This document shows positions 1 through 64,000 of a stretch of 64,000 nucleotides of DNA, in pieces. A program made the translations under genes and the position numbers. This DNA comes from Planctomycetota bacterium (lineage in GTDB: Bacteria > Planctomycetota > Brocadiia > Brocadiales > Brocadiaceae): the NCBI GenBank assembly GCA_016188675.1, contig JACPHJ010000064.1:1-64000 (forward strand), given 5' to 3'. Positions within the stretch are counted from its first letter, which is position 1. Each line of letters opens with the position of its first letter. Below the pieces are notes generated by a model. The model searched no databases and had not been told where the DNA came from. It was given only the letters and a program-made list of their open reading frames with translations.

Positions 1-574
1 AGAGAATTGGGAAATAAACAGCGGCAAAGAATAACGGGCTTGAGTGCAATATTGCCATCTTCCCCAGGTTAGATGTAATACTGTATATAAAGGCAACGAC
101 GATCATATACAAGGAGCCGCGCTCCCTGCGTATAGCTTTAAATGGCTCTAATATGCCCTGTCTTGCGGTATTTATATTAAGCAAGTACGCCCCAACAGCA
201 GTAAGCAATATACCAACGATACCGAATTTGTCCAGCCTTTCTCCAAGAATGAGGTTTGAGGTAAATATCATAAATATCGGACTCAACGCTAAAAAAGGTA
301 ATGTTATGGATAAAGGCGATAATTTAATAGCCTTCGTATATAAGATAAGGGCGGTGATTTCGAGCGGCAGTAAAATGATTACGACAATAAAGAAATTTAT
401 GTCTAATCTGGGAATTTCTATAAAGGGAAGAATTAATAGCACAAAAGGCGCTGCAAACCCAACATGCACCCAGGCAACGAGGTACTCGTTACTCTTAGCA
501 AGCGATTTCTTGGAAAGCGCATCGGCTGATGCTGAAAAAAAGGCACAAAGCAGAGATAATATGAACCAATTCAA
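1..574 (-). CDS. EamA/DMT-family membrane transporter (C-terminus beyond the left edge)
   Basis: Reading the minus strand from a TTG at 574 gives an uninterrupted hydrophobic frame to position 1, so the gene is cut by the window edge. The visible 191 residues have the drug/metabolite transporter pattern of short repeated membrane helices: an N-terminal FFSASADALSKKSL segment, then LSITLPFLALSP and ILLTAVGAYLLN in the second to fourth helices. Family members export or import small metabolites across the inner membrane; the substrate cannot be told. The TTG overlaps the TGA of the upstream kinase gene, which suggests translational coupling. There is no ATG near this start, so ATG-only gene callers may place it wrongly. 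Confidence 0.8.
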   Translation of the reverse strand, partial: MNWFILSLLCAFFSASADALSKKSLAKSNEYLVAWVHVGFAAPFVLLILPFIEIPRLDINFFIVVIILLPLEITALILYTKAIKLSPLSITLPFLALSPIFMIFTSNLILGERLDKFGIVGILLTAVGAYLLNINTARQGILEPFKAIRRERGSLYMIVVAFIYSITSNLGKMAILHSSPLFFAAVYFPIL

Positions 575-1056
575 AGTTTGTAACCGATTTTACGGAGGAA
601 CTGCCTGCGGTTCTGGATATCCTTTTCCGTTTCAACACCCTTTGGACTATAACCGTCAATGACGCCCATTACGCCCCTGCCTTGTTCGGTTTCAGCAACG
701 ATGACTTGCACGGGATTTGCCGTTGCGCAAAAAATGGAACACACCTCCGGACAAGCCTTGATAGAGTTTAATACATTCACGGGAAATGCATCTTTGAGGA
801 GGATGACAAATGTATGGCCGGCTGCGATGTTACCAGCATTTCGAATAGCAATTTCTTTTAAAGAACAGTCGTTCCCTTCAGCCCTAACAAGACATGGACC
901 TGAGGCCTCACAAAAGGCAATGCCGAATTTAACACCCGGTGCGGCGTTGACCATGGTCTCGTATAAATCCTCCGCCGTTTTGATAAAATGGGTTTGGCCA
1001 ATAATGATATTAGCCCCTTCAGGTATTTCTATGGCAACGGTCTTGATTTCCATCAT
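571..1056 (-). CDS. Adenosine-specific kinase (DUF355 / COG1839 family)
   Basis: The 161-residue product matches the small single-domain family first described in archaea as adenosine-specific kinase. Recognisable segments are the N-terminal IEIPEGANIIIGQTHF, the central FGIAFCEASGPCLVR and the C-terminal GRGVMGVIDG loop. The length is normal for the family and the protein is probably cytosolic. The ATG at 1056 follows the end of the M16 gene after 3 bp, and its stop overlaps the TTG of the EamA gene, so M16-kinase-EamA are probably co-transcribed. The enzymatic assignment rests on family knowledge; the sequence alone shows membership only. Confidence 0.8.
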   Translation of the reverse strand: MMEIKTVAIEIPEGANIIIGQTHFIKTAEDLYETMVNAAPGVKFGIAFCEASGPCLVRAEGNDCSLKEIAIRNAGNIAAGHTFVILLKDAFPVNVLNSIKACPEVCSIFCATANPVQVIVAETEQGRGVMGVIDGYSPKGVETEKDIQNRRQFLRKIGYKL

Positions 1057-1059
1057 TGG

Positions 1060-2547
1060 TTATTTTAACTCTATGACATTAACCTTTCCAAAACTGTCCA
1101 GGGGTTTATCGAACTTTTCCTTATCGCCAACCACAAGAATCTTGATCTCGTCCGGATGCAGGTATTTCCTGGCAACCTTCTGAACGTCTTCCTGGGTAAC
1201 GGCCTGTACGTTCGCTATATAGGTTTCGAGATAGTTTAAAGGCAAATCTTCGTATTCAATATCGACCTTCTGCCCTACAATACTGGCGCTGGTCGTGAAT
1301 CGAAATACAAATTGGTTCATAAAGGTTTCTTTCGCCTGCGTCAGTTCTTCTTTTTCAATCGGCGTCTTGCGAATTTTTTCAAGTTCTTCAAGCGCAATCG
1401 CTATAGCGCGGTTGGTTGACTCTAATTTGGTCTGACACGACACAAAAAATATTCCAATATCCCGCGCAGTTTGAAAAGCGCTAAACGCAGAATAGGCAAG
1501 TCCCTCATCCGAACGAATCCTGCCGGGAATGCGCGCCGTAAAGCTGCCGCCGCCTAAGATAAAATTCATAATCATGACGGGAAAATAATCAGGGCTCTTC
1601 CGGTGAATTCCCAGATGTCCCATCATTACATTCGCCTGGTTAATATCTTTATACACATAAAACACATCCTTCTCGAATCGTCTATCTACTTTGGGTACTT
1701 CAGGAAATTGAATGTCCTCTTTCTTCCATCCTGCAAATATGGCGTTCAGCTTCCTGACAATTTCGTCTTTGTTAAAATCGCCGGAAATACCCAAAATAAT
1801 ATTATTGGGATGGAAATACTTTTTGTGGAATGCGACCATATCGTCCCTGGTAATCTTTTCGATGGATTCCAATGTCCCTTCAACCTTTCTGCTGTATGGG
1901 TGTTTGCTGTCATACATAATCCTGCGAAATTCCCTCTGCGCGATTTGTGTGGGGTTGTCATTCTCGCGCCGAATGGATTCAACAACCTCATCCTTCCGCA
2001 TTTTTATCTTGTCATCAGGAAAGGCGGGGTTCATAAGCACGTCGGCAAATATTTTTAAGCCTTTATCAATGTCTTTCTTGAGAGTGGACAAACTTGCACT
2101 GCCTGATTCGCGGTCAATGGATGTTTCAACCGAAGCCGCCATGAATTCAAGTTCCTCATTCATCTTGTCATCCGGCATGGATACGGTACCGCCGCTCCTC
2201 ATCACATATCCCGTCAGACTGGCCAGTCCTGCCTTTTCAGGTGGTTCATAAATTGCGCCTGTTCTGATACGGGCGGTAATATTAAATATGGGCAAATCGT
2301 GGTCTTCCAAAAGATACAAAATCATGCCGTTTTCCAGGACAACCCTGTCAACTTTTGGAGGGACAAAATTAAGCGGTTTGAACTTGAAACCAGAAACGAT
2401 CTTTGCCCCTTCGGACTCCGGCTTTCCTACTGCCGGAGCAATTACCCGTTCGTGTCCTCCCTGGGGCTGTGCATAGAGATTAGAGGCACAGGCAAAAGAA
2501 AATACGGATGCTATGAATATAACAGGAAATACAAAATATTTATGCAT
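1060..2547 (-). CDS. M16-family peptidase-like protein lacking the zinc motif
   Basis: About 495 residues with the two-lobed M16 (insulinase/PqqL) fold. The N-terminal lobe has the hallmark VLENGMILYLLEDHDLPIF start, but where the catalytic HxxEH should stand it reads LTGYVMRSGG, so no zinc can be bound. The C-terminal lobe keeps the GRIRSDEGLAYSAFSAF segment that shapes the substrate pocket in partner subunits. The start is set at the ATG at 2547, which opens directly into a signal peptide (HKYFVFPVIFIASVFSFACAS); a TTG at 2568 would add seven polar residues. It lies 67 bp downstream of the catalytic M16 gene. Known M16B enzymes act as heterodimers of exactly this kind, so it is probably the non-catalytic periplasmic partner. 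Confidence 0.88.
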   Translation of the reverse strand: MHKYFVFPVIFIASVFSFACASNLYAQPQGGHERVIAPAVGKPESEGAKIVSGFKFKPLNFVPPKVDRVVLENGMILYLLEDHDLPIFNITARIRTGAIYEPPEKAGLASLTGYVMRSGGTVSMPDDKMNEELEFMAASVETSIDRESGSASLSTLKKDIDKGLKIFADVLMNPAFPDDKIKMRKDEVVESIRRENDNPTQIAQREFRRIMYDSKHPYSRKVEGTLESIEKITRDDMVAFHKKYFHPNNIILGISGDFNKDEIVRKLNAIFAGWKKEDIQFPEVPKVDRRFEKDVFYVYKDINQANVMMGHLGIHRKSPDYFPVMIMNFILGGGSFTARIPGRIRSDEGLAYSAFSAFQTARDIGIFFVSCQTKLESTNRAIAIALEELEKIRKTPIEKEELTQAKETFMNQFVFRFTTSASIVGQKVDIEYEDLPLNYLETYIANVQAVTQEDVQKVARKYLHPDEIKILVVGDKEKFDKPLDSFGKVNVIELK

Positions 2548-2614
2548 GTTCACTTTACAATCTCCCAAGTATCAAATCTTTACTATATAGTCTAATAGTA
2601 TCGAAAACAAAAAA

Positions 2615-4162
2615 TTAATATGTGGCGGTTGTTTTTTCCGGTTTATTTTCTTCCTTCACTTCTTTCGGCTTGTTGTTATTTTCTTTTTTTACCAGTATAG
2701 CCACAGTACGATTGCTCTTTGTTAAATATTTTTTTGCGACCCGCATCACGTCATCCGCAGTCACCAGCGCTATCTTGTCCATGAAGGTATTAATGTATCG
2801 CCAGTCTGAAAGTACCTCAAAATGCCCTATTTCATTCGCAAGCCCGGAGGCAGAATTCAGGTCGCGGATAAAATCCGCCTCTAACTGGTTCTTGATCTTC
2901 TGCAGTTCCCAATCAGACGGCGGGGTATTTTTAAGCTTTTCAATTTCTTCATAAATGGCAGACTCTACCTCCGCTACCGTATGCGGCGCACGAGGCGCCG
3001 AAATAAATGTAAAGGTATCGGGATACTTCCCTATTTGATCATAGGCATGAGCCATGACGGCAATCCGCTTTTCCTCAATCAAAGTTTTATACAGCCTGGA
3101 GGTTCGGCCGTCAGAAAGGAGAGAGCTCAACACATCCAGGGCATACAAGTCCGGATGTCCTATTTCCGGGATATGGTATGAAATTGCAATATAGGGATTC
3201 GATTCGAATTCGATCTCGACGCGACGTTCCCCTTTCTGTTCTGGTTCTATGGTTTTAACCCGGGGCGGCGCTGATTGGTTTGAGATATCGCCAAAGTACT
3301 GCTCGACGAGTTTTATCATGTCGGCAGGATTAAAATCCCCCACGGCTACTATTACAGCGTTGTTGGGTGCATAGTACCTCTTAAAATATTCTGCGGTTTC
3401 AGCCTTGGTGATATTCTGCACATCGGATCGCCACCCAATGGTCGGCCAACGGTACGGGTGCGCTATGAAGGTTACTGCATTCAACTGCTCAACTAGCAGG
3501 CCAAAAGGATTGTTCTCTGTTCTGAGCCGCCGCTCTTCCATAACAACGTCACGCTCAGAATAAAATTCCCTGAGCACAAGATTCTTCATCCTGTCAGATT
3601 CCAGAAATGCCCACAATTCCAGCTTATTTACAGGCAGATCACAGAAGTAGAATGTGCCGTCGTTAGAAGTTGCGGCATTAAGGCCGGAACCTCCGTGCCG
3701 TAAATATAACGAAAATACCTCGTCTTTCACTATTAATTCCCTGAGTTTCTTCCTCACCTCTTCCAATTCCTTTTCGAGAGACGCAATCTTTTTCTTGTCG
3801 GCGGCGTCTCCCATATTTTTCTCTGCAGAGATTTTCGTAACTAGCTCGTCTTCCCTATCGAGCAAGGGTTTCTCTGCATTGTAATCCTTTGTCCCAAAAA
3901 TCTTCGTTCCCTTGAACATCATGTGTTCAAAGAGGTGAGAAACTCCCGTAATTCCCGGCCGTTCATCCACTGAACCTACCTTATAATTAATCCGAAGACA
4001 CACAATAGGTACGTCGTGCTTTTCCAGCATAAGTAATTTTAAGCCGTTTTTGAGCACATACTCTTTTACATCGAGCTTCAGGGGGTCTGCAAATAGACCG
4101 CTAGTAAAAAACAAAAACAATGTTATGAGAGAAAGAATTGATATCGCTGCCTTTTTTTTCAT
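2615..4162 (-). CDS. M16-family zinc metallopeptidase, catalytic subunit, exported
   Basis: A 515-residue exported peptidase. The zinc motif HLFEH is intact at residues 76-80, followed by the MMFKG box typical of bacterial processing-peptidase-like enzymes. A signal peptide (ISILSLITLFLFFTSGLFA) begins right after the start. The ATG at 4162 is chosen because AGGAGT lies nine bases upstream; ATGs at 4171 and 4180 are less well placed. A charged helical insertion of about 60 residues (LDREDELVTKISAEKN onward) follows the active site, and the tail is Lys/Glu-rich. Together with the neighbouring subunit it should degrade peptides in the periplasm. The gene is divergent from the TlpA-like gene across a 0.4-kb spacer. 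Confidence 0.9.
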   Translation of the reverse strand: MKKKAAISILSLITLFLFFTSGLFADPLKLDVKEYVLKNGLKLLMLEKHDVPIVCLRINYKVGSVDERPGITGVSHLFEHMMFKGTKIFGTKDYNAEKPLLDREDELVTKISAEKNMGDAADKKKIASLEKELEEVRKKLRELIVKDEVFSLYLRHGGSGLNAATSNDGTFYFCDLPVNKLELWAFLESDRMKNLVLREFYSERDVVMEERRLRTENNPFGLLVEQLNAVTFIAHPYRWPTIGWRSDVQNITKAETAEYFKRYYAPNNAVIVAVGDFNPADMIKLVEQYFGDISNQSAPPRVKTIEPEQKGERRVEIEFESNPYIAISYHIPEIGHPDLYALDVLSSLLSDGRTSRLYKTLIEEKRIAVMAHAYDQIGKYPDTFTFISAPRAPHTVAEVESAIYEEIEKLKNTPPSDWELQKIKNQLEADFIRDLNSASGLANEIGHFEVLSDWRYINTFMDKIALVTADDVMRVAKKYLTKSNRTVAILVKKENNNKPKEVKEENKPEKTTATY

Positions 4163-4340
4163 TTTCTGCATACTCCTCATGGTTTTATTGAATGAACGAT
4201 TTTATAACGATTAGAATTCTAAAGCGAAAGTGTATGAATTTGCAATGTAAATTTTTCAAAATTCCTTTCCGATTGTCATGAAAATATACTCATCATTCTG
4301 GAACAAGGACAATAGAATATTTGTTGTAAGACGAAAACCG

Positions 4341-4366
4341 TAATGCAAGAAATGACTCTTGCATTA
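4341..4366. promoter_or_regulatory. Perfect 10-bp hairpin ahead of a small ORF
   Basis: TAATGCAAGA and TCTTGCATTA are exact inverted repeats around the loop AATGAC. The hairpin ends one base before an AAGGAG sequence and the ATG at 4379. It lies in the spacer between the divergent M16 and TlpA-like genes. It could be a regulator site or a 5' UTR stem; there is no T-run on either side, so a simple terminator is unlikely. Confidence 0.5.
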
Positions 4367-4378
4367 TAAGGAGAACTC

Positions 4379-4528
4379 ATGGTAATATCTATCAACAAAT
4401 TAATCCATTTGATTTGTTCCATGCATTACATCGGAGCGCTCAATCATCTTTCTAATATAATCGAAGAATATCAATTACTAAAAATACTTAACATTACGAT
4501 ATTGTTTCGTTACAAGGGGTGTCTTTAA
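4379..4528 (+). CDS. Possible 49-residue small protein upstream of the TlpA-like gene
   Basis: An ATG at 4379 sits five bases after a good AAGGAG and opens a 49-codon frame ending with TAA at 4526-4528. The product (MVISINKLIHLICSMHYIGA at its N-terminus) is moderately hydrophobic with no recognised motif. It ends 23 bp before the TlpA-like start, so it could act as a leader cistron. Evidence is limited to the ribosome site and the open frame. The rest of the 0.37-kb spacer holds only the hairpin described separately and no other recognisable feature. Confidence 0.3.
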   Translation: MVISINKLIHLICSMHYIGALNHLSNIIEEYQLLKILNITILFRYKGCL

Positions 4529-4551
4529 GTATGGACGAGGAGACGGTCATT

Positions 4552-5490
4552 ATGAAAAAAAGGATTCTTTTAGGTTTTACCGTAATTACATCTGTTTTTT
4601 TTATCTGGTCAGGATATGCAGTTCATGCCGGAGAATTGAAACACGACGCTAATGCAGCAAAAAAGTTAGAGATTATCAGAAGGAATTTAAGCGGCCTTAC
4701 AGAAATGAAGTCTGCCGATGCAAAGAAATATTATAACGAGGCGCTGAATGATCTGAATACATTGATCGGGAAGTATGACGGAACGGAAGAGGCGCGGGAA
4801 GCAAAATTTTTCATGGGCGCTGCGCACAATGAGATGCACAATTTCGAAGAGGCAATCAAATGTTTTGATACTGTGCTTGGTCAGGGAAATATGGAACGGA
4901 ATTTTAAAGCTCGTACATTATATTTCAAGACAAAGGCACTTATCGGAAAAGGCGACATTGCAACTGCAAAAGAAGTTGTGGCAGAACTGCGGATGATAGA
5001 GCCCAGGGCAGCCGAAGCCTTTAGCAATGAGCTGGGCGGGATGTTAAGGATCGGCATGGAAGCTCCGACGTTTAACGTAGCAGATGTAAACGGAAATCCT
5101 GTTGACCTTTCGAAATACAAAGGGAATATTATTATCATCGATTTCTGGGCTACGTGGAGTGACCCCTGTCTCCAGGAATTTCCCAATGTAAAAAAAATGT
5201 ATGCCAAATTCAAAGGCAAAGGAGTTCAATTCCTTGGTGTAAGCCTGGATGACGATATTGAGGATTTACGCGGCTTTGTGAAGCAGTTTGATGTTGAGTG
5301 GCCTCAGATTTTTGATGGGAAACGGTGGGCTGGTGAAATCCCCAGTCTATTCCATATACAGGCCACACCAACCATGTTTGTGCTGGACCGGGAAAATAAG
5401 GTTCGTTACATCGGAAGTGATACGGAGAGTATTACCCGAATTGTTACGACACTCCTTTCTGAGTCAAAAGATATGCCGTTGTTCCGGTAA
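4552..5490 (+). CDS. TPR plus thioredoxin-fold (TlpA/AhpC-TSA-like) exported protein, single active-site Cys
   Basis: A 312-residue protein with an N-terminal signal or anchor helix (ILLGFTVITSVFFIWSGYAVHA), a helical TPR-like region around residues 30-160, and a TlpA/ResA-type thioredoxin domain from about 170. Where the family has WCxxC, this protein reads TWSDPC (residues 201-206), so the first, nucleophilic Cys is Ser and a normal dithiol exchange is impossible. The FWATW and cis-Pro (ATPTMFVLD) landmarks remain. The ATG at 4552 is preferred over GTG 4519 because GAGGAGA lies eight bases upstream and it starts at the signal peptide. Similar proteins serve cytochrome maturation, but here a non-catalytic, sulfenic-acid or binding role is more likely. 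Confidence 0.85.
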   Translation: MKKRILLGFTVITSVFFIWSGYAVHAGELKHDANAAKKLEIIRRNLSGLTEMKSADAKKYYNEALNDLNTLIGKYDGTEEAREAKFFMGAAHNEMHNFEEAIKCFDTVLGQGNMERNFKARTLYFKTKALIGKGDIATAKEVVAELRMIEPRAAEAFSNELGGMLRIGMEAPTFNVADVNGNPVDLSKYKGNIIIIDFWATWSDPCLQEFPNVKKMYAKFKGKGVQFLGVSLDDDIEDLRGFVKQFDVEWPQIFDGKRWAGEIPSLFHIQATPTMFVLDRENKVRYIGSDTESITRIVTTLLSESKDMPLFR

Positions 5491-5524
5491 TAGTTTGAAG
5501 CCGTGAGTGCAAGTTGTGAAGCTA

Positions 5525-5971
5525 TTACGGGAAGCCCTGAATACCCAGTTGTTTACTGAACTGTATTACCAGCAGCAAAATAGCAAAGACAATAATAGCT
5601 ATTATTAAAACCCAGTCTTTTTTCTTTTTTTTAACATCAACAGCATGTTCTACAACAGGGGCAACGGAAGAAAGAACCGTTGCCTCTTTCATTTCGACGC
5701 CGGTCATTCCAGGGGTTACTGCGGCAGATTTTACTTCCGGACTTTTTGCCTTTTCCACAGCAGGTGACGTTATTTTTTGAGGCTTCCTGCTATCAATCTT
5801 TGGGCTTCCCGCCGGTGGAGTTTGTGCCCTTTGCTGCGGTCTGGCTTCTGGTTTTGTCTGAGCGTCCGGTTTCCCAGCATTATCTGATTGTGGAGCTAAA
5901 TACTCACCACAAAAACGACACTTGATCGCTTCGTCCCTGATCTCTTCAGCACAATAAGGACATTTCTTCAT
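5525..5971 (-). CDS. Zinc-ribbon membrane-anchored protein
   Basis: A 148-residue protein starting with a double zinc-ribbon knuckle: CPYCAEEI and then CRFCGEYL within the first 25 residues. A Pro/Lys/Ser-rich linker of about 90 residues follows, then a single C-terminal membrane helix ([19 protein letters not shown]). Such proteins place a cytosolic zinc ribbon on the membrane; the function is unknown. Its ATG overlaps the stop of the TPR gene (ATGA, 5968-5971), so the two are translationally coupled and probably work together. There is no heme motif: the Cys pairs are CxxC without a following His. Confidence 0.75.
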
Positions 5972-6978
5972 GATTTATTCCCCTTTGGCTTTAAAAAGTA
6001 TATACAAAAAGAGGCCACTATACCCAACCAGATTTGTACAATTACAATGTAGTACAAGAAACCCTTAATCAGTTTACCAAAATACGTCTTCTGCAATTCC
6101 GCCACAACACGACCCTTTTTTTGCGGGCTCTGAAACAAAGTTGAACCCATTTTTTTAAATGGTTTAAAAAGGTTTTTATAAGCAGGATCTTTTTTATCTA
6201 TCTTTATATATGGCGACCTGTATTCGTCGAGCTTCGTGGCGGATTCCATTTCACGAGGTGGTTGTGGCGGTGGTTCTACCGGTCTGACTATCACAGGAGG
6301 CGCTGGCGCAACAACAGGCGGTCTGTATTCTTCCTGGGGAGGAACTGCCGGTTTTACCACAGACGATTTTTCATATTGAGTATCCACTTCAGATGGTCTG
6401 GATTCAGCAGGTCTTGTCTCCGGGACAGTTGCTTCCGGGGGACGCGTCTCCGGAGGCCGGTACTGTTCGACTTTGGTTTCTGAGGGTCTGGACTCCTCAA
6501 CCCGTTCTTCCCGTTGCGGGGGCGGTGAGACAGGTTTTGCAACCTGCGGAGAACCTCCACCCATACTCTGCATACGTTCTTCAATCAATTTCTTGTATTT
6601 TAAGAGTTCTTCCTCGGCCTTGTCGTTCATGCCGAGTTTTTTGTATGCCAGCCATAATCGTTGATAGGCCTCGACGTATTCCGGTTTAATCCTGGTAACC
6701 TTTGTAAATTCTTTAACTGCGTCATCAAACATGTTTTGCCTGAAGTAAATACTTCCCATACCAAAATGCGCCTCGGCATGGTCAGGATTAATCTCTACGA
6801 CCTTCCTCAACATCTCCAGAGACTGATCCATTTTCCCCAGCTTGTACAGGTTGTATGCATCCAGGTAACATTTGTTCGCCTCATCCTCCCTGTCGGCATA
6901 CGAAACTTGCGTATGAAGAACGACAACAAGGGTTAAAATGAAGAATACTATAAGATATTTTTTCACCGGAAAATACAT
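5968..6978 (-). CDS. TPR-repeat membrane protein with a Pro/Glu-rich linker
   Basis: A 336-residue protein. A hydrophobic N-terminal helix ([21 protein letters not shown]) acts as signal or anchor, followed by about three TPR units at residues 30-135 with typical A-G-Y/F spacing ([18 protein letters not shown]). Residues 140-255 are a low-complexity Pro/Glu/Arg linker ([20 protein letters not shown]). A C-terminal membrane helix ([22 protein letters not shown]) follows. AAAGGG precedes the ATG. It probably spans the envelope as a scaffold. Because of the repetitive linker, strong composition bias and length variation among homologues are expected. Confidence 0.8.
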
Positions 6979-7123
6979 TAATTGCCCTTTATTTCTATTT
7001 AAACTTTTCTATGAATTCTTTTGTGCCTTTGTGGTTAAATTCCTTTTGACCGCGGCTTAGCTGCGCTATATATGTCTTATCTGCAAATTCTAACAATTTC
7101 ACGCTGGCTACACAAAATAAATT

Positions 7124-7528
7124 TTATCTGCTTCCTTTGAGTTTCTCGTAAGAATCCAGGGCGCTTTTGGCCTCATCCTCCATACCTTTCTTCTTGTAAA
7201 CCAGATACATCTCCTGATAAATACTAATCAGGTCGGGTTTAATGTTCAACGCCGTTTTCAGCTCTGAAAGCGCCTCGTCGAGCATGTCTTTTTTGTTATA
7301 AATCATGCCAAGGGCAGCGTGTGCCTCTGCAATACGATGGTTTTTGTGCAGGGTATCTTTCAGGATTGCAATGGCATCGTCCAGCTTGCCTTGTTGTACA
7401 TACTCTCCCACCGTTTGGAAATAGGCCACAGAACGGTGTAAGCGTTTTAAGTATATAAGGAAACTTATGGAAACCAAAAATACCACACAGGTAGCCCCAA
7501 TAAGCAAATAAATTAATTGTCGTTTCAT
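7124..7528 (-). CDS. Small TPR protein with N-terminal membrane anchor
   Basis: 134 residues: one N-terminal membrane helix (LIYLLIGATCVVFLVSISFLIYL), then two to three TPR units (IAEAHAALGMIYNKKDMLDE and the next). It resembles the TPR part of the larger neighbour at 5968-6978, sharing the wording of the repeat (EMYLVYKKKGMEDEA here, [14 protein letters not shown] there), so the two may be paralogues. It probably acts as a protein-protein interaction module facing the periplasm. No operon partner is obvious: 145 bp separate it from the neighbour's start. Confidence 0.75.
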   Translation of the reverse strand: MKRQLIYLLIGATCVVFLVSISFLIYLKRLHRSVAYFQTVGEYVQQGKLDDAIAILKDTLHKNHRIAEAHAALGMIYNKKDMLDEALSELKTALNIKPDLISIYQEMYLVYKKKGMEDEAKSALDSYEKLKGSR

Positions 7529-7546
7529 AGTTCAGTCTCTCTGGAT

Positions 7547-7583
7547 TTAATCCCCCTTAGAAAAGGGGAGATGAGGGGGTTGT
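7547..7583. repeat. Dispersed palindromic repeat (AATCCCCCTT...GAGGGGGTTG family)
   Basis: Imperfect inverted repeat of C- and G-runs between the small TPR gene and aspS, of the same type as copies near 9.6, 16.2, 34.9, 40.5 and 40.8 kb. The remaining part of this 234-bp spacer shows no gene. Confidence 0.7.
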
Positions 7584-7762
7584 CTGTATTACCCTTCATT
7601 TTGAAGTTCTTGGGCCGTTAGGCACAACAAACAATCCCTGCTCAAAACATACAGGGACAGAGTTTGTCCATGCCACCTTGAAGCCCGTATAAATAAAATA
7701 AATCCTATACAATTGAATTAAAACCTGTATGTCTGCTTCTGTTTTTTCAACTCTTACTCTTT

Positions 7763-9526
7763 TCAAACAATCCGTATGCCCAATTCTTTCAATTGTTGCG
7801 CATCTACCTCGGATGGTGCATCTGTCATGAGACATGTAGCTTTTTGTGTCTTGGGAAATGCGATTACCTCGCGAATATCGTCAAGCTGTAACAACAAGGT
7901 AACCATGCGGTCCACCCCTAATGCAATACCACCATGAGGGGGTGCGCCATACTTCAAAGCATCAAGCAAAAATCCAAATTTCTTATATGCATTCTCATCG
8001 TCTATACCGAGCAGACGAAAGACCCTTTTTTGCACTTCGGGTGTGTGGATACGGATACTCCCGCCGCCCAGTTCCACGCCGTTAAGCACCAGGTCGTACG
8101 CCCGCGCCTTCACATCCAATGGCTTTTCTTCCATAAAGGAAAGATCGTCAGGATGTGGAGAGGTAAACGGGTGATGAAGCGCCTCATAGCGTTTTAAATC
8201 TTCGTTGTAATCGAAGAGCGGAAAATCCACAACCCACGAAAAATTGAATGCGCCGGTATCAATGAGTTTGTTTTTATGTCCTAAATGCAGCCGCAATTGC
8301 GCAAGCGACTGGGACACCACCTTTGGTTTATCGGCAACAAAGAGGAGCAAATCTCCCTTTTTCGCATCCATACATTGTTGTAACTTTTGCTGTGTCTCGA
8401 CCGGAAAGAATTTTGTTATCGAAGAGCTTAAACCCGTTTCCTCTACCTTGAACCAGGCAAGTCCCTTTGCCCCAAACTGGCCTATAAATGCCGTTAAATC
8501 GTCAATATCTTTCCTTGAATAACTGCCGCAGCCGCTCGCATTAATACCGCGAACCTGTCCACCCGATTTAATCGTTTCTAAAAATACCTTGAAATCAGAC
8601 TCCTGAACGATATCGGAGACGTCTTTTATCTTCATGCCAAAACGCAGGTCGGGGGCATCGCAGCCGTAAGAGGTCATGGCTTCTTTATAAGAAATCCTGG
8701 GAAAAGGAGTGGCAACTTTTTTCCCGATAACCTTATCAAAGATCGCAGACATGAGTCCCTCGATGACCTGGATAATATCGCTTTCATCTATGAAGGACAT
8801 CTCCATATCCATTTGCGTAAACTCCGGCTGCCGCTGTGCACGGAGGTCTTCGTCGCGGAAACAACGCACAATTTGAAAGTAACGGTCGTAGCCCGCCACC
8901 ATGAGGATTTGTTTGAAAAGCTGGGGTGATTGCGGCAATGCATAGAATTTTCCGAGATTGACCCTGCTTGGCACCAAATAATCCCTGGCCCCTTCCGGCG
9001 TACTCTTTGTCAGTACGGGTGTTTCAATATCTACAAAATCCAAACGGTCGAGATACTCACGTATCGTCTGACATATCTTATGACGGAAGATCAATCGCTT
9101 TTGCACAATGGGACGCCGCAGGTCCAGATACCGATGCTTTAGGCGTAATTCCAGCGACACATTACCTTCATCAACAATCTCGAATGGCGGCGTTTCTGAT
9201 TTGTTTAATATCTCTACTGTATCGGAATGTACCTCTATCTCCCCCGTGTCCAGGTTAGGATTTACCGTACCTGGCGGCCTGGGAGAGACAATTCCCCGTA
9301 CGGCCACAACATATTCGTGCCTTAATTGACGGGCTGTTTCATAGAATTCATTTCCCTTGTCAGGATTAAAGACCACCTGTGTAACACCATATCGGTCACG
9401 CAAATCAATGAAGATTAAGCCGCCATGATCGCGGACACTGCTTACCCAGCCAAACAGGGCTACGGTTGATTTCTCATCATTTAAACGTAATTGACCACAG
9501 GTGTGTGTTCGTTTCAGTTTGGACAT
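7763..9526 (-). CDS. aspS: Aspartyl-tRNA synthetase
   Basis: 587 residues, the usual length of bacterial-type AspRS. It has an N-terminal OB-fold anticodon domain (LFGWVSSVRDHGGLIFIDLR), class II motif 1 and 2 regions (SPQLFKQILMVAGYDRYFQI then RCFRDEDLRAQRQPEFTQMD), the bacterial GAD insertion in the middle, and motif 3 near the C-terminus (GGIALGVDRMVTLLL). It charges tRNA-Asp in the cytosol. Whether it is strictly tRNA-Asp specific or also charges tRNA-Asn cannot be decided here, because no gatCAB gene is in the window. The start codon is supported by family alignment; no strong ribosome site is seen. Confidence 0.97.
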   Translation of the reverse strand: MSKLKRTHTCGQLRLNDEKSTVALFGWVSSVRDHGGLIFIDLRDRYGVTQVVFNPDKGNEFYETARQLRHEYVVAVRGIVSPRPPGTVNPNLDTGEIEVHSDTVEILNKSETPPFEIVDEGNVSLELRLKHRYLDLRRPIVQKRLIFRHKICQTIREYLDRLDFVDIETPVLTKSTPEGARDYLVPSRVNLGKFYALPQSPQLFKQILMVAGYDRYFQIVRCFRDEDLRAQRQPEFTQMDMEMSFIDESDIIQVIEGLMSAIFDKVIGKKVATPFPRISYKEAMTSYGCDAPDLRFGMKIKDVSDIVQESDFKVFLETIKSGGQVRGINASGCGSYSRKDIDDLTAFIGQFGAKGLAWFKVEETGLSSSITKFFPVETQQKLQQCMDAKKGDLLLFVADKPKVVSQSLAQLRLHLGHKNKLIDTGAFNFSWVVDFPLFDYNEDLKRYEALHHPFTSPHPDDLSFMEEKPLDVKARAYDLVLNGVELGGGSIRIHTPEVQKRVFRLLGIDDENAYKKFGFLLDALKYGAPPHGGIALGVDRMVTLLLQLDDIREVIAFPKTQKATCLMTDAPSEVDAQQLKELGIRIV

Positions 9527-9581
9527 ATTTAGTTAGTATTATTCTGTAAAATTTTTTAAGTTTCAATAAATTATTCAGTTT

Positions 9582-9663
9582 AAATCCCCCTTAACAAAGG
9601 GGGTTGTGTTTTTTCAGGGTTATTTTACAACCTCCTCGCCCCCTTTTTTAAGGGGGATTATGT
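9582..9663. repeat. Two copies of the C-run/G-run palindromic repeat between hisS and aspS
   Basis: One copy (AATCCCCCTTAACAAAGGGG start) and a second half-copy ending in AAGGGGGATTA frame a short AT-rich core. They lie in the 169-bp gap between hisS and aspS and could fold into a long stem, possibly limiting read-through. Confidence 0.65.
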
Positions 9664-9695
9664 CATACGTCTATAACCCGTATAAATAAATCGGC

Positions 9696-11027
9696 TCATC
9701 CTGGTTGGGTCTGGGACGATTGCCTATTCAGGAACCACTCGAGGACTTCGCTTTGTTTGAATGAGATTTCTTCGCTTGTTTCCATTATTTTGATCTTAAC
9801 GTCACCGCGGGCTAATTCGTCAGGCCCCAGCACGATCACATATTTCACCCCCAATTTATTCGCAGTGCGCATTTGCGCCTTGGGACTTCTGCCTTCATAA
9901 TCAAAATCGGCGGAAATATTGGATTTCCTTAAGAGGTTAAGCAAAGAGAAACATTGTTTTCTTGTTTCTTCACCAATAGAAACAATATACACGGCAGGGG
10001 ATGGGCCGCAAACCTCCTGATGAATGAGTTTGTTTTTCTTTGCCGTAACGTTCTCAAGGGCGAGGATCGTCGCCTCCATCCCGATAGCAAAACCAACCGA
10101 ACCAATAGAAGGTCCCCCAATATCTGAAATCAGATTGTCATATCGCCCCCCGGCGCATATGGCATCACGGGCGCCCAGAGAAGAGTGGGTGATTTCATAG
10201 ACGGTCTTGGTGTAATAGTCCAGTCCCCGCACCAGATGTGCATCGACAATATAAGGTATACCAATCTCCAGTAGGGCGTCCCGTACTACCTTCGCATGCG
10301 CCTGGCATTCTCCGCACAAATAGTCATTAATAGAGGGCATGTGATGACTGATTGTTTTACATTTCTCGTTTTTGCAATCCAGGATACGAAAGACATTCCG
10401 GTTGAGCCGCGATTGGCAGAGTTCACAGAGCGCCTTCTCATGTTCACAGAGTTTTTCCTTAAGGATATTTCTGAAAACCGGCCTGCATTTCTCACAACCG
10501 ATGGAGTTAATCTTAACCGTGTATCCCTTAAGGCCTATGCGGTCGAATATCCGGGCAGCAACACTGATAGTTTCCACATCTAATAATGGATCGCTTGCCC
10601 CAACAGCCTCTATCCCCATCTGGTGAAATTGCCGAAGTCTCCCGGCCTGCGGACGTTCTTTTCTGAATTGCGGACCGATATAATAAAACTTCTGGAATTT
10701 TTTCGTCTTGTGTAATTCATATTCCAGATACGCGCGCATTACAGGTGCCGTGCTTTCCGGACGCAGGGTTATGCTTGAGTCCTCGCTGTCAGCAAAGGTA
10801 TACATCTCCTTTTCGACAATGTCGGTAGCCTCCCCAATACTCCTGACAAACAAACGGGTGTCTTCGAAAACAGGAGTGCGAATTTCATAGTATCCGCAGA
10901 GTTCGAACTCCTTTCGTCCGGCATCCTCAAGCTTTCGCCATAAATCCCAATTTTCCGGCAATACGTCTTCTGTGCCCCTTGGCGCTCTAAAGACATAGTC
11001 GGTTTTTTTTACAGTATTTACATTCAT
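9696..11027 (-). CDS. hisS: Histidyl-tRNA synthetase
   Basis: 443 residues, a normal class II HisRS. Visible landmarks are the motif 1 region (FRAPRGTEDVLPENW), motif 2 (TLRPESTAPVMRAYLEYEL with FYYIGPQFRKERPQAGRLRQ), the histidine-specific loop LVRGLDYYTKTVYEI, motif 3 (GSVGFAIGMEATILAL) and the C-terminal anticodon domain. A CxxC pair (CEKCRPVFRN) and further Cys pairs (CELCQSR, CGECQAH) in the insertion suggest a zinc-stabilised insertion domain. A ribosome site (AGGATT) precedes the ATG. It is followed by aspS after 169 bp, so the two synthetases may be co-transcribed, as in many bacteria. Confidence 0.97.
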   Translation of the reverse strand: MNVNTVKKTDYVFRAPRGTEDVLPENWDLWRKLEDAGRKEFELCGYYEIRTPVFEDTRLFVRSIGEATDIVEKEMYTFADSEDSSITLRPESTAPVMRAYLEYELHKTKKFQKFYYIGPQFRKERPQAGRLRQFHQMGIEAVGASDPLLDVETISVAARIFDRIGLKGYTVKINSIGCEKCRPVFRNILKEKLCEHEKALCELCQSRLNRNVFRILDCKNEKCKTISHHMPSINDYLCGECQAHAKVVRDALLEIGIPYIVDAHLVRGLDYYTKTVYEITHSSLGARDAICAGGRYDNLISDIGGPSIGSVGFAIGMEATILALENVTAKKNKLIHQEVCGPSPAVYIVSIGEETRKQCFSLLNLLRKSNISADFDYEGRSPKAQMRTANKLGVKYVIVLGPDELARGDVKIKIMETSEEISFKQSEVLEWFLNRQSSQTQPG

Positions 11028-11272
11028 TGCACCAATCCTGTTGATTTTAACGATGTCAAATATAAAAGGTAAATTATATCAATCCGGACGCAATATGCAA
11101 GGCTTTTTGGGGGATGTGCTTGAGAGGTGCAATTTGTTTTTGAGTTTATTTGGTTTGTCGGATTTCTTGGGTTTTAAAACTTAACTCATTAAACCCTATC
11201 AACCCAACAAACCTAACAAACTAGATTTTCCTGAATTGTCTTGCTGAGAACTATGTGGTTCCAAATGTTTTT

Positions 11273-12301
11273 TTATATTTTTAAAACAATCTTCCCAAAA
11301 TTCTCCCTGTTCAGCATCTTCTGTTGGGCTGCTGCGGCCTCTTTCAATGGGAATACGCTGTCCACAACTGGTTTCAATCTTCCAAACTCTACCAGATTCA
11401 GTACGTCCAGAAGTTCTTTTTTACTGCCCAAATAGCAGCCGATAATCGAATGCTGTTTCATGAACAGGGGACGAATGTCCATCGTAGTTGAAGGCCCGCT
11501 TGTTGCGCCGCACACCACCATCCGCCCGCCCTTCGCAAGACAGTGCATATTCTTTTCCCATGTATCCGGCCCGATGTGTTCGAAGATAAGGTCTACACCC
11601 TTGTTATCCGTCAAACTCTTTACTCTTTCTGCATAATCTTCCTTCGAATAATCTATAACCTCGTCAGCGCCCAACTGTTTCGCCTTTTTCAGTTTTTCGT
11701 TCCCTCGTGCCGTAGTAATCACACGAGCACCGGCCAGACGGGCTATCTGGATAGCGGCGCTTCCAATACCGCTGCCAGCGGCATGGATTAATACGTTTTC
11801 GCCGGGTTTGAGTTGTCCCCGTGTAATGAGCATGTGCCATGCAGTTAAAAACACCAGCGGGATAGCCGCCAATTCTTCAAACGAATACTTATCGGAAACG
11901 GGAATAATATTATCCACGTGCGCCTTTGCAAACTCGGCATAGCCACCCTGCACTTGAAATCCCATAAGCTTAAAACTGCTGCACATACTGTCGTTGTTTG
12001 TAATGCAATACACACACTTCCGACAGCGAACGCCTGGGGCAACGACTACCTTATCGCCCGGCCTGAATTTCTTCACCTCCATCCCCACCTCAGCCACCTC
12101 GCCGGCAATATCACTGCCCGGGATATGCGGCATGGGAATTTCGATGCCAGGCAATCCCTGCCGTACCCAGATATCCAGATGATTCAACGCACACGCCTTC
12201 ACCTTCACCAGCACCTCATACGGAGAAATCGTTGGTTTCTCCGCATCTGTGTATGTTAACTTGTCTACACCGCCATTTTCATGAAACACAACCGCCTTCA
12301 T
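11273..12301 (-). CDS. Zinc-type MDR alcohol dehydrogenase / quinone oxidoreductase-like
   Basis: 342 residues from the ATG at 12301. It has the GroES-like N-terminal domain (VKACALNHLDIWVRQG, GSDIAGEVAEVG), a four-Cys structural zinc lobe (CRKCVYCITNNDSMC) and a Rossmann domain with a GSGIGSAA nucleotide motif. It is probably a cytosolic NAD(P)-dependent dehydrogenase or reductase of unknown substrate. Both possible starts are preceded by AGGAGG: the family-conserved MKAVVF start at 12301 and an ATG at 12331 adding ten residues. I prefer 12301 because homologues begin there; 12331 remains possible. Confidence 0.88.
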   Translation of the reverse strand: MKAVVFHENGGVDKLTYTDAEKPTISPYEVLVKVKACALNHLDIWVRQGLPGIEIPMPHIPGSDIAGEVAEVGMEVKKFRPGDKVVVAPGVRCRKCVYCITNNDSMCSSFKLMGFQVQGGYAEFAKAHVDNIIPVSDKYSFEELAAIPLVFLTAWHMLITRGQLKPGENVLIHAAGSGIGSAAIQIARLAGARVITTARGNEKLKKAKQLGADEVIDYSKEDYAERVKSLTDNKGVDLIFEHIGPDTWEKNMHCLAKGGRMVVCGATSGPSTTMDIRPLFMKQHSIIGCYLGSKKELLDVLNLVEFGRLKPVVDSVFPLKEAAAAQQKMLNRENFGKIVLKI

Positions 12302-12454
12302 AACAGCCTCCTTTGAAAATTTTATCTTCATAATGTACCACCTCCTTTGAAGTAACGTTCTCTATAAAGAAAAGACATAATCACGGAGTCGTCAATCAAA
12401 GAGGTGGTTGTATGGTAATTTAACTTTCAAGACGCGACCTTCTTTACTTGTCTT

Positions 12455-13252
12455 TTATTTGTCTTCTTTCATAAGCCATCTTTTCATGGTATCAGGAGGA
12501 AGTTCAATTACAAAGCTTGCCCACCTCTTGTTGGTTTGTATCTCTGTCACGTTCGGATTAATAATTGGCACTTTACGTTGTTCACTATTAACAAAAAATA
12601 TTATTTCTATCTGCTCAATAATAATGTTTGTATCCTCAATAAATGGTATATGAAACAGAATTTTATCAATTGATGATAGTTCATTTATAGTTTTCCCGAT
12701 TGGAAAACTTTCCCTTTTAACGGCTTGTCTTGATTCAAATGTTGCACTATTATTATTTACAGTATTAAATTGATATGGCTCAGTTGAGTAGAACCTGATA
12801 GAAGATTCAATATTTTCCCCTAATAGTTCTATATAGTATTGATTATTTACATGATGAAAAATCTGGTATGGATAGGGTGCATTTGTCCATCTACCAGAAA
12901 ATTTTATTCTAAGTTTAGCTTCGAAATCTTTTATTATGTTTTTTTCAATATCAATTTGATTTTGGAAATCTTGTAATTGATTAACTCTTTTTATGTATTC
13001 TAATTCTTTATCATTTGAAAGCTGATTTTTTATAACGTCAATTTTTTGATCTATTTCAATTTTAACTACTTGGAGACTACCTCCAATAAACGCTAGAACT
13101 ACGGCAATCCATTATATAATTTTTCGATCGAGAAATATAATTTTAATGATCTGAAGGATGCCTCCAATAAAACATAAAATGATAGAAATCCAAAGTACGA
13201 AGAAATTTATCTTTTTTAAGGTTTCCAGATTAACAATATCTATACCTAAAAT
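12455..13252 (-). pseudogene. Membrane-protein gene interrupted by an in-frame TAA and lacking a normal start codon
   Basis: Minus-strand translation from an AGGAGG at 13261-13266 gives 46 codons without ATG, GTG or TTG near the ribosome site (ATT at 13252 is best placed), ending at TAA 13112-13114. The same frame continues directly with WIAVVLAFIGGSLQVVKIE and runs about 218 codons to TAA 12455. The two parts each carry one membrane helix with matching wording (WISIILCFIGG, then WIAVVLAFIGG), then a coiled-coil stretch and a soluble C-terminal domain ending in MKRWLMKEDK. This looks like one two-helix membrane protein broken by a nonsense change. It is much more AT-rich than its neighbours and the family is not recognised. 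Confidence 0.6.
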
Positions 13253-13504
13253 TGGAATAACCTCCTAACGAAAATAGCAATGTCAAGTCAAACTTCATTT
13301 ATCAATTTTAACCTTCCTACTAGCCTTCATTGATATATTCTTTAACGCTTATAATATTTATCCCTTTATACACCACAATTTTCTCTATATATTTTGAACG
13401 GGAGATTAATTTAGGAAATGCGGCAGGATTTGGTTTTCATGGTCTACTGCCTCCATTTCTTAAAAAAACAGTTATGAGCCACGAATAAACACGAATAGTC
13501 GCGA

Positions 13505-13737
13505 GTAAAGAATCCACCCGCGGAGCAGGTGGCTTTGGGTTAACCCCTAAAAGGGGATGAGTTTGCCATTTGTACTCATTACGCAAACTGTAAGTAATTC
13601 CCGTAGTGTGTAGAACTAACAGCGATTCGTTTTCATGCAACCATGGCGAAACCAGTTCCGTCATACTTATCGAAGGGTATAACTGGCATAGCCGTTGTTC
13701 TCTGACCACGCCCACAGGACGTGGTTTTCTACATTAT
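13505..13737. mobile_element. Hairpin-bounded element remnant, possibly IS200/IS605-derived
   Basis: A GC-richer block inside AT-rich surroundings. One edge has the hairpin CCACC-(9 nt)-GGTGG at 13514-13532 and a CCCC/GGGG stem next to it. The other edge has ACCACG-(9 nt)-CGTGGT at 13705-13725. Subterminal hairpins without terminal inverted repeats are typical of IS200/IS605 elements, but no transposase can be read, so this would be a small non-autonomous derivative or an end fragment. It abuts the truncated VapC frame. A 92-codon minus-strand frame across it has no recognised domain. Confidence 0.35.
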
Positions 13738-13752
13738 TAATAAACATGACAC

Positions 13753-14001
13753 CTAAATTTCGCAATAGAATCGGATAATGCTATAATAGTTAGCTGTTTC
13801 CCTCGTAATATTTAAGACATTGCAGGCATCAATAAATTCGTTGTAGATCTTTAGGTTTTCTTTTTGATAGGTTGAGTTTCTGGCTGCAAACAGGAGTTCG
13901 GCTATCACTGGAGTGGAAAGACAAATAGTTGTCATAGTGGCAAGTGCTTTAGTAACAATGGGGTCATTCTTGAATAATCGTATCAAGGCTAATCCTTCCA
14001 T
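13753..14001 (-). pseudogene. VapC-type PIN toxin, truncated at both ends
   Basis: 82 residues resembling the middle of a PIN-domain toxin: the segment after the first acidic residue (LIRLFKNDPIVTKALA), the STPVIAELLFAARNST motif with the second acidic residue, and the helix NLKIYNEFIDACNVLNI. The usual N-terminal DTN box is missing because the frame begins MEGLALIRLF, and the last about 45 residues with the final acidic pair are gone. The stop lies about 15 bp from the hairpin element. It overlaps the antitoxin gene by 13 bp, so the operon layout is preserved although nuclease activity is almost certainly lost. Confidence 0.65.
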
Positions 14002-14219
14002 TCATTCATATCAATCCTTTCAAATTCTTCCTCTACTGTCTGTAACATTCTGTTTGCCTCATCATCACTCAATATGCCAGCAAATTTTAGAATGCGAGAT
14101 TCCCCCGCATCTCCAACAGAAATAGTTATTTCAACCTCTGCGTTTTCCTTAATACCCTCAATTGGTTCTAGTGGTTTTAACAAACCTTGTTTGTATATGG
14201 CATGAATAGTCTTTGTCAT
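13989..14219 (-). CDS. DUF104 (AF2212-like) antitoxin
   Basis: 76 residues with the classic family opening MTKTIHAIYKQGLLKPLEPI and a short beta-rich core (NAEVEITISV). These small proteins are antitoxins paired with VapC-type PIN RNases, which fits the adjacent frame. The C-terminal half is acidic (EEFERIDMNEWKD) and is the part expected to block the toxin. GGAGTGAT precedes the ATG. The gene is intact whereas its toxin is not, so it may now neutralise a PIN toxin encoded elsewhere or simply be decaying. The next 240 bp up to 14458 show nothing recognisable. Confidence 0.75.
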   Translation of the reverse strand: MTKTIHAIYKQGLLKPLEPIEGIKENAEVEITISVGDAGESRILKFAGILSDDEANRMLQTVEEEFERIDMNEWKD

Positions 14220-14458
14220 TTTTCATCACTCCCATTACTGGTAATTATAAGCAAAATATTTCACCAAACGTTTCTATAACATCCACGGAAGTGCTTCAGT
14301 ATAGCCAATCATGCCCTTTTTATAGCAAATTGGCCGTTTTATTGCAAGTAAATAGATTTTATTTGGATTGTCCCTTAAACCACCGGTTATCTCAAAAATA
14401 CAGACAAAATCAGTTGTCTTTTTGAAATTTTATCGGCAACTCTATAAATGCAACCCTT

Positions 14459-15001
14459 TTAATCTGCGAAACCGTCGTGGGTTTTCCTGAACCACATTTC
14501 ATAAAGGGGGATGAAGATGTATGCCCCAAAGCTCAGGATGAGGAGGATGTTGGAAATGGTAAAGAGAACTACAAAATGATGGCATACGTACCTGATAAGC
14601 CACGGAGACACCAGGTTCAGGATAATGCCCATAAATGAGACACCATAAATCGTAATCTTTAATCCCTCCCGTGTGTGCGTCATTGCGAGAATACGGGAGA
14701 GTATAAAAACAACGATGGGAATTGAGAAAATGTGGGTGTGGGTTACTTCCAAAAGTTCCCGATAAGATTTTGGGAAGGCCAGCCCTTCTTCAAGTCGCGC
14801 CCTGTTTTCTTCGGCAGAGAGAGGTTCGTCTAAATCTTCCTCTTCGTCACCACAATAATAGCGCACGGTTTTTTGAGGAGAAAAACCGGTTCTTTCATAA
14901 TAGTTCAAAAAACCTAGTCCAACGGCGATGGTTATGATTGACAGAAAAAATGTAAAAAAAATCTTATTACTGATCGGAAGCGACCACATGCCGTTTGGCA
15001 T
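14459..15001 (-). CDS. Conserved membrane protein of unknown function
   Basis: 180 residues with about four membrane helices: one near the N-terminus (IFFTFFLSIITIAVGLGFL), a loop of about 70 residues that is strongly acidic (GDEEEDLDEPLSAEEN), then three helices (IFSIPIVVFILSRILAM, TIYGVSFMGIILNLVSPWLI, VLFTISNILLILSFGAYIFI). Two His residues precede the second helix (VTHTHIF), which could bind heme or metal, but this is a guess. GGAGAATACA lies just ahead of the ATG. It has no operon partner within 200 bp; a repeat separates it from the FMN_bind-ApbE gene downstream. Confidence 0.7.
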   Translation of the reverse strand: MPNGMWSLPISNKIFFTFFLSIITIAVGLGFLNYYERTGFSPQKTVRYYCGDEEEDLDEPLSAEENRARLEEGLAFPKSYRELLEVTHTHIFSIPIVVFILSRILAMTHTREGLKITIYGVSFMGIILNLVSPWLIRYVCHHFVVLFTISNILLILSFGAYIFIPLYEMWFRKTHDGFAD

Positions 15002-15075
15002 TGTATTCTCCTTAAAAACACTCTATCAACTATAGTGAACGACTCCCCGTTTACACGAGGACAAATTTTATTTCC

Positions 15076-15122
15076 TACCCACCCCTGAGTCCCCTCCCTA
15101 GAGGGGATTGAGGGGTGGGTGC
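15076..15122. repeat. Dispersed repeat, ACCCACCCCT...AGGGGTGGGT family
   Basis: Inverted repeat with outer arms ACCCACCCC / GGGGTGGGT and inner arms CCCTCC / GAGGGG. Sister copies lie near 36.1, 50.4, 54.1 and 57.6 kb. Next to it (15190-15215) is another repeated stretch, TCGTTCGACTGAGCGCTCAC, found in the opposite orientation near 42.68 kb. Confidence 0.75.
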
Positions 15123-15241
15123 CCTCACAAGAATGGATTTCTCAAATTCCCTCCGTGGCTTATCTCCCCTGATTTTTCATCTGTGGAATCTGCGCAATCG
15201 TTCGACTGAGCGCTCACGACGAAGTCTGTGGTTTCCACTAA

Positions 15242-16975
15242 TCATTGGGTTTTTTTGAATTTGCCTTTAAACCCTTCTGTCATGTCTATCGCTATTTTAC
15301 CATCCTTTTCTTCAGACGCAATCATGGCATCCACGTTGGGAATCCTTTTGACAAGTTCTAAGCCTTTTTCATGCCCTAACACAAAGACGATGGTTGACAG
15401 CGCATCAACCTCCGTACCCGTGGGGGCAACAATCGTTGTTGCAATGGTGCCGCTTATCGGCCTCCCCGTCCGAGGGTTTATGATGTGGGAATACCTCTTC
15501 CCATTAAATTCAAAGAACCGCTCATAATCCCCCGATGTAGCTGTAGCCTCGTCTTTAAGTTCCAGATAACCAAGGATTTCATCCCTATTCCGCGGGTGCT
15601 GTACACCGATCTTCCACGCATTTTTGCCCGGAGGCACGCCCAGCACATAGATATTTCCACCGAGATTAATGCAGGCATTATTGATACCAAATTTCCTGAT
15701 AATTTCCAATGCCTTATCTACGGCATATCCCTTCCCTATGGCGCCCAGCTCGATTTGGGTTTGAGTATTTTTAAAAAACACGGTCGCTGGCTTTTTAGGA
15801 TCGTTACTTTTATTTATTACAAGGTTCTTATACGAGACAGCGGGTAAAACCTTTTCAATTTCTTTATCAGGCGGGACGTGCCCTTTTTCACGAAAAAATC
15901 CCCACAGCGCAACAATTGGAGACACGGTAATATCAAATGCGCCTCCGCTCAATTCGCTGTAATATTGCGATCGTTCGATTACATCAAGGAGTTCTCCAAT
16001 GCATGGCACAGGCGATTTTCCCGCTTTTTTATTCAGACGTGAGAGTTCGCTGTCTTTTTTGTAATTGCTCATAATGCGGTCCATACGTTCAATTTCATCC
16101 AGAGACTCTTCGATGGCCTTTCCTGCGGTTTTTTCATCATTCGAGTATATGGACACCTCGGCAAAGGTGCCCATAATCATGCGGGTTTGCTTGATAAGTT
16201 TTAGTTCAGAAATAGGTTCTTTCCCCCCCCTATCCTCCCCTTGCAAAGGGGGGGACAAAGGGGGGGTATTTTCTTTAGTCTTTGCATTTTGAGATTTGCT
16301 TGTTTCTTCAATAGCATTATCTTTTGCTGGCGTTACCACATGGTTGTTTGCCACCGTGAGGTCGTTTACATTCCTCTTCCCGCTGAGATAATATTCATTA
16401 ATAATCCCGAGTACCTTCCTGACGCCCGCACACATACACTGCACGGACATGGTAGCCCCGGTAATATTGATGATATCTTTATTGGTCCTGATTGGATTTT
16501 TAAGGGATTTCCCCATGAACTGATAGAGAAACCGCTTTTTGGCAATCTCTCCGCCACGGCTTTCACGATACACAAGGACGGCTACATTATTAATTTTTCC
16601 ATCCGGGCTTACTCCCACAACAAAGGTAAACGGGTGGAACTTCCCGATTTCCTCCGTAATAATTGCATATCCCTGGATAGTGCCCTCCTTCTTTCCAATG
16701 TAAACCCTGAATCCATCTTCATAAAGTCTTCTGCTCAGCAGCTTCTCAAAACTCTTTTTTTCCTCAGCAGTCATTACAAATTCATCGGTGACAATCTCGT
16801 CGCATTCGGGAAAGACAAGGGCAAGCGCCTGCTCTTCTGTTAAGTACGTCTGGAGTTGAAAATTGTCGGTCGGCTCCGCCTCCGTTTGAGCCTTTGCCGT
16901 ATCCGGCATAAATGCGCCGGATACAAGTAACAAAGGAAGTAATAAACTGGTGATTAGTATATGTTTAATAGTCAT
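15242..16975 (-). CDS. FMN_bind / ApbE (flavin transferase) fusion protein, exported
   Basis: 577 residues. A signal peptide (ILITSLLLPLLLVSGAFM) leads an FMN_bind domain at about 45-200, with the flavinylation motif TGAT near residue 172, as in RnfG/NqrC. A full ApbE-type FAD:protein FMN transferase domain runs from about 245 to 565, with SELSGGAFDITVSP, GAIGKGYAVDKAL, and the metal-site segment TEVDALSTIVFVLG. ApbE attaches FMN to the Thr of such motifs, so this polypeptide could flavinylate itself or other periplasmic redox proteins. The linker contains TPPLSPPLQGEDRGG, which is a translated intergenic repeat. It probably acts in the periplasm or the paryphoplasm. Confidence 0.9.
   Translation of the reverse strand: MTIKHILITSLLLPLLLVSGAFMPDTAKAQTEAEPTDNFQLQTYLTEEQALALVFPECDEIVTDEFVMTAEEKKSFEKLLSRRLYEDGFRVYIGKKEGTIQGYAIITEEIGKFHPFTFVVGVSPDGKINNVAVLVYRESRGGEIAKKRFLYQFMGKSLKNPIRTNKDIINITGATMSVQCMCAGVRKVLGIINEYYLSGKRNVNDLTVANNHVVTPAKDNAIEETSKSQNAKTKENTPPLSPPLQGEDRGGKEPISELKLIKQTRMIMGTFAEVSIYSNDEKTAGKAIEESLDEIERMDRIMSNYKKDSELSRLNKKAGKSPVPCIGELLDVIERSQYYSELSGGAFDITVSPIVALWGFFREKGHVPPDKEIEKVLPAVSYKNLVINKSNDPKKPATVFFKNTQTQIELGAIGKGYAVDKALEIIRKFGINNACINLGGNIYVLGVPPGKNAWKIGVQHPRNRDEILGYLELKDEATATSGDYERFFEFNGKRYSHIINPRTGRPISGTIATTIVAPTGTEVDALSTIVFVLGHEKGLELVKRIPNVDAMIASEEKDGKIAIDMTEGFKGKFKKTQ
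16217..16272. repeat. Palindromic repeat inserted in frame in the FMN_bind-ApbE gene
   Basis: C-run and G-run arms (CCCCCCCCTATCCTCCCC and GGGGGGGACAAAGGGGG) encode the PPLSPPLQGEDRGG linker. The same type of element occurs between genes elsewhere in the window. Confidence 0.8.
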
Positions 16976-17002
16976 AAGTTAGACCTTCAACAACTTAAAA
17001 TA

Positions 17003-17143
17003 CACATTTTCCCTCCCTTGATGGGAGGGATTAAGGGAGGGTGATTAGCTCCCATTCCCCGTTTTCACGAGAACAAGTTTCATGAGGACAAGCTTGTTTG
17101 TTCCACCCTCACCTAGCCTCCCCCATCAAGGGGGAGGAACTAT
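17003..17143. repeat. Two head-to-head dispersed repeats between the lipoprotein and FMN_bind-ApbE genes
   Basis: Copies reading CCCTCCCTTGATGGGAGGG and CCTCCCCCATCAAGGGGG flank a short segment containing TTTTCACGAGAAC. No gene is visible in this 259-bp spacer. Confidence 0.7.
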
Positions 17144-17234
17144 TTGTTTGAAATTTCTCAACGTTAAAAATGCAAATTTAAAATCGGTATTTATCCGTGT
17201 TCATCAGTGACCAATTACAATTTTAAGACAAAAC

Positions 17235-17723
17235 TCATCTCGGCTTTTCGCCGATCATATTTTCCACTTTCTCCAAAAATTCCTGTTCAATGGCGCCATC
17301 TGACGGAATACGGTTCCATCGATACGCCTGACTTCCCCCCGGCGGTTTGGTTTCGACCTGTGCATTTACAGAAACATAGGTTTTTCCCTGCTCATCATTC
17401 ACCTTGATTATGAGCCGGTAACGCTCCTGCCAGTGGCCTTCCAGCAGCAGTCCCGTGGTTTTATCCGCAGACCAACCCTTAACCCACCGGGTTCTCAAAA
17501 CCCCCTCCTCCCCGTCCTTCATTTCAACCGGAATCCCTTCTGCCGATTGAATTACAGCATTCCACACGGTGTCTTTATCTGCGTCAAAATACCGGGAAAC
17601 ACCCGCCATATTTCTGGGTTTGAAGCCCTGAGTAGCGCACCCTGTAAAGACGGCAGTAAACAGAACAAAGAGTAGCGATATTATAACAATACATCCTGTA
17701 TTTGATAAACCTTTTCGATTCAT
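17235..17723 (-). CDS. Putative lipoprotein
   Basis: 162 residues with a type II signal peptide: a hydrophobic run (IVIISLLFVLFTAV) ending in the lipobox FTGC at about residues 26-29. The mature part looks like a compact alpha/beta domain of the BamC/Bet v-like kind seen in many envelope lipoproteins (FDADKDTVWNAVIQSAEGIP, YRLIIKVNDEQGKTYVSVNA). It is predicted to be anchored in a membrane and face the periplasm; the function is unknown. The spacing of 97 bp to the next gene gives no clear operon. Confidence 0.75.
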   Translation of the reverse strand: MNRKGLSNTGCIVIISLLFVLFTAVFTGCATQGFKPRNMAGVSRYFDADKDTVWNAVIQSAEGIPVEMKDGEEGVLRTRWVKGWSADKTTGLLLEGHWQERYRLIIKVNDEQGKTYVSVNAQVETKPPGGSQAYRWNRIPSDGAIEQEFLEKVENMIGEKPR

Positions 17724-17820
17724 AAAGGTAAAAATATTAACAGAAATTTTCGTCTATTACAAACACTTTGTTCAATCACTTTGAGATACACACGTCAAAT
17801 AAACGTGTGAAATCAGTTGA

Positions 17821-18597
17821 TCAGGTCAATCTTCTTGAATGCATTAATTCTTCATGCCCGACAAAGGCTACGTGGTTAATTTCCTTTTTTTCAAACTTAT
17901 CAAGTGCGTGAGGGATTATATCTCTGATGTTCATAAAATGTCGTACTACAATGGGACAAAATTGACTGCCAGCATGGAGATTAATTTCCTCAAAACATGC
18001 ATCATAACTTTTTGCTTTGCGGTAAGGTCTGTCAGAACTAATGGCGTCAAAGGCATCCACGACGGAGATGATCCTGGACTCGAGTGGGATATTTTCTCCA
18101 ATAATTCCGTCCGGATATCCCAGGCCGTCGTAACGTTCGTGGTGGTATAAGACAATGCGCGATATTTCCCGCAGGATTGGCAACCTTTCGATGATATTGT
18201 AACCAATTCGCGGATGCGCCTGCATGTGTAATATTTCGTCATTACTCAATATTCCTGTCTTGTTTAATACCTTATCCGGCACTCCGATCTTACCGATATC
18301 ATGCAAATGTGCCGCGATATGGATTTTATCAATCCACTCATTCGGCAAACCCATAGTTTCGGCAATCAGAACGGATAATTCCGCAACCCGCCATGAGTGA
18401 ATAAACGTATGAGGATCGCGGGCATCCAATATGTTTACCACAACGTCTATCAACTCATGCATTGCTATTGCAGCAAATACCATTGTCCTCTTCATCTCCT
18501 TCCAATAGCAGTAGTTCACAATAGCTTTCAACGGCAAAAATTCCGTTGCAAAAGAAATACGGTTCTTCGTCATCCAAAAACATCCATTGTTTTCCAT
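17821..18597 (-). CDS. HD-GYP domain protein, probable cyclic-di-GMP phosphodiesterase
   Basis: 258 residues. Residues about 60-225 form an HD-GYP domain: HSWRVAELS, the HD signature HLHDIGKIG with the following PDKVLNKTG, HPRIGYNIIERL, and HHERYDGLGYPDG with the GYP signature. All metal-binding His/Asp positions look intact, so cyclic-di-GMP hydrolysis to GMP is expected. The N-terminal 50 residues carry no clear sensor domain. GGGAAATT precedes the ATG at 18597; internal ATGs at residues 9 and 35 are alternatives. It sits alone between the lipoprotein and pentaheme genes. Confidence 0.88.
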   Translation of the reverse strand: MENNGCFWMTKNRISFATEFLPLKAIVNYCYWKEMKRTMVFAAIAMHELIDVVVNILDARDPHTFIHSWRVAELSVLIAETMGLPNEWIDKIHIAAHLHDIGKIGVPDKVLNKTGILSNDEILHMQAHPRIGYNIIERLPILREISRIVLYHHERYDGLGYPDGIIGENIPLESRIISVVDAFDAISSDRPYRKAKSYDACFEEINLHAGSQFCPIVVRHFMNIRDIIPHALDKFEKKEINHVAFVGHEELMHSRRLT

Positions 18598-18665
18598 AAT
18601 TTCCCTGGCTGGGAGGGTAGGGTTTTATACAGAAAATCCCATGTGGCATGCCGCTGTGAATTCAT

Positions 18666-20957
18666 TCAAGGCGTTAAAGCTACTTCCACCTTGTGTGATT
18701 CGTAGTCATTTTCGTCAAGGGAAATGACGTATCCGTTATTTGCCGCAAATTCCAGAGTGCCTTTTGGAAGGAAACGATAGATAAGCCTGGCCGTAATGGT
18801 GATTTCGCTCGCATCGTTTGTTTGAAACTCATAATGGCTCGTATCCGTCTGGTTCGCCTTGATGCGCGTATCATACAACTCTTCAACGGCAAATGCATAT
18901 AAAATATCATTAAAAAACGGATCCAAGCTTTCATTATCCACTAACATTTTATTGTGTTTCATGAAAATCTTTCCCGGTTTTCCTGCGTAATCCCCTTTGC
19001 CTTCGTAGTAACCATCAGGAAAATTCCCGCCGGGTTTGTCTATGGTCTGATCGTTGAGCTGGGTAAGGGTAGTCCCCGACTGAGTGGCTTCAATGAGAAG
19101 AACAACGTTTCGCTGCGTTACACCGGATGGATAGGAATGACCCGTATGAGAATTCGTAACGTTCACATCAAAGCTCAAGACACCGTTTTCTACCTTTGTA
19201 TTGTCAACAGCCAGGTCTACAGCCCACTCCAGATACCTCTTTTTTTCTCCCGGCGACAAATTCTGATTGGTGCCTTCAAAACGATGCGGATAGATTGTCC
19301 TTGAATCCCGTTTTGTAGCGTATTTTCTCTTGTCTTTAGAAATCATATAAAAGGGATCTGTAATCTCTTCATAATCTGCAATTGATTTACCCGTCGTTGT
19401 GTCTGATGGTGGATCTTTCATGTGGCAGTCCTGACATTGCAAGACCTTTCCAGCATAGTTATTCACAGGGTAATCATCTTCAAGCCCGCTGTATCCGCTA
19501 AAACGCCATTCACGGTAGGTATCTTCGCTCCAGAGGATGCGCTCTATTGTTTCGCCCGTCGGCTGGTCATTCTCGTCCACAGGTTGCAAAGAGAGCTTTC
19601 TGGCATCCTGATGGCAAGGCGAACATACCTCACTTTTTTTAAATTGCGGGGTGTAGGATGCCTGCATATTTTTATATATAACGTCATCAAGCGGCCCAAA
19701 CATGACCTTGCCTGTAGTGGAAGATTTGAGCAAGGGGTCTGGACGCAGGAGATTTACCTTATAATTTACCCCAGGTTCAGTCCAATATTCTTCTTCTGCG
19801 CGGATTTCATGCATCTTATGGCAGAAATCGCAATGAACGCCTTGTTTGTCTATAGCGGAGAGTTTGTCCTCATCACTCATTACACCTGCCCTCATATCCC
19901 ACAAAGGGGTCACACCGTCATCCTGCACCTTTGATGCATAGGACGGGGAGTGACAATCAGCGCAGTCGTGGAGGTGTCCAGCATCACCAAGTATCTTGTA
20001 CCGATTCCCCTCCGAGTCTTCAAATATCTTTCCCTTGTCCCCGACAAATTCAGGATTAATATCGTCAAAGATAGACGGGTCATTAAAGTTTGCCCTGTCG
20101 CCCGTCACATACCATGCAGTATAGAGGAGAAAGACAAGCTGATTAATAGGATTAACAGCAGCATTGGCCATATCGCTGTCATTCCAGTCATTATAAATAT
20201 TACTGTGGCATTTCTTGCAGGTTTTCGAGGAGGTATATTCGTACGACGGATGGTCTTCTTCCGGAATAGAGGCAAGGACAATACTGGCAGTATTTGCCTG
20301 TCCTAACGTTACTTTTGCGCCACCATTTTTGTAACCTTCCTTACCGGCGGCAATCACGACAATCTGTCCAGAAATGCCCTCATAATCCAAAGAAAAAGCC
20401 CCGACTCCGTCCGAAAGCACAAAGTTATCTTTTTTTTCGGGATAATAACTCTCGTCCTCTGAGCTAATATCCGCAACCCCCTGAATTCGCACGCGTGCAT
20501 CAGCGAGAGATTGTTTAGTCTTGCCAGAGGTTTCTTCGTAAACGGTTCCCGTTAATTGCCATTCCCCGGAATACCCAATAACAAAGCTGGCCTTTCTGAT
20601 AATTTTATCCTTATCTTTTTTCCCTTGCAGGTTTAAAAGGACAGTTATCTTATCGCCAATTCCGTAACTTTCCAGGGAAGCAGAGCCTGTAAAGGCATTC
20701 AGATCATCATCCCAAGACAATGTATGCCTGGTTTTCTTTTTATTCTTGCCGGATAGTAAGGTAAAGAATGACTTCTCAATCTCTCTATAATCAAGGATGT
20801 TCTGTGCTATCTGGACGTACATGGTATCGGTATTAAGAAAAGCCTTGTCATCCGTTGAATAATCGGCATTTCTGCTTAGACCGAAGGACACACCGGCAAA
20901 AGCGGTTTTACATAGCGGAAGCGATATTATAAGTAACAGAATAAATATTTTTTTCAT
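18666..20957 (-). CDS. Exported pentaheme cytochrome c with a carboxypeptidase-regulatory-like domain
   Basis: 763 residues from the ATG at 20957, which opens the signal peptide (KKIFILLLIISLPLCKTAFA); a GTG at 21011 is less likely. Residues about 135-230 form a CarboxypepD_reg-like beta domain (ADARVRIQGVADISSEDE). Five CxxCH heme sites follow: CKKCH 247-251, CADCH 332-336, CDFCH 376-380, CSPCH 445-449, CQDCH 508-512. A C-terminal beta region has NSHTGHSYPSG, like the His-Pro-Gly motif after the hemes in other exported multiheme proteins. It is probably an extracytoplasmic electron-transfer or surface protein. The same beta domain occurs in two neighbours. Confidence 0.92.
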   Translation of the reverse strand: MKKIFILLLIISLPLCKTAFAGVSFGLSRNADYSTDDKAFLNTDTMYVQIAQNILDYREIEKSFFTLLSGKNKKKTRHTLSWDDDLNAFTGSASLESYGIGDKITVLLNLQGKKDKDKIIRKASFVIGYSGEWQLTGTVYEETSGKTKQSLADARVRIQGVADISSEDESYYPEKKDNFVLSDGVGAFSLDYEGISGQIVVIAAGKEGYKNGGAKVTLGQANTASIVLASIPEEDHPSYEYTSSKTCKKCHSNIYNDWNDSDMANAAVNPINQLVFLLYTAWYVTGDRANFNDPSIFDDINPEFVGDKGKIFEDSEGNRYKILGDAGHLHDCADCHSPSYASKVQDDGVTPLWDMRAGVMSDEDKLSAIDKQGVHCDFCHKMHEIRAEEEYWTEPGVNYKVNLLRPDPLLKSSTTGKVMFGPLDDVIYKNMQASYTPQFKKSEVCSPCHQDARKLSLQPVDENDQPTGETIERILWSEDTYREWRFSGYSGLEDDYPVNNYAGKVLQCQDCHMKDPPSDTTTGKSIADYEEITDPFYMISKDKRKYATKRDSRTIYPHRFEGTNQNLSPGEKKRYLEWAVDLAVDNTKVENGVLSFDVNVTNSHTGHSYPSGVTQRNVVLLIEATQSGTTLTQLNDQTIDKPGGNFPDGYYEGKGDYAGKPGKIFMKHNKMLVDNESLDPFFNDILYAFAVEELYDTRIKANQTDTSHYEFQTNDASEITITARLIYRFLPKGTLEFAANNGYVISLDENDYESHKVEVALTP

Positions 20958-21131
20958 GGCTAAATAATTAAAGTATATAAATTTCAAACTTTCCGTGAAA
21001 CAGAGTTTCACTGACAGGCTTGTTCACAAACAATGTTTGGGAACAAGCCGTGAAAATATAATGCGTACAAATCAAGCAGTTCTCCGGTCTCCAAGATAAT
21101 TTTTGCCGATATCTACTGCCTGGTTATATTC

Positions 21132-21317
21132 TTATCTTTTAGAACACAACTGGCATTCGATATAGTTATCATTTTCCCGCAAATTCGGCATGGCGCTACT
21201 TTCGTATATCCGTACTCCCTCTGCAGACTGTTTAACTATTTGAAAGTTACTCGTGAATACTTTAAATCTTTCGGCATTACCGCATTCCGGACACACAAAG
21301 AATGTATTCATTATCAT
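21132..21317 (-). CDS. Small zinc-ribbon protein
   Basis: 61 residues with two Cys pairs, CPECGN near the N-terminus and CQLCSK at the C-terminus, spaced like a zinc ribbon. AGGAGG lies six bases before the ATG at 21317, which supports a real gene. It follows the DUF2325 gene after 39 bp, so the two are probably one transcript under the operator at 21.71 kb. It is likely cytosolic; the partner is unknown. Confidence 0.7.
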   Translation of the reverse strand: MIMNTFFVCPECGNAERFKVFTSNFQIVKQSAEGVRIYESSAMPNLRENDNYIECQLCSKR

Positions 21318-21356
21318 ATATAACCTCCTTGTGAAGTATTACGTATTGTCAAAAGT

Positions 21357-21674
21357 TTAATTTAAGGAAAGCAGCAATCCTACCTTTTTCAATTGCTGCT
21401 GACCTTCCTTCATCTTTTGATAAATAGAAGCCCATGACCTTTTTGCATAGATGATCGGAATTCCCCTATTTTCGGCGGACTTCTTTATTTTGTAAGCCAA
21501 GTTATGGTTCACAAAGTCGTACAGCATGATGATAAAGTCCATCGTTTCAGGAATCCCGTCACGGATCTTTTGCCCGCTTCTCCCAGTTACGTGCCGAACC
21601 TCGTTCACACCAAGTCTATCAAGTTCTTTTGGAATACTTCCTAAATGGTCGCCCCCTACAATAAGTACAGACAT
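21357..21674 (-). CDS. DUF2325 protein
   Basis: 105 residues matching the DUF2325 family: opening SVLIVGGDHLGSIPKEL, central VRHVTGRSGQK, then DFIIMLYDFVNHNLAYKIKK and IPIIYAKRSW. The fold looks like a small Rossmann-like domain. Members are often near iron or metal genes, but no activity is established that I can name. AAAGGAGGG precedes the ATG. A Fur-box-like 7-1-7 repeat lies about 38 bp upstream of the start. It is downstream of, but separated by a palindrome from, the diheme cytochrome gene. Confidence 0.82.
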   Translation of the reverse strand: MSVLIVGGDHLGSIPKELDRLGVNEVRHVTGRSGQKIRDGIPETMDFIIMLYDFVNHNLAYKIKKSAENRGIPIIYAKRSWASIYQKMKEGQQQLKKVGLLLSLN

Positions 21675-21711
21675 TTTTTCACCCTCCTTTAAAGGTTCCT
21701 GGTATTGTATA

Positions 21712-21726
21712 TGAGACTCATTCTCA
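21712..21726. promoter_or_regulatory. Fur-box-like operator upstream of the DUF2325 gene
   Basis: TGAGACTCATTCTCA is a 7-1-7 inverted repeat with one mismatch, followed by AATATGATAT. It matches copies at 24447 and 30101. The layout TGA-nAnT-n-AnTn-TCA fits the general Fur 7-1-7 consensus (TGATAATnATTATCA). The regulator assignment is an inference. Confidence 0.6.
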
Positions 21727-21827
21727 ATATGATATTAAAAAAATATAAAATGTCAACACTATTTAGAAAATTTTTTTACCTACGTACTAAAAGCCTTCAC
21801 AAAAGTTTTCACCAATACGGTATAATT

Positions 21828-21861
21828 ATGCAGGGGGTAATTCATGAATTACCCCCTGCAT
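21828..21861. terminator. 34-bp perfect palindrome downstream of the diheme cytochrome gene
   Basis: ATGCAGGGGGTAATTCA is followed immediately by its exact reverse complement. It lies 62 bp after the stop of the minus-strand cytochrome gene. There is no T-run, so it may be a repeat acting as an RNA-stabilising stem rather than a classical terminator. A related core AATTCATGAATT lies near 53.97 kb. Confidence 0.55.
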
Positions 21862-21922
21862 GTATATCAAAAACCTATTTTTGGAACTTTCTGCACTGCT
21901 TACAATTCCACTTCATTCATCA

Positions 21923-22972
21923 CTACCCAGCCACTCCTACAGGTGATGCAACCGGTGACGCCGTTGGTATTGGCGTTGGCGTTGATTCGCCACTTCCGCT
22001 TCCGCTCCCCGAGCCGCTGCCACTTCCTTCTCCTTCCGGACATTCACCCGCATCACTCGTGTCGGCCTCGCTTGGGTCTTCACCATTAGGACCTTTTGCG
22101 CCATTGGCAATCCACCGTTCGATCTTTTGTATCTCGTATTCCGTAAAATATGGCCCGCCGAATGGCATTCGATGATCTTTTTCAGCATCTTCCTCGGTAC
22201 TCTGACCACGCAGGCGTTTTATTATCAAGCTATCGGATGGATTTTCCAGATCTATAAGCGCTTCATGCTCAATTCCATCAGCGCCGGAAATTATCCCCTC
22301 CCAGCGCGAGAGATCCATACATGCCTGGGATGGAGAGCGTTCCTTTGACGTGGCATCGTTGTTATTATAGTGACACTGCTTGCAAGGCACACTCCCATTT
22401 ACCGATTCGGTTAATAATGGAAGGACGTCCCGATTAAAGTCGGGTGACGGCGTATCATCTTCCGCCCCTTCTTCGATCCACTTCCTGATTTTGGCAATTT
22501 CTTTTTTCGTAAAGAACGGTCCCCCATACGGCATACGGCCGTCAGTATCTTCCAGGTCGTCTCCCTCTCCTTTCAATCTTTGCAAGAGGAGGCTTTTATC
22601 AGGGTCGTCGGTGTCGATAATGGGCTCAGTTCCTGCATCTGCACCTGCTATGATGTCTTTATATGAGCCCATGGTGAATTCGGCCATGGCATTCTCAGGG
22701 ACACTATTACTTTCTATGGTAAGGCTGGTAAAGTGACATTTAATACAAGGGAAAGATTCCTGTTTACCAACCTTTCTGCTTTTCACAAAAAGGGGCAGAA
22801 TATCATTGGTAAAGCTGATTTTCTTTTTTCCCGAAAATTTAATTTTCATATCTTTCCCTTTTTCTACAGGTTGGCTGCTTGCACTACCGGCATGGATTAG
22901 ACTTGTTGCCAAAAAAACAGAGACAGCAATTCCTGCTGCAATAGAAAAATATTTCTTTTTATTTTTAGCCAT
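21923..22972 (-). CDS. Exported diheme cytochrome c (planctomycete-type) with Ser-Gly tail
   Basis: 349 residues. A signal peptide (SIAAGIAVSVFLATSLIHA) is followed by two tandem copies of a planctomycete cytochrome C-like unit, each with FTNDILPLF or FNRDVLPLL, a heme site (CIKCH 76-80, CKQCH 197-201), a DPDKSLLLQRL-type segment and GRMPYGGPFFTKKEI/MPFGGPYFTEYEI ending in KIRKWIEEGA. The tail is a Gly-Ser dipeptide repeat (about 315-328) followed by a Thr/Pro/Ala stretch. The ATG at 22972 has AAAGGAG five bases upstream; ATG 22987 overlaps the previous stop. It is probably a surface-exposed redox protein co-transcribed with the FEA1-like gene. Confidence 0.88.
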   Translation of the reverse strand: MAKNKKKYFSIAAGIAVSVFLATSLIHAGSASSQPVEKGKDMKIKFSGKKKISFTNDILPLFVKSRKVGKQESFPCIKCHFTSLTIESNSVPENAMAEFTMGSYKDIIAGADAGTEPIIDTDDPDKSLLLQRLKGEGDDLEDTDGRMPYGGPFFTKKEIAKIRKWIEEGAEDDTPSPDFNRDVLPLLTESVNGSVPCKQCHYNNNDATSKERSPSQACMDLSRWEGIISGADGIEHEALIDLENPSDSLIIKRLRGQSTEEDAEKDHRMPFGGPYFTEYEIQKIERWIANGAKGPNGEDPSEADTSDAGECPEGEGSGSGSGSGSGSGESTPTPIPTASPVASPVGVAG

Positions 22973-22986
22973 AACAACTCCTTTCA

Positions 22987-24429
22987 TTAAAGTAATTCAT
23001 TTTCATAACTATCAATGACCGCTGTTATCGTCTGTCGGGCAGTATCGGCATCCGATGTATTCAATTTATCGCTGGCATCACTTAAATCATGGAGGGCATC
23101 CTCCATCTTTTCTTCCTCTGATTCACCCAGGCGTAATTCTAAATCTTCCAAAAATACATTCGAATAGAGCAACGCCTCTTCTGCAAGTATCATGGCATCT
23201 CCTCGGTCACTTTCACTTAAAGCCTCCTCATTCTCCTCTAATTCTCCTTCCACGCGGCCAATAAAGCCCTTGCTCAATTCACTCACAATCGTATCGGCAG
23301 CCACATCGGATAACTCACCGGTTAATTGAGATTTGATGGTTTCGTTGCCTGTGGGATTATTTCCCGAAACAAATTCCTCTATAATCTTATAATAAACTTC
23401 ACCCTCCCTTTGCTCTTCACGAGCCTCTTCTGGATCACTGTCTCTGTTTTCTAAAAGTTCTCCTACTTCCCTAAGCACCGCTATATAAAAGGCTCTGACA
23501 AGGGAGAGTCGGATGACTTGCCGCTGGATTCCAACCGTAATCTCATCCTCACCGGGATTGTTTTTATTCAGGGCTTTCTGTCCCCGGATAAAAGCAACGG
23601 TAATTTGGTCTTCCAGATTGGGATTGCTCCCCGTATCAATATTTGTGCGATCTGCCGTTAGCACCTTATTTTCGCGATCGGCTGTGCCTACCAGCGCCTG
23701 ATAGGCGGCGTATGCATTGTCCCAATAAGTGCTTAGTTCGGAGGTATCGTCCTCATCAAAATCGTCACGGGCATGAGTAATGTTTTCCAAAACGGCCAGA
23801 TAAAAAACCCGCTGAAGTGTCTTATCAATCACCTGTGCAGCCAGTTTCGGCTCGTTGCTATTCTTAATATCCTCGATGGCATCCGTTATATCGCTATCCA
23901 GGGTTAAACTATTCTCTGTGTCCATCTCTTTTACTAAACCCTGCAGTTCTCCTTCATAGGCGGAAGTTATGGCGTCACCATCAATGGGGTCTACTTTCCT
24001 CAGCGTGCCGATTTCGCTATATGCGGAGACTGCCGCATCCATAGTATCCGTGTTATTAGTCTTAGCGTATGCAGAAAAATTTAAAGTAAAATCCTTTTCT
24101 ATTTCCTCGTTGTTCCTGCTGACTGTCAGGGTTTCAGACACTGTCTCAAAACCTACGGATTCAACGGTAAGTATATGTTTGCCCTTTTTCAATTTAGTAA
24201 CTTCGCATGAACCGTCGGAATCAGTCAAAGTGGCCTTTTTCTTTTTCCCTTTGCTTTTGATTTTTATAATAGCATCTTCTATGGCATCACCATTTTCGTC
24301 CGTAACAACACACATAATTGACGCTGCATGAACTGCAGACATGTCCACACCTATCAAATGAGTGCCTAATAATAGGCCTGAAACAATCCCCAGCGGCATA
24401 AATACCTTGTTTAACCAATTCATAGTCAT
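22987..24429 (-). CDS. Exported acidic helical protein: CarboxypepD-reg domain plus FEA1-like repeats
   Basis: 480 residues. A signal peptide is followed by a carboxypeptidase-regulatory-like beta domain at about 36-115 (IMCVVTDENGDAIEDAIIKI). The rest is acidic and helical with an apparent internal repeat: VFYLAVLENITHARDDF...YWDNAYAAYQALVG and later GIQRQVIRLSLVRAFYIAVLREV...YYKIIEEF. This wording resembles the algal Fe-assimilation protein (FEA1, low-iron/high-CO2 periplasmic) family, but I could not test it. The ATG at 24429 has a GAAAGGAA site; an upstream GTG at 24471 would put the operator inside the gene. The Fur-like box at 24447 is immediately upstream, and the diheme gene is directly downstream. 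Confidence 0.75.
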   Translation of the reverse strand: MTMNWLNKVFMPLGIVSGLLLGTHLIGVDMSAVHAASIMCVVTDENGDAIEDAIIKIKSKGKKKKATLTDSDGSCEVTKLKKGKHILTVESVGFETVSETLTVSRNNEEIEKDFTLNFSAYAKTNNTDTMDAAVSAYSEIGTLRKVDPIDGDAITSAYEGELQGLVKEMDTENSLTLDSDITDAIEDIKNSNEPKLAAQVIDKTLQRVFYLAVLENITHARDDFDEDDTSELSTYWDNAYAAYQALVGTADRENKVLTADRTNIDTGSNPNLEDQITVAFIRGQKALNKNNPGEDEITVGIQRQVIRLSLVRAFYIAVLREVGELLENRDSDPEEAREEQREGEVYYKIIEEFVSGNNPTGNETIKSQLTGELSDVAADTIVSELSKGFIGRVEGELEENEEALSESDRGDAMILAEEALLYSNVFLEDLELRLGESEEEKMEDALHDLSDASDKLNTSDADTARQTITAVIDSYENELL

Positions 24430-24446
24430 AAAATTCCTTTCTTCAA

Positions 24447-24461
24447 TTGGACTCAGTCTCA
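24447..24461. promoter_or_regulatory. Fur-box-like operator upstream of the FEA1-like/diheme operon
   Basis: TTGGACTCAGTCTCA: the right arm AGTCTCA is identical to that of the copy at 30101 and the left arm has two mismatches. It lies 18 bp before the ATG at 24429, close to where RNA polymerase would bind, so repression is plausible. Confidence 0.5.
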
Positions 24462-24714
24462 ATAACGTCACAAAATAAAACTATTTTATCTTTCGTGTTC
24501 CTGCAAAAGCAGGAATCCATGCCATTGTTACCACCGACACCGGATTCCCGCTTACATTAGAAAAATAATACAGGATAAATTTTTCACACCTGCAACTGTA
24601 CAACTTTTTTTGCATCAATTACCTCTCTCGTGTAAATTGGTCTGGGTTTTTTAAAACAAAACCCAACGACTTTTTATTGAGTAAGGGGGAAGACTTGAAA
24701 GCAGACTCTCCATT

Positions 24715-24812
24715 TACCCACCCCTAAATCCCCTCCCAGGAGGGGACTTTTTAAATTCCCCTCTTAAGAGTTTTTCAAATTCCCCTCTTGAGAGGGGTAG
24801 GGGTGTTTATTA
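24715..24812. repeat. Dispersed repeats (ACCCACCCCT family) in a gene-free spacer
   Basis: Three C-run/G-run segments (CCCCTCCCAGGAGGGG, CCCCTCTTAAGAG, CCCCTCTTGAGAGGGG) lie in the 435-bp gap between 24430 and 24864. Next to the FEA1-like gene this gap also holds an AT-rich stretch with no readable gene. Confidence 0.7.
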
Positions 24813-24864
24813 ATTTCTTAATTCAAAAAAGATTGAAATTCTGAACATCCAATTACGCTTTAGT

Positions 24865-25290
24865 TTATTTGACTGCACTTCCACTCCCGCTCCCTGAACC
24901 GCTGCCACTCCCGGAGCCGCTGCCAGAGCCGCTCCCGCTTCCTCCCCCTGTTGCCTTTATCTGGATATCGGTTACCTTGTTTTGCCCTGCCTTGAGTTTA
25001 ATATTCTTTTTTGCGCTGGAATAGCCAGACTTCTTGACCGTCAGGATGTATTTACCGGCGCTCAAGTCAGAAAATTCATACTGACCGCTAGTTCCCGTTT
25101 TTCCACTGTCCTTAAATTTCAGTTTTTTGCTTTTCAAGGATACCGTTTCACTTTCAACCGGGCTGCCAGAATCATCTGTTACCGTACCGGAAATACTACC
25201 CGTCGAAGTTTGAGCATAGGCACATGTATGCGAAGATAAATACCCAACTACCACAACAAGACACAACGATAAAAATACATTTTTTAACAT
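24865..25290 (-). CDS. Small exported CarboxypepD-reg protein with Gly-Ser repeat tail
   Basis: 141 residues. A signal peptide (NVFLSLCLVVVVGYLSSHTCAYA) is followed by one carboxypeptidase-regulatory-like beta domain at about 30-112 (GSISGTVTDDSGSPVESETV, YEFSDLSAGKYILTVKKSGY). The C-terminal 25 residues are almost pure Gly-Ser dipeptides. AGGAGG lies five bases before the ATG. The design matches the diheme cytochrome (Ser-Gly tail) and the FEA1-like protein (same beta domain), suggesting a shared surface assembly. The tail could be an O-glycosylation substrate; that is inference. Confidence 0.82.
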   Translation of the reverse strand: MLKNVFLSLCLVVVVGYLSSHTCAYAQTSTGSISGTVTDDSGSPVESETVSLKSKKLKFKDSGKTGTSGQYEFSDLSAGKYILTVKKSGYSSAKKNIKLKAGQNKVTDIQIKATGGGSGSGSGSGSGSGSGSGSGSGSAVK

Positions 25291-25449
25291 CTCAACCTCC
25301 TATATTAAGAAAGTGCAAAAGTTTCAATTATCAATTAACATTTTCGATTTTTAATTTTGCATTGCTAATTTTACAATGCAAATCATGAAATTCTTCTTAG
25401 TTCCAAAATCTAAATCTCAAGTAAATTCAAAATTCCTGTATTTTGTTTT

Positions 25450-27036
25450 TTACCTCCATTCAAAACTGTATAAAGCCAACCAGTTGTAATCGGCAACGGC
25501 ATATCGGTTCCTTTCAAATACAGCCAGCCTCCTGAGTCTATCTTTGTATTTATGCCTTTCAAAAAGCTTTGACGAAATAAGGATATTTTTTGGTTTATTT
25601 TTCAAGCGTTCAAGATCTTTTATTACCTTACTCATAGTTGACACAAAATAAACATGGCTACTTTTCTTATCACACCACTGAGGTGCGTAATACTGGAATA
25701 AACGCCAATCATTTAAACAATAAAATTTGGTATCATTCTTATCATAATTTCTTGTTACAAAGTTTATCGTGGAGACGGACGGCGGCTCTTCATTCCTGTT
25801 AACAGAAACAATCTTCATCGAATCAATGGCCAACGTAATAATAAAGACAGACACCACGGCAAGGAACAACCGGGAACCCTGCTCCTTGTCTTTCAAATAG
25901 TGAGTAAACCCATGCATTAACCCTGCACTGATAATAATAAGCAGGAATGGGGCAAGCACCATAATCTGCCGGATGGCATCCTGTATGAACGCAATCCATA
26001 GAAAATAAGGAATAAAAAAGGCCAATAAAAACCTGGTTTTGAAATTCCATTTTTCATGTATAAAAAAGCTCACGAAAGCAAGCGCTATTATTATCGTTGG
26101 AACAATCCTCAAAAAGGGGGCATCTGTCCACCATGTGCCTAAACTATGTGCGCTCAGGTTATGAAAAATATCGGAAAAACGTACACTGTAATCGTCGGTC
26201 GTAAGGATAGAGTTTCCTTCTCTATGAAAGTGATAATCAGCATGGCTCAGGAATTTCTTGTAACATTTATAAGGGGTAAAACGAACAAGCAAGTAACCCA
26301 ACCATGCGACCACACCAACGGTCAGACCCAAGAATCCCCACATCGCAACCTTCTTACGGCGTATTTTTTTAGTTATTTGATAAGCAGCATAAGCCATAGT
26401 GGGTATTAAGGCGAGGTATGTAACCCGAACGCCTAATCCCAATCCTAACAATACACCACCCAATGCAAAATACACCAACGGGGTTTTATACTTATCATTT
26501 TCATAATCCAAGCAGCTCTTACTTGCCCCATGAACACCTTCTACTGCCATGTAGAAAAATAAGATGGAAGTAATGACAAAAAACAAGCCAAATGCATCCG
26601 AGAGGGGCTTTTCTGCCTGCAACCAAACCTGAGGATTAACTATGTATAACATAGAAGCGAGGATAGCAGCTTCTTTAGAAAACACACGTCTTGCCAGTTC
26701 ATAAAGCGGAAATACAGCAAGGCTGCTGAACAAAACACCAGAAAGGACCAATGCCTGTATATCAGACCCAAATATTTTGTACCAAATCCAGCTTACAAAC
26801 ATATATACCGGATAACCTGGGAAATGCGGCTGATCGTGCAAAATATCATAACCTTTTGATAAACCAAAGGCGAAGTTGACACTATCCCATTCATCGATGT
26901 ATTTGCCGAAATATAATAATCTGGAAATGAGGCAAACACAAACAGCAGCTATCGGGATTATATAACCCTGCAAGGACACTGTTTTCGTCTGACAACGTGT
27001 TTTTGCTGATTCATTGTAATTGACTGTTGCTTGCAT
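25450..27036 (-). CDS. GT-C (GT39/ArnT-like) glycosyltransferase, integral membrane
   Basis: 528 residues with about ten membrane helices. The first periplasmic loop has the acidic motif YIDEWDSVNFAFGL and then HDQPHFPGYPVYMF, the arrangement of PMT_2-type enzymes that transfer a sugar from a polyprenyl-phosphate donor. The C-terminal 130 residues are soluble. The acceptor is unknown: it could be a lipid or a Ser/Thr-rich exported protein. It lies 16 bp from the UGM-like flavoprotein gene, so the two are probably co-transcribed, and 0.16 kb from the Ser-Gly-tailed protein. Confidence 0.8.
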   Translation of the reverse strand: MQATVNYNESAKTRCQTKTVSLQGYIIPIAAVCVCLISRLLYFGKYIDEWDSVNFAFGLSKGYDILHDQPHFPGYPVYMFVSWIWYKIFGSDIQALVLSGVLFSSLAVFPLYELARRVFSKEAAILASMLYIVNPQVWLQAEKPLSDAFGLFFVITSILFFYMAVEGVHGASKSCLDYENDKYKTPLVYFALGGVLLGLGLGVRVTYLALIPTMAYAAYQITKKIRRKKVAMWGFLGLTVGVVAWLGYLLVRFTPYKCYKKFLSHADYHFHREGNSILTTDDYSVRFSDIFHNLSAHSLGTWWTDAPFLRIVPTIIIALAFVSFFIHEKWNFKTRFLLAFFIPYFLWIAFIQDAIRQIMVLAPFLLIIISAGLMHGFTHYLKDKEQGSRLFLAVVSVFIITLAIDSMKIVSVNRNEEPPSVSTINFVTRNYDKNDTKFYCLNDWRLFQYYAPQWCDKKSSHVYFVSTMSKVIKDLERLKNKPKNILISSKLFERHKYKDRLRRLAVFERNRYAVADYNWLALYSFEWR

Positions 27037-27051
27037 AATAATATATTCGGT

Positions 27052-28482
27052 TTAGGCAGTGACAGAGGTAACCTCTATTAATTCTTTTTCGGAGCGCATT
27101 AATTGAACGTCCTCTTTCTTACATAAATTATCCAACATGAGCGTCTGTGCGGCGGCAATCCCCATCTCCATAGACGTATCCATAAAGATGTATCGGAATG
27201 TCCCCTGTCTGCCGCAAGTAATCAAGTTCTCATAGCAATCCAGAAAATCAAAGAGCTTCTGGCGGTGCATTGAATAATCAAGACTGTAAACAGGATAGCC
27301 ATGGGTCACGCTCGTTGTAAAATAATCTATGACCTTGTCCCGGATATCAAGCCCGAGTTCTTTCAAATCGGCAAGACAACGGTTCAATAAAATTTCCTTT
27401 GAACAACTCCAGGTTTCGTCGTTCTCGTTGCATGGTATTTCCAACATAACAGACGTCTTTCCTTCCGGCGCACTGAAAGGGCTTCGACGTTTTGGTTCCT
27501 GGATACGCGTCATGATATGTTTCCCTTCAGAAACATACATCCACGTGTTATCACTAATATTAGGGAGATCGACCAGGATATTTAAAAATCTCACCGCACG
27601 GAATTTTAGTACAGATGCATGATTTATAATGTTCTTTGTCAGATGCCCCGGAAATGCCTTTATGAGGTCTGGCAGAGGAATTGTAGAAATAATAGCATCG
27701 CAATCAATCGTCCTGGTTACACCACGCTGGACGTAAGATATACTCTCAATGGAAGTATTGTTTACCTTTATCCAGGAAACCGTCGCATTCAAGACGACCT
27801 TACCGCCCATTTTGGAGATTTCTTCGCTCATAATGTCGAACATCTGGCCTATGCCTTTTTTGGGGTAAAAATATCCCTTGGCATACGTTCGCGGCGTACC
27901 TTTCTTTAACTTGAGGAGCCGGAAAAGAACGTCTTTAAGATTCAATAATGAAATTCTCTGAGATGCCCAATCGGATGAAATGAATTTTGGAGATACGCCC
28001 CATAATTTTTCCGTATATGGACCAAAGAATAAATTATAAAGAGTTCTTCCAAAACGGTTGACAATCCAATCCTCAAAAGAAACGTCTTTTTTCCGGAAGA
28101 CAATTTTGGTGAAAACGGCGATTAAGTACGATGTAAACGCCTTCATGTTTGTCCAAATGTCCATCTTCAGAAATATATCCCTGGCAGACAGAGGATACTC
28201 AAAGGTCTTGCCATTCAAGAGGATGACGCTCTTTCTATGAGAGGTCAGGAGTTCATCACCCATGAGTTTACATACATTATCTACGAGTTCTTTGTTTTTT
28301 GAAATAAAGCGGTGACCTCCGAGGTCAAAACGATAACCCTTGAATTCATTAGTGATACACAAACCACCCACTTTGGATTCTTTTTCGATTACGGTAATAT
28401 CATATCCGTACTTAGATAATTCCCATGCTGCCGACAGACCACAAGGCCCACCGCCAAGTACAAGTATCTTCTTCTTCTTCAA
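27052..28482 (-). CDS. FAD-dependent protein of the UDP-galactopyranose mutase / amine-oxidase superfamily
   Basis: 476 residues. The dinucleotide motif ILVLGGGPCGLSAAWELSKY and the acidic FAD-ribose position (VIEKESKVGGLC) are at the N-terminus, followed by FDLGGHRFISKNKEL. The C-terminus has a second FAD-contact region (LITCGRQGTFRYIFMDTSME). This pattern occurs in UGM-like sugar mutases and protoporphyrinogen-oxidase-like proteins. Its position between a GT-C glycosyltransferase and a porin favours sugar metabolism. Start: ATG at 28482. It is cytosolic or peripherally membrane-bound. Confidence 0.78.
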   Translation of the reverse strand: MKKKKILVLGGGPCGLSAAWELSKYGYDITVIEKESKVGGLCITNEFKGYRFDLGGHRFISKNKELVDNVCKLMGDELLTSHRKSVILLNGKTFEYPLSARDIFLKMDIWTNMKAFTSYLIAVFTKIVFRKKDVSFEDWIVNRFGRTLYNLFFGPYTEKLWGVSPKFISSDWASQRISLLNLKDVLFRLLKLKKGTPRTYAKGYFYPKKGIGQMFDIMSEEISKMGGKVVLNATVSWIKVNNTSIESISYVQRGVTRTIDCDAIISTIPLPDLIKAFPGHLTKNIINHASVLKFRAVRFLNILVDLPNISDNTWMYVSEGKHIMTRIQEPKRRSPFSAPEGKTSVMLEIPCNENDETWSCSKEILLNRCLADLKELGLDIRDKVIDYFTTSVTHGYPVYSLDYSMHRQKLFDFLDCYENLITCGRQGTFRYIFMDTSMEMGIAAAQTLMLDNLCKKEDVQLMRSEKELIEVTSVTA

Positions 28483-28494
28483 TTTCAGTACTCC

Positions 28495-29958
28495 TTAAAA
28501 ATACGTTGCTACAGAAAACAAAAAGGCGTTATTGGATATGCCCGGCATATCTTTTTCTTCCATATTAATTTGATAATCTAATTTAAAGACCGTGTCTTCG
28601 GTATACCGGTAATTCAAACCCGGTGTAATTCTATTTCTCAACCAATGAACACTTTCAAAATCATCATCCCTGCCAGCCGTTTGCACCTGATCCCACCGTA
28701 AAACACCCGTAAAGGTTGAGTTTTCGGTAAAAATGCGGGGATTCCAGCTTTTTAGTACGGATGGCATAAAGTGGTATCTGGCTTCCAGGTAATATCCCCA
28801 CATATCATCTGTAATACCGGAATCTTTAGCCAATTCGTTCGTATCTATAAAGGCATAGGCGCCTTCACCTACTAATTCAAACGGACCTTTTTGATAGGTA
28901 AGATCCAACGCTGAAATGGTCAGTTGATTTTCATTATTTTCATCATACTGGCTTGTATAAGCAGACCCGCCAAATTCTAAACCAATAAATGGACTAAAGG
29001 CAACACGACCTACTACACCAGGACTTTCATTATAATTATCGTTGGCAAATCCACCCCTGGAATTCCTTAACCCGTTTACCTCTCCAAAACGCGAGGTACC
29101 GTCGGCGTCTAAACCGCGAAACGCACCATTGGTAGCGTAAATCTCATAGTCAAGTTTGCTTAATTCCGATGGATAAAGGGTGCCAAAAAAGCCCATGCCT
29201 AAATCCGTAAGGGTGGTAGGAATAATCAACTGGTCTACCAGCGGACGGTCTGTGAAATCCTGCAAGGGAGAATCGTGCACTAAATTAAGCTTTCCCAGAG
29301 GCGTAAGAATATATCCTCCCCTCCAATTGATCCAATCGGTTAATAAAAAATCTATGGTGCCAAATTCCAGGATTACCTCACCATCTCTGCCTCCGCCGAC
29401 ACCGCCAAACTCAAATTCTATCTCTGTTGCAAGTTTTACACGGTCCGATATATCTGAGTATATAAAGGGTATAAATCTATTTTGAACAAAACCCTGCATA
29501 TCAGCCTCATTTTCCGTCGACCTGAATGCGAAATCCATATAACCACCCACATAGGTATTCCTGCCAAATCTCCTCAGAAATGGTTTTGTATAGACACCGC
29601 CAAAGGATGGTGCAAGTTTCTTTTCTGCCAGCTCACTCCCCTTCTTGGCTAAATAAGGAACTTCTTCCGCACCCTCTTTAGCCGCTGCTTCTTTAATGGT
29701 TTGAGGTTGCGCTGAAGCTTCTTCCGCGGCAATCTTTACTTCTTTTTTTTGTAACTCCTCCTGTAACGATGCAATATCTTTCTCTTTTCGAGCATCCTTT
29801 TCAATTTGCTGCTTGAGTAAATCTTTTATTTCTTTCAATTCATTTTCAAGCATTTCCACCTTGCTTTTTAAAGTATCTGTTTCCGGCGATTGTGCAAAGA
29901 CATCAGAAGCAAGAAATAACATAGCAAAAGAAATTACAAAAAAAACCAAGTAACGCAT
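28495..29958 (-). CDS. Coiled-coil outer-membrane porin (OprO/OprP-like)
   Basis: 487 residues. A signal peptide (YLVFFVISFAMLFLASDVFA) precedes a coiled coil at about 25-85 (LKSKVEMLENELKEIKDLL with a Lys/Glu heptad pattern), then a beta-barrel of roughly 370 residues with aromatic alternation. It ends in SVATYF, the terminal-Phe signature of outer-membrane barrels. The coiled coil suggests a trimer that reaches toward the cell wall. The operator at 30101 is 143 bp upstream, so it belongs to the same probable Fur regulon. Specificity is unknown; OprO/P relatives pass phosphate or other small anions. Confidence 0.85.
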   Translation of the reverse strand: MRYLVFFVISFAMLFLASDVFAQSPETDTLKSKVEMLENELKEIKDLLKQQIEKDARKEKDIASLQEELQKKEVKIAAEEASAQPQTIKEAAAKEGAEEVPYLAKKGSELAEKKLAPSFGGVYTKPFLRRFGRNTYVGGYMDFAFRSTENEADMQGFVQNRFIPFIYSDISDRVKLATEIEFEFGGVGGGRDGEVILEFGTIDFLLTDWINWRGGYILTPLGKLNLVHDSPLQDFTDRPLVDQLIIPTTLTDLGMGFFGTLYPSELSKLDYEIYATNGAFRGLDADGTSRFGEVNGLRNSRGGFANDNYNESPGVVGRVAFSPFIGLEFGGSAYTSQYDENNENQLTISALDLTYQKGPFELVGEGAYAFIDTNELAKDSGITDDMWGYYLEARYHFMPSVLKSWNPRIFTENSTFTGVLRWDQVQTAGRDDDFESVHWLRNRITPGLNYRYTEDTVFKLDYQINMEEKDMPGISNNAFLFSVATYF

Positions 29959-30100
29959 GATTAGCCCCCCCTTAGAGTAAATTAGTTATCAATATCAGTT
30001 CAGAATGACATTTTGCATTCAACTTATCGCCTAAATTATACCATGAACTTGCTTCCGGGTCCCTGATCTTGGATTCTTTTATCATATATTTAATCAGTAA

Positions 30101-30115
30101 TGAGACTCAGTCTCA
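30101..30115. promoter_or_regulatory. Fur-box-like operator upstream of the porin gene
   Basis: TGAGACTCAGTCTCA is a perfect 7-1-7 inverted repeat, followed by ATATCATAAAT. The near-identical copies at 21712 and 24447 all lie just upstream of envelope or metal-related genes on the minus strand. Confidence 0.65.
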
Positions 30116-30238
30116 ATATCATAAATAAATTTAATAAATTGTCAAGTATTATTTTAAAAATAATTATGAACAGATTAAAATGATTAAATTTCGCAGGGAT
30201 ATGTGGATATGCGTAGAGTTTAAAAAAGACAAACAAAA

Positions 30239-30272
30239 AAAGGGTTGTGTAACAATCGCCACACAACCCTTT
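30239..30272 (-). terminator. Rho-independent terminator after the 90-residue zinc-finger gene
   Basis: Arms AGGGTTGTGT (30241-30250) and ACACAACCCT (30261-30270) around a 10-nt loop, followed on the minus strand by a run of seven T. It ends transcription of the minus-strand gene at 30304-30576. Confidence 0.85.
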
Positions 30273-30303
30273 TAATTATCTGATATTTTAGATTTGCCGC
30301 TAT

Positions 30304-30576
30304 CTATTCAACAATAGGTATAAATTCTCCTGTAACGCCGCCGTCGTTTGTATATACCGTTGGCATGTAAAAGGTATTTTCTGCGGCCTGATCTATCTTT
30401 TGATTGCATTTTGGGCACCTCCTGTTGTGCGGACCTCGGCTTACAAACCTTTTTCCACACATAAGGCAGCTCCTTTCTGCTTTATCGGCGTAAACATTTT
30501 TCAAGGAAAGATTCTTTTCGTTATATTTTTTAAGAATTTTACGCCTTGGTTTTTCTTTCTGCTGAATACTCACCAC
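30304..30576 (-). CDS. Small Cys-rich zinc-finger protein
   Basis: 90 residues. Two Cys pairs CLMCGKRF and CPKCNQK with an RGPHNRRC segment between them form a zinc finger of a type common in bacteria (CLxCGKxFxSxGPHNRRC). The N-terminus is Lys/Arg-rich, so it may bind RNA or DNA. It is monocistronic, with a strong terminator immediately downstream and 204 bp of gene-free sequence before tRNA-Pro. No start-site problem: the frame opens with MVSIQQKEK. Confidence 0.75.
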   Translation of the reverse strand: MVSIQQKEKPRRKILKKYNEKNLSLKNVYADKAERSCLMCGKRFVSRGPHNRRCPKCNQKIDQAAENTFYMPTVYTNDGGVTGEFIPIVE

Positions 30577-30779
30577 AATGGACTCCTGAAAAAGTCAAAA
30601 ATATAAAATTACAATTTTAGCTTAAAAAACAGGATTATATACAATATTGTTCCAAATATTTAAGCTATTTTTTTAAATATATACTAACTCTTAACATTCT
30701 AAGCACTTAAACATAACATTATTTTGCTTGTATTTAAAGAATTGCAGCGTATAATAACTTATCTTAATTTTCTAACAAA

Positions 30780-30857
<78 letters not shown>

Positions 30858-31021
30858 TTACGCCAAACATTCGTTAATTTGCCCGCCTTTTTTTGAAACA
30901 ATACCGCAGAAACATCCGACAAAAAGCATTAGCCAGCCTTTTGTTGACGGCGCAAGAAGGTCGAAGAGTAATTTATTAGACTTGTAGCCGATCTGTAAAA
31001 CTATCGTTATAGGACGTGTTA

Positions 31022-31318
31022 TTATCTTCTCTTTTTTGATTTCACAACCTTTTTCGAAACAGCCTTTTTTACTGCCTTCTTTGGTTTCGCAAGAGATGAT
31101 GGACGACAAAGCAGTTCGCGTTTCGGGGCAAGTCTACCACACGAATCACAAACGTATTTTAAATTAACAACCTTGGGAGCACACACATGTCTGGGGTCAC
31201 CCGATACCGTCCCGCAAAATTTGCAGGCAACAACCTTTTCTGCTATTACCGGGTTACACAGGTGACCTTTGTTAGTTGTGACCAGGCCGCATGTCTGACA
31301 ACTATAAACATTACCCAT
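31022..31318 (-). CDS. Double zinc-ribbon protein with a basic tail
   Basis: 98 residues with four to five Cys/His knuckles: CQTCGLV, HLC, CKFCGTV, HVC, CDSCGRL and LLC. It ends in a Lys/Arg-rich stretch (PKKAVKKAVSKKVVKSKKRR), suggesting nucleic-acid binding. GGGAGGATAA precedes the ATG. It follows the 62-residue protein after 2 bp, so they are one operon with the exported protein upstream. Function unknown. The 164-bp gap to tRNA-Pro contains nothing else. Confidence 0.75.
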   Translation of the reverse strand: MGNVYSCQTCGLVTTNKGHLCNPVIAEKVVACKFCGTVSGDPRHVCAPKVVNLKYVCDSCGRLAPKRELLCRPSSLAKPKKAVKKAVSKKVVKSKKRR

Positions 31319-31320
31319 AA

Positions 31321-31509
31321 TTATCCTCCCTTTCTATCCATTTTTTCCTGACTGGGATTATATAACATTATAACATATTTTAACATCTCTTCTTCGTTTG
31401 GAAAGACTTTTCTTAAAAAGGGTATGGCATCCTCAACATGCCCCTGCTTTAAAAAATTTACAAAAGACAGGACGAGTAATCTTTTTTTATTGATACTCAT
31501 ACAACGCAT
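31321..31509 (-). CDS. Small helical protein
   Basis: 62 residues, helical and amphipathic (LLVLSFVNFLKQGHVEDAIP). No domain is recognised. The ATG at 31509 overlaps the stop of the exported-protein gene (TAATG), giving translational coupling; an ATG at 31500 is an alternative start. It lies in an operon of three: exported protein, this protein, zinc-ribbon protein. Confidence 0.55.
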   Translation of the reverse strand: MRCMSINKKRLLVLSFVNFLKQGHVEDAIPFLRKVFPNEEEMLKYVIMLYNPSQEKMDRKGG

Positions 31510-32012
31510 TACTCGGTAAACAACATTTTTATCTTAGAGCTTCCGACGTCCTTAATACTCCCTTTAAAGGTATAAATATCCGGCCTGCCAAATATATCCT
31601 TGATATAAGCAATATAGGTATAATTCGCAGGAACGGTCATATCTTCCTCTTCCTTTCCACCCCTGGGACCTGTAAGTTCGAACCTTACGGTTATATCTTT
31701 ATCATCTCCGCTGTCATTTATTATGACAATTCCCATATAAAATTCTTTATACGTCGAGAACTCGAATTCAAGGGATATCGGTAACGATGTCGGCTCCTCA
31801 GAAGTAGCAAATGCGCCCATCAATATAATATCGCTCGACTTGGCATATTTTTCGTTACTATTTGTATTCCTGACGGCACGCCATTGGATCTTCCCCAATG
31901 GTTCATCGTGTGTTTTGCTGAATGCTTCTTGTTGCAGAGAAGACAGGATTAAAAATGTGAAAAACAGTAGAAATGCCCTAAACCACTTTGTTTCCACAGT
32001 ATTTTTATACAT
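31509..32012 (-). CDS. Exported beta-rich protein
   Basis: 167 residues from the ATG at 32012, preceded by AGGGGAGG five bases upstream. The longer frame reaching 32312 runs through tRNA-Glu antisense and is not real. A signal peptide (FRAFLLFFTFLILSSLQQEAFS) is followed by beta strands (SLEFEFSTYKEFYMGIVIIN) with an NYTYIAYIKDIFG segment. No family is recognised. It heads a three-gene operon with a TAATG overlap to the next gene. It is probably periplasmic. Confidence 0.65.
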   Translation of the reverse strand: MYKNTVETKWFRAFLLFFTFLILSSLQQEAFSKTHDEPLGKIQWRAVRNTNSNEKYAKSSDIILMGAFATSEEPTSLPISLEFEFSTYKEFYMGIVIINDSGDDKDITVRFELTGPRGGKEEEDMTVPANYTYIAYIKDIFGRPDIYTFKGSIKDVGSSKIKMLFTE

Positions 32013-32237
32013 ATACCTCCCCTTTATATAAAGAATATTTCTTAAAGTTTCAGGCTTCGCTTTATTCTGGCCAAACGATAGTATTACTTTGTAAAAAATT
32101 CTTTTATTTATAAGTTTTTTTGAACCACCAGACACAAAGAACACAAAGTATGAAACAAAGTGGTTTAAAAGTTGATGAGAAGATATTCTTTTTATTGGGT
32201 GGATAGTTTCCATTGCATCCATTGCCGCTACTAAATG

Positions 32238-32310
32238 TACCCCCAAGGGGATTTGAACCCCTGTCTTCAGGCTGAGAACCTGACATCCTGGGCCACTAGA
32301 CGATGGGGGC
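32238..32310 (-). tRNA. tRNA-Glu (anticodon CTC)
   Basis: Minus strand. Acceptor GCCCCCA pairs with TGGGGGT, with the discriminator A. The anticodon stem-loop reads TCAGG-TTCTCAG-CCTGA, giving CTC. The D-arm TCGTCTAGTGGCC and T-loop GGTTCAAATCC are typical. CCA is not encoded, so it must be added. Confidence 0.93.
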
Positions 32311-32419
32311 ATGAATATGCAAGGAAATCATAAAGACTTGTAAGATACTGCCTATTACAAATATTTATGAGTAGAAAATACTATATTTATTTTGTGAAGT
32401 CAATAAAATTTGTAATACT

Positions 32420-32643
32420 TCCAAAGAGTGACGGGTGACGAATGACAAGTGGCGGGGGGGTAGCTGGTAATAAGTGGCGGGTATTCCTCATCTTCTGTCT
32501 TTCGTCCTCAGCCCCCGTTCTTTACTCCATTCCAGCCTCTTGCCTCTTTCTTCAGCCTTCCCCCCTTCTCCCCACCTCCCTTTCCACTTATCTTTCCTCC
32601 GTGTTTCATTCTGTGTTCATTTGTGGCTTCGCAGTTACCTTTC
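32420..32643. other. Gene-free pyrimidine-rich stretch downstream of recQ
   Basis: Starts with TGACNNG-type heptamer iterations (GTGACGGGTGACGAATGAC) and continues as a long C/T-rich tract to the recQ stop. No start codon with a ribosome site gives a credible gene. On the recQ coding strand it is G/A-rich. Confidence 0.5.
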
Positions 32644-34782
32644 CTATTCACCTTCACACATCATCTTTGCCCTGACTAATCTTATTTCCTCATAGGAATA
32701 GCCGTCTCCGAGCTTCTCCTTTACCGGACTCATCGCCTGCATACCCAGTTCTTTTAATGTTTGTTTGATGTGCTGCTGCTTTTCTGGATCAACCATGCTG
32801 TCCACCGAAATATCCTCACCATCCAGCATGAGTTTTTCCAGATGCGAGGCAATGGTGGATAATGCAAGACCCCTCCTTTTCGCAATTTCATGCATCGGGA
32901 GGCGCTGTTTGTAAAGTTCTAAGGTCATTTGAACGGTGGAAGACTTTGGCTGTTTTATAAGAGATTCAGGGCGTTTATGGAGGCGTGGTTTTGGTTTGAT
33001 ATTGTGCTGTTTGCAGTAATTGACAATCTCATGTAAAAACGCATCCCCGTATCTCCTTAATTTCCGTTCTCCCATACCGCTTATCATCAGCAAATCAGAT
33101 ACATTCCGGGGATAATGTGTTGACATTTCTTTCAGACTGGTATCATGAAAAATAACATACGGAGGCACTCCTTCACGATCGGCTATTGTTTTCCTCAACA
33201 CCCTTAACTGCTCAAACAAGGCGCGGTTGTAATCATCCCGAAAAACCTCAGCCTTAAAAATGTGTGGCGCTTCTTCGGGTTTTGTCAAAAGCACCTTTTC
33301 ATTGCGTAATAACACACCCCGGCTCTTTTCATTCAGCTTTACGACAGGATACTTGTCACCATCCAGTTTCAAATATCCCAACTGAATTAACTCACGGACA
33401 AATGCCTGCCATTGTGACTTTGAGTATTCTTTCCCGATGCCATACGTCTTGATCGTGTTATGTTGGTTCTGCATCACCTTTTGATTTTTAGAACCCAGCA
33501 GGACGTCTACAACATAATTCATTCCAAACCGTTCACCCACCCGGTAAACACATGACAGTATCTTCTGCGCGGCAATCGTTCCGTCAAATCTTTCCTTCGG
33601 TTCCAGGCACACATCACAACTGCCGCAATTCGGTTCATCAAATATCTCGCCAAAATAGGCTAATAATAACTTTCTCCGGCAGACATTACCTTCACAATAG
33701 CCCACCAACTCCCGCAATTGCTTATAGGCAACCTGCCTATTGTTTTCGTCTTCCATTTGTTCAATAAAATACTCTATCTTCATCTTATCGCCGTAACTGA
33801 AGAACAATATACAGTCGCTCTTTAATCCATCCCTCCCCGCACGGCCTGTCTCCTGATAATATCCTTCGATGCTTTTCGGTAAATCGTAATGGATCACATA
33901 CCGCACGTTGGGTTTGTCAATGCCCATACCAAAGGCAATCGTTGCCACAATGATCTCGACGTCTTCACGGATAAACCTTTCCTGATTCTCCGTTCTGGCT
34001 TCGGCAGTAAGACCCGCATGATACGGCAGGGCGCGGTATCCGGCTGATTGCAGGCTTGCAGCCAGGCTTTCCACGGTCTTACGGCTCTGACAATAGATAA
34101 TCCCGGAATCCTTCTTTCGGCCTTCCAGATATTGGAGTATTTGATGATATGAATTTTCTTTAGGTTTTATCTGATAATACAGATTTTTCCTGTTAAAGCT
34201 CGCCTTGAAAACCTTACAGTCTGACAACTTCAACTGCGTAATAATATCTTCCTGAACCACAGGCGTAGCAGTGGCAGTCAGGGCCATAACAGGCACTTTC
34301 GGGAATCGCTCCTTCAATAGCTTTAACTGGCGGTACTCAGGCCTGAAATCGTGTCCCCATTCGGAAATACAATGTGATTCATCCACGGCAATCAGGCAGA
34401 CCCTTAACCCTTGTAAAAATGCCAGAAATTCCGGCATAACAAGCCTTTCAGGTGCGATATAGAGTATCTTCGTTTCATTGTTTGACAGACTCCGCCTCCT
34501 TGCCTCGACCTCATCGTAACTCAAAGAACTGTTAATAAACGTCGCCGGAATGCCATCCGCCAGCAGCCCATCTACCTGATCCTTCATCAAAGCAATTAAA
34601 GGGGAAATAACAACGGTCAGGCCGTTGAAAAGGAGGGCAGGCAACTGGTAGCACAAGGATTTCCCGCCACCCGTCGGCATAAGGACAAAGACGTCCTTCT
34701 GTCCCAGCGCTTCCTTGATAATCTCCTCCTGAAGCGGGAAAAAGCTCGTGTAACCAAAATATTTTTGCAATATTTTATACAT
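32644..34782 (-). CDS. recQ: ATP-dependent DNA helicase RecQ
   Basis: 712 residues, longer than E. coli RecQ (about 610) because of a C-terminal extension. Motif I is PTGGGKSLCYQLPAL, motif II is DESHCISEWGHDFRPEY, motif VI is QETGRAGRDG. The RecQ zinc-binding Cys set is intact (CRRKLLLAYFGE, CGSCDVC). A winged-helix RQC domain follows and then an HRDC domain (YVIFHDTSLKEMSTHYP). The last about 110 residues form an extra helix-turn-helix (LPMHEIAKRRGLALSTIASH), as in many RecQ proteins of non-enterics. It unwinds DNA 3' to 5' in repair and fork restart. Confidence 0.95.
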   Translation of the reverse strand: MYKILQKYFGYTSFFPLQEEIIKEALGQKDVFVLMPTGGGKSLCYQLPALLFNGLTVVISPLIALMKDQVDGLLADGIPATFINSSLSYDEVEARRRSLSNNETKILYIAPERLVMPEFLAFLQGLRVCLIAVDESHCISEWGHDFRPEYRQLKLLKERFPKVPVMALTATATPVVQEDIITQLKLSDCKVFKASFNRKNLYYQIKPKENSYHQILQYLEGRKKDSGIIYCQSRKTVESLAASLQSAGYRALPYHAGLTAEARTENQERFIREDVEIIVATIAFGMGIDKPNVRYVIHYDLPKSIEGYYQETGRAGRDGLKSDCILFFSYGDKMKIEYFIEQMEDENNRQVAYKQLRELVGYCEGNVCRRKLLLAYFGEIFDEPNCGSCDVCLEPKERFDGTIAAQKILSCVYRVGERFGMNYVVDVLLGSKNQKVMQNQHNTIKTYGIGKEYSKSQWQAFVRELIQLGYLKLDGDKYPVVKLNEKSRGVLLRNEKVLLTKPEEAPHIFKAEVFRDDYNRALFEQLRVLRKTIADREGVPPYVIFHDTSLKEMSTHYPRNVSDLLMISGMGERKLRRYGDAFLHEIVNYCKQHNIKPKPRLHKRPESLIKQPKSSTVQMTLELYKQRLPMHEIAKRRGLALSTIASHLEKLMLDGEDISVDSMVDPEKQQHIKQTLKELGMQAMSPVKEKLGDGYSYEEIRLVRAKMMCEGE

Positions 34783-34845
34783 AATGTTTTAGGGATGATA
34801 CCGATTTCCAATTCCTGAATCAATCGCAAACGTTAAATTTACTAT

Positions 34846-35040
34846 TCACCGCAGAGACGCAGAGACCGTATCACAACCCCCAAATCCCCCTTTGTTAAGG
34901 GGGACTAAGGGGGTTGTAACTCTTTGCTGGTTCACTCGTCCCCGATTGAGCCGAAACATTTAGCATGATTCCTTATCACTGCACAAGTTCAAACCTTAAA
35001 GTACCCTTCAATATATGGTTCAATCTGCAAGATTGAACCA
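34846..35040. repeat. Cluster of dispersed repeats between recQ and the SUMF1-like gene
   Basis: Three families lie in this 0.4-kb spacer: ACCGCAGAGACGCAGAG (34850), the C-run/G-run element (34870-34920) and hairpins built on GGTTCAATC, such as TGGTTCAATC-TGCAA-GATTGAACCA (35016-35040). A further GTTCTCTGCGCCTTTGCGGTG lies at 35112-35132. No other gene is visible up to 35196. Confidence 0.75.
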
Positions 35041-35196
35041 GCCTTGAGGATTAAGGTGAGAGTGTTTTCGTGTCAAAAAAAGAAAGAGACTTTACAATGA
35101 TCTTTAATGCTTTGCGTTCTCTGCGCCTTTGCGGTGAACTATTACAAAAAGAAAACCATTTTGACATTTATATATTCTATGATAAACTTTTGCAAT

Positions 35197-36096
35197 ATGA
35201 TTAAAAAGAACGAAAGAATAGCGAAGATTCCGGAAGACATGGCACTCATTCCTGAAGGCCCGTTTCTCATGGGCAGTACAAAAGAAGATATCGAAAGGTT
35301 ATTAGACCTCGACCGCAACATCGAAGTCGAAAGGTTGGAAAATGAAATGCCCCAAAGGGAGGTCTTTCTGAGCGCCTACCTCATTGATAAATACCCCGTA
35401 ACCAATGCTCAATATAAGAAATTCATCGAATCCGGCGGTTACACACAAAAACCATTATGGTCGGAAGCTGGGTGGCAATATGTTTTGGAGTCGAACCCAT
35501 TGGAAAACAACGGTCTGGATGGTGTTTTTCATGGAGAACCTGATTGTCCCGTGGTAAACATCTCGTGGTATGAGGCCGAGGCATTTGCAAAATGGGCTGG
35601 AAAGAGACTGCCAACCGAGGCAGAATGGGAAAAGGCCGCCCGCGGTACTGATGGCAGGACATACCCGTGGGGCAATGAGTTTGACAAAACGGGGCTGAAC
35701 TGCGCCGAGTCCAAGATTGAAAAACCCACCCCTGTTACAAAATATCCGCAGGGACAGAGTGTTTACGGATGCCTTGATATGGCAGGAAACGTTTGGGAAT
35801 GGACGTCCGATTGGTACGACAGCCAGTATTACCGCCATGCCCCCAATAAAGACCCACAAGGGCCTAATGTGGCCGAAGAAAACCCCTATTTTGGCAGACC
35901 GGAAGAAGTAGGCATCTCCATTTACGAACTAAAACCCTCACCAACAAGCAAGGCGCTGAGCGGCTGTAAGGTGCTGCGGGGCGGTTCGTGGAATGGTTCG
36001 GGCGTTGTCCACATCCGGTGCACGAATCGGGATTACGACGAACCCACATATAAAAACGACACCATCGGCTTCAGGTGCGCCAGGTCACTGGGGTAA
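35197..36096 (+). CDS. SUMF1/FGE-like protein without the canonical Cys pair
   Basis: 299 residues from the ATG at 35197 (upstream in-frame ATGs at 35179 and 35107 add an unlikely hydrophobic leader). The fold is that of sulfatase-modifying factor/EgtB-type proteins: MALIPEGPFLMGS, IDKYPVTNAQYKKFI, RLPTEAEWEKAARG, GCLDMAGNVWEWTSDWYDSQ, and KVLRGGSWN...GFRCARS. In formylglycine-generating enzymes two copper-binding Cys follow the GGS box; here only RCTNRD remains, so it is probably not a classic sulfatase activator. The real activity is unknown. No clear ribosome site is seen. Confidence 0.82.
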   Translation: MIKKNERIAKIPEDMALIPEGPFLMGSTKEDIERLLDLDRNIEVERLENEMPQREVFLSAYLIDKYPVTNAQYKKFIESGGYTQKPLWSEAGWQYVLESNPLENNGLDGVFHGEPDCPVVNISWYEAEAFAKWAGKRLPTEAEWEKAARGTDGRTYPWGNEFDKTGLNCAESKIEKPTPVTKYPQGQSVYGCLDMAGNVWEWTSDWYDSQYYRHAPNKDPQGPNVAEENPYFGRPEEVGISIYELKPSPTSKALSGCKVLRGGSWNGSGVVHIRCTNRDYDEPTYKNDTIGFRCARSLG

Positions 36097-36476
36097 ATTT
36101 ATGTATAGAAATATTCAAACTATTATTAATAAACCCACCCCTACCCCTCTCAAGAGGGGAATTTTAGGAGTCCCCTCCTGGGAGGGGTAAGGGGTGGGTG
36201 AAAGCCGTTGGGTTTTTGTTTTGATTTGTTTCCCTGCGCGCTCAGCGTCCCTCTGCTGGTTCAGGCTTGTAGCCTGAGCCGAAATATTTTGGTTCAATCG
36301 AGGACGATTGAACCAACCAAGGGCGTTTGCACCCGCAGATTACGCTGATTGCACAGATTATTTGCATCTTTTGTCTGTGTAATCTGAGAAATCTGTGGTT
36401 TCTGTTTTGATTTGTTTCTCTGCGCGCTCAGCGTCCTCTGCGGTAAACTATTACAGATTTTTTATAAGGAGATAAA
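36097..36476. repeat. Gene-free 380-bp spacer packed with dispersed repeats
   Basis: 36131-36200 is a double ACCCACCCCT-type palindrome with CAAGAGGGG and CCTGGGAGGGG cores. 36259-36280 is a GGTTCAGGC...GCCTGAGCC stem. 36289-36316 is a 12-bp-arm hairpin on TTGGTTCAATCG. GCGCTCAGCGTCC fragments recur at 36238 and 36425. No gene is readable. Confidence 0.75.
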
Positions 36477-36490
36477 ATGAACATTCTAGT

Positions 36491-37444
36491 TTGAACATTC
36501 TAGTTTCTGGCTCGATTGCATATGACAGGATTATGGACTTTCCCGGCAAATTTTCTGACCACATACTTCCCGATAAGATACACATGCTGAACGTGTGTTT
36601 TATGATAAACGGCTTGACCGAGAATTTCGGAGGCACTGCGGGCAATATCGCCTATGCCCTTTCCCTGCTCGGTGTAAGTCCAACCATACTGGCCACGGCA
36701 GGACGCGACTTCGAACCCTATAGAAACTGGTTAACGAAGCACAACATTTCCACAAAACATATCAAGGTCATAGACGAAGAACTCACAGCAGGCGCATATA
36801 TAACGACTGACCAGTCAGACAATCAGATAACGGCGTTCAATCCAGGGGCAATGAAATTCAACTCCAACTTTGATTTCGATTCCGTAGCACGCGATAAGAC
36901 CCTTGCTATTGTGGCGCCGGGGAATTTGGGTGACATGGTTAATTTCTCGAATACCTACAAAAAGAAAGGGATTGACTATATCTTTGACCCGGGGCAATCC
37001 CTCCCTGCCTGGACGAAAGAGCTTTTGACGGAACTGATACACGGCTCAAAAATATTCATCTGCAATGACTATGAACTGCAGTTGACGCAGGAGAAGACCT
37101 CCCTGACGGTTGATGACATCCTGGGGATGACTGAGACGCTGATCGTAACCAAGGGCGAATACGGCTCTACAGTCATGCGTAAGGAAAACAAACAAACCAA
37201 AACCTTCGAGATACCTGTCGCTAAGGTAAATCAGGTAAGCGACCCCACCGGCGCGGGTGATGCTTACAGGGCTGGACTGATCAAGGGACTCACAATATCG
37301 AAAAATGACGTCTTCCACGCCGCAAAAATAGGGGCCGTTTGCGCCGCCTATTGTGTGGAGGTCTACGGCCCTCAAAATTTCCAGTTTACTCCCGAAGCAT
37401 TCAACAAACGCTTCGAGGAGGTTTTTGGGAAGAGGGCATTTTAA
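36491..37444 (+). CDS. PfkB-family carbohydrate/nucleoside kinase with a displaced start
   Basis: 317 residues of a ribokinase-type kinase, probably adenosine-kinase-like: GTAGNIAYALSLLG near the substrate site, then TDQSDNQITAFNPGAM, and the catalytic ATP/anion-hole segment DPTGAGDAYRAGLIKG with the Asp base. It phosphorylates a sugar or nucleoside hydroxyl with ATP. The natural start appears to be the ATG at 36477, with AAGGAG just upstream, but that frame ends after five codons in TGA (36492-36494) because a 14-bp segment is duplicated in tandem. Translation of the kinase must restart at TTG 36491, whose bases overlap that TGA. The catalytic core is intact. Confidence 0.85.
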   Translation: MNILVSGSIAYDRIMDFPGKFSDHILPDKIHMLNVCFMINGLTENFGGTAGNIAYALSLLGVSPTILATAGRDFEPYRNWLTKHNISTKHIKVIDEELTAGAYITTDQSDNQITAFNPGAMKFNSNFDFDSVARDKTLAIVAPGNLGDMVNFSNTYKKKGIDYIFDPGQSLPAWTKELLTELIHGSKIFICNDYELQLTQEKTSLTVDDILGMTETLIVTKGEYGSTVMRKENKQTKTFEIPVAKVNQVSDPTGAGDAYRAGLIKGLTISKNDVFHAAKIGAVCAAYCVEVYGPQNFQFTPEAFNKRFEEVFGKRAF

Positions 37445-37549
37445 AGAAACGACAAACAACGGAGGTCAATGAGAAAGACCAGCAGATTGTTAAAAAAGAA
37501 TCAACTTCATTAGCAAGAATAAAGTCCCATTCCTGACTTCATGCAGTGG

Positions 37550-38002
37550 TTAGACCTTGTTGCCTATTTCTAGGGCAAAGATTCTTGGAAGCGATTCACG
37601 TAAGAACGCTCGCTTGTTCATTGGGGCGATTGAGATGCATTGCTGCAAAAAATCTTTGTCCTTCTGTGGAATCTTGAAAACGTCTTTGTATACAGCCAGT
37701 ATCCACATTCTATAAATGAGAAATAGGGGAGGCTGTTCGCCCGTAAGCTTGCCATAGTCATTCGTTGCAGCATAGAGGAGAAATTCTGTCTGTTTCGGAT
37801 CAAAATCCAGGAAATCATCGGGGTCATCCTGCGCATGCTTGAAGAAGTTTTGATACTTCCGAAGGTCTTTTATTACCTCTTTTTTTATGTCCTTACTGAG
37901 ATAGGGACTCAGGGTTTCATCAATCTGTGTAGACTTGCCAGCCGTTTTTAGCAAGTCTGTCAATATGTTTGACACTGCTCCCAGCAAGGTGTTAATTGAC
38001 AC
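37550..38002 (-). CDS. Hypothetical alpha-helical protein
   Basis: 150 residues, mainly helical. The opening is hydrophobic and Ser-rich (SINTLLGAVSNILTDLLK), followed by DLRKYQNFFKHAQDDPDDFLDF and a Phe-rich core (EQPPLFLIYRMWILAVYKDVF). No family is recognised. Coding on the minus strand, it is divergent from brnT, whose promoter lies about 31 bp away. It may be part of the same accessory island. The frame is open and the composition credible, but there is no further evidence. Confidence 0.5.
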   Translation of the reverse strand: MSINTLLGAVSNILTDLLKTAGKSTQIDETLSPYLSKDIKKEVIKDLRKYQNFFKHAQDDPDDFLDFDPKQTEFLLYAATNDYGKLTGEQPPLFLIYRMWILAVYKDVFKIPQKDKDFLQQCISIAPMNKRAFLRESLPRIFALEIGNKV

Positions 38003-38032
38003 GAAATCATGCTCAAAGTATCTATTTTATAT

Positions 38033-38061
38033 TTGACTTGTACATATAATGTACATACAAT
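38033..38061 (+). promoter_or_regulatory. brnT promoter with a 17-bp operator filling the spacer
   Basis: A -35 TTGACT (38033-38038) and -10 TACAAT (38056-38061) are 17 bp apart. The spacer 38039-38055 is exactly the palindrome TGTACAT-ATA-ATGTACA. The predicted start of transcription falls at about 38068, on the brnT ATG itself. Confidence 0.75.
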
Positions 38062-38067
38062 TTATTT

Positions 38068-38343
38068 ATGCTTTACCAATGGGACATGGAGAAAGCAGAT
38101 TCTAATTTAAGGAAACATGGCATTGATTTCGCTGATGCGGTTGGAGTATTTGAAGATGAGTGGGCATTAACCATTAAAGAACATTACGTTGAAAACGAGC
38201 AGCGTTTTGTAACTTTGGGGATGGATTTTCTTGGTCGTGTACTTGTTGTTGTATACACATACAGGAATAATGACATACGTCTAATTTCAGCACGCACAAC
38301 CACAAAAAGAGAAAGGAAAATTTATGAAAGAAAAAGAGTATGA
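38068..38343 (+). CDS. brnT: BrnT toxin (RelE-fold RNase)
   Basis: 91 residues typical of BrnT: FADAVGVFEDEWALT, RFVTLGMDFLGRVLVVVYTY, RLISARTTTKRERKIYE. BrnT is a RelE-like ribonuclease that is stopped by BrnA and, unusually, precedes its antitoxin in the operon, as here. The conserved Arg/Arg-Glu tail motif is intact. There is no ribosome site before the ATG; with the promoter described, the mRNA may be leaderless. It overlaps brnA by 20 bp, which gives coupled translation. Confidence 0.88.
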   Translation: MLYQWDMEKADSNLRKHGIDFADAVGVFEDEWALTIKEHYVENEQRFVTLGMDFLGRVLVVVYTYRNNDIRLISARTTTKRERKIYERKRV

Positions 38344-38584
38344 ATTTAATGATGCAGAACAGGGTGCAATAGTGAAACCTGCAAGAGGAAAGACTCGTAT
38401 CACTATACGTATTGACACAGACATACTAAATTGGTTCCGCAACCAAATTCATAAGGCTGGCGGAGGTAACTATCAAACGTTAATCAATGATGCGTTGCGA
38501 GAGTATATCCAGCAAACGAATAGTACGCTTGAAGGAAAACTACGTAAGGTAATTCGAGAAGAACTCAAAGTGATTACGAAATAA
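38324..38584 (+). CDS. brnA: BrnA antitoxin
   Basis: 86 residues with the BrnA ribbon-helix-helix pattern: the segment KTRITIRIDTDILNWFRNQI is the DNA-binding strand and helix, followed by GGGNYQTLINDALREYI. It binds BrnT and represses the operon; the 17-bp palindrome in the promoter is its probable operator. It follows brnT in the standard order, with a 20-bp overlap. The C-terminal tail (KLRKVIREELKVITK) is basic. The following 100 bp show no gene. Confidence 0.88.
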   Translation: MKEKEYEFNDAEQGAIVKPARGKTRITIRIDTDILNWFRNQIHKAGGGNYQTLINDALREYIQQTNSTLEGKLRKVIREELKVITK

Positions 38585-38685
38585 TCCATTCTATTCGGTA
38601 ATCGATTAGAGTAGGAAACCGGCGTAGTGGCTTTGACATTGCCTATCCCCATTTTCACGAGGTTATATCTGTTTCTGTCCATATC

Positions 38686-38790
38686 TGTGGTTGCTTTTAA
38701 GGTTTGAATATTACAGTAATCCCCTTTCAAAATTTCCAATCACTGAAAAGATTTTACCCCTATTCTTTTGCATTATTTTTTTAGGACTAA
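38686..38790 (-). pseudogene. Degenerate duplicate of the 3' end of the U32 peptidase gene
   Basis: Reading the minus strand gives MQKNRGKIFSVIGNFERGLL then a stop. The end of the U32 protein at 39805 reads MQDKSKVKNSVIGNFERGLL then a stop. About 100 bp, including the flanking TCTGTGGTTGC, align with 39777-39872. It sits next to the VapC gene, so the HTH/VapC pair lies between the original and the copy. Confidence 0.7.
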
Positions 38791-38822
38791 TCATGCTGCC
38801 CGATTTGAGATGGCATTGCCTT

Positions 38823-39209
38823 TCACCATATAACCTTAATTCCCTTAGCGTGTATCTCCTTATCACTGCTAACTAGCGGACTGCCAATTAATACGGCGGT
38901 TGCAAGTATTAATCTATCGTGTACCTCTAATCCTTTTATTGTTTCTGCTATTTTTAATAATCTGTTGTCAAAAGGGACTATCTCATAGTTGATACTTTCT
39001 TCTAAATTTAATAAAAGCGTATGAAACGATAAATTGACACGCCCCTTTTCTATCAGATAAAGAATTTCCATTAAAACTATTATCGGAATGTAGATCGTGT
39101 CTGTTTCTTCTGCTTCTTTAATAGCCTTTAACGCCTTTGGTGATAACTTATGATTCAAATTCTTATCCAAATACCAAATGAAGGCGTGCGTATCCAAAGT
39201 TATTTCCAT
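38823..39209 (-). CDS. vapC: VapC-type PIN-domain toxin
   Basis: 128 residues with complete PIN active-site acidic residues: the N-terminal LDTHAFIWYL, EILYLIEKG, and HDRLILATAV followed by SSDKEI. PIN toxins cut RNA using Mg ions. It overlaps the HTH-protein gene by 10 bp in antitoxin-toxin order, the classic layout of a TA operon. Unlike the other PIN frames in this window, this one is intact. No ribosome site is needed because the overlap gives coupling. Confidence 0.88.
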   Translation of the reverse strand: MEITLDTHAFIWYLDKNLNHKLSPKALKAIKEAEETDTIYIPIIVLMEILYLIEKGRVNLSFHTLLLNLEESINYEIVPFDNRLLKIAETIKGLEVHDRLILATAVLIGSPLVSSDKEIHAKGIKVIW

Positions 39210-39478
39210 ATCGCTTTAGTTTCTTCAAGGTCTTTTTCAGTTACCTTACTATTACTTGTTATTCCCTGTAGGGAAATACGCACTTCTTTTTTTGACTCCT
39301 GAGTCTCTTTGAAATATTCTCTCAGCGCTTCCTCTGTAACAAGCCATTTAGTACCCATTTTCCTTGCCCTGAGCTTTCCCTGTCGAATGTATGTCCTCAA
39401 GGTAAACGTTGTGATACCTAAGCTTTTCGACAACTCTTTTAGTGAGTAAAGTTTTAATTCCCCCAATTGAATAGGCAT
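39200..39478 (-). CDS. MerR/excisionase-type HTH protein, probable antitoxin
   Basis: 92 residues. The first 60 form a winged-helix excisionase-like fold (SLKELSKSLGITTFTLRTYI, KLRARKMGTKWLVTEEAL), a DNA-binding type seen as antitoxin partner of PIN toxins. The C-terminal part is charged and probably wraps the toxin (ITSNSKVTEKDLEETKAIWK). It overlaps vapC by 10 bp. The 326-bp gap upstream (39479-39804) has no gene: it holds a GGTTCAATCG hairpin (39724-39747) and the start of the U32 3'-duplicate region. Confidence 0.8.
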   Translation of the reverse strand: MPIQLGELKLYSLKELSKSLGITTFTLRTYIRQGKLRARKMGTKWLVTEEALREYFKETQESKKEVRISLQGITSNSKVTEKDLEETKAIWK

Positions 39479-39804
39479 TTATTATCTCCTGTGGTTAAAC
39501 GAGTAACATTTTTAGCAATAATACCCAAGATAATATTATTTATCAATTTATTTTTACGTTTACCCTATACTTACTACCCAGATTCTGCAATAGGATACTG
39601 ATAAACACTGACAAACTCAGATAAATGGTTGGTGATGGATTCACTCACGCAGATTGAAACATACGGTTTGAACTTGGCTACGAATCTTGAGCTGGCATAA
39701 ACCGTAAAAATGCCAAACGTTTCGGTTCAATCGTGAACGAGTGAACCATCCAAAGAATGTCTGTGTAATCAGCGAAATCTGTGGTTGCCTTTAACGCTTT
39801 ATTG

Positions 39805-42606
39805 CTACAGTAACCCCCTTTCAAAATTCCCAATCACTGAATTCTTAACCTTACTCTTATCCTGCATTTTCAAGAATATATCATTTATCATTTCAGGCGT
39901 ATAATCCTTACAACATAAATCAATCCTGAAGTCCCTTTGCCCGGCATCCAGGTGCTTTGGAATTAGGTGGATAATGGAGAAGGGTTTCTGTCCAATTACG
40001 ACTGTCTTACATTCCTCATTTATGGCCATAAAGCGGTCACCATATTCATTTTCTAGTATTACCTGCTTGAAACCGCATTGATTTACTCCGGGACACATTC
40101 CTTTCATATTCGCCCAGACACATGTTTCTGAAGTGAAGAGCGGTGTATCCTGATAAATAATTACATCCGAATTTGGAGAGAAAAGCTTCTCCAAATTCTC
40201 CTTGTCGTCTTCCGGGGAGAGTGTATGTCTGCAGAATCCCAATTCCCTCAGTTTCACTGCCGCAAGCGGGTTCAGGCAATATAATGGGTAATCAGCAAAT
40301 AACTGGACGTCCTCATCCGCAAATAGTTCCCTAGCGCCAAGATTCGAAATCTGGAATTGTCGAAAGTCCTGTGATATCAACTCCTGCACGATCTTCTTAA
40401 AGTACCCAAAGGTCATATATCCTGTTCCCGTATCCCTCATAATGGCGGGCAATGAGAAAACGATCTTGTCCTTTATATTCGATGGAGAGATACCTTCATT
40501 ATTTTCTATGCAGGTTTTTAACAACCCCCCTTCATCCCCCTTAACAAAGGGGGACTTAGGGGGTTGTTTCCCTTTATTAATGGGGATCTGATTATGGCTT
40601 TGCTGCGCCAGGAGATCCCCAATCGTTTCATCTGTCAGGGCAATGTATATCTTGTAAATATTTTCCAGGGGGATGTGGTTCAAATAGTCTGGTTTATCTA
40701 TCTTCAGGGAGAACCTGATGCCATCTCCAGAAACGTCGGTTGCTAACAAATTACTACTCAAATTAACCACGGACAACCCCCTCTGTCCCCCTTTGTTAAG
40801 GGGGAATAAAGGGGGTTGTTCATGACACCCTTTATTCGTCAATCGCCAACCGAAATTTCCGTACGTTGGATTAGTAAATTCAATAACCTCCCCCTTCAAC
40901 CACTTCTTTACCTCTTCGCTCCTACTCTCTTTATCCCTCTGCCATTCTTCACAAAAGATTCGGAAATAATTCCTTCGAATTTCATTTAATACACTGAGCG
41001 GGACAAATAATCCCCCGGAAATTTCTATATGAATGCCTGCTAACTCAAATGGCGTCTCCCCCAGGCGTGAGAAGCACGCCTTTATATCCTCCGTTCCCGT
41101 TGTCCTGTGAATCCCTTTTTCCAGTTTTACAGAAAAATCCCTGGAAAACGAAAAATGTCTTGTACCTCCCTTTATGCCTATGCCATCAGGCGTTACTTTT
41201 ATTTCCAAATCCACGGGTATTTTTGAAGTAACAAGTTTTTTCGGAACTTTTGGCGCAAACGTTTCTTTGACTTTCTGGGAAGAGAGTAAGTACAGCCTTG
41301 CACCCGGTCTATAATGTCGTTCAGTGTCGAGCATAGCGATTTCGCCCGCCTTTATACCAAATACCCTCTTCCCATTGGCCTTGATATTCTTGACATGTAA
41401 CAAGGTGGGTTCTTTTGAACCGTCTTCAAAAACCTGTAGTAAATCCCTTACACCAATTTCAGCATCTGCCCTTATTTTAATGTATCCCTTCTCTGACTTT
41501 ATTACCTCTCCTGCATAAGAGCCAATATTTGCAGGATATGATGGATTAATCATATCCGTCGCCTTGATTTGATTATTATTTGATAATCGCTCAATATCAT
41601 GAAGGAACCCTGGGGATTTTATAACCTCCCCTCTCTCCCCTCCTTGCGAAGGAGGGGATAAGGGGTGGTCATTTTTTGGACATTGAGCATATTTATTATT
41701 TATATTTTTTTTACTTCGCTGATAATTTCCTTCAAATAGGTATGAGTGTGTTGTCTCACGGCTAAATACCGTATTCATGAGATGGATGGCGTCGTTCATA
41801 TCCTCAAGCTTGCCGTCAATGGCTTGACGGTAGACATGAGTCACTACAGCCACGTATTCAGGCGATTTCATGCGGCCCTCAATCTTACATGAAGATACAC
41901 CAGCCTCAATCAATTCGTTAATATGCGACAATGCGCGGAGGTCTTTCATGGAAAACAGATACCCGCCTTCACCCGGCTGCGATGTGTAATACATCCTGCA
42001 TGGCTGCGCGCAGCGGCCGCGATTCCCGCTCCTGCCGCCCATCATACTGCTAAAGAAACATAACCCTGAATAGGAATAGCACAACGCCCCGTGCACAAAT
42101 ACTTCTATCTCCATGCTGGAATTTTGCGCAATATTTTTAATTTCATCAATCGTCAACTCTCTCGACAAGACGACACGTTTAAATCCCATCCTTTCGAGTT
42201 GTCTGACCCCGGCAAGATTGTGAATGGTCATTTGAGTACTGGCATGAAGATTAAATTGAGGAAATTGAGATTTTATTAAGTAAAGAAGCCCCAAATCCTG
42301 GATAATCAATGCATCTGGCTGCAGCTCATCCAATGCAATTAAACAATCCACAATCTTTTCAAGTTCGTGTGTTTTAATCAGGGTATTAATGGCAATGTAG
42401 ACCCTGACGGACCTTTTGCGGGCGTAGGCAATGGCCTTGCCGGTATCGTCAATGGTAAAATTGTCCGCGCCTGCACGGGCGCTGAAATCCTTTAAGCCCA
42501 GATAAACGGCGTCAGCCCCGTTCTCAACGGCGGCAAAAAAGCACTCCATATCACCGGCGGGGGAAAGTAGCTCTGGCTTTTTTAGTTGAGATTGAGTGGT
42601 GAACAT
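39805..42606 (-). CDS. U32-family peptidase / rRNA or tRNA hydroxylation protein with DUF3656-like C-terminus
   Basis: About 933 residues. The N-terminal half is a U32 TIM-barrel: ELLSPAGDMECFFAAVENGA, DAVYLGLKDFSARAGADNF, SYSGLCFFSSMMGGRSGNRG, then a Cys-rich RCAQPCRMYYTS. These Cys probably bind an iron-sulfur cluster, as in RlhA/TrhP hydroxylation enzymes of rRNA or tRNA. A C-terminal domain of the DUF3656 type follows. Three segments (HPLSPPSQGGERGE, QPPLFPLNKGGQRG, QPPKSPFVKGDEGG) are translated dispersed repeats in loops. The ATG at 42606 follows family length; a TTG at 42633 is an alternative. It is annotated by family only. Confidence 0.85.
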   Translation of the reverse strand: MFTTQSQLKKPELLSPAGDMECFFAAVENGADAVYLGLKDFSARAGADNFTIDDTGKAIAYARKRSVRVYIAINTLIKTHELEKIVDCLIALDELQPDALIIQDLGLLYLIKSQFPQFNLHASTQMTIHNLAGVRQLERMGFKRVVLSRELTIDEIKNIAQNSSMEIEVFVHGALCYSYSGLCFFSSMMGGRSGNRGRCAQPCRMYYTSQPGEGGYLFSMKDLRALSHINELIEAGVSSCKIEGRMKSPEYVAVVTHVYRQAIDGKLEDMNDAIHLMNTVFSRETTHSYLFEGNYQRSKKNINNKYAQCPKNDHPLSPPSQGGERGEVIKSPGFLHDIERLSNNNQIKATDMINPSYPANIGSYAGEVIKSEKGYIKIRADAEIGVRDLLQVFEDGSKEPTLLHVKNIKANGKRVFGIKAGEIAMLDTERHYRPGARLYLLSSQKVKETFAPKVPKKLVTSKIPVDLEIKVTPDGIGIKGGTRHFSFSRDFSVKLEKGIHRTTGTEDIKACFSRLGETPFELAGIHIEISGGLFVPLSVLNEIRRNYFRIFCEEWQRDKESRSEEVKKWLKGEVIEFTNPTYGNFGWRLTNKGCHEQPPLFPLNKGGQRGLSVVNLSSNLLATDVSGDGIRFSLKIDKPDYLNHIPLENIYKIYIALTDETIGDLLAQQSHNQIPINKGKQPPKSPFVKGDEGGLLKTCIENNEGISPSNIKDKIVFSLPAIMRDTGTGYMTFGYFKKIVQELISQDFRQFQISNLGARELFADEDVQLFADYPLYCLNPLAAVKLRELGFCRHTLSPEDDKENLEKLFSPNSDVIIYQDTPLFTSETCVWANMKGMCPGVNQCGFKQVILENEYGDRFMAINEECKTVVIGQKPFSIIHLIPKHLDAGQRDFRIDLCCKDYTPEMINDIFLKMQDKSKVKNSVIGNFERGLL
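40521..40568. repeat. In-frame dispersed repeat in the U32 gene (copy 1)
   Basis: A palindrome of C and G runs (CCCCCTTAACAAAGGGGG core) that codes for QPPKSPFVKGDEGG on the minus strand. It matches intergenic copies at 9.6 and 34.9 kb. Confidence 0.8.
40766..40822. repeat. In-frame dispersed repeat in the U32 gene (copy 2)
   Basis: Core CCCCCTTTGTTAAGGGGG. Codes for QPPLFPLNKGGQRG on the minus strand. Confidence 0.8.
41627..41670. repeat. In-frame dispersed repeat in the U32 gene (copy 3)
   Basis: Core CCCCTCCTTGCGAAGGAGGG with outer arms ACCTCCCC / GGGGTGGT. Codes for HPLSPPSQGGERG on the minus strand. Confidence 0.75.
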
Positions 42607-42783
42607 TAATTTATTACAACGAACTTTTAGCAAATTCAGGCAAGAAATTACGATTTACGAATTACGATTTTAAACTACGTCGTGAGCGCTCAGTCGAACG
42701 ATTGAAAAATCGTAAATCTGAGATCATAAATCTAAAATTTTTGGTTCTTTTTTATCGAGGTCAGGAATTGTGACTTGTTTTCA

Positions 42784-42957
42784 TCATTTACTAAAGGTGT
42801 CCTTATTTAATGCTTCATACAGGGCAATCTGTTCTTCCACGCTTAATTGACTGGGTTTGTTTTTGCTGCACAAGCATACAGCACAGCGTTCGTCGCTGCA
42901 AAACTGACAGCTAAAGCAATCATCACATGGATACTTTTTGTCCTTACATTTACTCAT
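42784..42957 (-). CDS. Small Cys-rich protein
   Basis: 57 residues from the ATG at 42957 (an ATG at 42975 adds six). Eight Cys occur in the first 36 residues, most in CxxC or CxC pairs (CDDCFSCQFC, CAVCLC), which is a metal-binding pattern. The C-terminal half is a helix (SVEEQIALYEALNKD). Family unknown; it could be a zinc or iron-sulfur binding adaptor. It is separated from the U32 gene by 150 bp that contain an inverted TCGTGAGCGCTCAGTCGAAC repeat. Confidence 0.55.
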   Translation of the reverse strand: MSKCKDKKYPCDDCFSCQFCSDERCAVCLCSKNKPSQLSVEEQIALYEALNKDTFSK

Positions 42958-43025
42958 TATAGTACGAAGTGACATACATGAAAGGAATTGGAATGTTGTA
43001 AAATCTGCGGTTTCTATTGTTACTA

Positions 43026-43559
43026 TTAAAATTTGACTTTTGGCGCTTCTTTTTCCGCCTCTGCAACCTCAAAATATTTCGCTTCGGTCACACCCGCACG
43101 TGCGGCAAAGAATCGTCCGTAAAAACTTTTGATGTAGGCATTGAGGTCCCTGACGCTGTCATTGTATCGCTTGCGTTCCACAGAAATGCGGTTTTCAGTA
43201 CCTTCCAGGGTATCCTGCAATTTGAGGAAAGACTCGTTTGCCTTTAATTCGGGATAGGTCTCACGGAACATTAATAAGCGCGATAGAAAACCTTCAATCT
43301 GTGTAGCGGCCTTTGCTTTATCTTCTATTGTACCGGCGCTAAAATAACCCTTTCTGGCCTCGGCGAGTTTTTCAAATATCTCTTTTTCGTGAGAGGCATA
43401 ACCCTTCACGGTCTCCACAAGGTTGGGAATTACCTGAGACCATGCGTTTTTGACGTCTTCATTCATGGCAATAACCCTGTTATAACCCTTGACATACCAG
43501 ACACCAAAAATAATGCCGATAAAGACAACAATGGCAATAACAGGTATTATTTTTTTCAT
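43026..43559 (-). CDS. LemA family protein
   Basis: 177 residues from the ATG at 43559, with AAGGAAGACT as ribosome site (the longer frame to 43631 lacks one). An N-terminal membrane helix (IIPVIAIVVFIGIIFGVWY) is followed by the LemA helical bundle (GYNRVIAMNEDVKNAWSQV, IPNLVETVKGYASHEK, YNDSVRDLNAYIKSF). The helical domain lies outside or inside the membrane depending on orientation; its function is unknown. LemA genes commonly sit next to TPM-domain genes, as here (43653). Confidence 0.9.
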   Translation of the reverse strand: MKKIIPVIAIVVFIGIIFGVWYVKGYNRVIAMNEDVKNAWSQVIPNLVETVKGYASHEKEIFEKLAEARKGYFSAGTIEDKAKAATQIEGFLSRLLMFRETYPELKANESFLKLQDTLEGTENRISVERKRYNDSVRDLNAYIKSFYGRFFAARAGVTEAKYFEVAEAEKEAPKVKF

Positions 43560-43652
43560 AGTCTTCCTTCCTAACCCGAACAAATCTAAAGAGTAGCGCG
43601 GGTGGTTCATCCCCCGCCAAATGGCGACCACAAGGGATCGGCGCTACATCTT

Positions 43653-44435
43653 TTACCAACGACCGGAAGCGCCGCCACCCCCAAAAGAGCCGCCTCCTCC
43701 GCCTCCAAAACCCCCGAAACTTCCAAATCCACCCGACCCGCCAGAACCGAATCCCCTCGGTCCGCCAAAAATAATAGGAGGGCCTCCCCACCAGTACGAA
43801 GAGGATCGTCTCCTGCTGAATAGATAACTTAACGTAAATGGGATTATTAGCAGCAGAAATAGCAGTGAAAGGTATGGATTCTGAAGCTCATTCGCTTTCT
43901 TTCTCAAATCGGACAAACTGGGCATTCCCGTTATCTTCACGCCGTTTTCTTCCGCAATTTTATTAATCAGAACAACAACGCCCTGATAAACGCCCTCGCT
44001 GAATTGCCCTTTTTGGAACTTGGGCACAAACAACGTTCTCCCTACGGTGCCACAAAAACTATCTGGCAATACCCCTTCAAGGCCATACCCCACCTCAATT
44101 CTATAAGCGCGGTCATTCTTTGCAACAACGACAAGCACACCATTGTCTTTCCCCTTTTGTCCCAATTTCCACTTTGTAGCAAGTTCTATGGCGTATGTTT
44201 CGATGGGAATGTCTCCCGTTGTATCAATCGTGAGAACGATCATTTGTGCGCCGGTTTTCTGTTCCAGTTCCTGAAGGTATCCATTAAGACCCTTTTCGGC
44301 AATATCACTAATGATGTTGGCCCTGTCTTCCACATATCTCTGAGGAACGGGCAATTCCTGTGCTCCCGCAATTGAGCAAAGACACAGGAAAAATATGAAC
44401 ACCGCAAAATAATTGCAAAAATTCCTTTTATGCAT
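43653..44435 (-). CDS. TPM-domain (YgcG-type) protein with Gly-rich tail
   Basis: 260 residues. A signal peptide (FCNYFAVFIFFLCLCSIAGA) is followed by a TPM domain at about 30-165 (RYVEDRANIISD, MIVLTIDTTGDIPIETYAIE, VLVVVAKNDRAYRIEVGYGL, FVPKFQKGQFSEG). Then come a membrane helix (LYLSLLFLLLIIPFTLSYLF) and a Gly/Ser-rich tail. TPM proteins are associated with LemA and with membrane stress or photosystem repair; biochemical roles are not settled. It overlaps the nucleotidyltransferase gene by 8 bp, so the three genes are one operon. Confidence 0.85.
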   Translation of the reverse strand: MHKRNFCNYFAVFIFFLCLCSIAGAQELPVPQRYVEDRANIISDIAEKGLNGYLQELEQKTGAQMIVLTIDTTGDIPIETYAIELATKWKLGQKGKDNGVLVVVAKNDRAYRIEVGYGLEGVLPDSFCGTVGRTLFVPKFQKGQFSEGVYQGVVVLINKIAEENGVKITGMPSLSDLRKKANELQNPYLSLLFLLLIIPFTLSYLFSRRRSSSYWWGGPPIIFGGPRGFGSGGSGGFGSFGGFGGGGGGSFGGGGASGRW

Positions 44436-45183
44436 GTTCTATCTTGAACTCGTCAACCTTTCTCGTAATGGTATCTAACACACGATATAAGTTTTTAAAT
44501 AGTTCCTTAAGCGCTTCAATGTGTGGATAGAAATTATGTGCCCTTATATCCATTAGGTTTCTAAATACGTTCGTATCTACATCACAACACTCATTGAGTG
44601 CAGAGAGAACATCCCCTTTCTCTTTGGGAATCTCATGGTCATACAAAAAGAGTATGCCGCGAAATAACGGGAAATAACCTGACAGCGACGCAACAAACAA
44701 ATCTGTCAATGCTGTCTTGTCTCCCATGGCCTTCACATAGCCTTGACAGAGGTGCTGAAGCTTACCTTTCAATTCCCGTTCACACTGAAGCCGAATGTCA
44801 GCTTTTTCTAACTTAATATCTTTTAAGACATCTTCACCGTACACGAGCTGATGAATAAGTTTCATTTCAAGGAATTCCAGCGGGAAGACCTCAAGAGACC
44901 TGTTGATATATTCACGAGTCACGATGAGTGGCGCGCGTATTCGTTTTTTGCCATATCGCTTGCCCAAAAACGCAATAAAATCATAAAAGGGAAGCTTGAT
45001 TCCTTTTACAACAATTACTGTATTGATGTCGGAATATTTCGGATGAAACCCTTTTGTTACGGCGCTACCAATGATGTATATCGAAAGGATGTCTTCTTTG
45101 TAATTGGCAAGGATGTCTTTTAGAAAAGGTTCTATGACAGTTTGCGTTTGTGCGGGAATATTAGATAGTTTAAGGTCTTCCAT
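44428..45183 (-). CDS. Nucleotidyltransferase-like protein with an altered catalytic triad
   Basis: 251 residues. The N-terminal 70 carry a pol-beta-superfamily nucleotidyltransferase motif: IIGSAVTKGFHPKYSDINTVIVV. Active members have GS(x)n-D-x-D; here the second Asp is Asn (SDIN), so catalytic activity is doubtful. A helical C-terminal region follows (RECELKGKLQH-like, LFRGILFLYDHEIPKEKGDVL). It overlaps the TPM gene by 8 bp, so it heads the TPM-LemA operon. It might act as an NTP-binding regulator. Confidence 0.75.
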   Translation of the reverse strand: MEDLKLSNIPAQTQTVIEPFLKDILANYKEDILSIYIIGSAVTKGFHPKYSDINTVIVVKGIKLPFYDFIAFLGKRYGKKRIRAPLIVTREYINRSLEVFPLEFLEMKLIHQLVYGEDVLKDIKLEKADIRLQCERELKGKLQHLCQGYVKAMGDKTALTDLFVASLSGYFPLFRGILFLYDHEIPKEKGDVLSALNECCDVDTNVFRNLMDIRAHNFYPHIEALKELFKNLYRVLDTITRKVDEFKIEHA

Positions 45184-45283
45184 TCAAGTTATTATTATCA
45201 ATACCTCCCGGGGTAAATGTAAATCGGCAATAGTAAATAAAAAATAAGCTTTGAACAGCTAAACTGTTAATGTTCCTGATGGA

Positions 45284-45550
45284 TTATTTGTTATTTCCCT
45301 GTTCTTCCAGTTTTTTTCTGAGCGCTATATTTTCCTTCTTTGTCGCCTCTAAATCAAAGAGTAGATACTTCACATTTAATCTGAGAGAATCAAGCGTGTC
45401 CTGCAGCATGACCAGGCTACTTCTCAGGTCTTCATATTTTTTACCCAGTTCACCCGCCAGCATTTCGAGGCTCTCCCGTTTTGCTTCCGGAAAACGTTTA
45501 ATTTGCTCGATTAAATTCAGCAGTTTTTCATGAAAAGTCTTTTCATCCAT
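45284..45550 (-). CDS. Coiled-coil small protein
   Basis: 88 residues, almost entirely helical and charged, with heptad-like Leu spacing (LLNLIEQIKRFPEAKRESLE, LRSSLVMLQDTLDSLRLNVK). AGGAGG lies seven bases before the ATG. It is similar in character to small coiled-coil proteins common in planctomycetes; the function is unknown. Its gene points away from the siroheme gene and has no partner. Confidence 0.65.
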   Translation of the reverse strand: MDEKTFHEKLLNLIEQIKRFPEAKRESLEMLAGELGKKYEDLRSSLVMLQDTLDSLRLNVKYLLFDLEATKKENIALRKKLEEQGNNK

Positions 45551-45833
45551 AGAACAACCTCCTCAGAGAATAGGTCTTCGGAAACTTCGCCGCAGAGCCA
45601 CAAAGATACTTCGATTGAAAAACATTTATTTACACTCAAAATATAAGCAAGACTTAAATAAATGTCAAGGTTTAAAAAATTTAAGAATCCCCTGAAAAAG
45701 CCGCCTTGAAATTTCAAATTGACAATCCTCTTTTTTACCAATATAATTAACCCACAAAATAAAGTTATATTTACGCCCAAAAACTTGCCGCAATTTATTT
45801 ATTGTGGCAATTTTATTTTAAGGAGATCGTTGA

Positions 45834-46709
45834 TTGGAGTGGGATAAGCCTGCAACGCTGCTGCTGGAAAAGGTGCCTCCTTTTGTGCAAAAAGCCGTTC
45901 GTGAAAAGGTAGAGACACTTGCCCGTGAGCGTGGGAAAAACATGGTAACCGAAGCGGAAGTCGTTGCCGCCAGAGAATCGTTCATGGGAAAGCCGAATCC
46001 GCAGCGTACCATTGCAAAGAAACCGATAGACAACGAAAAACTCTCTATCCTCCGAAAGTATTCCAAATATTTTGATAACGAAGGGAATCCTGTTCTCTAT
46101 CAGGTAAAGACCTGCAGAGGCGCTGATGTCAATTGCCCGTTTCTCATAACGGATTCAGGTATTTTGTCCAGCAAACTCCGGAACAGATTGGAGGAACTAC
46201 ATTTTACCGGAAAGCTGATCGACAAGGTTGAAGGACAAATCCTGCCACATCACTCGATGAAACTGGCCGTGTCTGGATGCCCAAATAGCTGTTCCATGCC
46301 GCAAATCAAGGATTTTGGCGTCCATGCGGTGGAACCCGTCTCCGTAGACCCCGATTGCAAGTGTATCGAATGCATGAAATGCGTGGAGACATGCCGTGAG
46401 GATGCAATTACCGTAAAGAACGGAAACGTGACTATCGATAAAGAAAAATGTGTGCACTGCGGCCTATGCGCCAGGGTATGTCCTACCGGCACAATAAAGG
46501 CTGAGCAGAAAAAGTATCGGGTAATGATAGGCGGGAAGGTCGGACGTCACCCCAAATTTGCACTGGACTTATTACCACAGGCAGATGAATCCACTACCCT
46601 AAAGGCGCTGGATGTATGCGTGGATATCATCCTTACAAGTAAAACAGAACACCGCTTTAGAACGCTTATTGAACAACAAGGAATCGAGGAAATTAAAAAA
46701 AGAATATGA
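45834..46709 (+). CDS. PCP_red domain plus siroheme/4Fe-4S and double-ferredoxin protein
   Basis: 291 residues from a TTG at 45834, with AAGGAG eight bases upstream. Residues 1-45 form a PCP_red-like helical domain (VREKVETLARERGKNMVTEA). Then comes a nitrite/sulfite-reductase-type 4Fe-4S/siroheme segment: CRGADVNC and, later, SGCPNSCSMP (CxxxC). Next, two ferredoxin clusters: CKCIECMKCVETCREDAI and CVHCGLCARVCPTGTI. The family resembles small anaerobic sulfite-reductase C subunits. The stop overlaps the ahbA start (ATGA). Position and content suggest a siroheme-handling protein in heme synthesis. Confidence 0.82.
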   Translation: MEWDKPATLLLEKVPPFVQKAVREKVETLARERGKNMVTEAEVVAARESFMGKPNPQRTIAKKPIDNEKLSILRKYSKYFDNEGNPVLYQVKTCRGADVNCPFLITDSGILSSKLRNRLEELHFTGKLIDKVEGQILPHHSMKLAVSGCPNSCSMPQIKDFGVHAVEPVSVDPDCKCIECMKCVETCREDAITVKNGNVTIDKEKCVHCGLCARVCPTGTIKAEQKKYRVMIGGKVGRHPKFALDLLPQADESTTLKALDVCVDIILTSKTEHRFRTLIEQQGIEEIKKRI

Positions 46710-47173
46710 TACTCAGCGATACCGACAGAAAAATACTTCACCGTTTGCAATCCAACCTGCCCCTTGTTTCAAGACCATTCCAGGAATTGAGCAAGGAGCT
46801 TAACATAGACGAAGATACCATCATTGAACGCATCAAGTTTATGATTGAAAAAGGGTACGTGCGGCGGCTTGCGCCCATTATCAACACGCAGGCCATGGGA
46901 CGGGAGGCGACACTCGCGGCAATCAAGGTTCCCGAAGACCGCATTGACGAGGTAAGTGCGATTGTCAACAGTTACAGCGGCGTCTCACATAATTATCTGC
47001 GAAAAGGCAAAAACTGCCATATCCCATACAATATGTGGTTTACCATGTCTGCCAAAGACGATGAGGAACTCCACAGCAGATTAAAAGAAATTGAGGACAG
47101 AACGGGCCTCACCGTCAGAAGTATGCCCACGACAAAGAAATTCAAGATTGGCGTCCGTTTTAAAATTTATTAA
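46706..47173 (+). CDS. ahbA: Siroheme decarboxylase subunit, AhbA type
   Basis: 155 residues of the Lrp/AsnC-like NirD/L/G/H-AhbA/B family. An N-terminal HTH-like domain (LSDTDRKILHRLQSNLPLV) is followed by the C-terminal ferredoxin-like fold with the AhbA-typical HNYLRKGKNCHIPYNMWFTM segment; His and Tyr in it fit siroheme binding and catalysis. AhbA/AhbB decarboxylates siroheme to didecarboxysiroheme in the alternative heme pathway, which suits an organism needing much heme. The ATG overlaps the preceding stop. A 0.14-kb repeat separates it from ahbB. Confidence 0.88.
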   Translation: MILSDTDRKILHRLQSNLPLVSRPFQELSKELNIDEDTIIERIKFMIEKGYVRRLAPIINTQAMGREATLAAIKVPEDRIDEVSAIVNSYSGVSHNYLRKGKNCHIPYNMWFTMSAKDDEELHSRLKEIEDRTGLTVRSMPTTKKFKIGVRFKIY

Positions 47174-47191
47174 TTTATAACAGTCCATTTT

Positions 47192-47288
47192 ACCGCAGAG
47201 GACGCTGAGGTCGCAGAGGTTATTTTTTTGCATTAAAAAAGATTATTTATTTTATTTTTTTCTCTGCGTTTTCTGCGCCCTCTGCGGT
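47192..47288. repeat. Long inverted repeat between ahbA and ahbB
   Basis: Outer arms ACCGCAGAGG (47192-47201) and CCTCTGCGGT (47279-47288) with further imperfect pairing inwards, around an AT-rich core. Related CTCTGCGxxxTCTGCGG sequences occur near 34.85, 35.11 and 36.43 kb. Confidence 0.75.
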
Positions 47289-47316
47289 GAACTATTTTAT
47301 TAATTATATATAAACT

Positions 47317-47787
47317 ATGACAAATAAAAAAGAAGACATTGACGTAAAGCTTATTAAATACATTCAGGAAGGCCTCCCCGTCACGAAGACCCCATACAAG
47401 GATATTGGCCAGGCATTGGGAATGCCTGAAGATGAGGTAATAGAAAGGCTCAAAAAGCTCTTGGAATCCGGGAAAATCAGGCGTCTGGCCGCCTCTATTG
47501 CGCACCGCAAGATTGGTATCGACGCCAATGCCATGTGCGTATGGAAGGTACCAAAGGATCAGGTTGATGAAGTGGGCAAAATCATGGCTGGTTTCGAAGA
47601 GGTGACCCACTGTTACGAGCGTCCCACCTACCCCGACTGGCAGTATAACGTTTTCACCATGATCCACGGTTATACAGATGCCGAATGTGAGGCCGTGATT
47701 CAAGCAATCAGGGAAAAGACGGGATTAAACGACTACGTCATCCTTTACAGCGAAAAGGAATTTAAAAAGGTTGGGGTAAGGATATAG
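47317..47787 (+). CDS. ahbB: Siroheme decarboxylase subunit, AhbB type
   Basis: 156 residues of the same family as AhbA, with an HTH-like N-terminus and the AhbB-typical HCYERPTYPDWQYNVFTMIHG segment. His-Cys-Tyr and Tyr-Asp-Trp fit the siroheme site. It works as a heterodimer with AhbA. Its distance from ahbA (143 bp, filled by a repeat) is wider than usual, so it may have its own ribosome site or promoter, but none is obvious. It is followed by a DUF5618-like gene. Confidence 0.88.
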   Translation: MTNKKEDIDVKLIKYIQEGLPVTKTPYKDIGQALGMPEDEVIERLKKLLESGKIRRLAASIAHRKIGIDANAMCVWKVPKDQVDEVGKIMAGFEEVTHCYERPTYPDWQYNVFTMIHGYTDAECEAVIQAIREKTGLNDYVILYSEKEFKKVGVRI

Positions 47788-47855
47788 CATTGAATCAGAT
47801 GAACCGTGTCCGTTCATCCGATACGAAGGCTTCTGTCATAGGGAGGGAGAGGGAA

Positions 47856-48077
47856 ATGAAAGAAGCATTACGTTATTTACAGAATGCAAAGGATACGCTT
47901 AACAAAATTTCCATAGAAGATGACTACTACGTGATATTAAAACCGGTACGCGAAGCGCTCGGTACAGCATACCTGGCCATTCTAGAGGCTATAAATGAAG
48001 CCTTAAAGCAGCGAGGGAATTCATCAAAAAATTCGGATAGTTTCTCAAACTCCTTCCAAACAACATCGAAAACATAA
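47856..48077 (+). CDS. DUF5618-like small protein
   Basis: 73 residues from the ATG at 47856, which has a purine-rich GGGAGGGAGAGGGAA site; a TTG at 47790 would add 22 residues. The N-terminal part (MKEALRYLQNAKDTLNKISI, LKPVREALGTAYLAILEAIN) fits the DUF5618 helical family. Homologues usually continue with another helix of about 30 residues, whereas here the tail turns into a Ser/Thr-rich stretch and stops, so the gene is probably truncated. Function unknown. Confidence 0.55.
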   Translation: MKEALRYLQNAKDTLNKISIEDDYYVILKPVREALGTAYLAILEAINEALKQRGNSSKNSDSFSNSFQTTSKT

Positions 48078-48082
48078 GGAAT

Positions 48083-49354
48083 TCAACCAAAAAGAAGCCA
48101 ATCAGGTATCGCCCATATATCTTTTCTAACCTCTTTAAGTTCCCTTCCACGGTACAAGATAATCCCTAATGGAGTAACTTTCTTATGCTCTTTCATGAAT
48201 GATTCCAGGCTTTGGCCATCGGCGTAGGATGCCTTATCTGCTGCCTTTACCTCTATAGGCAGTATTATATTATCCCCTACCAAAAGAAAATCAATTTCCA
48301 AGCCTCCACTGGTACGATAAAAGAACAAGTCGGGTTCAACTGTTTGCAGTTGTTTCCATTTTATGAGTTCAGAAAAAACCCAGCTTTCATATGCTGCACC
48401 TGCATTAATAATTGCCTCACCCAGGATCGCCCTGTTTAAACCCGCATCAGGAAAATATATTTTAGGACTTTTAATAAGACGCTTGCCTATATTTTCAAAA
48501 TAAGGTAATACCAGATAACATTGAAAAGACATGCTTAGCAAATTTATATATCGTTTTACTGTATTTACAGCCAGAGACGCATCCCGGGCTACCTCACTGA
48601 TTGAAAATATCTGAGCTGTTCGTGCGCATAAAAGTTTCTGGGTCAGAACAAAAGTATCAATATTAGCTACCTGCCCAATATCAGAGATATCCCTTTCTAT
48701 ATAAGTTCTTCGGTAATCTTTAAGCCAGTTGATCCTGGCAGAAGCATCTTTCCTTTGCCATACGGGGGGATATCCTCCCCATAACTGATGTTCGTCTCTT
48801 TTCTGTACTGTAAGACGCATCTGTTCTGGCGGTAAGGTATCAAATCGTCTGACATCTTTTCCTGTTATCTGATTTTCTTCCCAAATTTTCGTAAGGAGTG
48901 GAACTGTTTCATTTCCTATCACTTCATGAAGGGAAAAAGGATAAAGGTTGAATAACGCCACTCTTCCCGCAAGGGTTTCCCTGATATTTTTCATTAGCAT
49001 TAACTGGGAAGACCCTGTCAGTATAAAGATCTTTTGTTCTGAACCTTTTCGTCTCTGCTTATCTATCACATACTTAAAGGGATCAAACAGGGATGGTATC
49101 TTCTGAACCTCGTCCAGGATAATCAATGGTGTGTCTATTGACTCCAGAATGGTAATTGCAGAATTCTGGAATCGAATCCTTTCATCGGGGTCATCAAAAG
49201 AAATGTAAGTAAATGGCAAGCTTAAAGACGCCGGAATGAGATTATCACATAACGTAGTTTTCCCTGTCTGCCGGGCGCCGGTTATGACGACTACATTATC
49301 TTGCTTTATTCTTGTCAAGATAACATCAAGGATACTTCTTTTGATAAAATCCAT
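48083..49354 (-). CDS. AAA_14 / DUF4143 ATPase
   Basis: 423 residues. Walker A is GARQTGKTTLCDN near the N-terminus, Walker B is TPLIILDEVQKIP and the sensor region is FILTGSSQLMLMKNIRETLAGR. The C-terminal half is DUF4143-like (YFPDAGLNRAILGE, DFLLVGDNIILPIEVKAADKA), an endonuclease-like fold typical of this family. Such ATPases are widespread and of unclear role, sometimes in defence islands. It is the last gene on the minus strand before the ahb operon, with its stop facing the DUF5618 stop. Confidence 0.88.
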   Translation of the reverse strand: MDFIKRSILDVILTRIKQDNVVVITGARQTGKTTLCDNLIPASLSLPFTYISFDDPDERIRFQNSAITILESIDTPLIILDEVQKIPSLFDPFKYVIDKQRRKGSEQKIFILTGSSQLMLMKNIRETLAGRVALFNLYPFSLHEVIGNETVPLLTKIWEENQITGKDVRRFDTLPPEQMRLTVQKRDEHQLWGGYPPVWQRKDASARINWLKDYRRTYIERDISDIGQVANIDTFVLTQKLLCARTAQIFSISEVARDASLAVNTVKRYINLLSMSFQCYLVLPYFENIGKRLIKSPKIYFPDAGLNRAILGEAIINAGAAYESWVFSELIKWKQLQTVEPDLFFYRTSGGLEIDFLLVGDNIILPIEVKAADKASYADGQSLESFMKEHKKVTPLGIILYRGRELKEVRKDIWAIPDWLLFG

Positions 49355-49450
49355 GATGGTATCATATCAATGCAATTGCAATTTTACAAGGTAATATTGC
49401 AATATATTTGAAACTACAGATACATCAAAGGCAAATCCACTATGCTCGCC

Positions 49451-50374
49451 TCAGCGGTAGTGTCGGGCTAATTCCGAGGCGTAGCGGTTCCCTACAATAC
49501 CGGCATTCTGGCTCAACCAATCAGTTAGTCGTGTTTTCCCCGTTGGCAGATTTTTGGATACGAGTAAGTTCCCCATCAATCCTTCGACTTCATCCCTGGT
49601 CAGCACCACGTCGTTGACCATATATCCGATAAATTTTGAGAGAAATAGCGCCAGCCCCGGTCTCAGATGAACAATTTTGGCTTTACTCTGAACCTTACCG
49701 GCAATGAGCCGAATTAGTTCTTCGTACCTGAAAATCTCAGGACCAACGGCATCTATTACCAGGTTATCATTGGACTGTCCGGCATTTACGGCTATCTCGG
49801 TTACATCTTCCACAAAGACGGGCTGTAATCGATAATCGCCCTCCCCAGGAATGGCAAATACCGGAAGTTTTCGTAGGAACCAGGCGATGTTATTTATAAG
49901 GATGTCCTCATGCCCAAAAATCACGGTTGGCCGAATGATTGCGTAGGAGAAATTGGAATGGATGACAGTCTTTTCAAGAATTCCTTTCCCCCTGAAATAG
50001 GGAAATGGAGATTCTTCTGAGGCATTTGTGATGCTGACATGCACAATCCTGCGGACACCTGCCTCTTTTGCCGCATTGATGAGTATCTTCGTGTTCGCAA
50101 CGGCAGTATCATAGGTGATCTGCCCGTAAGGAAAGCGCACCCAGTAGGTATTGTAAAGAGTCGTGGCTCCTTGCAAATTTCTTGTTAACTCTGCTGGATT
50201 ATCGAAATGAAATGGGGCGACACTTATTTGATTACCAAATGGATTCTGACGGTTGGGATGCCCGGTGAGCGTTTTAACCTTCTTCCCCATCAATATAAGT
50301 CGCCGGGTTATGTATTTCCCTGTGTAGCCAAACGCCCCTGTAACGACATTTAATTCCTGGGTTTCTCTGCCCAT
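49451..50374 (-). CDS. NmrA/atypical SDR NAD(P)-binding protein
   Basis: 307 residues. The Rossmann motif VVTGAFGYTGKYITRRLI is at the N-terminus, then YDTAVANTKILINAAKEAGV and SYAIIRPTVIFGHED. The family (NmrA, NDUFA9-like) covers redox sensors and quinone-related reductases or epimerases. No membrane helix is visible. It probably acts on a sugar nucleotide or isoprenoid; the exact substrate is unknown. The ATG follows a repeat at about 50.42 kb and its frame is regular. Confidence 0.82.
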   Translation of the reverse strand: MGRETQELNVVTGAFGYTGKYITRRLILMGKKVKTLTGHPNRQNPFGNQISVAPFHFDNPAELTRNLQGATTLYNTYWVRFPYGQITYDTAVANTKILINAAKEAGVRRIVHVSITNASEESPFPYFRGKGILEKTVIHSNFSYAIIRPTVIFGHEDILINNIAWFLRKLPVFAIPGEGDYRLQPVFVEDVTEIAVNAGQSNDNLVIDAVGPEIFRYEELIRLIAGKVQSKAKIVHLRPGLALFLSKFIGYMVNDVVLTRDEVEGLMGNLLVSKNLPTGKTRLTDWLSQNAGIVGNRYASELARHYR

Positions 50375-50416
50375 GGTTATATTTTATAACCGTTTTTTCT
50401 TATATAATCGAATTCT

Positions 50417-50655
50417 TTACCCACCCCTTCCTCCCCTCCCAGGAGGGGACTTTTGATTCTCCATTTTTACCATTTGCAATACCGCAATTACATCAGCAAC
50501 CAGAAGTATTCCGTCAAATATCAGATTTTCCAGACCCTTCACGCCCGCAAGTGCAAATAAATATATCATGTTCCTGTTAGAACTGAAAATATTGCATAAG
50601 CCTGAAAAAGCCCCCATGCAGTAAACCAGACAATTGCAAACCACGGCTTCTTCAT
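50417..50655 (-). pseudogene. Small two-helix membrane protein with a frameshift
   Basis: Starting at ATG 50655, the frame reads MKKPWFAIVWFTAWGLFQAY and stops at TGA after about 29 codons. The adjacent frame then continues with YLFALAGVKGLENLIFDGIL and LLVADVIAVLQMVKMEN and runs into the repeat. Both halves are membrane helices and join into a plausible 65-residue protein, which suggests one frameshift. The start lacks a good ribosome site, so the call is weak. Confidence 0.4.
50418..50453. repeat. Dispersed repeat (ACCCACCCCT family)
   Basis: Inverted C- and G-run arms with CCTCCCCTCCCAGGAGGGG core. It lies between the NmrA-like gene and a broken small membrane protein and overlaps the end of the latter. 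Confidence 0.75.
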
Positions 50656-50899
50656 TCGATTTTGTTTTTCTTCTTAGTGCAATGTTCTCGGCTGACTTTC
50701 CAGCAAAATTAGGCTGCTTCCGGCAACACCTTTTATCTGGTTACCAAGCTCCCGATTGGTAACCCAGTTATTAGTGAAGCTCTGCTTCACGCAAAGCTGC
50801 GATTTGCCAAAAGTTGCATTCCAAAACAGAGTTTAGGAACGAGTGGTTAATTTTATTGTTTTGCCTATACAACATTGCTCATACTTAATTGCATTTTAA

Positions 50900-51238
50900 C
50901 TAAACCGCCTTTTCTCCCCTTTCCCCGGTGCGGATACGGACAACGTCCAGAATAGAATTGACAAATATCTTCCCATCCCCAATATTGCCCGTCTTTGCCT
51001 CTTTTTCAATACACTGGACGATTTTCTCGACGTCCTTATCCGCAACCACCATTTCCATCTGTACTTTCTTTATAAAGTCTGTCTTATAGCTTCTGCCGCG
51101 CCACTGTTCGGTAATGCCCTTTTGAGTGCCATGTCCCTTTACCCCAGTCACTGTCATCCCAGGATACCCAATATCTGACAGGGCATCCTTTACCATAGCA
51201 AACCTATCTTCTCTCACAATTGCAATAATCTTTTTCAT
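50900..51238 (-). CDS. PII-family nitrogen regulator
   Basis: 112 residues from the ATG at 51238, with GGAGGG eight bases upstream. A typical GlnB/NifI fold: KKIIAIVREDRFAMVKDAL, VTGVKGHGTQKG, the T-loop GITEQWRGRSYKTDFIKKV with Tyr51, and a C-terminal GNIGDGKIFVNSILDVVRIR. Tyr51 would allow uridylylation; the usual Tyr46 is Trp. PII proteins sense 2-oxoglutarate, ATP and ADP and control ammonium uptake or glutamine synthetase; the target in this locus is not visible. It is preceded by a PLD-like gene. Confidence 0.9.
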   Translation of the reverse strand: MKKIIAIVREDRFAMVKDALSDIGYPGMTVTGVKGHGTQKGITEQWRGRSYKTDFIKKVQMEMVVADKDVEKIVQCIEKEAKTGNIGDGKIFVNSILDVVRIRTGERGEKAV

Positions 51239-51280
51239 AACTTTACCCTCCAAAAAAATTATTAGTGATAATCCTTACAA

Positions 51281-52282
51281 CTACTCTATATCTCCATCAT
51301 CCAGACGATACGGGGCATTAATCCCAGGACGGGAAACCAATTTACCCGTATAGGTAATCGTGCTCCCCAACCTTATATTCATAACCGCTTCGAATCTCCT
51401 CCAATCAAATAAGATCTCTACCTCCGCATTCTTGCCTCCCTGGCGATTCACCCCAACACGATTCCAGTCCACACGCCCCATCCCCTTATAAGCAACAACC
51501 CCTTGCCATCGCACATATTTGCCCTTATACTTTTTCCACAATTCATTTTTCTCTGAACGCGATAGTCCACTCTCCTTTCCAAATTGTTTATCCATCTCTT
51601 CGAAAGAGACACCAATAAAATCTCTGGATATTGCTTCTGTAACAGGCTTTGGAGATTCCGCTGCCGCCATTTTCCCTTTATCCGGAGTAACGCCCTGTAC
51701 GGCTTGCTTTACACCGGAAACCGTATCTGGCACAGGCGGATTATTTGATACGACCAGCTCCTTTTGACTGCTTACCGGAGGAATAACTTCAGCATCCGTA
51801 AACAACCTCCAAAACGTGTCCTTATAATTAAGAATTATCTCTGAGTCGTAGTGAAACACAACGTCATTACAGATACTTCTATTCCGATACGCCATCCAGT
51901 TATACACGCCGGTCACCAGCACCTTGTCATCCAGTATAATAAAATCCTGTACCGGTCTGCCACACAATTGTGTCTTCAATGTTCTTACACCAATTCCTCT
52001 GTCAATCAGCGTCTCTGCAAGCAAACCCTTTGCGCCGTTACTCTCCCGCTCTATCATTATGATGCGCACCTGAACGCCCCTCCTCCTTGCATCATCCAGA
52101 TACTCAGCAATCTCAAGGGCTGCAAAATCATGAATACATATATCCACACGATGCCGCGCATATTCTATGCCTTCCCTCAACCGCTCTTCGATAGTTCCTT
52201 CTGGAATATAATAAGTACTGTTTGCTGCGCATAGAGGGCTAAAAATATACCCAAAAAAGACAAGAAATAATAATTTTTTCAT
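51281..52282 (-). CDS. PLD-like exported protein with degenerate HKD motif and OB-like C-terminal domain
   Basis: 333 residues. A signal peptide (LLFLVFFGYIFSPLCAA) is followed by a phospholipase-D-like domain (RHRVDICIHDFAALEIAEYL, KVLVTGVYNWMAYRNRSI). The catalytic HxKx4D site reads VQDFIILD, so the His and Lys are lost and the enzyme is probably inactive. Residues about 235-330 look like an OB or tRNA_anti-type beta domain (GKYVRWQGVVAYKGMGRVDW, RLGSTITYTGKLV). The stop and the nnrD start overlap by 4 bp (ATGA), so they are in one operon. Periplasmic; function unknown. Confidence 0.72.
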   Translation of the reverse strand: MKKLLFLVFFGYIFSPLCAANSTYYIPEGTIEERLREGIEYARHRVDICIHDFAALEIAEYLDDARRRGVQVRIIMIERESNGAKGLLAETLIDRGIGVRTLKTQLCGRPVQDFIILDDKVLVTGVYNWMAYRNRSICNDVVFHYDSEIILNYKDTFWRLFTDAEVIPPVSSQKELVVSNNPPVPDTVSGVKQAVQGVTPDKGKMAAAESPKPVTEAISRDFIGVSFEEMDKQFGKESGLSRSEKNELWKKYKGKYVRWQGVVAYKGMGRVDWNRVGVNRQGGKNAEVEILFDWRRFEAVMNIRLGSTITYTGKLVSRPGINAPYRLDDGDIE

Positions 52283-53154
52283 GCCTCCGTGTTTTCCTTA
52301 CATGCCAGAAATGACTTGGGTAAATTTTCCAGAATATCCGTAGCAATCATAGAAATTTCACCCCTCTCCTGCGCCGCAATATCGCCTGCCAGACCATGTA
52401 AATAGACACCCAATTGTGCGGCCTCAAACGGGGCGTATTGCTGTCCCAAAAAGGCGGCAATCATGCCTGTCAGCACGTCTCCAGCGCCGGCAGTAGCCAT
52501 TCCCGGATTGCCTGTCTCGTTAATATAAAACTTCTCCTCGTTCATAACGATGGTTCTGTGCCCTTTCAACACCAGGGTTACATTTTCCCTGCCTTTAACA
52601 AACATCCCGGAAATCTCCTGGCGTTTTGATTGAACTTCCTTTGCAGACATTCCCATAAGATGCGCCATTTCGCCGGGGTGAGGAGTTAGTACAATCTGTT
52701 TTTTTATCTGATCCAATACCTTTGGATTATCAGCCAGGGCATTGATACCGTCGGCGTCCAGCACAATAGGGCAGTCCAGGGACTGCAATAACCACAGAAT
52801 CAATCTCCTCGTCTCCAGATACTGTGATAATCCAGGACCTATAGCGACCACGTCAAACCGCTGCGAAAAATCAAGGATGTCCTGACGTCCCAGTTCCGAC
52901 AGGGTTTTTACGTGCGTTTCAGGCAGTGGATGAGTCATCACGCAGGTTAATTTGGAAGCAACGATCCCATGCAAACTCTCCGGAATGCCCAGCGTGACAA
53001 TCCCGGCGCCTGCACGCAAGGCAGCAGTGCTGCACATGCACGCCGCTCCGGTCATACCGCTGGAGCCTGCAAGAACAAACACACGCCCGTAGTCACCCTT
53101 GTGGGTATCGGGTTTTCGGGAGAAAATCCTCGGTATGTCTTTTACTTCATACAT
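52279..53154 (-). CDS. nnrD: ADP-dependent NAD(P)H-hydrate dehydratase
   Basis: 291 residues of the C-terminal (dehydratase) part of YjeF/Nnr. Visible are KGDYGRVFVLAGSSGMTGAA at the N-terminus, the AIGPGL nucleotide region, LDADGINAL and HPGEMAHLM, and the catalytic GNPGMATAGAGDVLTGMI. It repairs hydrated NADH/NADPH using ADP. The epimerase domain (NnrE), usually fused, is absent here, so the epimerase is encoded elsewhere. It overlaps the PLD-like gene by 4 bp and is 10 bp from larB. Confidence 0.92.
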   Translation of the reverse strand: MYEVKDIPRIFSRKPDTHKGDYGRVFVLAGSSGMTGAACMCSTAALRAGAGIVTLGIPESLHGIVASKLTCVMTHPLPETHVKTLSELGRQDILDFSQRFDVVAIGPGLSQYLETRRLILWLLQSLDCPIVLDADGINALADNPKVLDQIKKQIVLTPHPGEMAHLMGMSAKEVQSKRQEISGMFVKGRENVTLVLKGHRTIVMNEEKFYINETGNPGMATAGAGDVLTGMIAAFLGQQYAPFEAAQLGVYLHGLAGDIAAQERGEISMIATDILENLPKSFLACKENTEA

Positions 53155-53164
53155 AAAATTACCT

Positions 53165-53917
53165 TTATTTTCTTGTTCGATTAATCAAAGAGGCGACATA
53201 GGCTGCGCCGAATCCATTGTCAATATTTACTACAGAAACACCGGCAGCACAACTGTTCAACATGGACAGGAGTGGCGCTACTCCAAAAAAACTGGCGCCG
53301 TAACCAATACTGGTTGGCACACCTATAACAGGGCAGTCAACCAGCCCCCCAACAACGCTTGCCAGCGCCCCTTCCATTCCGGCCACTACAATGATTACGT
53401 TTGCCTTGAGTAATTCCCCGTGACTCTTCATCAGCCGGTGGATTCCTGCCACGCCCACGTCGTACAGCACCTTTACATTATTGCCCATAATCTCCGCTGT
53501 TACCCTTGCTTCCTCTGCTACAGGAATATCAGAAGTGCCTGCCGTTATAATCAGGACAAGCCCCCTGTGGGGTTTTCTCTTTGTCTTCCGTATCGTGATT
53601 GTCCGTGCCTGTTCATGGTAAACGGCCTCCGGAAACTTTTGTGAAACGGCCTTATAAACTTCCGCACTTGCACGGGTGGCAAGCATGTCGTTTCCACCTG
53701 CTACAATATGCTCCACAATCTTCACCACCTGTTCAGTGGTCTTACCCATGCAGAAAATAACCTCTGGAAAACCGCAACGAATCTTGCGATGACTGTCCAC
53801 CTTGGCAAAACCGATGTCTTTGTAAGGCAGTTCCTTGATCTTCCCAAGGACGTCATTTATTGACGCTTCCCCGGACTTATAATCTTCCAGTAATTTCTTT
53901 ATAACATCAATGTCCAT
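53165..53917 (-). CDS. larB: LarB, pyridinium-3,5-bisthiocarboxylate nickel-pincer cofactor biosynthesis carboxylase
   Basis: 250 residues with an N-terminal helical part and the AIRC/PurE-like domain at about 115-250: RGLVLIITAGTSDIPVAEEA, VLYDVGVAGIHRLM, IIVVAGMEGALASVVGGLVDCP and VPTSIGYGASFFG. LarB carboxylates nicotinic acid adenine dinucleotide in making the nickel-pincer cofactor of lactate racemase and related enzymes. larC and larE are not in this window. It is upstream of nnrD by 10 bp and shares the promoter region with a repeat-rich spacer. Confidence 0.9.
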   Translation of the reverse strand: MDIDVIKKLLEDYKSGEASINDVLGKIKELPYKDIGFAKVDSHRKIRCGFPEVIFCMGKTTEQVVKIVEHIVAGGNDMLATRASAEVYKAVSQKFPEAVYHEQARTITIRKTKRKPHRGLVLIITAGTSDIPVAEEARVTAEIMGNNVKVLYDVGVAGIHRLMKSHGELLKANVIIVVAGMEGALASVVGGLVDCPVIGVPTSIGYGASFFGVAPLLSMLNSCAAGVSVVNIDNGFGAAYVASLINRTRK

Positions 53918-53955
53918 ATTGATTTCAAATGCGTAGAAAATTTATGGGTATACGC

Positions 53956-54179
53956 TGCCGGTAGGGACAATTCATGAATTGCTCCCACGTGTATAATATA
54001 TGATATATTCAACGCTGGTTCAATCTTGCGGATTGAACCAGCAAAACTAGCACACACCCCTTGCCCCTCTCAAGAGGGGAATTTAAGAAGTCCCATCTCG
54101 GGAGGGGATTGAGGGGTGGGTAAGATTTTTACGTGACGTGTGACGTGTGACGTTTCTCACGTCACACGTCACACGTCAC
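53956..54179. repeat. Repeat array upstream of larB and downstream of tsaD
   Basis: Four repeat families in one 290-bp spacer: GGACAATTCATGAATTGCTC (near 53963), a 12-bp-arm hairpin GCTGGTTCAATC / GATTGAACCAGC (54014-54042), an ACCCACCCCT-type pair (54054-54121) and a perfect 21-bp-arm hairpin made of GTGACGT iterations (54133-54179) with loop TTCTC. No gene is present. Confidence 0.75.
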
Positions 54180-54208
54180 TTTATTCACTTTGGTTGCGGC
54201 TAACAGAG

Positions 54209-55216
54209 CTATGGAATAGCTTCGACGTCCAGCAGCGAAATATCACCTTTTAAATACTGCTTATATGCCAGACCTGCCACCATTGCGGCATTATCCGTAC
54301 ATAATCTGGGAGACGGACAATATGCGGAAATTCCAATCTCTTTCGATGTTTCTTCCAGCCTTTGACGCAACCTCGAGTTTGCCGCAACACCTCCACCTAA
54401 TGCAATCCCGCGAACGTTATACATCTTTGATGCCATGACGGTTTTATCTATGAGGACGTCAATCACCGCCTCCTGAAAACTCGCAGCAATGTCAGCGACT
54501 TCCTGTTCTGACGGAGTCTTTGATCCGGACGTTCTTGCATCCTGCCCCCGATAGTAATATAAAACTGCCGTCTTCAGCCCGCTAAAACTAAAATCAAGCG
54601 AATCCTTCTCTAAATAAGCCCTTGGGAATATCACTGCACGCCGATTCCCGCACCTCGCAAGCTTATCAATAACCGGCCCCCCTGGATAACCCAGACCTAA
54701 TATTTTTGAAACTTTATCAAATGCCTCACCTGCCGCATCATCAATTGTCCAGCCTAATGGAACGTGTTTCGTCTCACTCTCAGATAAAAAAAGGGTAGTA
54801 TGTCCCCCCGATACGACAAGGCTAATCGTTGGGTAGCGAATATCTTCATGCTCAAGATTATTTGCATAGATATGGGCATGGAGATGATTAATTGCCAACA
54901 ACGGTACGTCCAATGCCATGCATAATGTTTTTGCGGCTGTCACACCGATAAGCAAGGCGCCAATGAGACCCGGTGTATTAACAACGGCAATTGCATCAAT
55001 TTCAGCAAGCTGTACCTTTGCATCACTCAGGGCGCTGTTAATGACACTGACGATAGACTCCAAATGCGCCCGACAGGCAATCTCAGGAACCACACCTCCA
55101 AACTGGCGATGTAAAACGTCCTGAGAGAGAATAATGCTCGATAATACTTCCCTCCCGTCTTTTACAACAGCCGCCGAAGTCTCGTCACACGATGTCTCAA
55201 TACCTAGGATTAACAT
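54209..55216 (-). CDS. tsaD: tRNA N6-threonylcarbamoyladenosine synthase catalytic subunit TsaD
   Basis: 335 residues. The ASKHA fold carries the signature GIETSCDETSAAVVKDG at the N-terminus, the metal-binding INHLHAHIYAN, LVVSGGHTTLFLSES, AFDKVSKILGLGYPGGP and ALGGGVAANSRLRQRL. It transfers threonylcarbamoyl from TsaB/TsaE-assisted carrier AMP to A37 of ANN-reading tRNAs. No ribosome site is present before the ATG at 55216: a terminator T-run lies 5 bp upstream. It may be translated from a leaderless message. Confidence 0.95.
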   Translation of the reverse strand: MLILGIETSCDETSAAVVKDGREVLSSIILSQDVLHRQFGGVVPEIACRAHLESIVSVINSALSDAKVQLAEIDAIAVVNTPGLIGALLIGVTAAKTLCMALDVPLLAINHLHAHIYANNLEHEDIRYPTISLVVSGGHTTLFLSESETKHVPLGWTIDDAAGEAFDKVSKILGLGYPGGPVIDKLARCGNRRAVIFPRAYLEKDSLDFSFSGLKTAVLYYYRGQDARTSGSKTPSEQEVADIAASFQEAVIDVLIDKTVMASKMYNVRGIALGGGVAANSRLRQRLEETSKEIGISAYCPSPRLCTDNAAMVAGLAYKQYLKGDISLLDVEAIP

Positions 55217-55221
55217 ACCAT

Positions 55222-55249
55222 AAAAAAGGCAGGAATGTCTCCTGCCTTA
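55222..55249 (-). terminator. Terminator downstream of ctpA, directly at the tsaD start
   Basis: Perfect 9-bp stem AAGGCAGGA / TCCTGCCTT with 5-nt loop. On the minus strand it is followed by six T, which end 5 bp from the tsaD ATG. It probably ends the tkt-ctpA message. Confidence 0.8.
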
Positions 55250-55282
55250 ATTATAAAAATTTAAATTAAACCCATTCCATTT

Positions 55283-56611
55283 TTATGGAGTGCCTGGACG
55301 CTTCGCATAGACCTCTATACCTTTCAGGACATCTACAGCCCTTTCCAGTTGTATATCGATATACTGAGGTTTTTCTTTTACCCCAACGGTTCCTCTAAGC
55401 ACGGTCTCGGTTCCTTTGGCTTCATTAATCATCGTATCTATATTTGTCATGGATAGGTGTTCGTGCAATGCCTTTGCCTCTGCAAAATTGAGCGAAACCT
55501 TTACATGAGGCTCAATTCCTTTTTCATGAATACAAACCCCTGACGGCGTATAATACCGCGCAGTCGTCAATTTCAAGGCGGCTTTCCCGTCTCCTACAGG
55601 AATCAGGCTCTGCACAGAACCCTTGCCGAACGTCTTAATGCCTAATAACAAACCCCGTTTGTGGTCTTTAATCGCGCCAGCAACAATTTCCGATGCGCTC
55701 GCACTTCCGTTGTTTACGAGCACCACCAGCGGAAAATTGGGATACGTCCCCTGCTTATGCGCCTGATACACATAATTCTGCGTCTTATCTCTTCCTTTGG
55801 TAGAAACAATAACCCCCCTTTCCAGAAATTTATCAGCCATATCGACAGCAACGTTCAGTAACCCTCCGGGATTGAATCTCAAGTCCAATATCAAACATCT
55901 CATCCCTTTTTTCATCAAATCCTGAATAGCGGCATCCATATCCCTGACGGTATTTTCCTGAAAATTTGTCACCGCAAGGTAACCAATCTTATAATCAGCA
56001 TCCACGATTCTGGCGCCACGGATGCTCTGTACATGAATCTTTGCGCGTTCAATGGTAATATCCTCCGTGTTAGTATCGCCTTCATGAACTACGGTAAGGG
56101 TAATCTTCGTTCCTAACTTCCCGCGAAGCTTTTTCACGGCATCCCTGATAGTCATATTTTCAGTGGATTCACCGTCGATCTTGATAATTCGATCTCCCAC
56201 CAGTATCCCGGCCTTAAAGGCAGGAGAATCAAGCAGAGGCGTAATCACTGTCAGCAGCCCATCTTTGACAATCACCTCAATTCCCAGTCCTTCAAATTCT
56301 CCTTCCGTCTCAATTTTCAGGTCTTCCATATCTTCCGCACTAAAATACTGACTGTACGGATCGAGACCCGAAAGCATGCCGCGGTATGCGTTCACAAGGA
56401 TCGTATTAATTTTTATTTCATCGACATATTTATCCTGTAATTCCTTAACGACTTTTACAAACTCTTCGTATTCCTCATAAACATCCGATTTGGTTTTATC
56501 GGCGCTCTCTTTAACTTCGGACAGAGGTTTTTCGAGAGGGACTTCCTGCCCAAACGAGACTTTAACAAATACAAGGGTTACAAATAATAAAAAAATACTC
56601 AGCCTTTTCAT
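55283..56611 (-). CDS. C-terminal processing peptidase (S41, CtpA-like)
   Basis: 442 residues. A signal peptide (SIFLLFVTLVFVKVSFG) is followed by a helical lead, a PDZ domain at about 85-170 (GLGIEVIVKDGLLTVITPLL, DSPAFKAGILVGDRI) and the S41 core. The catalytic Ser lies in NNGSASASEIVAGA, the Lys in GIKTFGKGSVQ. Substrates are C-terminal tails of envelope proteins. The ATG overlaps the stop of tktB (TAATG), so it is translated from the transketolase message, and a terminator follows. Confidence 0.92.
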   Translation of the reverse strand: MKRLSIFLLFVTLVFVKVSFGQEVPLEKPLSEVKESADKTKSDVYEEYEEFVKVVKELQDKYVDEIKINTILVNAYRGMLSGLDPYSQYFSAEDMEDLKIETEGEFEGLGIEVIVKDGLLTVITPLLDSPAFKAGILVGDRIIKIDGESTENMTIRDAVKKLRGKLGTKITLTVVHEGDTNTEDITIERAKIHVQSIRGARIVDADYKIGYLAVTNFQENTVRDMDAAIQDLMKKGMRCLILDLRFNPGGLLNVAVDMADKFLERGVIVSTKGRDKTQNYVYQAHKQGTYPNFPLVVLVNNGSASASEIVAGAIKDHKRGLLLGIKTFGKGSVQSLIPVGDGKAALKLTTARYYTPSGVCIHEKGIEPHVKVSLNFAEAKALHEHLSMTNIDTMINEAKGTETVLRGTVGVKEKPQYIDIQLERAVDVLKGIEVYAKRPGTP

Positions 56612-57555
56612 TATTTCTTCTTTCGCTCTATGGCCCGTTTTGCCGCCAAAACAATATCTTCTGGCAGAAGGTGATATTCCTTAAAGAGGAGATCAGGTTC
56701 TCCCGATTGTCCAAAACGATTATCAATGCCAATCATTTCCAAAGGAACAGGATAATTTCCGGACAATACCGTTGCAACGGCGCTGCCCAGGCCGCCATCC
56801 AGCACATGCTGTTCAGCAGTCACCACAGCGTTTACCTGCTTCGCAACCTCTACCAAAATTTCCAGGTCTATGGGTTTTATCGTATGCATGTTAACCACTG
56901 TTGCCTCGATTCCTTCTTTCGACAACATATCCGCCGCTGTGAGTGCATTAGCCACCAGCGCCCCGCAGGCGACAATCGCCACGTCATTTCCATTTCTGAG
57001 GACACTCGCTTTACCAATCGAGAAAGGATCTTCCTTTTTTGTAATTACCGGTACAGCAGCCCTGCCCAATCGGATATAAACAGGCCCCTTATGGGCTACC
57101 GCTGCCAGAATGGACTTCCTTGTTTCCACCGCATCGCACGGTTCAACAACCGTCATGGTAGGAATCGTCTTCATCAGTGAAATGTCTTCGATACACTGGT
57201 GTGACGCCCCATCTGGCCCGACTGATACCCCGCTGTGCGTGGCGACGATCTTTACATTTAATCCGCTGTAACAAATCGTATTTCTGATCTGTTCCCAAGC
57301 CCGGCCTGTGGCAAAGATGCTGAAGCTGCTGACAAAGGCAATTTTCCCGCATGTCGCCAACCCCGCAGCCGTATTCATCATATTGGCCTCGGCAACCCCC
57401 ATATTAAAAAATCTTTCGGGGAATTTCTTGCCGAATTTTGCCGTGGTCGTGGATTTTGAAAGGTCGGCGTCCAGCACCACAATATCCTTGTTTTTCTCTC
57501 CCAGTTCTACCAGCGCATCGCCATATGCCTGGCGTGTAGCTATCATTTCTGTCAT
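56611..57555 (-). CDS. Transketolase C-terminal subunit
   Basis: 314 residues, the pyrimidine-binding plus C-terminal domain of a split transketolase: KNKDIVVLDADLSKSTTT, ERFFNMGVAEANMMNTAAGL (with the catalytic Glu), VGPDGASHQCIEDISLMKTI, GLGSAVATVLSG. It pairs with the N-terminal subunit at 57738-58565 in the pentose phosphate pathway. A repeat-filled gap of 182 bp separates the two subunits. It overlaps ctpA by 1 bp (TAATG). Confidence 0.92.
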   Translation of the reverse strand: MTEMIATRQAYGDALVELGEKNKDIVVLDADLSKSTTTAKFGKKFPERFFNMGVAEANMMNTAAGLATCGKIAFVSSFSIFATGRAWEQIRNTICYSGLNVKIVATHSGVSVGPDGASHQCIEDISLMKTIPTMTVVEPCDAVETRKSILAAVAHKGPVYIRLGRAAVPVITKKEDPFSIGKASVLRNGNDVAIVACGALVANALTAADMLSKEGIEATVVNMHTIKPIDLEILVEVAKQVNAVVTAEQHVLDGGLGSAVATVLSGNYPVPLEMIGIDNRFGQSGEPDLLFKEYHLLPEDIVLAAKRAIERKKK

Positions 57556-57576
57556 TTTATATTTTCACCATTTTTA

Positions 57577-57646
57577 CCCACCCCTCAATCCCCTCCCAAG
57601 AGGGGAATTTTAGAAGTCCCCTCTTGAGAGGGGTAGGGGTGTGTGT
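57577..57646. repeat. Dispersed repeat (ACCCACCCCT family) between the two transketolase subunit genes
   Basis: Two C/G-run palindromes, CCCCTCCCAAGAGGGG and CCCCTCTTGAGAGGGG, back to back, splitting an operon that in many bacteria is contiguous. A further TTGCGACCTTAGCGTCTTTGCG follows at 57.7 kb. Confidence 0.75.
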
Positions 57647-57737
57647 TTATTAATTGCCTAACTAAAAAGTTTGAAATTCCTATACAATAAATTTACTTCT
57701 TTGCGACCTTAGCGTCTTTGCGCTAAAATATCACTAT

Positions 57738-58565
57738 CTATTTCAATTCTGCCAACGCCCGTTCAGCCTCATCTTTTGAAGGCGCCTTTCCATGCCAGTC
57801 AACCTGGTTTTCCATGAAAGAGACACCCTTCCCTTTTATTGTCTTTGCAACAATGACGGTCGGTTTACCCTTTATCTTCTCCGCCTCGTCATAAGCCGAT
57901 AAAATAGCCTCATAATCATGTCCGTTAATTTCAATCACATGCCAGCCAAAACCCCTCCATTTATCAGGAATCGGGTACGATGACATAATCTCATGAATAA
58001 ACCCGTCAATTTGCAGTCCATTTTGATCGATGATGGCGCACAGGTTGTCTGCCTTATAATGACTTGCCGCCATCGCCGCTTCCCACACCTGTCCTTCCGC
58101 AAGCTCTCCGTCGCCCAACATGACGTACGTCCGGTAATCCTTTTTGTCTAATTTTGCCGCTAAAGCCATTCCCAATCCAACCGAAAGCCCCTGCCCTAAC
58201 GAGCCGCCGGATATCTCAATACCCGGTGTTATTTTCATCGAGGGGTGTCCCTGCAGGATGCTCCCGAACTGTCTGAGGGTGTCAAGTTTCTCTACACCAA
58301 AATAACCATTTTCTGCAAGTACGGCATAGAGCGCCGGGCAGGCATGACCCTTCGACAACACAAATCTATCCCTGTCTGGCCATGCAGGCTGCTGCGGGTT
58401 GTGTCTTAATTTATTATAGAAAAGGGCAATAAGCAGGTCTACCGTTGACAAAGAACTGCCGGGATGCCCCGAACCGGCCTTGGCGAGCATCCTGACAACA
58501 TGTTTTCGAATAACTTTTGCACGTTCTTCTAACGACTTAACATCCAGGCATTGCGATTTTATCAT
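57738..58565 (-). CDS. Transketolase N-terminal subunit
   Basis: 275 residues, the thiamine-pyrophosphate-binding half of a split transketolase: HVVRMLAKAGSGHPGSSLST, FVLSKGHACPALYAVLAENG, GDGELAEGQVWEAAMAASHY with the metal-binding GDG and IIDQNGLQIDGF. Substrates are sugar phosphates of the pentose phosphate pathway. Start ATG at 58565. Together with the C-terminal subunit gene and ctpA it forms one transcription unit closed by the terminator near tsaD. Confidence 0.92.
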   Translation of the reverse strand: MIKSQCLDVKSLEERAKVIRKHVVRMLAKAGSGHPGSSLSTVDLLIALFYNKLRHNPQQPAWPDRDRFVLSKGHACPALYAVLAENGYFGVEKLDTLRQFGSILQGHPSMKITPGIEISGGSLGQGLSVGLGMALAAKLDKKDYRTYVMLGDGELAEGQVWEAAMAASHYKADNLCAIIDQNGLQIDGFIHEIMSSYPIPDKWRGFGWHVIEINGHDYEAILSAYDEAEKIKGKPTVIVAKTIKGKGVSFMENQVDWHGKAPSKDEAERALAELK

Positions 58566-58770
58566 ATCTTATAAACACCCAATAAAAACAAACATTCTAC
58601 GGTTGTAACATACATAATTAATTTTTTATCAGTTGGATCATCACTTAGTAACTTATCTCGTATTTCAGGAAATGAAAAGGAAAGGCGGGAATCTATCAAT
58701 CGTGTATTGGACAATTATCACATGTTTGAAGCCGCAAAAGGTTTTGTAACAATTCAGATGTAACGACAAG

Positions 58771-58846
58771 TGGTGGGCAGAGCCGGGATCGAACCGGCGA
58801 CACCAGGATTTTCAGTCCTGTGCTCTACCAACTGAGCTATCTGCCC
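58771..58846 (-). tRNA. tRNA-Phe (anticodon GAA)
   Basis: Minus strand. Acceptor GGGCAGA pairs with TCTGCCC, the discriminator A is followed by an encoded CCA, and the anticodon stem-loop reads CAGGA-CTGAAAA-TCCTG. D-loop AGCTCAGTTGGTAGAGC and T-arm CGCCGGTTCGATCCCGGC are typical. Confidence 0.95.
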
Positions 58847-59229
58847 TTTTACGTCTTTTTGCAATAACTTATACTTACAAACTTACAGCTAAAACATTAT
58901 AGAGTTGAGGTATATATATGTCAAGATTTTTATTGCCCCTAACCCGAACGATATGAAGAAACAATGTAGCCCCGTTAGGGGGCGGTCTGTTTGTGGCACA
59001 ATAAAATCCAAGAGGGTGAATAGCTCCGTAGGAGCGGCCTGTATATATATTGAATAGGTAAACATGTGATTCTGATGGAGCTATTATCTAAGTTTAAAGC
59101 AACTTGGATTATTGCTTTAATTCCCTTGACGTCTTCCTCGTCAAGCGTATAATAATCTCTTAATTTATTATTTTGTTATTTTCATATATACTTAATAAAA
59201 GTTCAATTTATTTAAAGGAAAAAGGAAAT
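58847..59229. repeat. Gene-free 0.38-kb spacer with CCCCGTTAGGGG-type repeat
   Basis: Contains TAGCCCCGTTAGGGGGCGG at about 58.97 kb and TAGCTCCGTAGGAGCGGCCT at about 59.02 kb, short palindromic repeats in tandem. The remainder is AT-rich with no gene. Confidence 0.6.
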
Positions 59230-59511
59230 ATGAGTCTCTTAAAACTGAGGAAATTTGCTCAAGTAACTCTGCCCGCCGATTTGCGCAAGAAATTCAACCT
59301 CGCTGAAGGAGATTTTCTTGAAGCCGAGGCGGTGGAAAATGGAATCCTTCTAAAACCGGTTACTGTGGTGGAGCGAGAAAAAACATGGAATCAGCTTTTT
59401 GAATCCATGGAAAACGTTAAGGATCGCAAACCCAAACCAAAGCAAAGCGCTAAAGAACAGGAAGAAGAAATTGCCAAAACGGTGAAAAGTTCTAGAAAAC
59501 GACATGCCTAA
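59230..59511 (+). CDS. AbrB/MazE-type antitoxin-like protein
   Basis: 93 residues from the ATG at 59230, preceded by AAAGGAAAT (the frame to 59173 adds 19 residues without support). The N-terminal 45 are a swapped-hairpin AbrB fold (KLRKFAQVTLPADLRKKFNL, AEGDFLEAEAVENGILLKPV). The C-terminal 45 are charged (EQEEEIAKTVKSSRKRHA). It overlaps a small PIN fragment by 8 bp, like a TA pair. It probably binds its own promoter and its toxin. Confidence 0.8.
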   Translation: MSLLKLRKFAQVTLPADLRKKFNLAEGDFLEAEAVENGILLKPVTVVEREKTWNQLFESMENVKDRKPKPKQSAKEQEEEIAKTVKSSRKRHA

Positions 59512-59662
59512 TGATAATATGGTAGTTGCATGCGCTCTTAAAGCACAGGCGGACTACATTATTACCAGAGACAATGATCTGCTTTCTCTTGAAAACTATG
59601 AGGATATAAAGATTATAACGCCTGAGAAGTTTATAGGAATATTAAGAAAAGGACTTGCCTGA
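59504..59662 (+). pseudogene. C-terminal fragment of a PIN-domain toxin
   Basis: 52 residues. The reading MPNDNMVVACALKAQADYII followed by TRDNDLLSLENYEDI and TPEKFI matches the C-terminal third of PIN toxins (the DN...ACA, D-L-L motifs). The N-terminal two thirds with the first acidic residues are missing, so the toxin cannot work alone. It overlaps the antitoxin gene, which keeps the TA order. It is too short for standard gene callers. Confidence 0.65.
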
Positions 59663-59942
59663 GTTAATAAATAAGTATAAGCGCATCCCCAGTCCTTCAC
59701 TCTTTACTCCATGCCTCGCCTGAAAAACGCTCCACACGCAATACGCAGAGATCAAAGTTCTCACTCAATTTCCCATTTAAAATCTCTCGTTATTCCATTA
59801 GCAGGAATACTCATTTCATTCCAAAAGATTCAATTTGACAGGCGTTATTTCTGATGCTATAGTTCAAAAGTGAGAAAGTTGTACTATTGGAAAATTAGAG
59901 GTATACAAAATATTAAATTTTATAACTTAAGGAGTGACACAA

Positions 59943-60368
59943 ATGCCAACCATGAGAATCAGGCCGAAACACCAGATCACGATACCTAAGGAGGTTTCCG
60001 AGAAGCTCCATTTACACGTGGGTGATTTGGTTGAAGCAATTGTTGAGAATGGCAATATCGTGCTTATCCCAAAACAATTAACCAACAAACATTCCATACC
60101 CTCTCTAAATAAAAACGAGCATAAAATACTCATTGAAGCAAGGGAGAAAATTAAAAAAATTCAAACTGACCTGCTCCACTCAAAAGGCTTAAACGACTAC
60201 GAAATAAAAGTCGCAGTTAAGGCAAGACTTATTAATGCTGATCAAGCCTGGTGGTGGCATGAAGACTGGCAAAAGGGAGAAAGAGAAGCCGAGGAAAATA
60301 TAAAGAATGGAAAACTTGCGGGACCATTTGATAATATCGAAGACCTAGTTAAATCTCTCAAATCTTAG
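59943..60368 (+). CDS. AbrB/SpoVT-type antitoxin-like protein
   Basis: 141 residues from the ATG at 59943, with GGAGTG eight bases upstream. The N-terminus is a swapped-hairpin DNA-binding domain (RIRPKHQITIPKEVSEKLHL, GDLVEAIVENGNIVLIPKQL). The following 90 residues are helical with a Trp cluster (ADQAWWWHEDWQKGEREAEE) and end in an acidic loop (PFDNIEDLVKSLKS), likely to bind the toxin. It lies 4 bp from the RelE-like gene. The gap 59663-59942 contains no gene. Confidence 0.8.
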   Translation: MPTMRIRPKHQITIPKEVSEKLHLHVGDLVEAIVENGNIVLIPKQLTNKHSIPSLNKNEHKILIEAREKIKKIQTDLLHSKGLNDYEIKVAVKARLINADQAWWWHEDWQKGEREAEENIKNGKLAGPFDNIEDLVKSLKS

Positions 60369-60372
60369 ACAA

Positions 60373-60630
60373 ATGAAGTTTTTCTATTCCAATGATTTTC
60401 TAAAATGTTACAACTTGCTACCTGAAAACATTCAGGATAAAGTAAATAAAAAGCTCGCCTTGTTTTTAACAAATTCCCGACTTCCATCGCTTCGGATCAA
60501 GAAAATGAAAGGTTTTGAGGATATTTGGGAGGGTAGAATTACCAAAAACTACCGATTTACTTTTCAAATCAAAGGAGAGGTGTATATTCTAAGGAAGGTC
60601 GGGGCCCACGATGTTTTAAAAAATCCTTGA
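60373..60630 (+). CDS. RelE/ParE-superfamily toxin
   Basis: 85 residues with the compact RelE-like fold: FFYSNDFLKCYNLLPENIQD, KLALFLTNSRLPSLRIKKMK, IWEGRITKNYRFTFQIKG and VGAHDVLKNP. Conserved basic residues (RIKK, RITKNYR) fit an mRNA-cleaving or gyrase-targeting toxin; which one cannot be told. The start lies 4 bp after the antitoxin stop. This pair looks intact, unlike the neighbouring AbrB/PIN pair. Confidence 0.82.
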   Translation: MKFFYSNDFLKCYNLLPENIQDKVNKKLALFLTNSRLPSLRIKKMKGFEDIWEGRITKNYRFTFQIKGEVYILRKVGAHDVLKNP

Positions 60631-60639
60631 ATAGTGTCT

Positions 60640-60800
60640 GAACGAAACTATCCAACTGTCATTTCGAGCGGAGCGAGAAATCTTTGTTCCGAACAGAGTG
60701 AGGAGTCTTAAGATTTCTCCCGTAGTTTACCCTGAGTAAAAAAGATTCTTCACTTCGTTCAGAATGACAAATGTGAAGGGGTCGAAATGACAAAAGCATG
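60640..60800. repeat. Dispersed repeat with GTCATTTCGAGCGGAGCGAG
   Basis: Two inward-facing arms: GTCATTTCGAG at about 60.66 kb and CTTCGTTCAGAATGACAA at about 60.76 kb, with GATTTCTC in the centre. This type of element is widespread in intergenic DNA of many bacteria. No gene lies between 60631 and 60867. Confidence 0.6.
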
Positions 60801-60867
60801 AGTTTTCATTCCGGCCTAAATGGAAAAATTATTGACAAAATATTCCCACCAAAACCTTTCAAAGGGA

Positions 60868-61635
60868 TTATGAGAAGTTACCCCAGTCCCACTCCTCAAT
60901 CTTTTTGTACAGATTATGATCTGTCAGGTCGTAACGCAGCGGGGTAATGGAAATATAGCCTTCATTGACGGCCGTAAGATCCGTTCCTTCCTCACGATGG
61001 ATTGATTTATTCGTTCCCATTAACCAGTAATACGCCTTCCCGCCGGGATCGATGCGCTTATCAAAGGTCTCCTTAAAATCATGGGCAAACTGACGGGTTA
61101 TCTTAATTCCCTTGATTTGATTGGCGGGGCGTGACGGAATATTCACGTTGAGCAGTGACCCTTTGGGTAATTTATGTTTGATGATGCGTTCTATGACGCC
61201 TCTTGCCACCTTTGCCGCTTCTCCCACATCGGCATATTGGTCAGTAATCTCGAAGGAAACGGCTATCGAAGGGAATCCCATGATCGCCGCCTCTACGGCG
61301 GCAGCCACCGTTCCCGAATACAGGACGTGAATCCCCACGTTGGCCCCCATATTAAGTCCTGAGATGACTACGTCAGGTCCCTTTTTCATAATTTCATGCG
61401 CAGCAAGCTTCACGCAATCGGCCGGAGAACCATTCACACCGTAACCAATAAATTCGTTGTTTAAATACACCTCCCTGATCCGCAAGGGATGGCTGAAGGT
61501 AATGGAGTGCCCCACGCCGCTCTGCTCAATATCAGGCGCCACAACCGTAATTTGCCCCAGCGTCTGAATCTGATGCTTTAAAGCGGCAATCCCCGGCGCA
61601 TAGATGCCGTCATCATTAGTCAACAATATCTGCAT
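60868..61635 (-). CDS. surE: 5'/3'-nucleotidase SurE
   Basis: 255 residues. The N-terminal metal site LLTNDDGIYAPGIAAL, then VVAPDIEQSGVGHSITFSHP, VISGLNMGANVGIHVLYSGT, the metal-binding NDD and SGxN motifs all intact. SurE dephosphorylates nucleotides and short polyphosphates in stress survival. GAGGTAAAG precedes the ATG. It is 5 bp from the GT2 gene, so both are in one operon. Confidence 0.93.
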   Translation of the reverse strand: MQILLTNDDGIYAPGIAALKHQIQTLGQITVVAPDIEQSGVGHSITFSHPLRIREVYLNNEFIGYGVNGSPADCVKLAAHEIMKKGPDVVISGLNMGANVGIHVLYSGTVAAAVEAAIMGFPSIAVSFEITDQYADVGEAAKVARGVIERIIKHKLPKGSLLNVNIPSRPANQIKGIKITRQFAHDFKETFDKRIDPGGKAYYWLMGTNKSIHREEGTDLTAVNEGYISITPLRYDLTDHNLYKKIEEWDWGNFS

Positions 61636-61640
61636 AATCT

Positions 61641-62312
61641 TTACCTCTTATCGTCATAAAAACGTTTAATTGTTTGAATATCAAGTCCAACCCAATAAGC
61701 CAGCACCACAAACTTATTAATCAGTAATTGCCGTATCACGCCTTTTCTGATGAACCGCCTTGCCGAAGAAATCACGGGCAGCCTTATAAGAATAACCTTT
61801 CCCTGGTTCCTTAATCTTTTATAAAAATCATAGTCTTCCATAATTGGCATTTCTTTGTATCCGCAGATCTTTTGGAAAACATCACGCCGCACAAAGATTC
61901 CCTGGTCTCCAAAATGGAAGAGTCTGAAGTTAAACCTGGTGATAAATGAGACACCTCCTAGTATAAAATTATCTGCATCAAATGCAATATAAAATGAACC
62001 TCCTGCGACCGTATCGTCTTTCATCCTTTTTATCAATTCACGAAAGGCATTGTCTGGCAATTGTGTATCGGCATGCAGAAACAGCAAGACATCTCCTGTG
62101 GAAAGCCTTTCGCCTGTATTCATCTGAACCGCACGTCCGCGCTGGCTGTTTATCACACAGGCATATCTCTTTGCAATGGCAACCGTTTTATCGGCGCTTC
62201 CGCCATCCACCACATACAACTCATAATCCCCATCCTGTTTCATAACGCTCCGGAGCGTTTTTTCTATATGTGACTCTTCGTTAAGCGTGGGAATGATTAC
62301 CGATATCTTCAT
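61641..62312 (-). CDS. GT2 glycosyltransferase (TIGR04283-like)
   Basis: 223 residues with a GT-A fold: VIIPTLNEESHIEKTLRSVM, VVDGGSADKTVAIAKRYA, GRAVQMNTGERLSTGDVLLF, and HADTQLPDNAFRELI. The acidic motifs VDGGSAD and LHADTQL correspond to nucleotide-sugar and metal binding. The C-terminal half carries hydrophobic helices (ILGGVSFITRFNFRLFHFGD). The family was linked to arsenosugar biosynthesis but is used widely. It precedes surE by 5 bp. Confidence 0.85.
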   Translation of the reverse strand: MKISVIIPTLNEESHIEKTLRSVMKQDGDYELYVVDGGSADKTVAIAKRYACVINSQRGRAVQMNTGERLSTGDVLLFLHADTQLPDNAFRELIKRMKDDTVAGGSFYIAFDADNFILGGVSFITRFNFRLFHFGDQGIFVRRDVFQKICGYKEMPIMEDYDFYKRLRNQGKVILIRLPVISSARRFIRKGVIRQLLINKFVVLAYWVGLDIQTIKRFYDDKR

Positions 62313-62419
62313 CTAAAACCACAGAGATGTTTTTGACTTTTGACCGTTTTGGGTGTATTAATAGTAAGGGTAAAATGTAACTTTACTTAGCTTGATACAT
62401 AATTTTGAGGGAAACACAC

Positions 62420-62614
62420 ATGTTTGAGCCAGTGGTATATTGTTCGTGCGGAAATCTAAAAGAATACGGAGGCAATTGGGAAATAACATCCCGTGCTTTT
62501 AAGGCAGCATTTATGCCTCTTAAAGAGCGCAAATCCACTATTTCAAAAGAAAAATGCCCCATCTGCAAATGTATAGATGCGGGAGAAGTTCTAATATCCC
62601 TTAAAAATCTTTAA
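62420..62614 (+). CDS. Small Cys-pair protein
   Basis: 64 residues from the ATG at 62420, which has GAGGGAAAC upstream. Contains CSCGN, then SRAFKAAFMPLKERKSTISK and CPICKC, which could form a zinc ribbon. No family is recognised. The gene is alone and oriented opposite to the GT2 gene. Confidence 0.5.
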   Translation: MFEPVVYCSCGNLKEYGGNWEITSRAFKAAFMPLKERKSTISKEKCPICKCIDAGEVLISLKNL

Positions 62615-62971
62615 AAGATTTGAAGGATTAGCAAAGGCATAAGTGATGAGGAAACAAAATACAGATACTCGCGGAGATATCCAAAACGAGGGGTGCCTTT
62701 GCCAAACCGGATGATTTCTTCCGCAAGAATTGCGCCAGACTTCCGGATTATCCTTGAACAAACGAATAAAAAAAGTAATAACACAGAGCCACAAAGAACG
62801 ATGAAGGATGGGATATACCATAAATCTCTATGTCTTTGTGTGAGGAAACAGATTGAGAAGGTACTTGCCGAAAACGGATAGCTCCTGTGATTTTTTGCTA
62901 CGGAGATTCTCTTTTGCTTGACAAAAGCCTTCTAATGGGTGACCCTCTGGCTTACTTTCTTAATAGTATAT
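62615..62971. other. Gene-free 0.36-kb spacer
   Basis: No credible gene or strong repeat seen. Contains ACACAGAGCCACAAAGAACG, a fragment of the CGCAGAG-type repeat family. Confidence 0.5.
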
Positions 62972-63247
62972 TTAAGCAATTTTAATTTCCAACCGTTTCC
63001 CAAGGGCAACGGCGATACGGTCGAGCGTTGATAATTTTATGTCTTCTGCATGGTTTTCAATTCTTGAAATGGCAGTTTTCTTTGTTTTCAGTCGATGTGC
63101 AAGCTCTTCCTGAGATAAACCCGCCGCTTCACGCGCATGGCGAAGTACCAGTCCAATCTTAAACCGTTCATATCCTTCCTCAAATCCTTCAGCAAATTCT
63201 TTGTCTCTTTTTTTCCTTTTCCTTATATATTCTTTTAAATCGCTCAT
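62972..63247 (-). CDS. XRE-family antitoxin (HigA-like)
   Basis: 91 residues from the ATG at 63247. HTH at about residues 35-60 (GLSQEELAHRLKTKKTAIS, RIENHAEDIKLSTLDRIAV). The N-terminal 30 are charged and helical (SDLKEYIRKRKKRDKEFAEG). The frame upstream to 63304 adds NKTVVFYRTIDGKCPIKD, which resembles the N-terminus of a HigB/RelE-like toxin, so the toxin was probably removed and its first codons fused in frame. The antitoxin itself looks complete. Confidence 0.75.
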   Translation of the reverse strand: MSDLKEYIRKRKKRDKEFAEGFEEGYERFKIGLVLRHAREAAGLSQEELAHRLKTKKTAISRIENHAEDIKLSTLDRIAVALGKRLEIKIA

Positions 63248-63304
63248 ATCTTTTATTGGACATTTACCATCGATAGTTCTGTAAAAAACAACAGTCTTAT
63301 TCAC
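63248..63304 (-). pseudogene. HigB/RelE toxin N-terminal remnant fused to the antitoxin
   Basis: The 19 residues MNKTVVFYRTIDGKCPIKD match the usual start of HigB/RelE-like toxins (VVFYRT-DG-CP); the next codon is the antitoxin ATG, so about 80 codons of toxin are missing. Confidence 0.55.
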
Positions 63305-63641
63305 AAAATTATGTTAACCAACATGTTAACCTTTGTCAATAGTATAAATTTGTGAAAGTGGCGAAGACGGTACATTGAGTGCGTTCAACGGGTCTCCAAT
63401 TAACCGTGTAGACTTAGAATGTCTATAAGACTTGCCCTAAAGGCGCAGGTACGGATATCCTCGTGTGAAGTATGGGTTGGAGGAGTTGGACGCGAAACGC
63501 CGAGCAGTCAAAGCACAAAATATCAAAAAGATACTGACTGAAATCAAAGATATTTAAATAAGATGGAAATAACGAATAGCTACGGGGCGGGCGCGATAGC
63601 GACCGTCCCACTTGAGCGTATGGTTAGATGCATATAACGCA
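63305..63641. other. Gene-free 0.34-kb spacer
   Basis: A plus-strand reading ending near 63556 in AVKAQNIKKILTEIKDI then a stop looks like a gene tail but has no visible start. A GC-rich palindromic stretch (GGGGCGGGCGCGATAGCGAC) lies near 63580-63605. No complete gene is supported. Confidence 0.4.
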
Positions 63642-63938
63642 TCATTTTTTCACTATACCTAGTATTTCGGCCTCAGATCTATCATCTTCTTGCCCATACA
63701 TGTGTAGGGCTACACCATCTACAGGCGACATAAGTGACGGTTTTACGCATAGTAATGTACGACTTCCAAAAGGTAGCCGAAATAATCTGTGAATTAAGGG
63801 CTTTTTAAGCGATTTTATGTGTTTATCAATCAGTGAACCCCCTAGTGTAATAGTCTTTTCGCAGAGGTCGATTATATTGCTAGCTTCAATAGCAGCGACA
63901 TATAAACGTTCCTCGTAAACGATATCTGACGTTCTCAT
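63642..63938 (-). CDS. Hypothetical protein near the right edge
   Basis: 98 residues, no recognised domain: YEERLYVAAIEASNIIDLCE, then IHRLFRLPFGSRTLLCVKPS. The ATG has no good ribosome site. The last 62 bp of the window (63939-64000) continue as non-coding or an unfinished upstream region. The call rests on an open frame only. Confidence 0.35.
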   Translation of the reverse strand: MRTSDIVYEERLYVAAIEASNIIDLCEKTITLGGSLIDKHIKSLKKPLIHRLFRLPFGSRTLLCVKPSLMSPVDGVALHMYGQEDDRSEAEILGIVKK

Positions 63939-64000
63939 GATGCAACGGATAGTGCTTATTCTGGAGTTTTTTGACTCCTCCGCATCTGTATCTTGTATTT

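Follow-up and report, generated by a model that had tools for sequence, protein, structure and literature searches.

A predicted Fur operator shared by envelope-protein genes and feoB in a Brocadiaceae-type planctomycete

Introduction

In Proteobacterial Fur regulons the Fur box (TGATAATNATTATCA, with a 7-1-7 layout) is a palindrome around a single central base that lies over the start region of the promoter, and its targets include feoAB and genes for outer-membrane proteins. The locus analysed here shares with these regulons the form and position of the operator, both kinds of target and a Fur orthologue, but its half-site is TGAGACT instead of TGATAAT, and where the Proteobacterial targets are mainly TonB receptors and siderophore genes, those found here are a Brocadiales porin operon, a gene pair for an acidic and a dihaem protein, and a DUF2325 gene. 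The kind of system is familiar, while the box (TGAGACT) and the members are specific to the lineage.

Three other described systems resemble parts of it. At the feoAB1 promoter of Magnetospirillum, Fur recognizes an operator that likewise does without the classic GATAAT hexamers, through DNA contacts made by Lys15, Tyr56 and Arg57 (PMC4506495); the equivalent Lys, Tyr and Arg are conserved in the Brocadiales Fur, but the Magnetospirillum half-site is TGCAAAT and that complex has a crystal structure, whereas the operator described here is a prediction from sequence. In E. coli the porins OmpC and OmpF form with FeoB a route for ferrous iron, which becomes important once uptake of the ferric form is blocked (PMC7315122), and a similar pairing of porin and FeoB in ferrous entry is proposed here, except that the E. 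coli link between porin and feo runs via EnvZ/OmpR, while here it would be a single shared Fur operator, and that the Brocadiales porin matches no Pfam family. The stand-alone DUF2325 protein Cj1384c of Campylobacter (PMC9426514) is, like ours, about 105 residues long and under the control of a Fur-family protein (predicted in our case), but it is PerR-controlled and cysteine-rich, whereas the Brocadiaceae protein has zero cysteines. In anammox bacteria, DUF2325 has also been named as a candidate cargo of encapsulins (PMC6934571), which would fit a role in iron handling.

The DNA comes from a Brocadiaceae-type planctomycete of the anammox lineage, a species that would share the anammox physiology of its relatives. 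Anammox bacteria are rich in haem and iron-sulphur enzymes, and to our knowledge little has been established about their iron uptake and its regulation. The operator sequence was not found in the openly readable literature that we searched, and, judged by counts, titles and abstracts, the anammox papers that name a Fur box, Fur or FeoB are few and do so in passing. A defined Brocadiales Fur box, apparently common to Planctomycetota, would allow iron genes to be listed and tested directly; it turns little-studied envelope proteins into candidate parts of iron uptake and brings FeoB under one predicted iron control with a porin, haem proteins, an acidic secreted protein and a small DUF2325 protein. 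Our overall reading, in which we have considerable confidence, is that the palindromes described below are Fur operators of an iron-repressed regulon that comprises feoB, the porin operon, the acidic/dihaem pair and DUF2325 and most likely serves iron uptake.

Results

Three palindromes upstream of minus-strand genes

The window, that is, the whole 64-kb stretch of DNA analysed, belongs to contig 139 of a 3.6-Mb genome assembled in 201 contigs. A sequence-only reading had described three near-identical 7-1-7 palindromes in it, upstream of a DUF2325 gene, of an acidic/dihaem operon and of a porin gene, all on the minus strand. The three 15-mers are present exactly as described, TGAGACTCATTCTCA at 21712-21726, TTGGACTCAGTCTCA at 24447-24461 and TGAGACTCAGTCTCA at 30101-30115, and each of the three lies upstream of the minus-strand genes named, but the actual unit is the 17-bp sequence TTGAGACTNAGTCTCAA (8-1-8), which extends one base beyond the 15-mer on each side. 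The operators and the two promoters recognized next to them are:

21711..21727, strand., operator 1, a Fur-type box (ATGAGACTCATTCTCAA) before the DUF2325 gene; 25.1 bits
24446..24462, strand., operator 2, with one degenerate half, before the acidic/dihaem operon; 16.9 bits
30100..30116, strand., operator 3, ATGAGACTCAGTCTCAA, upstream of the porin-FAD-glycosyltransferase operon; 29.0 bits
21729..21756, minus strand, promoter 1, TTGACA-16-TATCAT, 11/12 matches; ends 1 base before operator 1
30118..30145, minus strand, promoter 3, TTGACA-16-TATGAT, 11/12 matches; ends 1 base before operator 3

With up to 3 mismatches allowed, the window holds 12 matches against 3.98 expected, a number reached by 0 of 100 shuffles. 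Scanning with a matrix trained on 61 sites, all from other genomes, gave operators 3, 1 and 2 as the top three matches of the window (29.0, 25.1 and 16.9 bits), in a test that is not wholly independent, as some of the training sites come from a genome of the same genus (G004), although most are from other genera and families. Only about 0.04 matches of at least 16 bits are expected by chance per 64 kb. The fourth-best match (10.3 bits, at 24133 inside the acidic-protein gene) and a weak palindrome before a multihaem gene (7.6 bits, 20995-21011) score at chance level, and both were dropped as operators.

Promoters 1 and 3 are the two best sigma-70-like candidates among 25 between 20800 and 30400, and they share the same geometry, with the operator starting one base past the -10 hexamer. 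No clear promoter hexamers were found at site 2, where the operator stands 16 bp before an ATG at 24429, directly ahead of the Shine-Dalgarno-like AAGGAA. The GTG start chosen by the ORF caller (24471, for an ORF of 494 aa) lies upstream of operator 2, which that ORF overlaps; the ATG at 24429 (480 aa) is the likely start of the acidic protein, and use of the GTG is unlikely. Standing just past the -10 box at sites 1 and 3, and before the Shine-Dalgarno sequence at site 2, the operators are arranged as for a repressor.

Genes downstream of the operators

The genes behind the operators, together with a multihaem gene nearby, are the following, all on the minus strand:

21357..21674, minus strand, DUF2325 protein, 105 aa (PF10087, E 1.5e-15)
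22987..24429, minus strand, secreted acidic protein, an N-terminal transthyretin/CarboxypepD_reg-type beta-sandwich (PF13620, E 1.7e-9) followed by a predicted all-helical domain
21923..22987, minus strand, exported dihaem protein whose two CxxCH haem motifs and GSGSG tail are seen in the sequence (CTI-type match 2.5e-7; gene pair with the acidic gene conserved)
28495..29958, minus strand, porin-like outer-membrane protein with an N-terminal coiled coil (coiled-coil matches; orthologues in 22/29 relatives)
27052..28482, minus strand, FAD-dependent amine-oxidase/UDP-galactopyranose-mutase-like protein, 12 bases after the porin gene (own operator in a relative, G024, L142)
25450..27036, minus strand, PMT-type membrane glycosyltransferase (PF13231, E 3e-11)
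24865..25290, minus strand, small secreted transthyretin-like (TTR-like) protein with a GSGSG tail (PF13620, E 1.7e-17; gene order conserved)
18666..20957, minus strand, multihaem cytochrome, a possible regulon member judged by an operator upstream of it in a relative (G014, L122:18179), the palindrome here being the weak one at 20995-21011

The porin-like protein matched no Pfam family, and its structure model was unusable (pLDDT 34). A signal peptide and a C-terminal aromatic residue, both judged by eye, suggest that it may form a beta barrel. The acidic gene overlaps the dihaem gene that follows it by 1 base. Its product had been called FEA1-like, an assignment that we rejected: Pfam gave no FEA1 match at E 10 for 7 orthologues, the PDB sequence search returned matches confined to the N-terminal beta domain, and the helical domain is without a match in either. 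The model of this protein is predicted helical with low confidence (pLDDT 51), and a fold search with it found no match.

The dihaem and TTR-like proteins carry long Gly-Ser repeats near both C-termini, encoded by similar repetitive DNA. Operon membership of the TTR-like gene is uncertain in this genome. The stretch between the TTR-like gene and the acidic gene (24495-24830) holds short inverted repeats rich in GC, GAGGGGACTTTTTAAATTCCCCTCTT and similar sequences, with the look of mobile-repeat debris.

An operator before feoB in the same genome

The rest of the genome was scanned by pattern and not by matrix. A degenerate Fur-like 15-mer, TGAKAMTNAKTMTCA, matched exactly at operators 1 and 3 and at one further position, C38:11383, which is intergenic and lies 47-49 bp upstream of the FeoB gene (FeoB_N, E 4.9e-51), so that the operator is tied to iron independently of the window. 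A weak candidate site (C97:3053) stands 37 bp before a gene for a small secreted protein.

The genome-wide motif search advised by the sequence-only reading had a divided outcome. Loose matches behave randomly: the 15-mer with 2 mismatches occurs 17 times against 14 in the reversed control, which is chance level, and a degenerate 17-mer occurs 27 times against 9 per strand, mostly within genes; the well-scoring intergenic matches are non-random. The near-control rate of the loose 15-mer is what would be expected if the palindromes were chance occurrences or copies of a dispersed repeat, but the matrix scores, the promoter positions and the conservation in orthologous promoters with diverged flanks all oppose this explanation, which we consider next to impossible and which the comparative sequence data already refute.

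The FeoB gene itself (L078:1564-3831) is split by a stop into frames of 428 and 325 aa, where relatives have a single protein of 755-762 aa; the split either stems from an error in the assembly or is genuine.

Conservation across Brocadiales and Planctomycetota

In ten Brocadiales genomes, TTGAGACTNAGTCTCAA occurs at two or fewer mismatches 51 times, against 10 for reversed controls. The porin orthologues come from Candidatus Brocadia, Jettenia, other Brocadiaceae MAGs and some genomes labelled only Planctomycetota. Nearly all of their promoters contain the palindrome, also in other families of the order, and the operator precedes the porin in most Brocadiales genomes that have one. It also precedes feoB in our genome and five relatives (G000, G004, G014, G016, G024 and G026), feoA-feoB in G024, DUF2325 in six genomes (G009, G011, G014, G015, G016 and G017), the acidic protein in G004 and G024, the FAD-PMT genes in G024, and a multicopper-oxidase-like protein in G011, G016 and G009; genes for heavy-metal-domain proteins are found behind it as well. 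The gene order porin-FAD-PMT-TTR-acidic-dihaem is kept in named relatives (L084, L086, L087, L089, L090 and L097), each of which carries an operator in front of the porin gene and another in front of the acidic gene. With the DUF2325 sites, all three operators of the window therefore have positional counterparts in relatives.

TonB receptors, which are encoded in these genomes, were rejected as main targets: the operator is present at one of about 30 TonB-receptor loci in the set (in G016), and since most of these promoters are devoid of it, the motif is not one of envelope genes in general.

Over 149 Planctomycetota genomes, the pattern at one or fewer mismatches gave 64 sites, of which 56 lie outside the family, and the reversed control gave 1. 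Among the 64, the operator precedes feoA-feoB (L239, L240), feoB (L231, L243), an FTR1 iron permease (L224), a periplasmic metal/siderophore-type binding protein (L235), ApbE (L244) and a Porin_5 porin (L232); no profile match was found between the latter and the porin of the window. In G170 (L230) it precedes fur itself, between promoter and Shine-Dalgarno sequence, an arrangement that was not found within Brocadiales. Some of the remaining matches are intragenic or stand before genes without an obvious iron role.

Two relatives' loci deserve mention. In G024 (L140, C68:10000-25000) one operon behind an exact operator combines a divergent paralogue of Fur with two HMA-type proteins and a DtxR-FeoA protein, and it adjoins a 742-aa HMA-type protein and feoA-feoB. 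In G014 (L126, C9:9900-16000) an operator-like match at 3017 lies amid overlapping ORFs with repeated ARGAT/NPRPARG peptides, as translation of a CRISPR array typically gives, and this match is therefore probably due to chance.

The candidate regulators

Two Fur-family proteins are encoded in the genome (on C9 and at C116:77284). The first (C9:681-1130; PF01475, E 1e-32) has Fur proteins as its nearest solved relatives, and its orthologue is present in 28/29 genomes, although in two of the 28 the match is partial or weaker. The recognition helix, SKATIYRTL, shows almost no variation, the ATIYR motif within it is invariant, and across 27 aligned Fur rows both the Tyr-Arg of this motif and the Lys of L-K-x-T (Arg in one row) are conserved, the residues equivalent to the Magnetospirillum contacts.

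The second candidate is a DtxR-FeoA fusion (C38:14126), the product of the last gene in the feoB operon, which could bind the operator as an autoregulated, iron- or manganese-dependent repressor, with the Fur targets elsewhere. It is the sole DtxR-family protein of the genome, it belongs to an operon that has the operator, and it is present in 26/29 relatives. However, its DNA-binding domain is its least conserved part (mean 0.44 versus 0.84-0.87 in the metal-binding core), PF01325 falls below cut-off in our genome's copy and is absent from the copies of two relatives, so that the intact, conserved DNA-binding domain of a DtxR/IdeR regulator is lacking, and the operator before fur in G170 also counts against it. 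The helices of this domain vary freely while the operator does not, and since the operator is fixed across the order while the recognition domain drifts, Fur is preferred as the regulator and we regard control by the fusion as unlikely. The protein (L078:4244-4894) and its orthologues keep the metal-binding core with its CPHG-IPxGxCC motif, and it may have turned from a repressor into an iron sensor or Feo accessory.

The third candidate is the PerR-like second Fur-family protein (C116:77284), under which the genes would form a peroxide or redox-stress regulon. Apart from its presence in the genome, it is favoured by the Campylobacter DUF2325 gene Cj1384c, a PerR target with strong induction under oxidative light stress (PMC9426514), but the operator targets are feoA, feoB, FTR1 and porins and not catalase or peroxidases, and in G010 and G027 the operator stands at the porin although the single Fur-family match is the Fur orthologue; the operator is thus not restricted to genomes with a PerR-like protein, and we hold this candidate to be even less probable than the fusion.

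For Fur itself, the genome encodes the protein, the operators have the 7-1-7 layout, they overlap the promoters at sites 1 and 3, and they precede iron-uptake genes. The Fur-type box and the link to iron put forward in the sequence-only reading are in this way supported by the feoB operators, the conservation in orthologous promoters, the feoA, feoB, FTR1 and fur contexts, and the conserved Fur. Against it stand a half-site, TGAGACT, whose letters 4 and 6 are in both halves not those of the textbook TGATAAT, fur genes without the operator in Brocadiales, a DtxR-FeoA gene in the feoB operon, and loose matches that are mostly intragenic. On balance, the three palindromes are very probably Fur binding sites as predicted, and we infer Fur binding, repression by iron and roles of the envelope proteins in iron uptake.

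Proposed function of the regulon

As long as Fe(II) in the cytoplasm is sufficient, Fur-Fe dimers would occupy TTGAGACTNAGTCTCAA, which follows directly on the -10 box and spans the expected start of transcription, and would block the three promoters of the window together with the feoB promoter elsewhere in the genome. Iron shortage would lift this block and lead to joint production of the inner-membrane FeoB pump, the porin with the FAD enzyme and the glycosyltransferase, the acidic protein with its dihaem partner, and the DUF2325 protein. FeoB is an importer of Fe(II); the porin would admit small iron species, the acidic/dihaem pair would bind or reduce iron at the surface, where the dihaem partner could reduce Fe(III), and FeoB would import the resulting iron. 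The most likely use is uptake of ferrous, or surface-reduced ferric, iron through the porin. A more specific proposal, which we offer tentatively and think rather doubtful, is a dedicated and undescribed Brocadiales system of surface iron capture, in which the porin would be glycosylated by its operon partner, the acidic helical and dihaem proteins would bind and reduce Fe(III) and pass Fe(II) to FeoB, and the system would largely replace siderophore receptors in the regulon.

Genes for ApbE and an FMN-binding protein are also present nearby in the window (15242-16975), and ApbE is encoded behind the operator in a distant planctomycete (L244).
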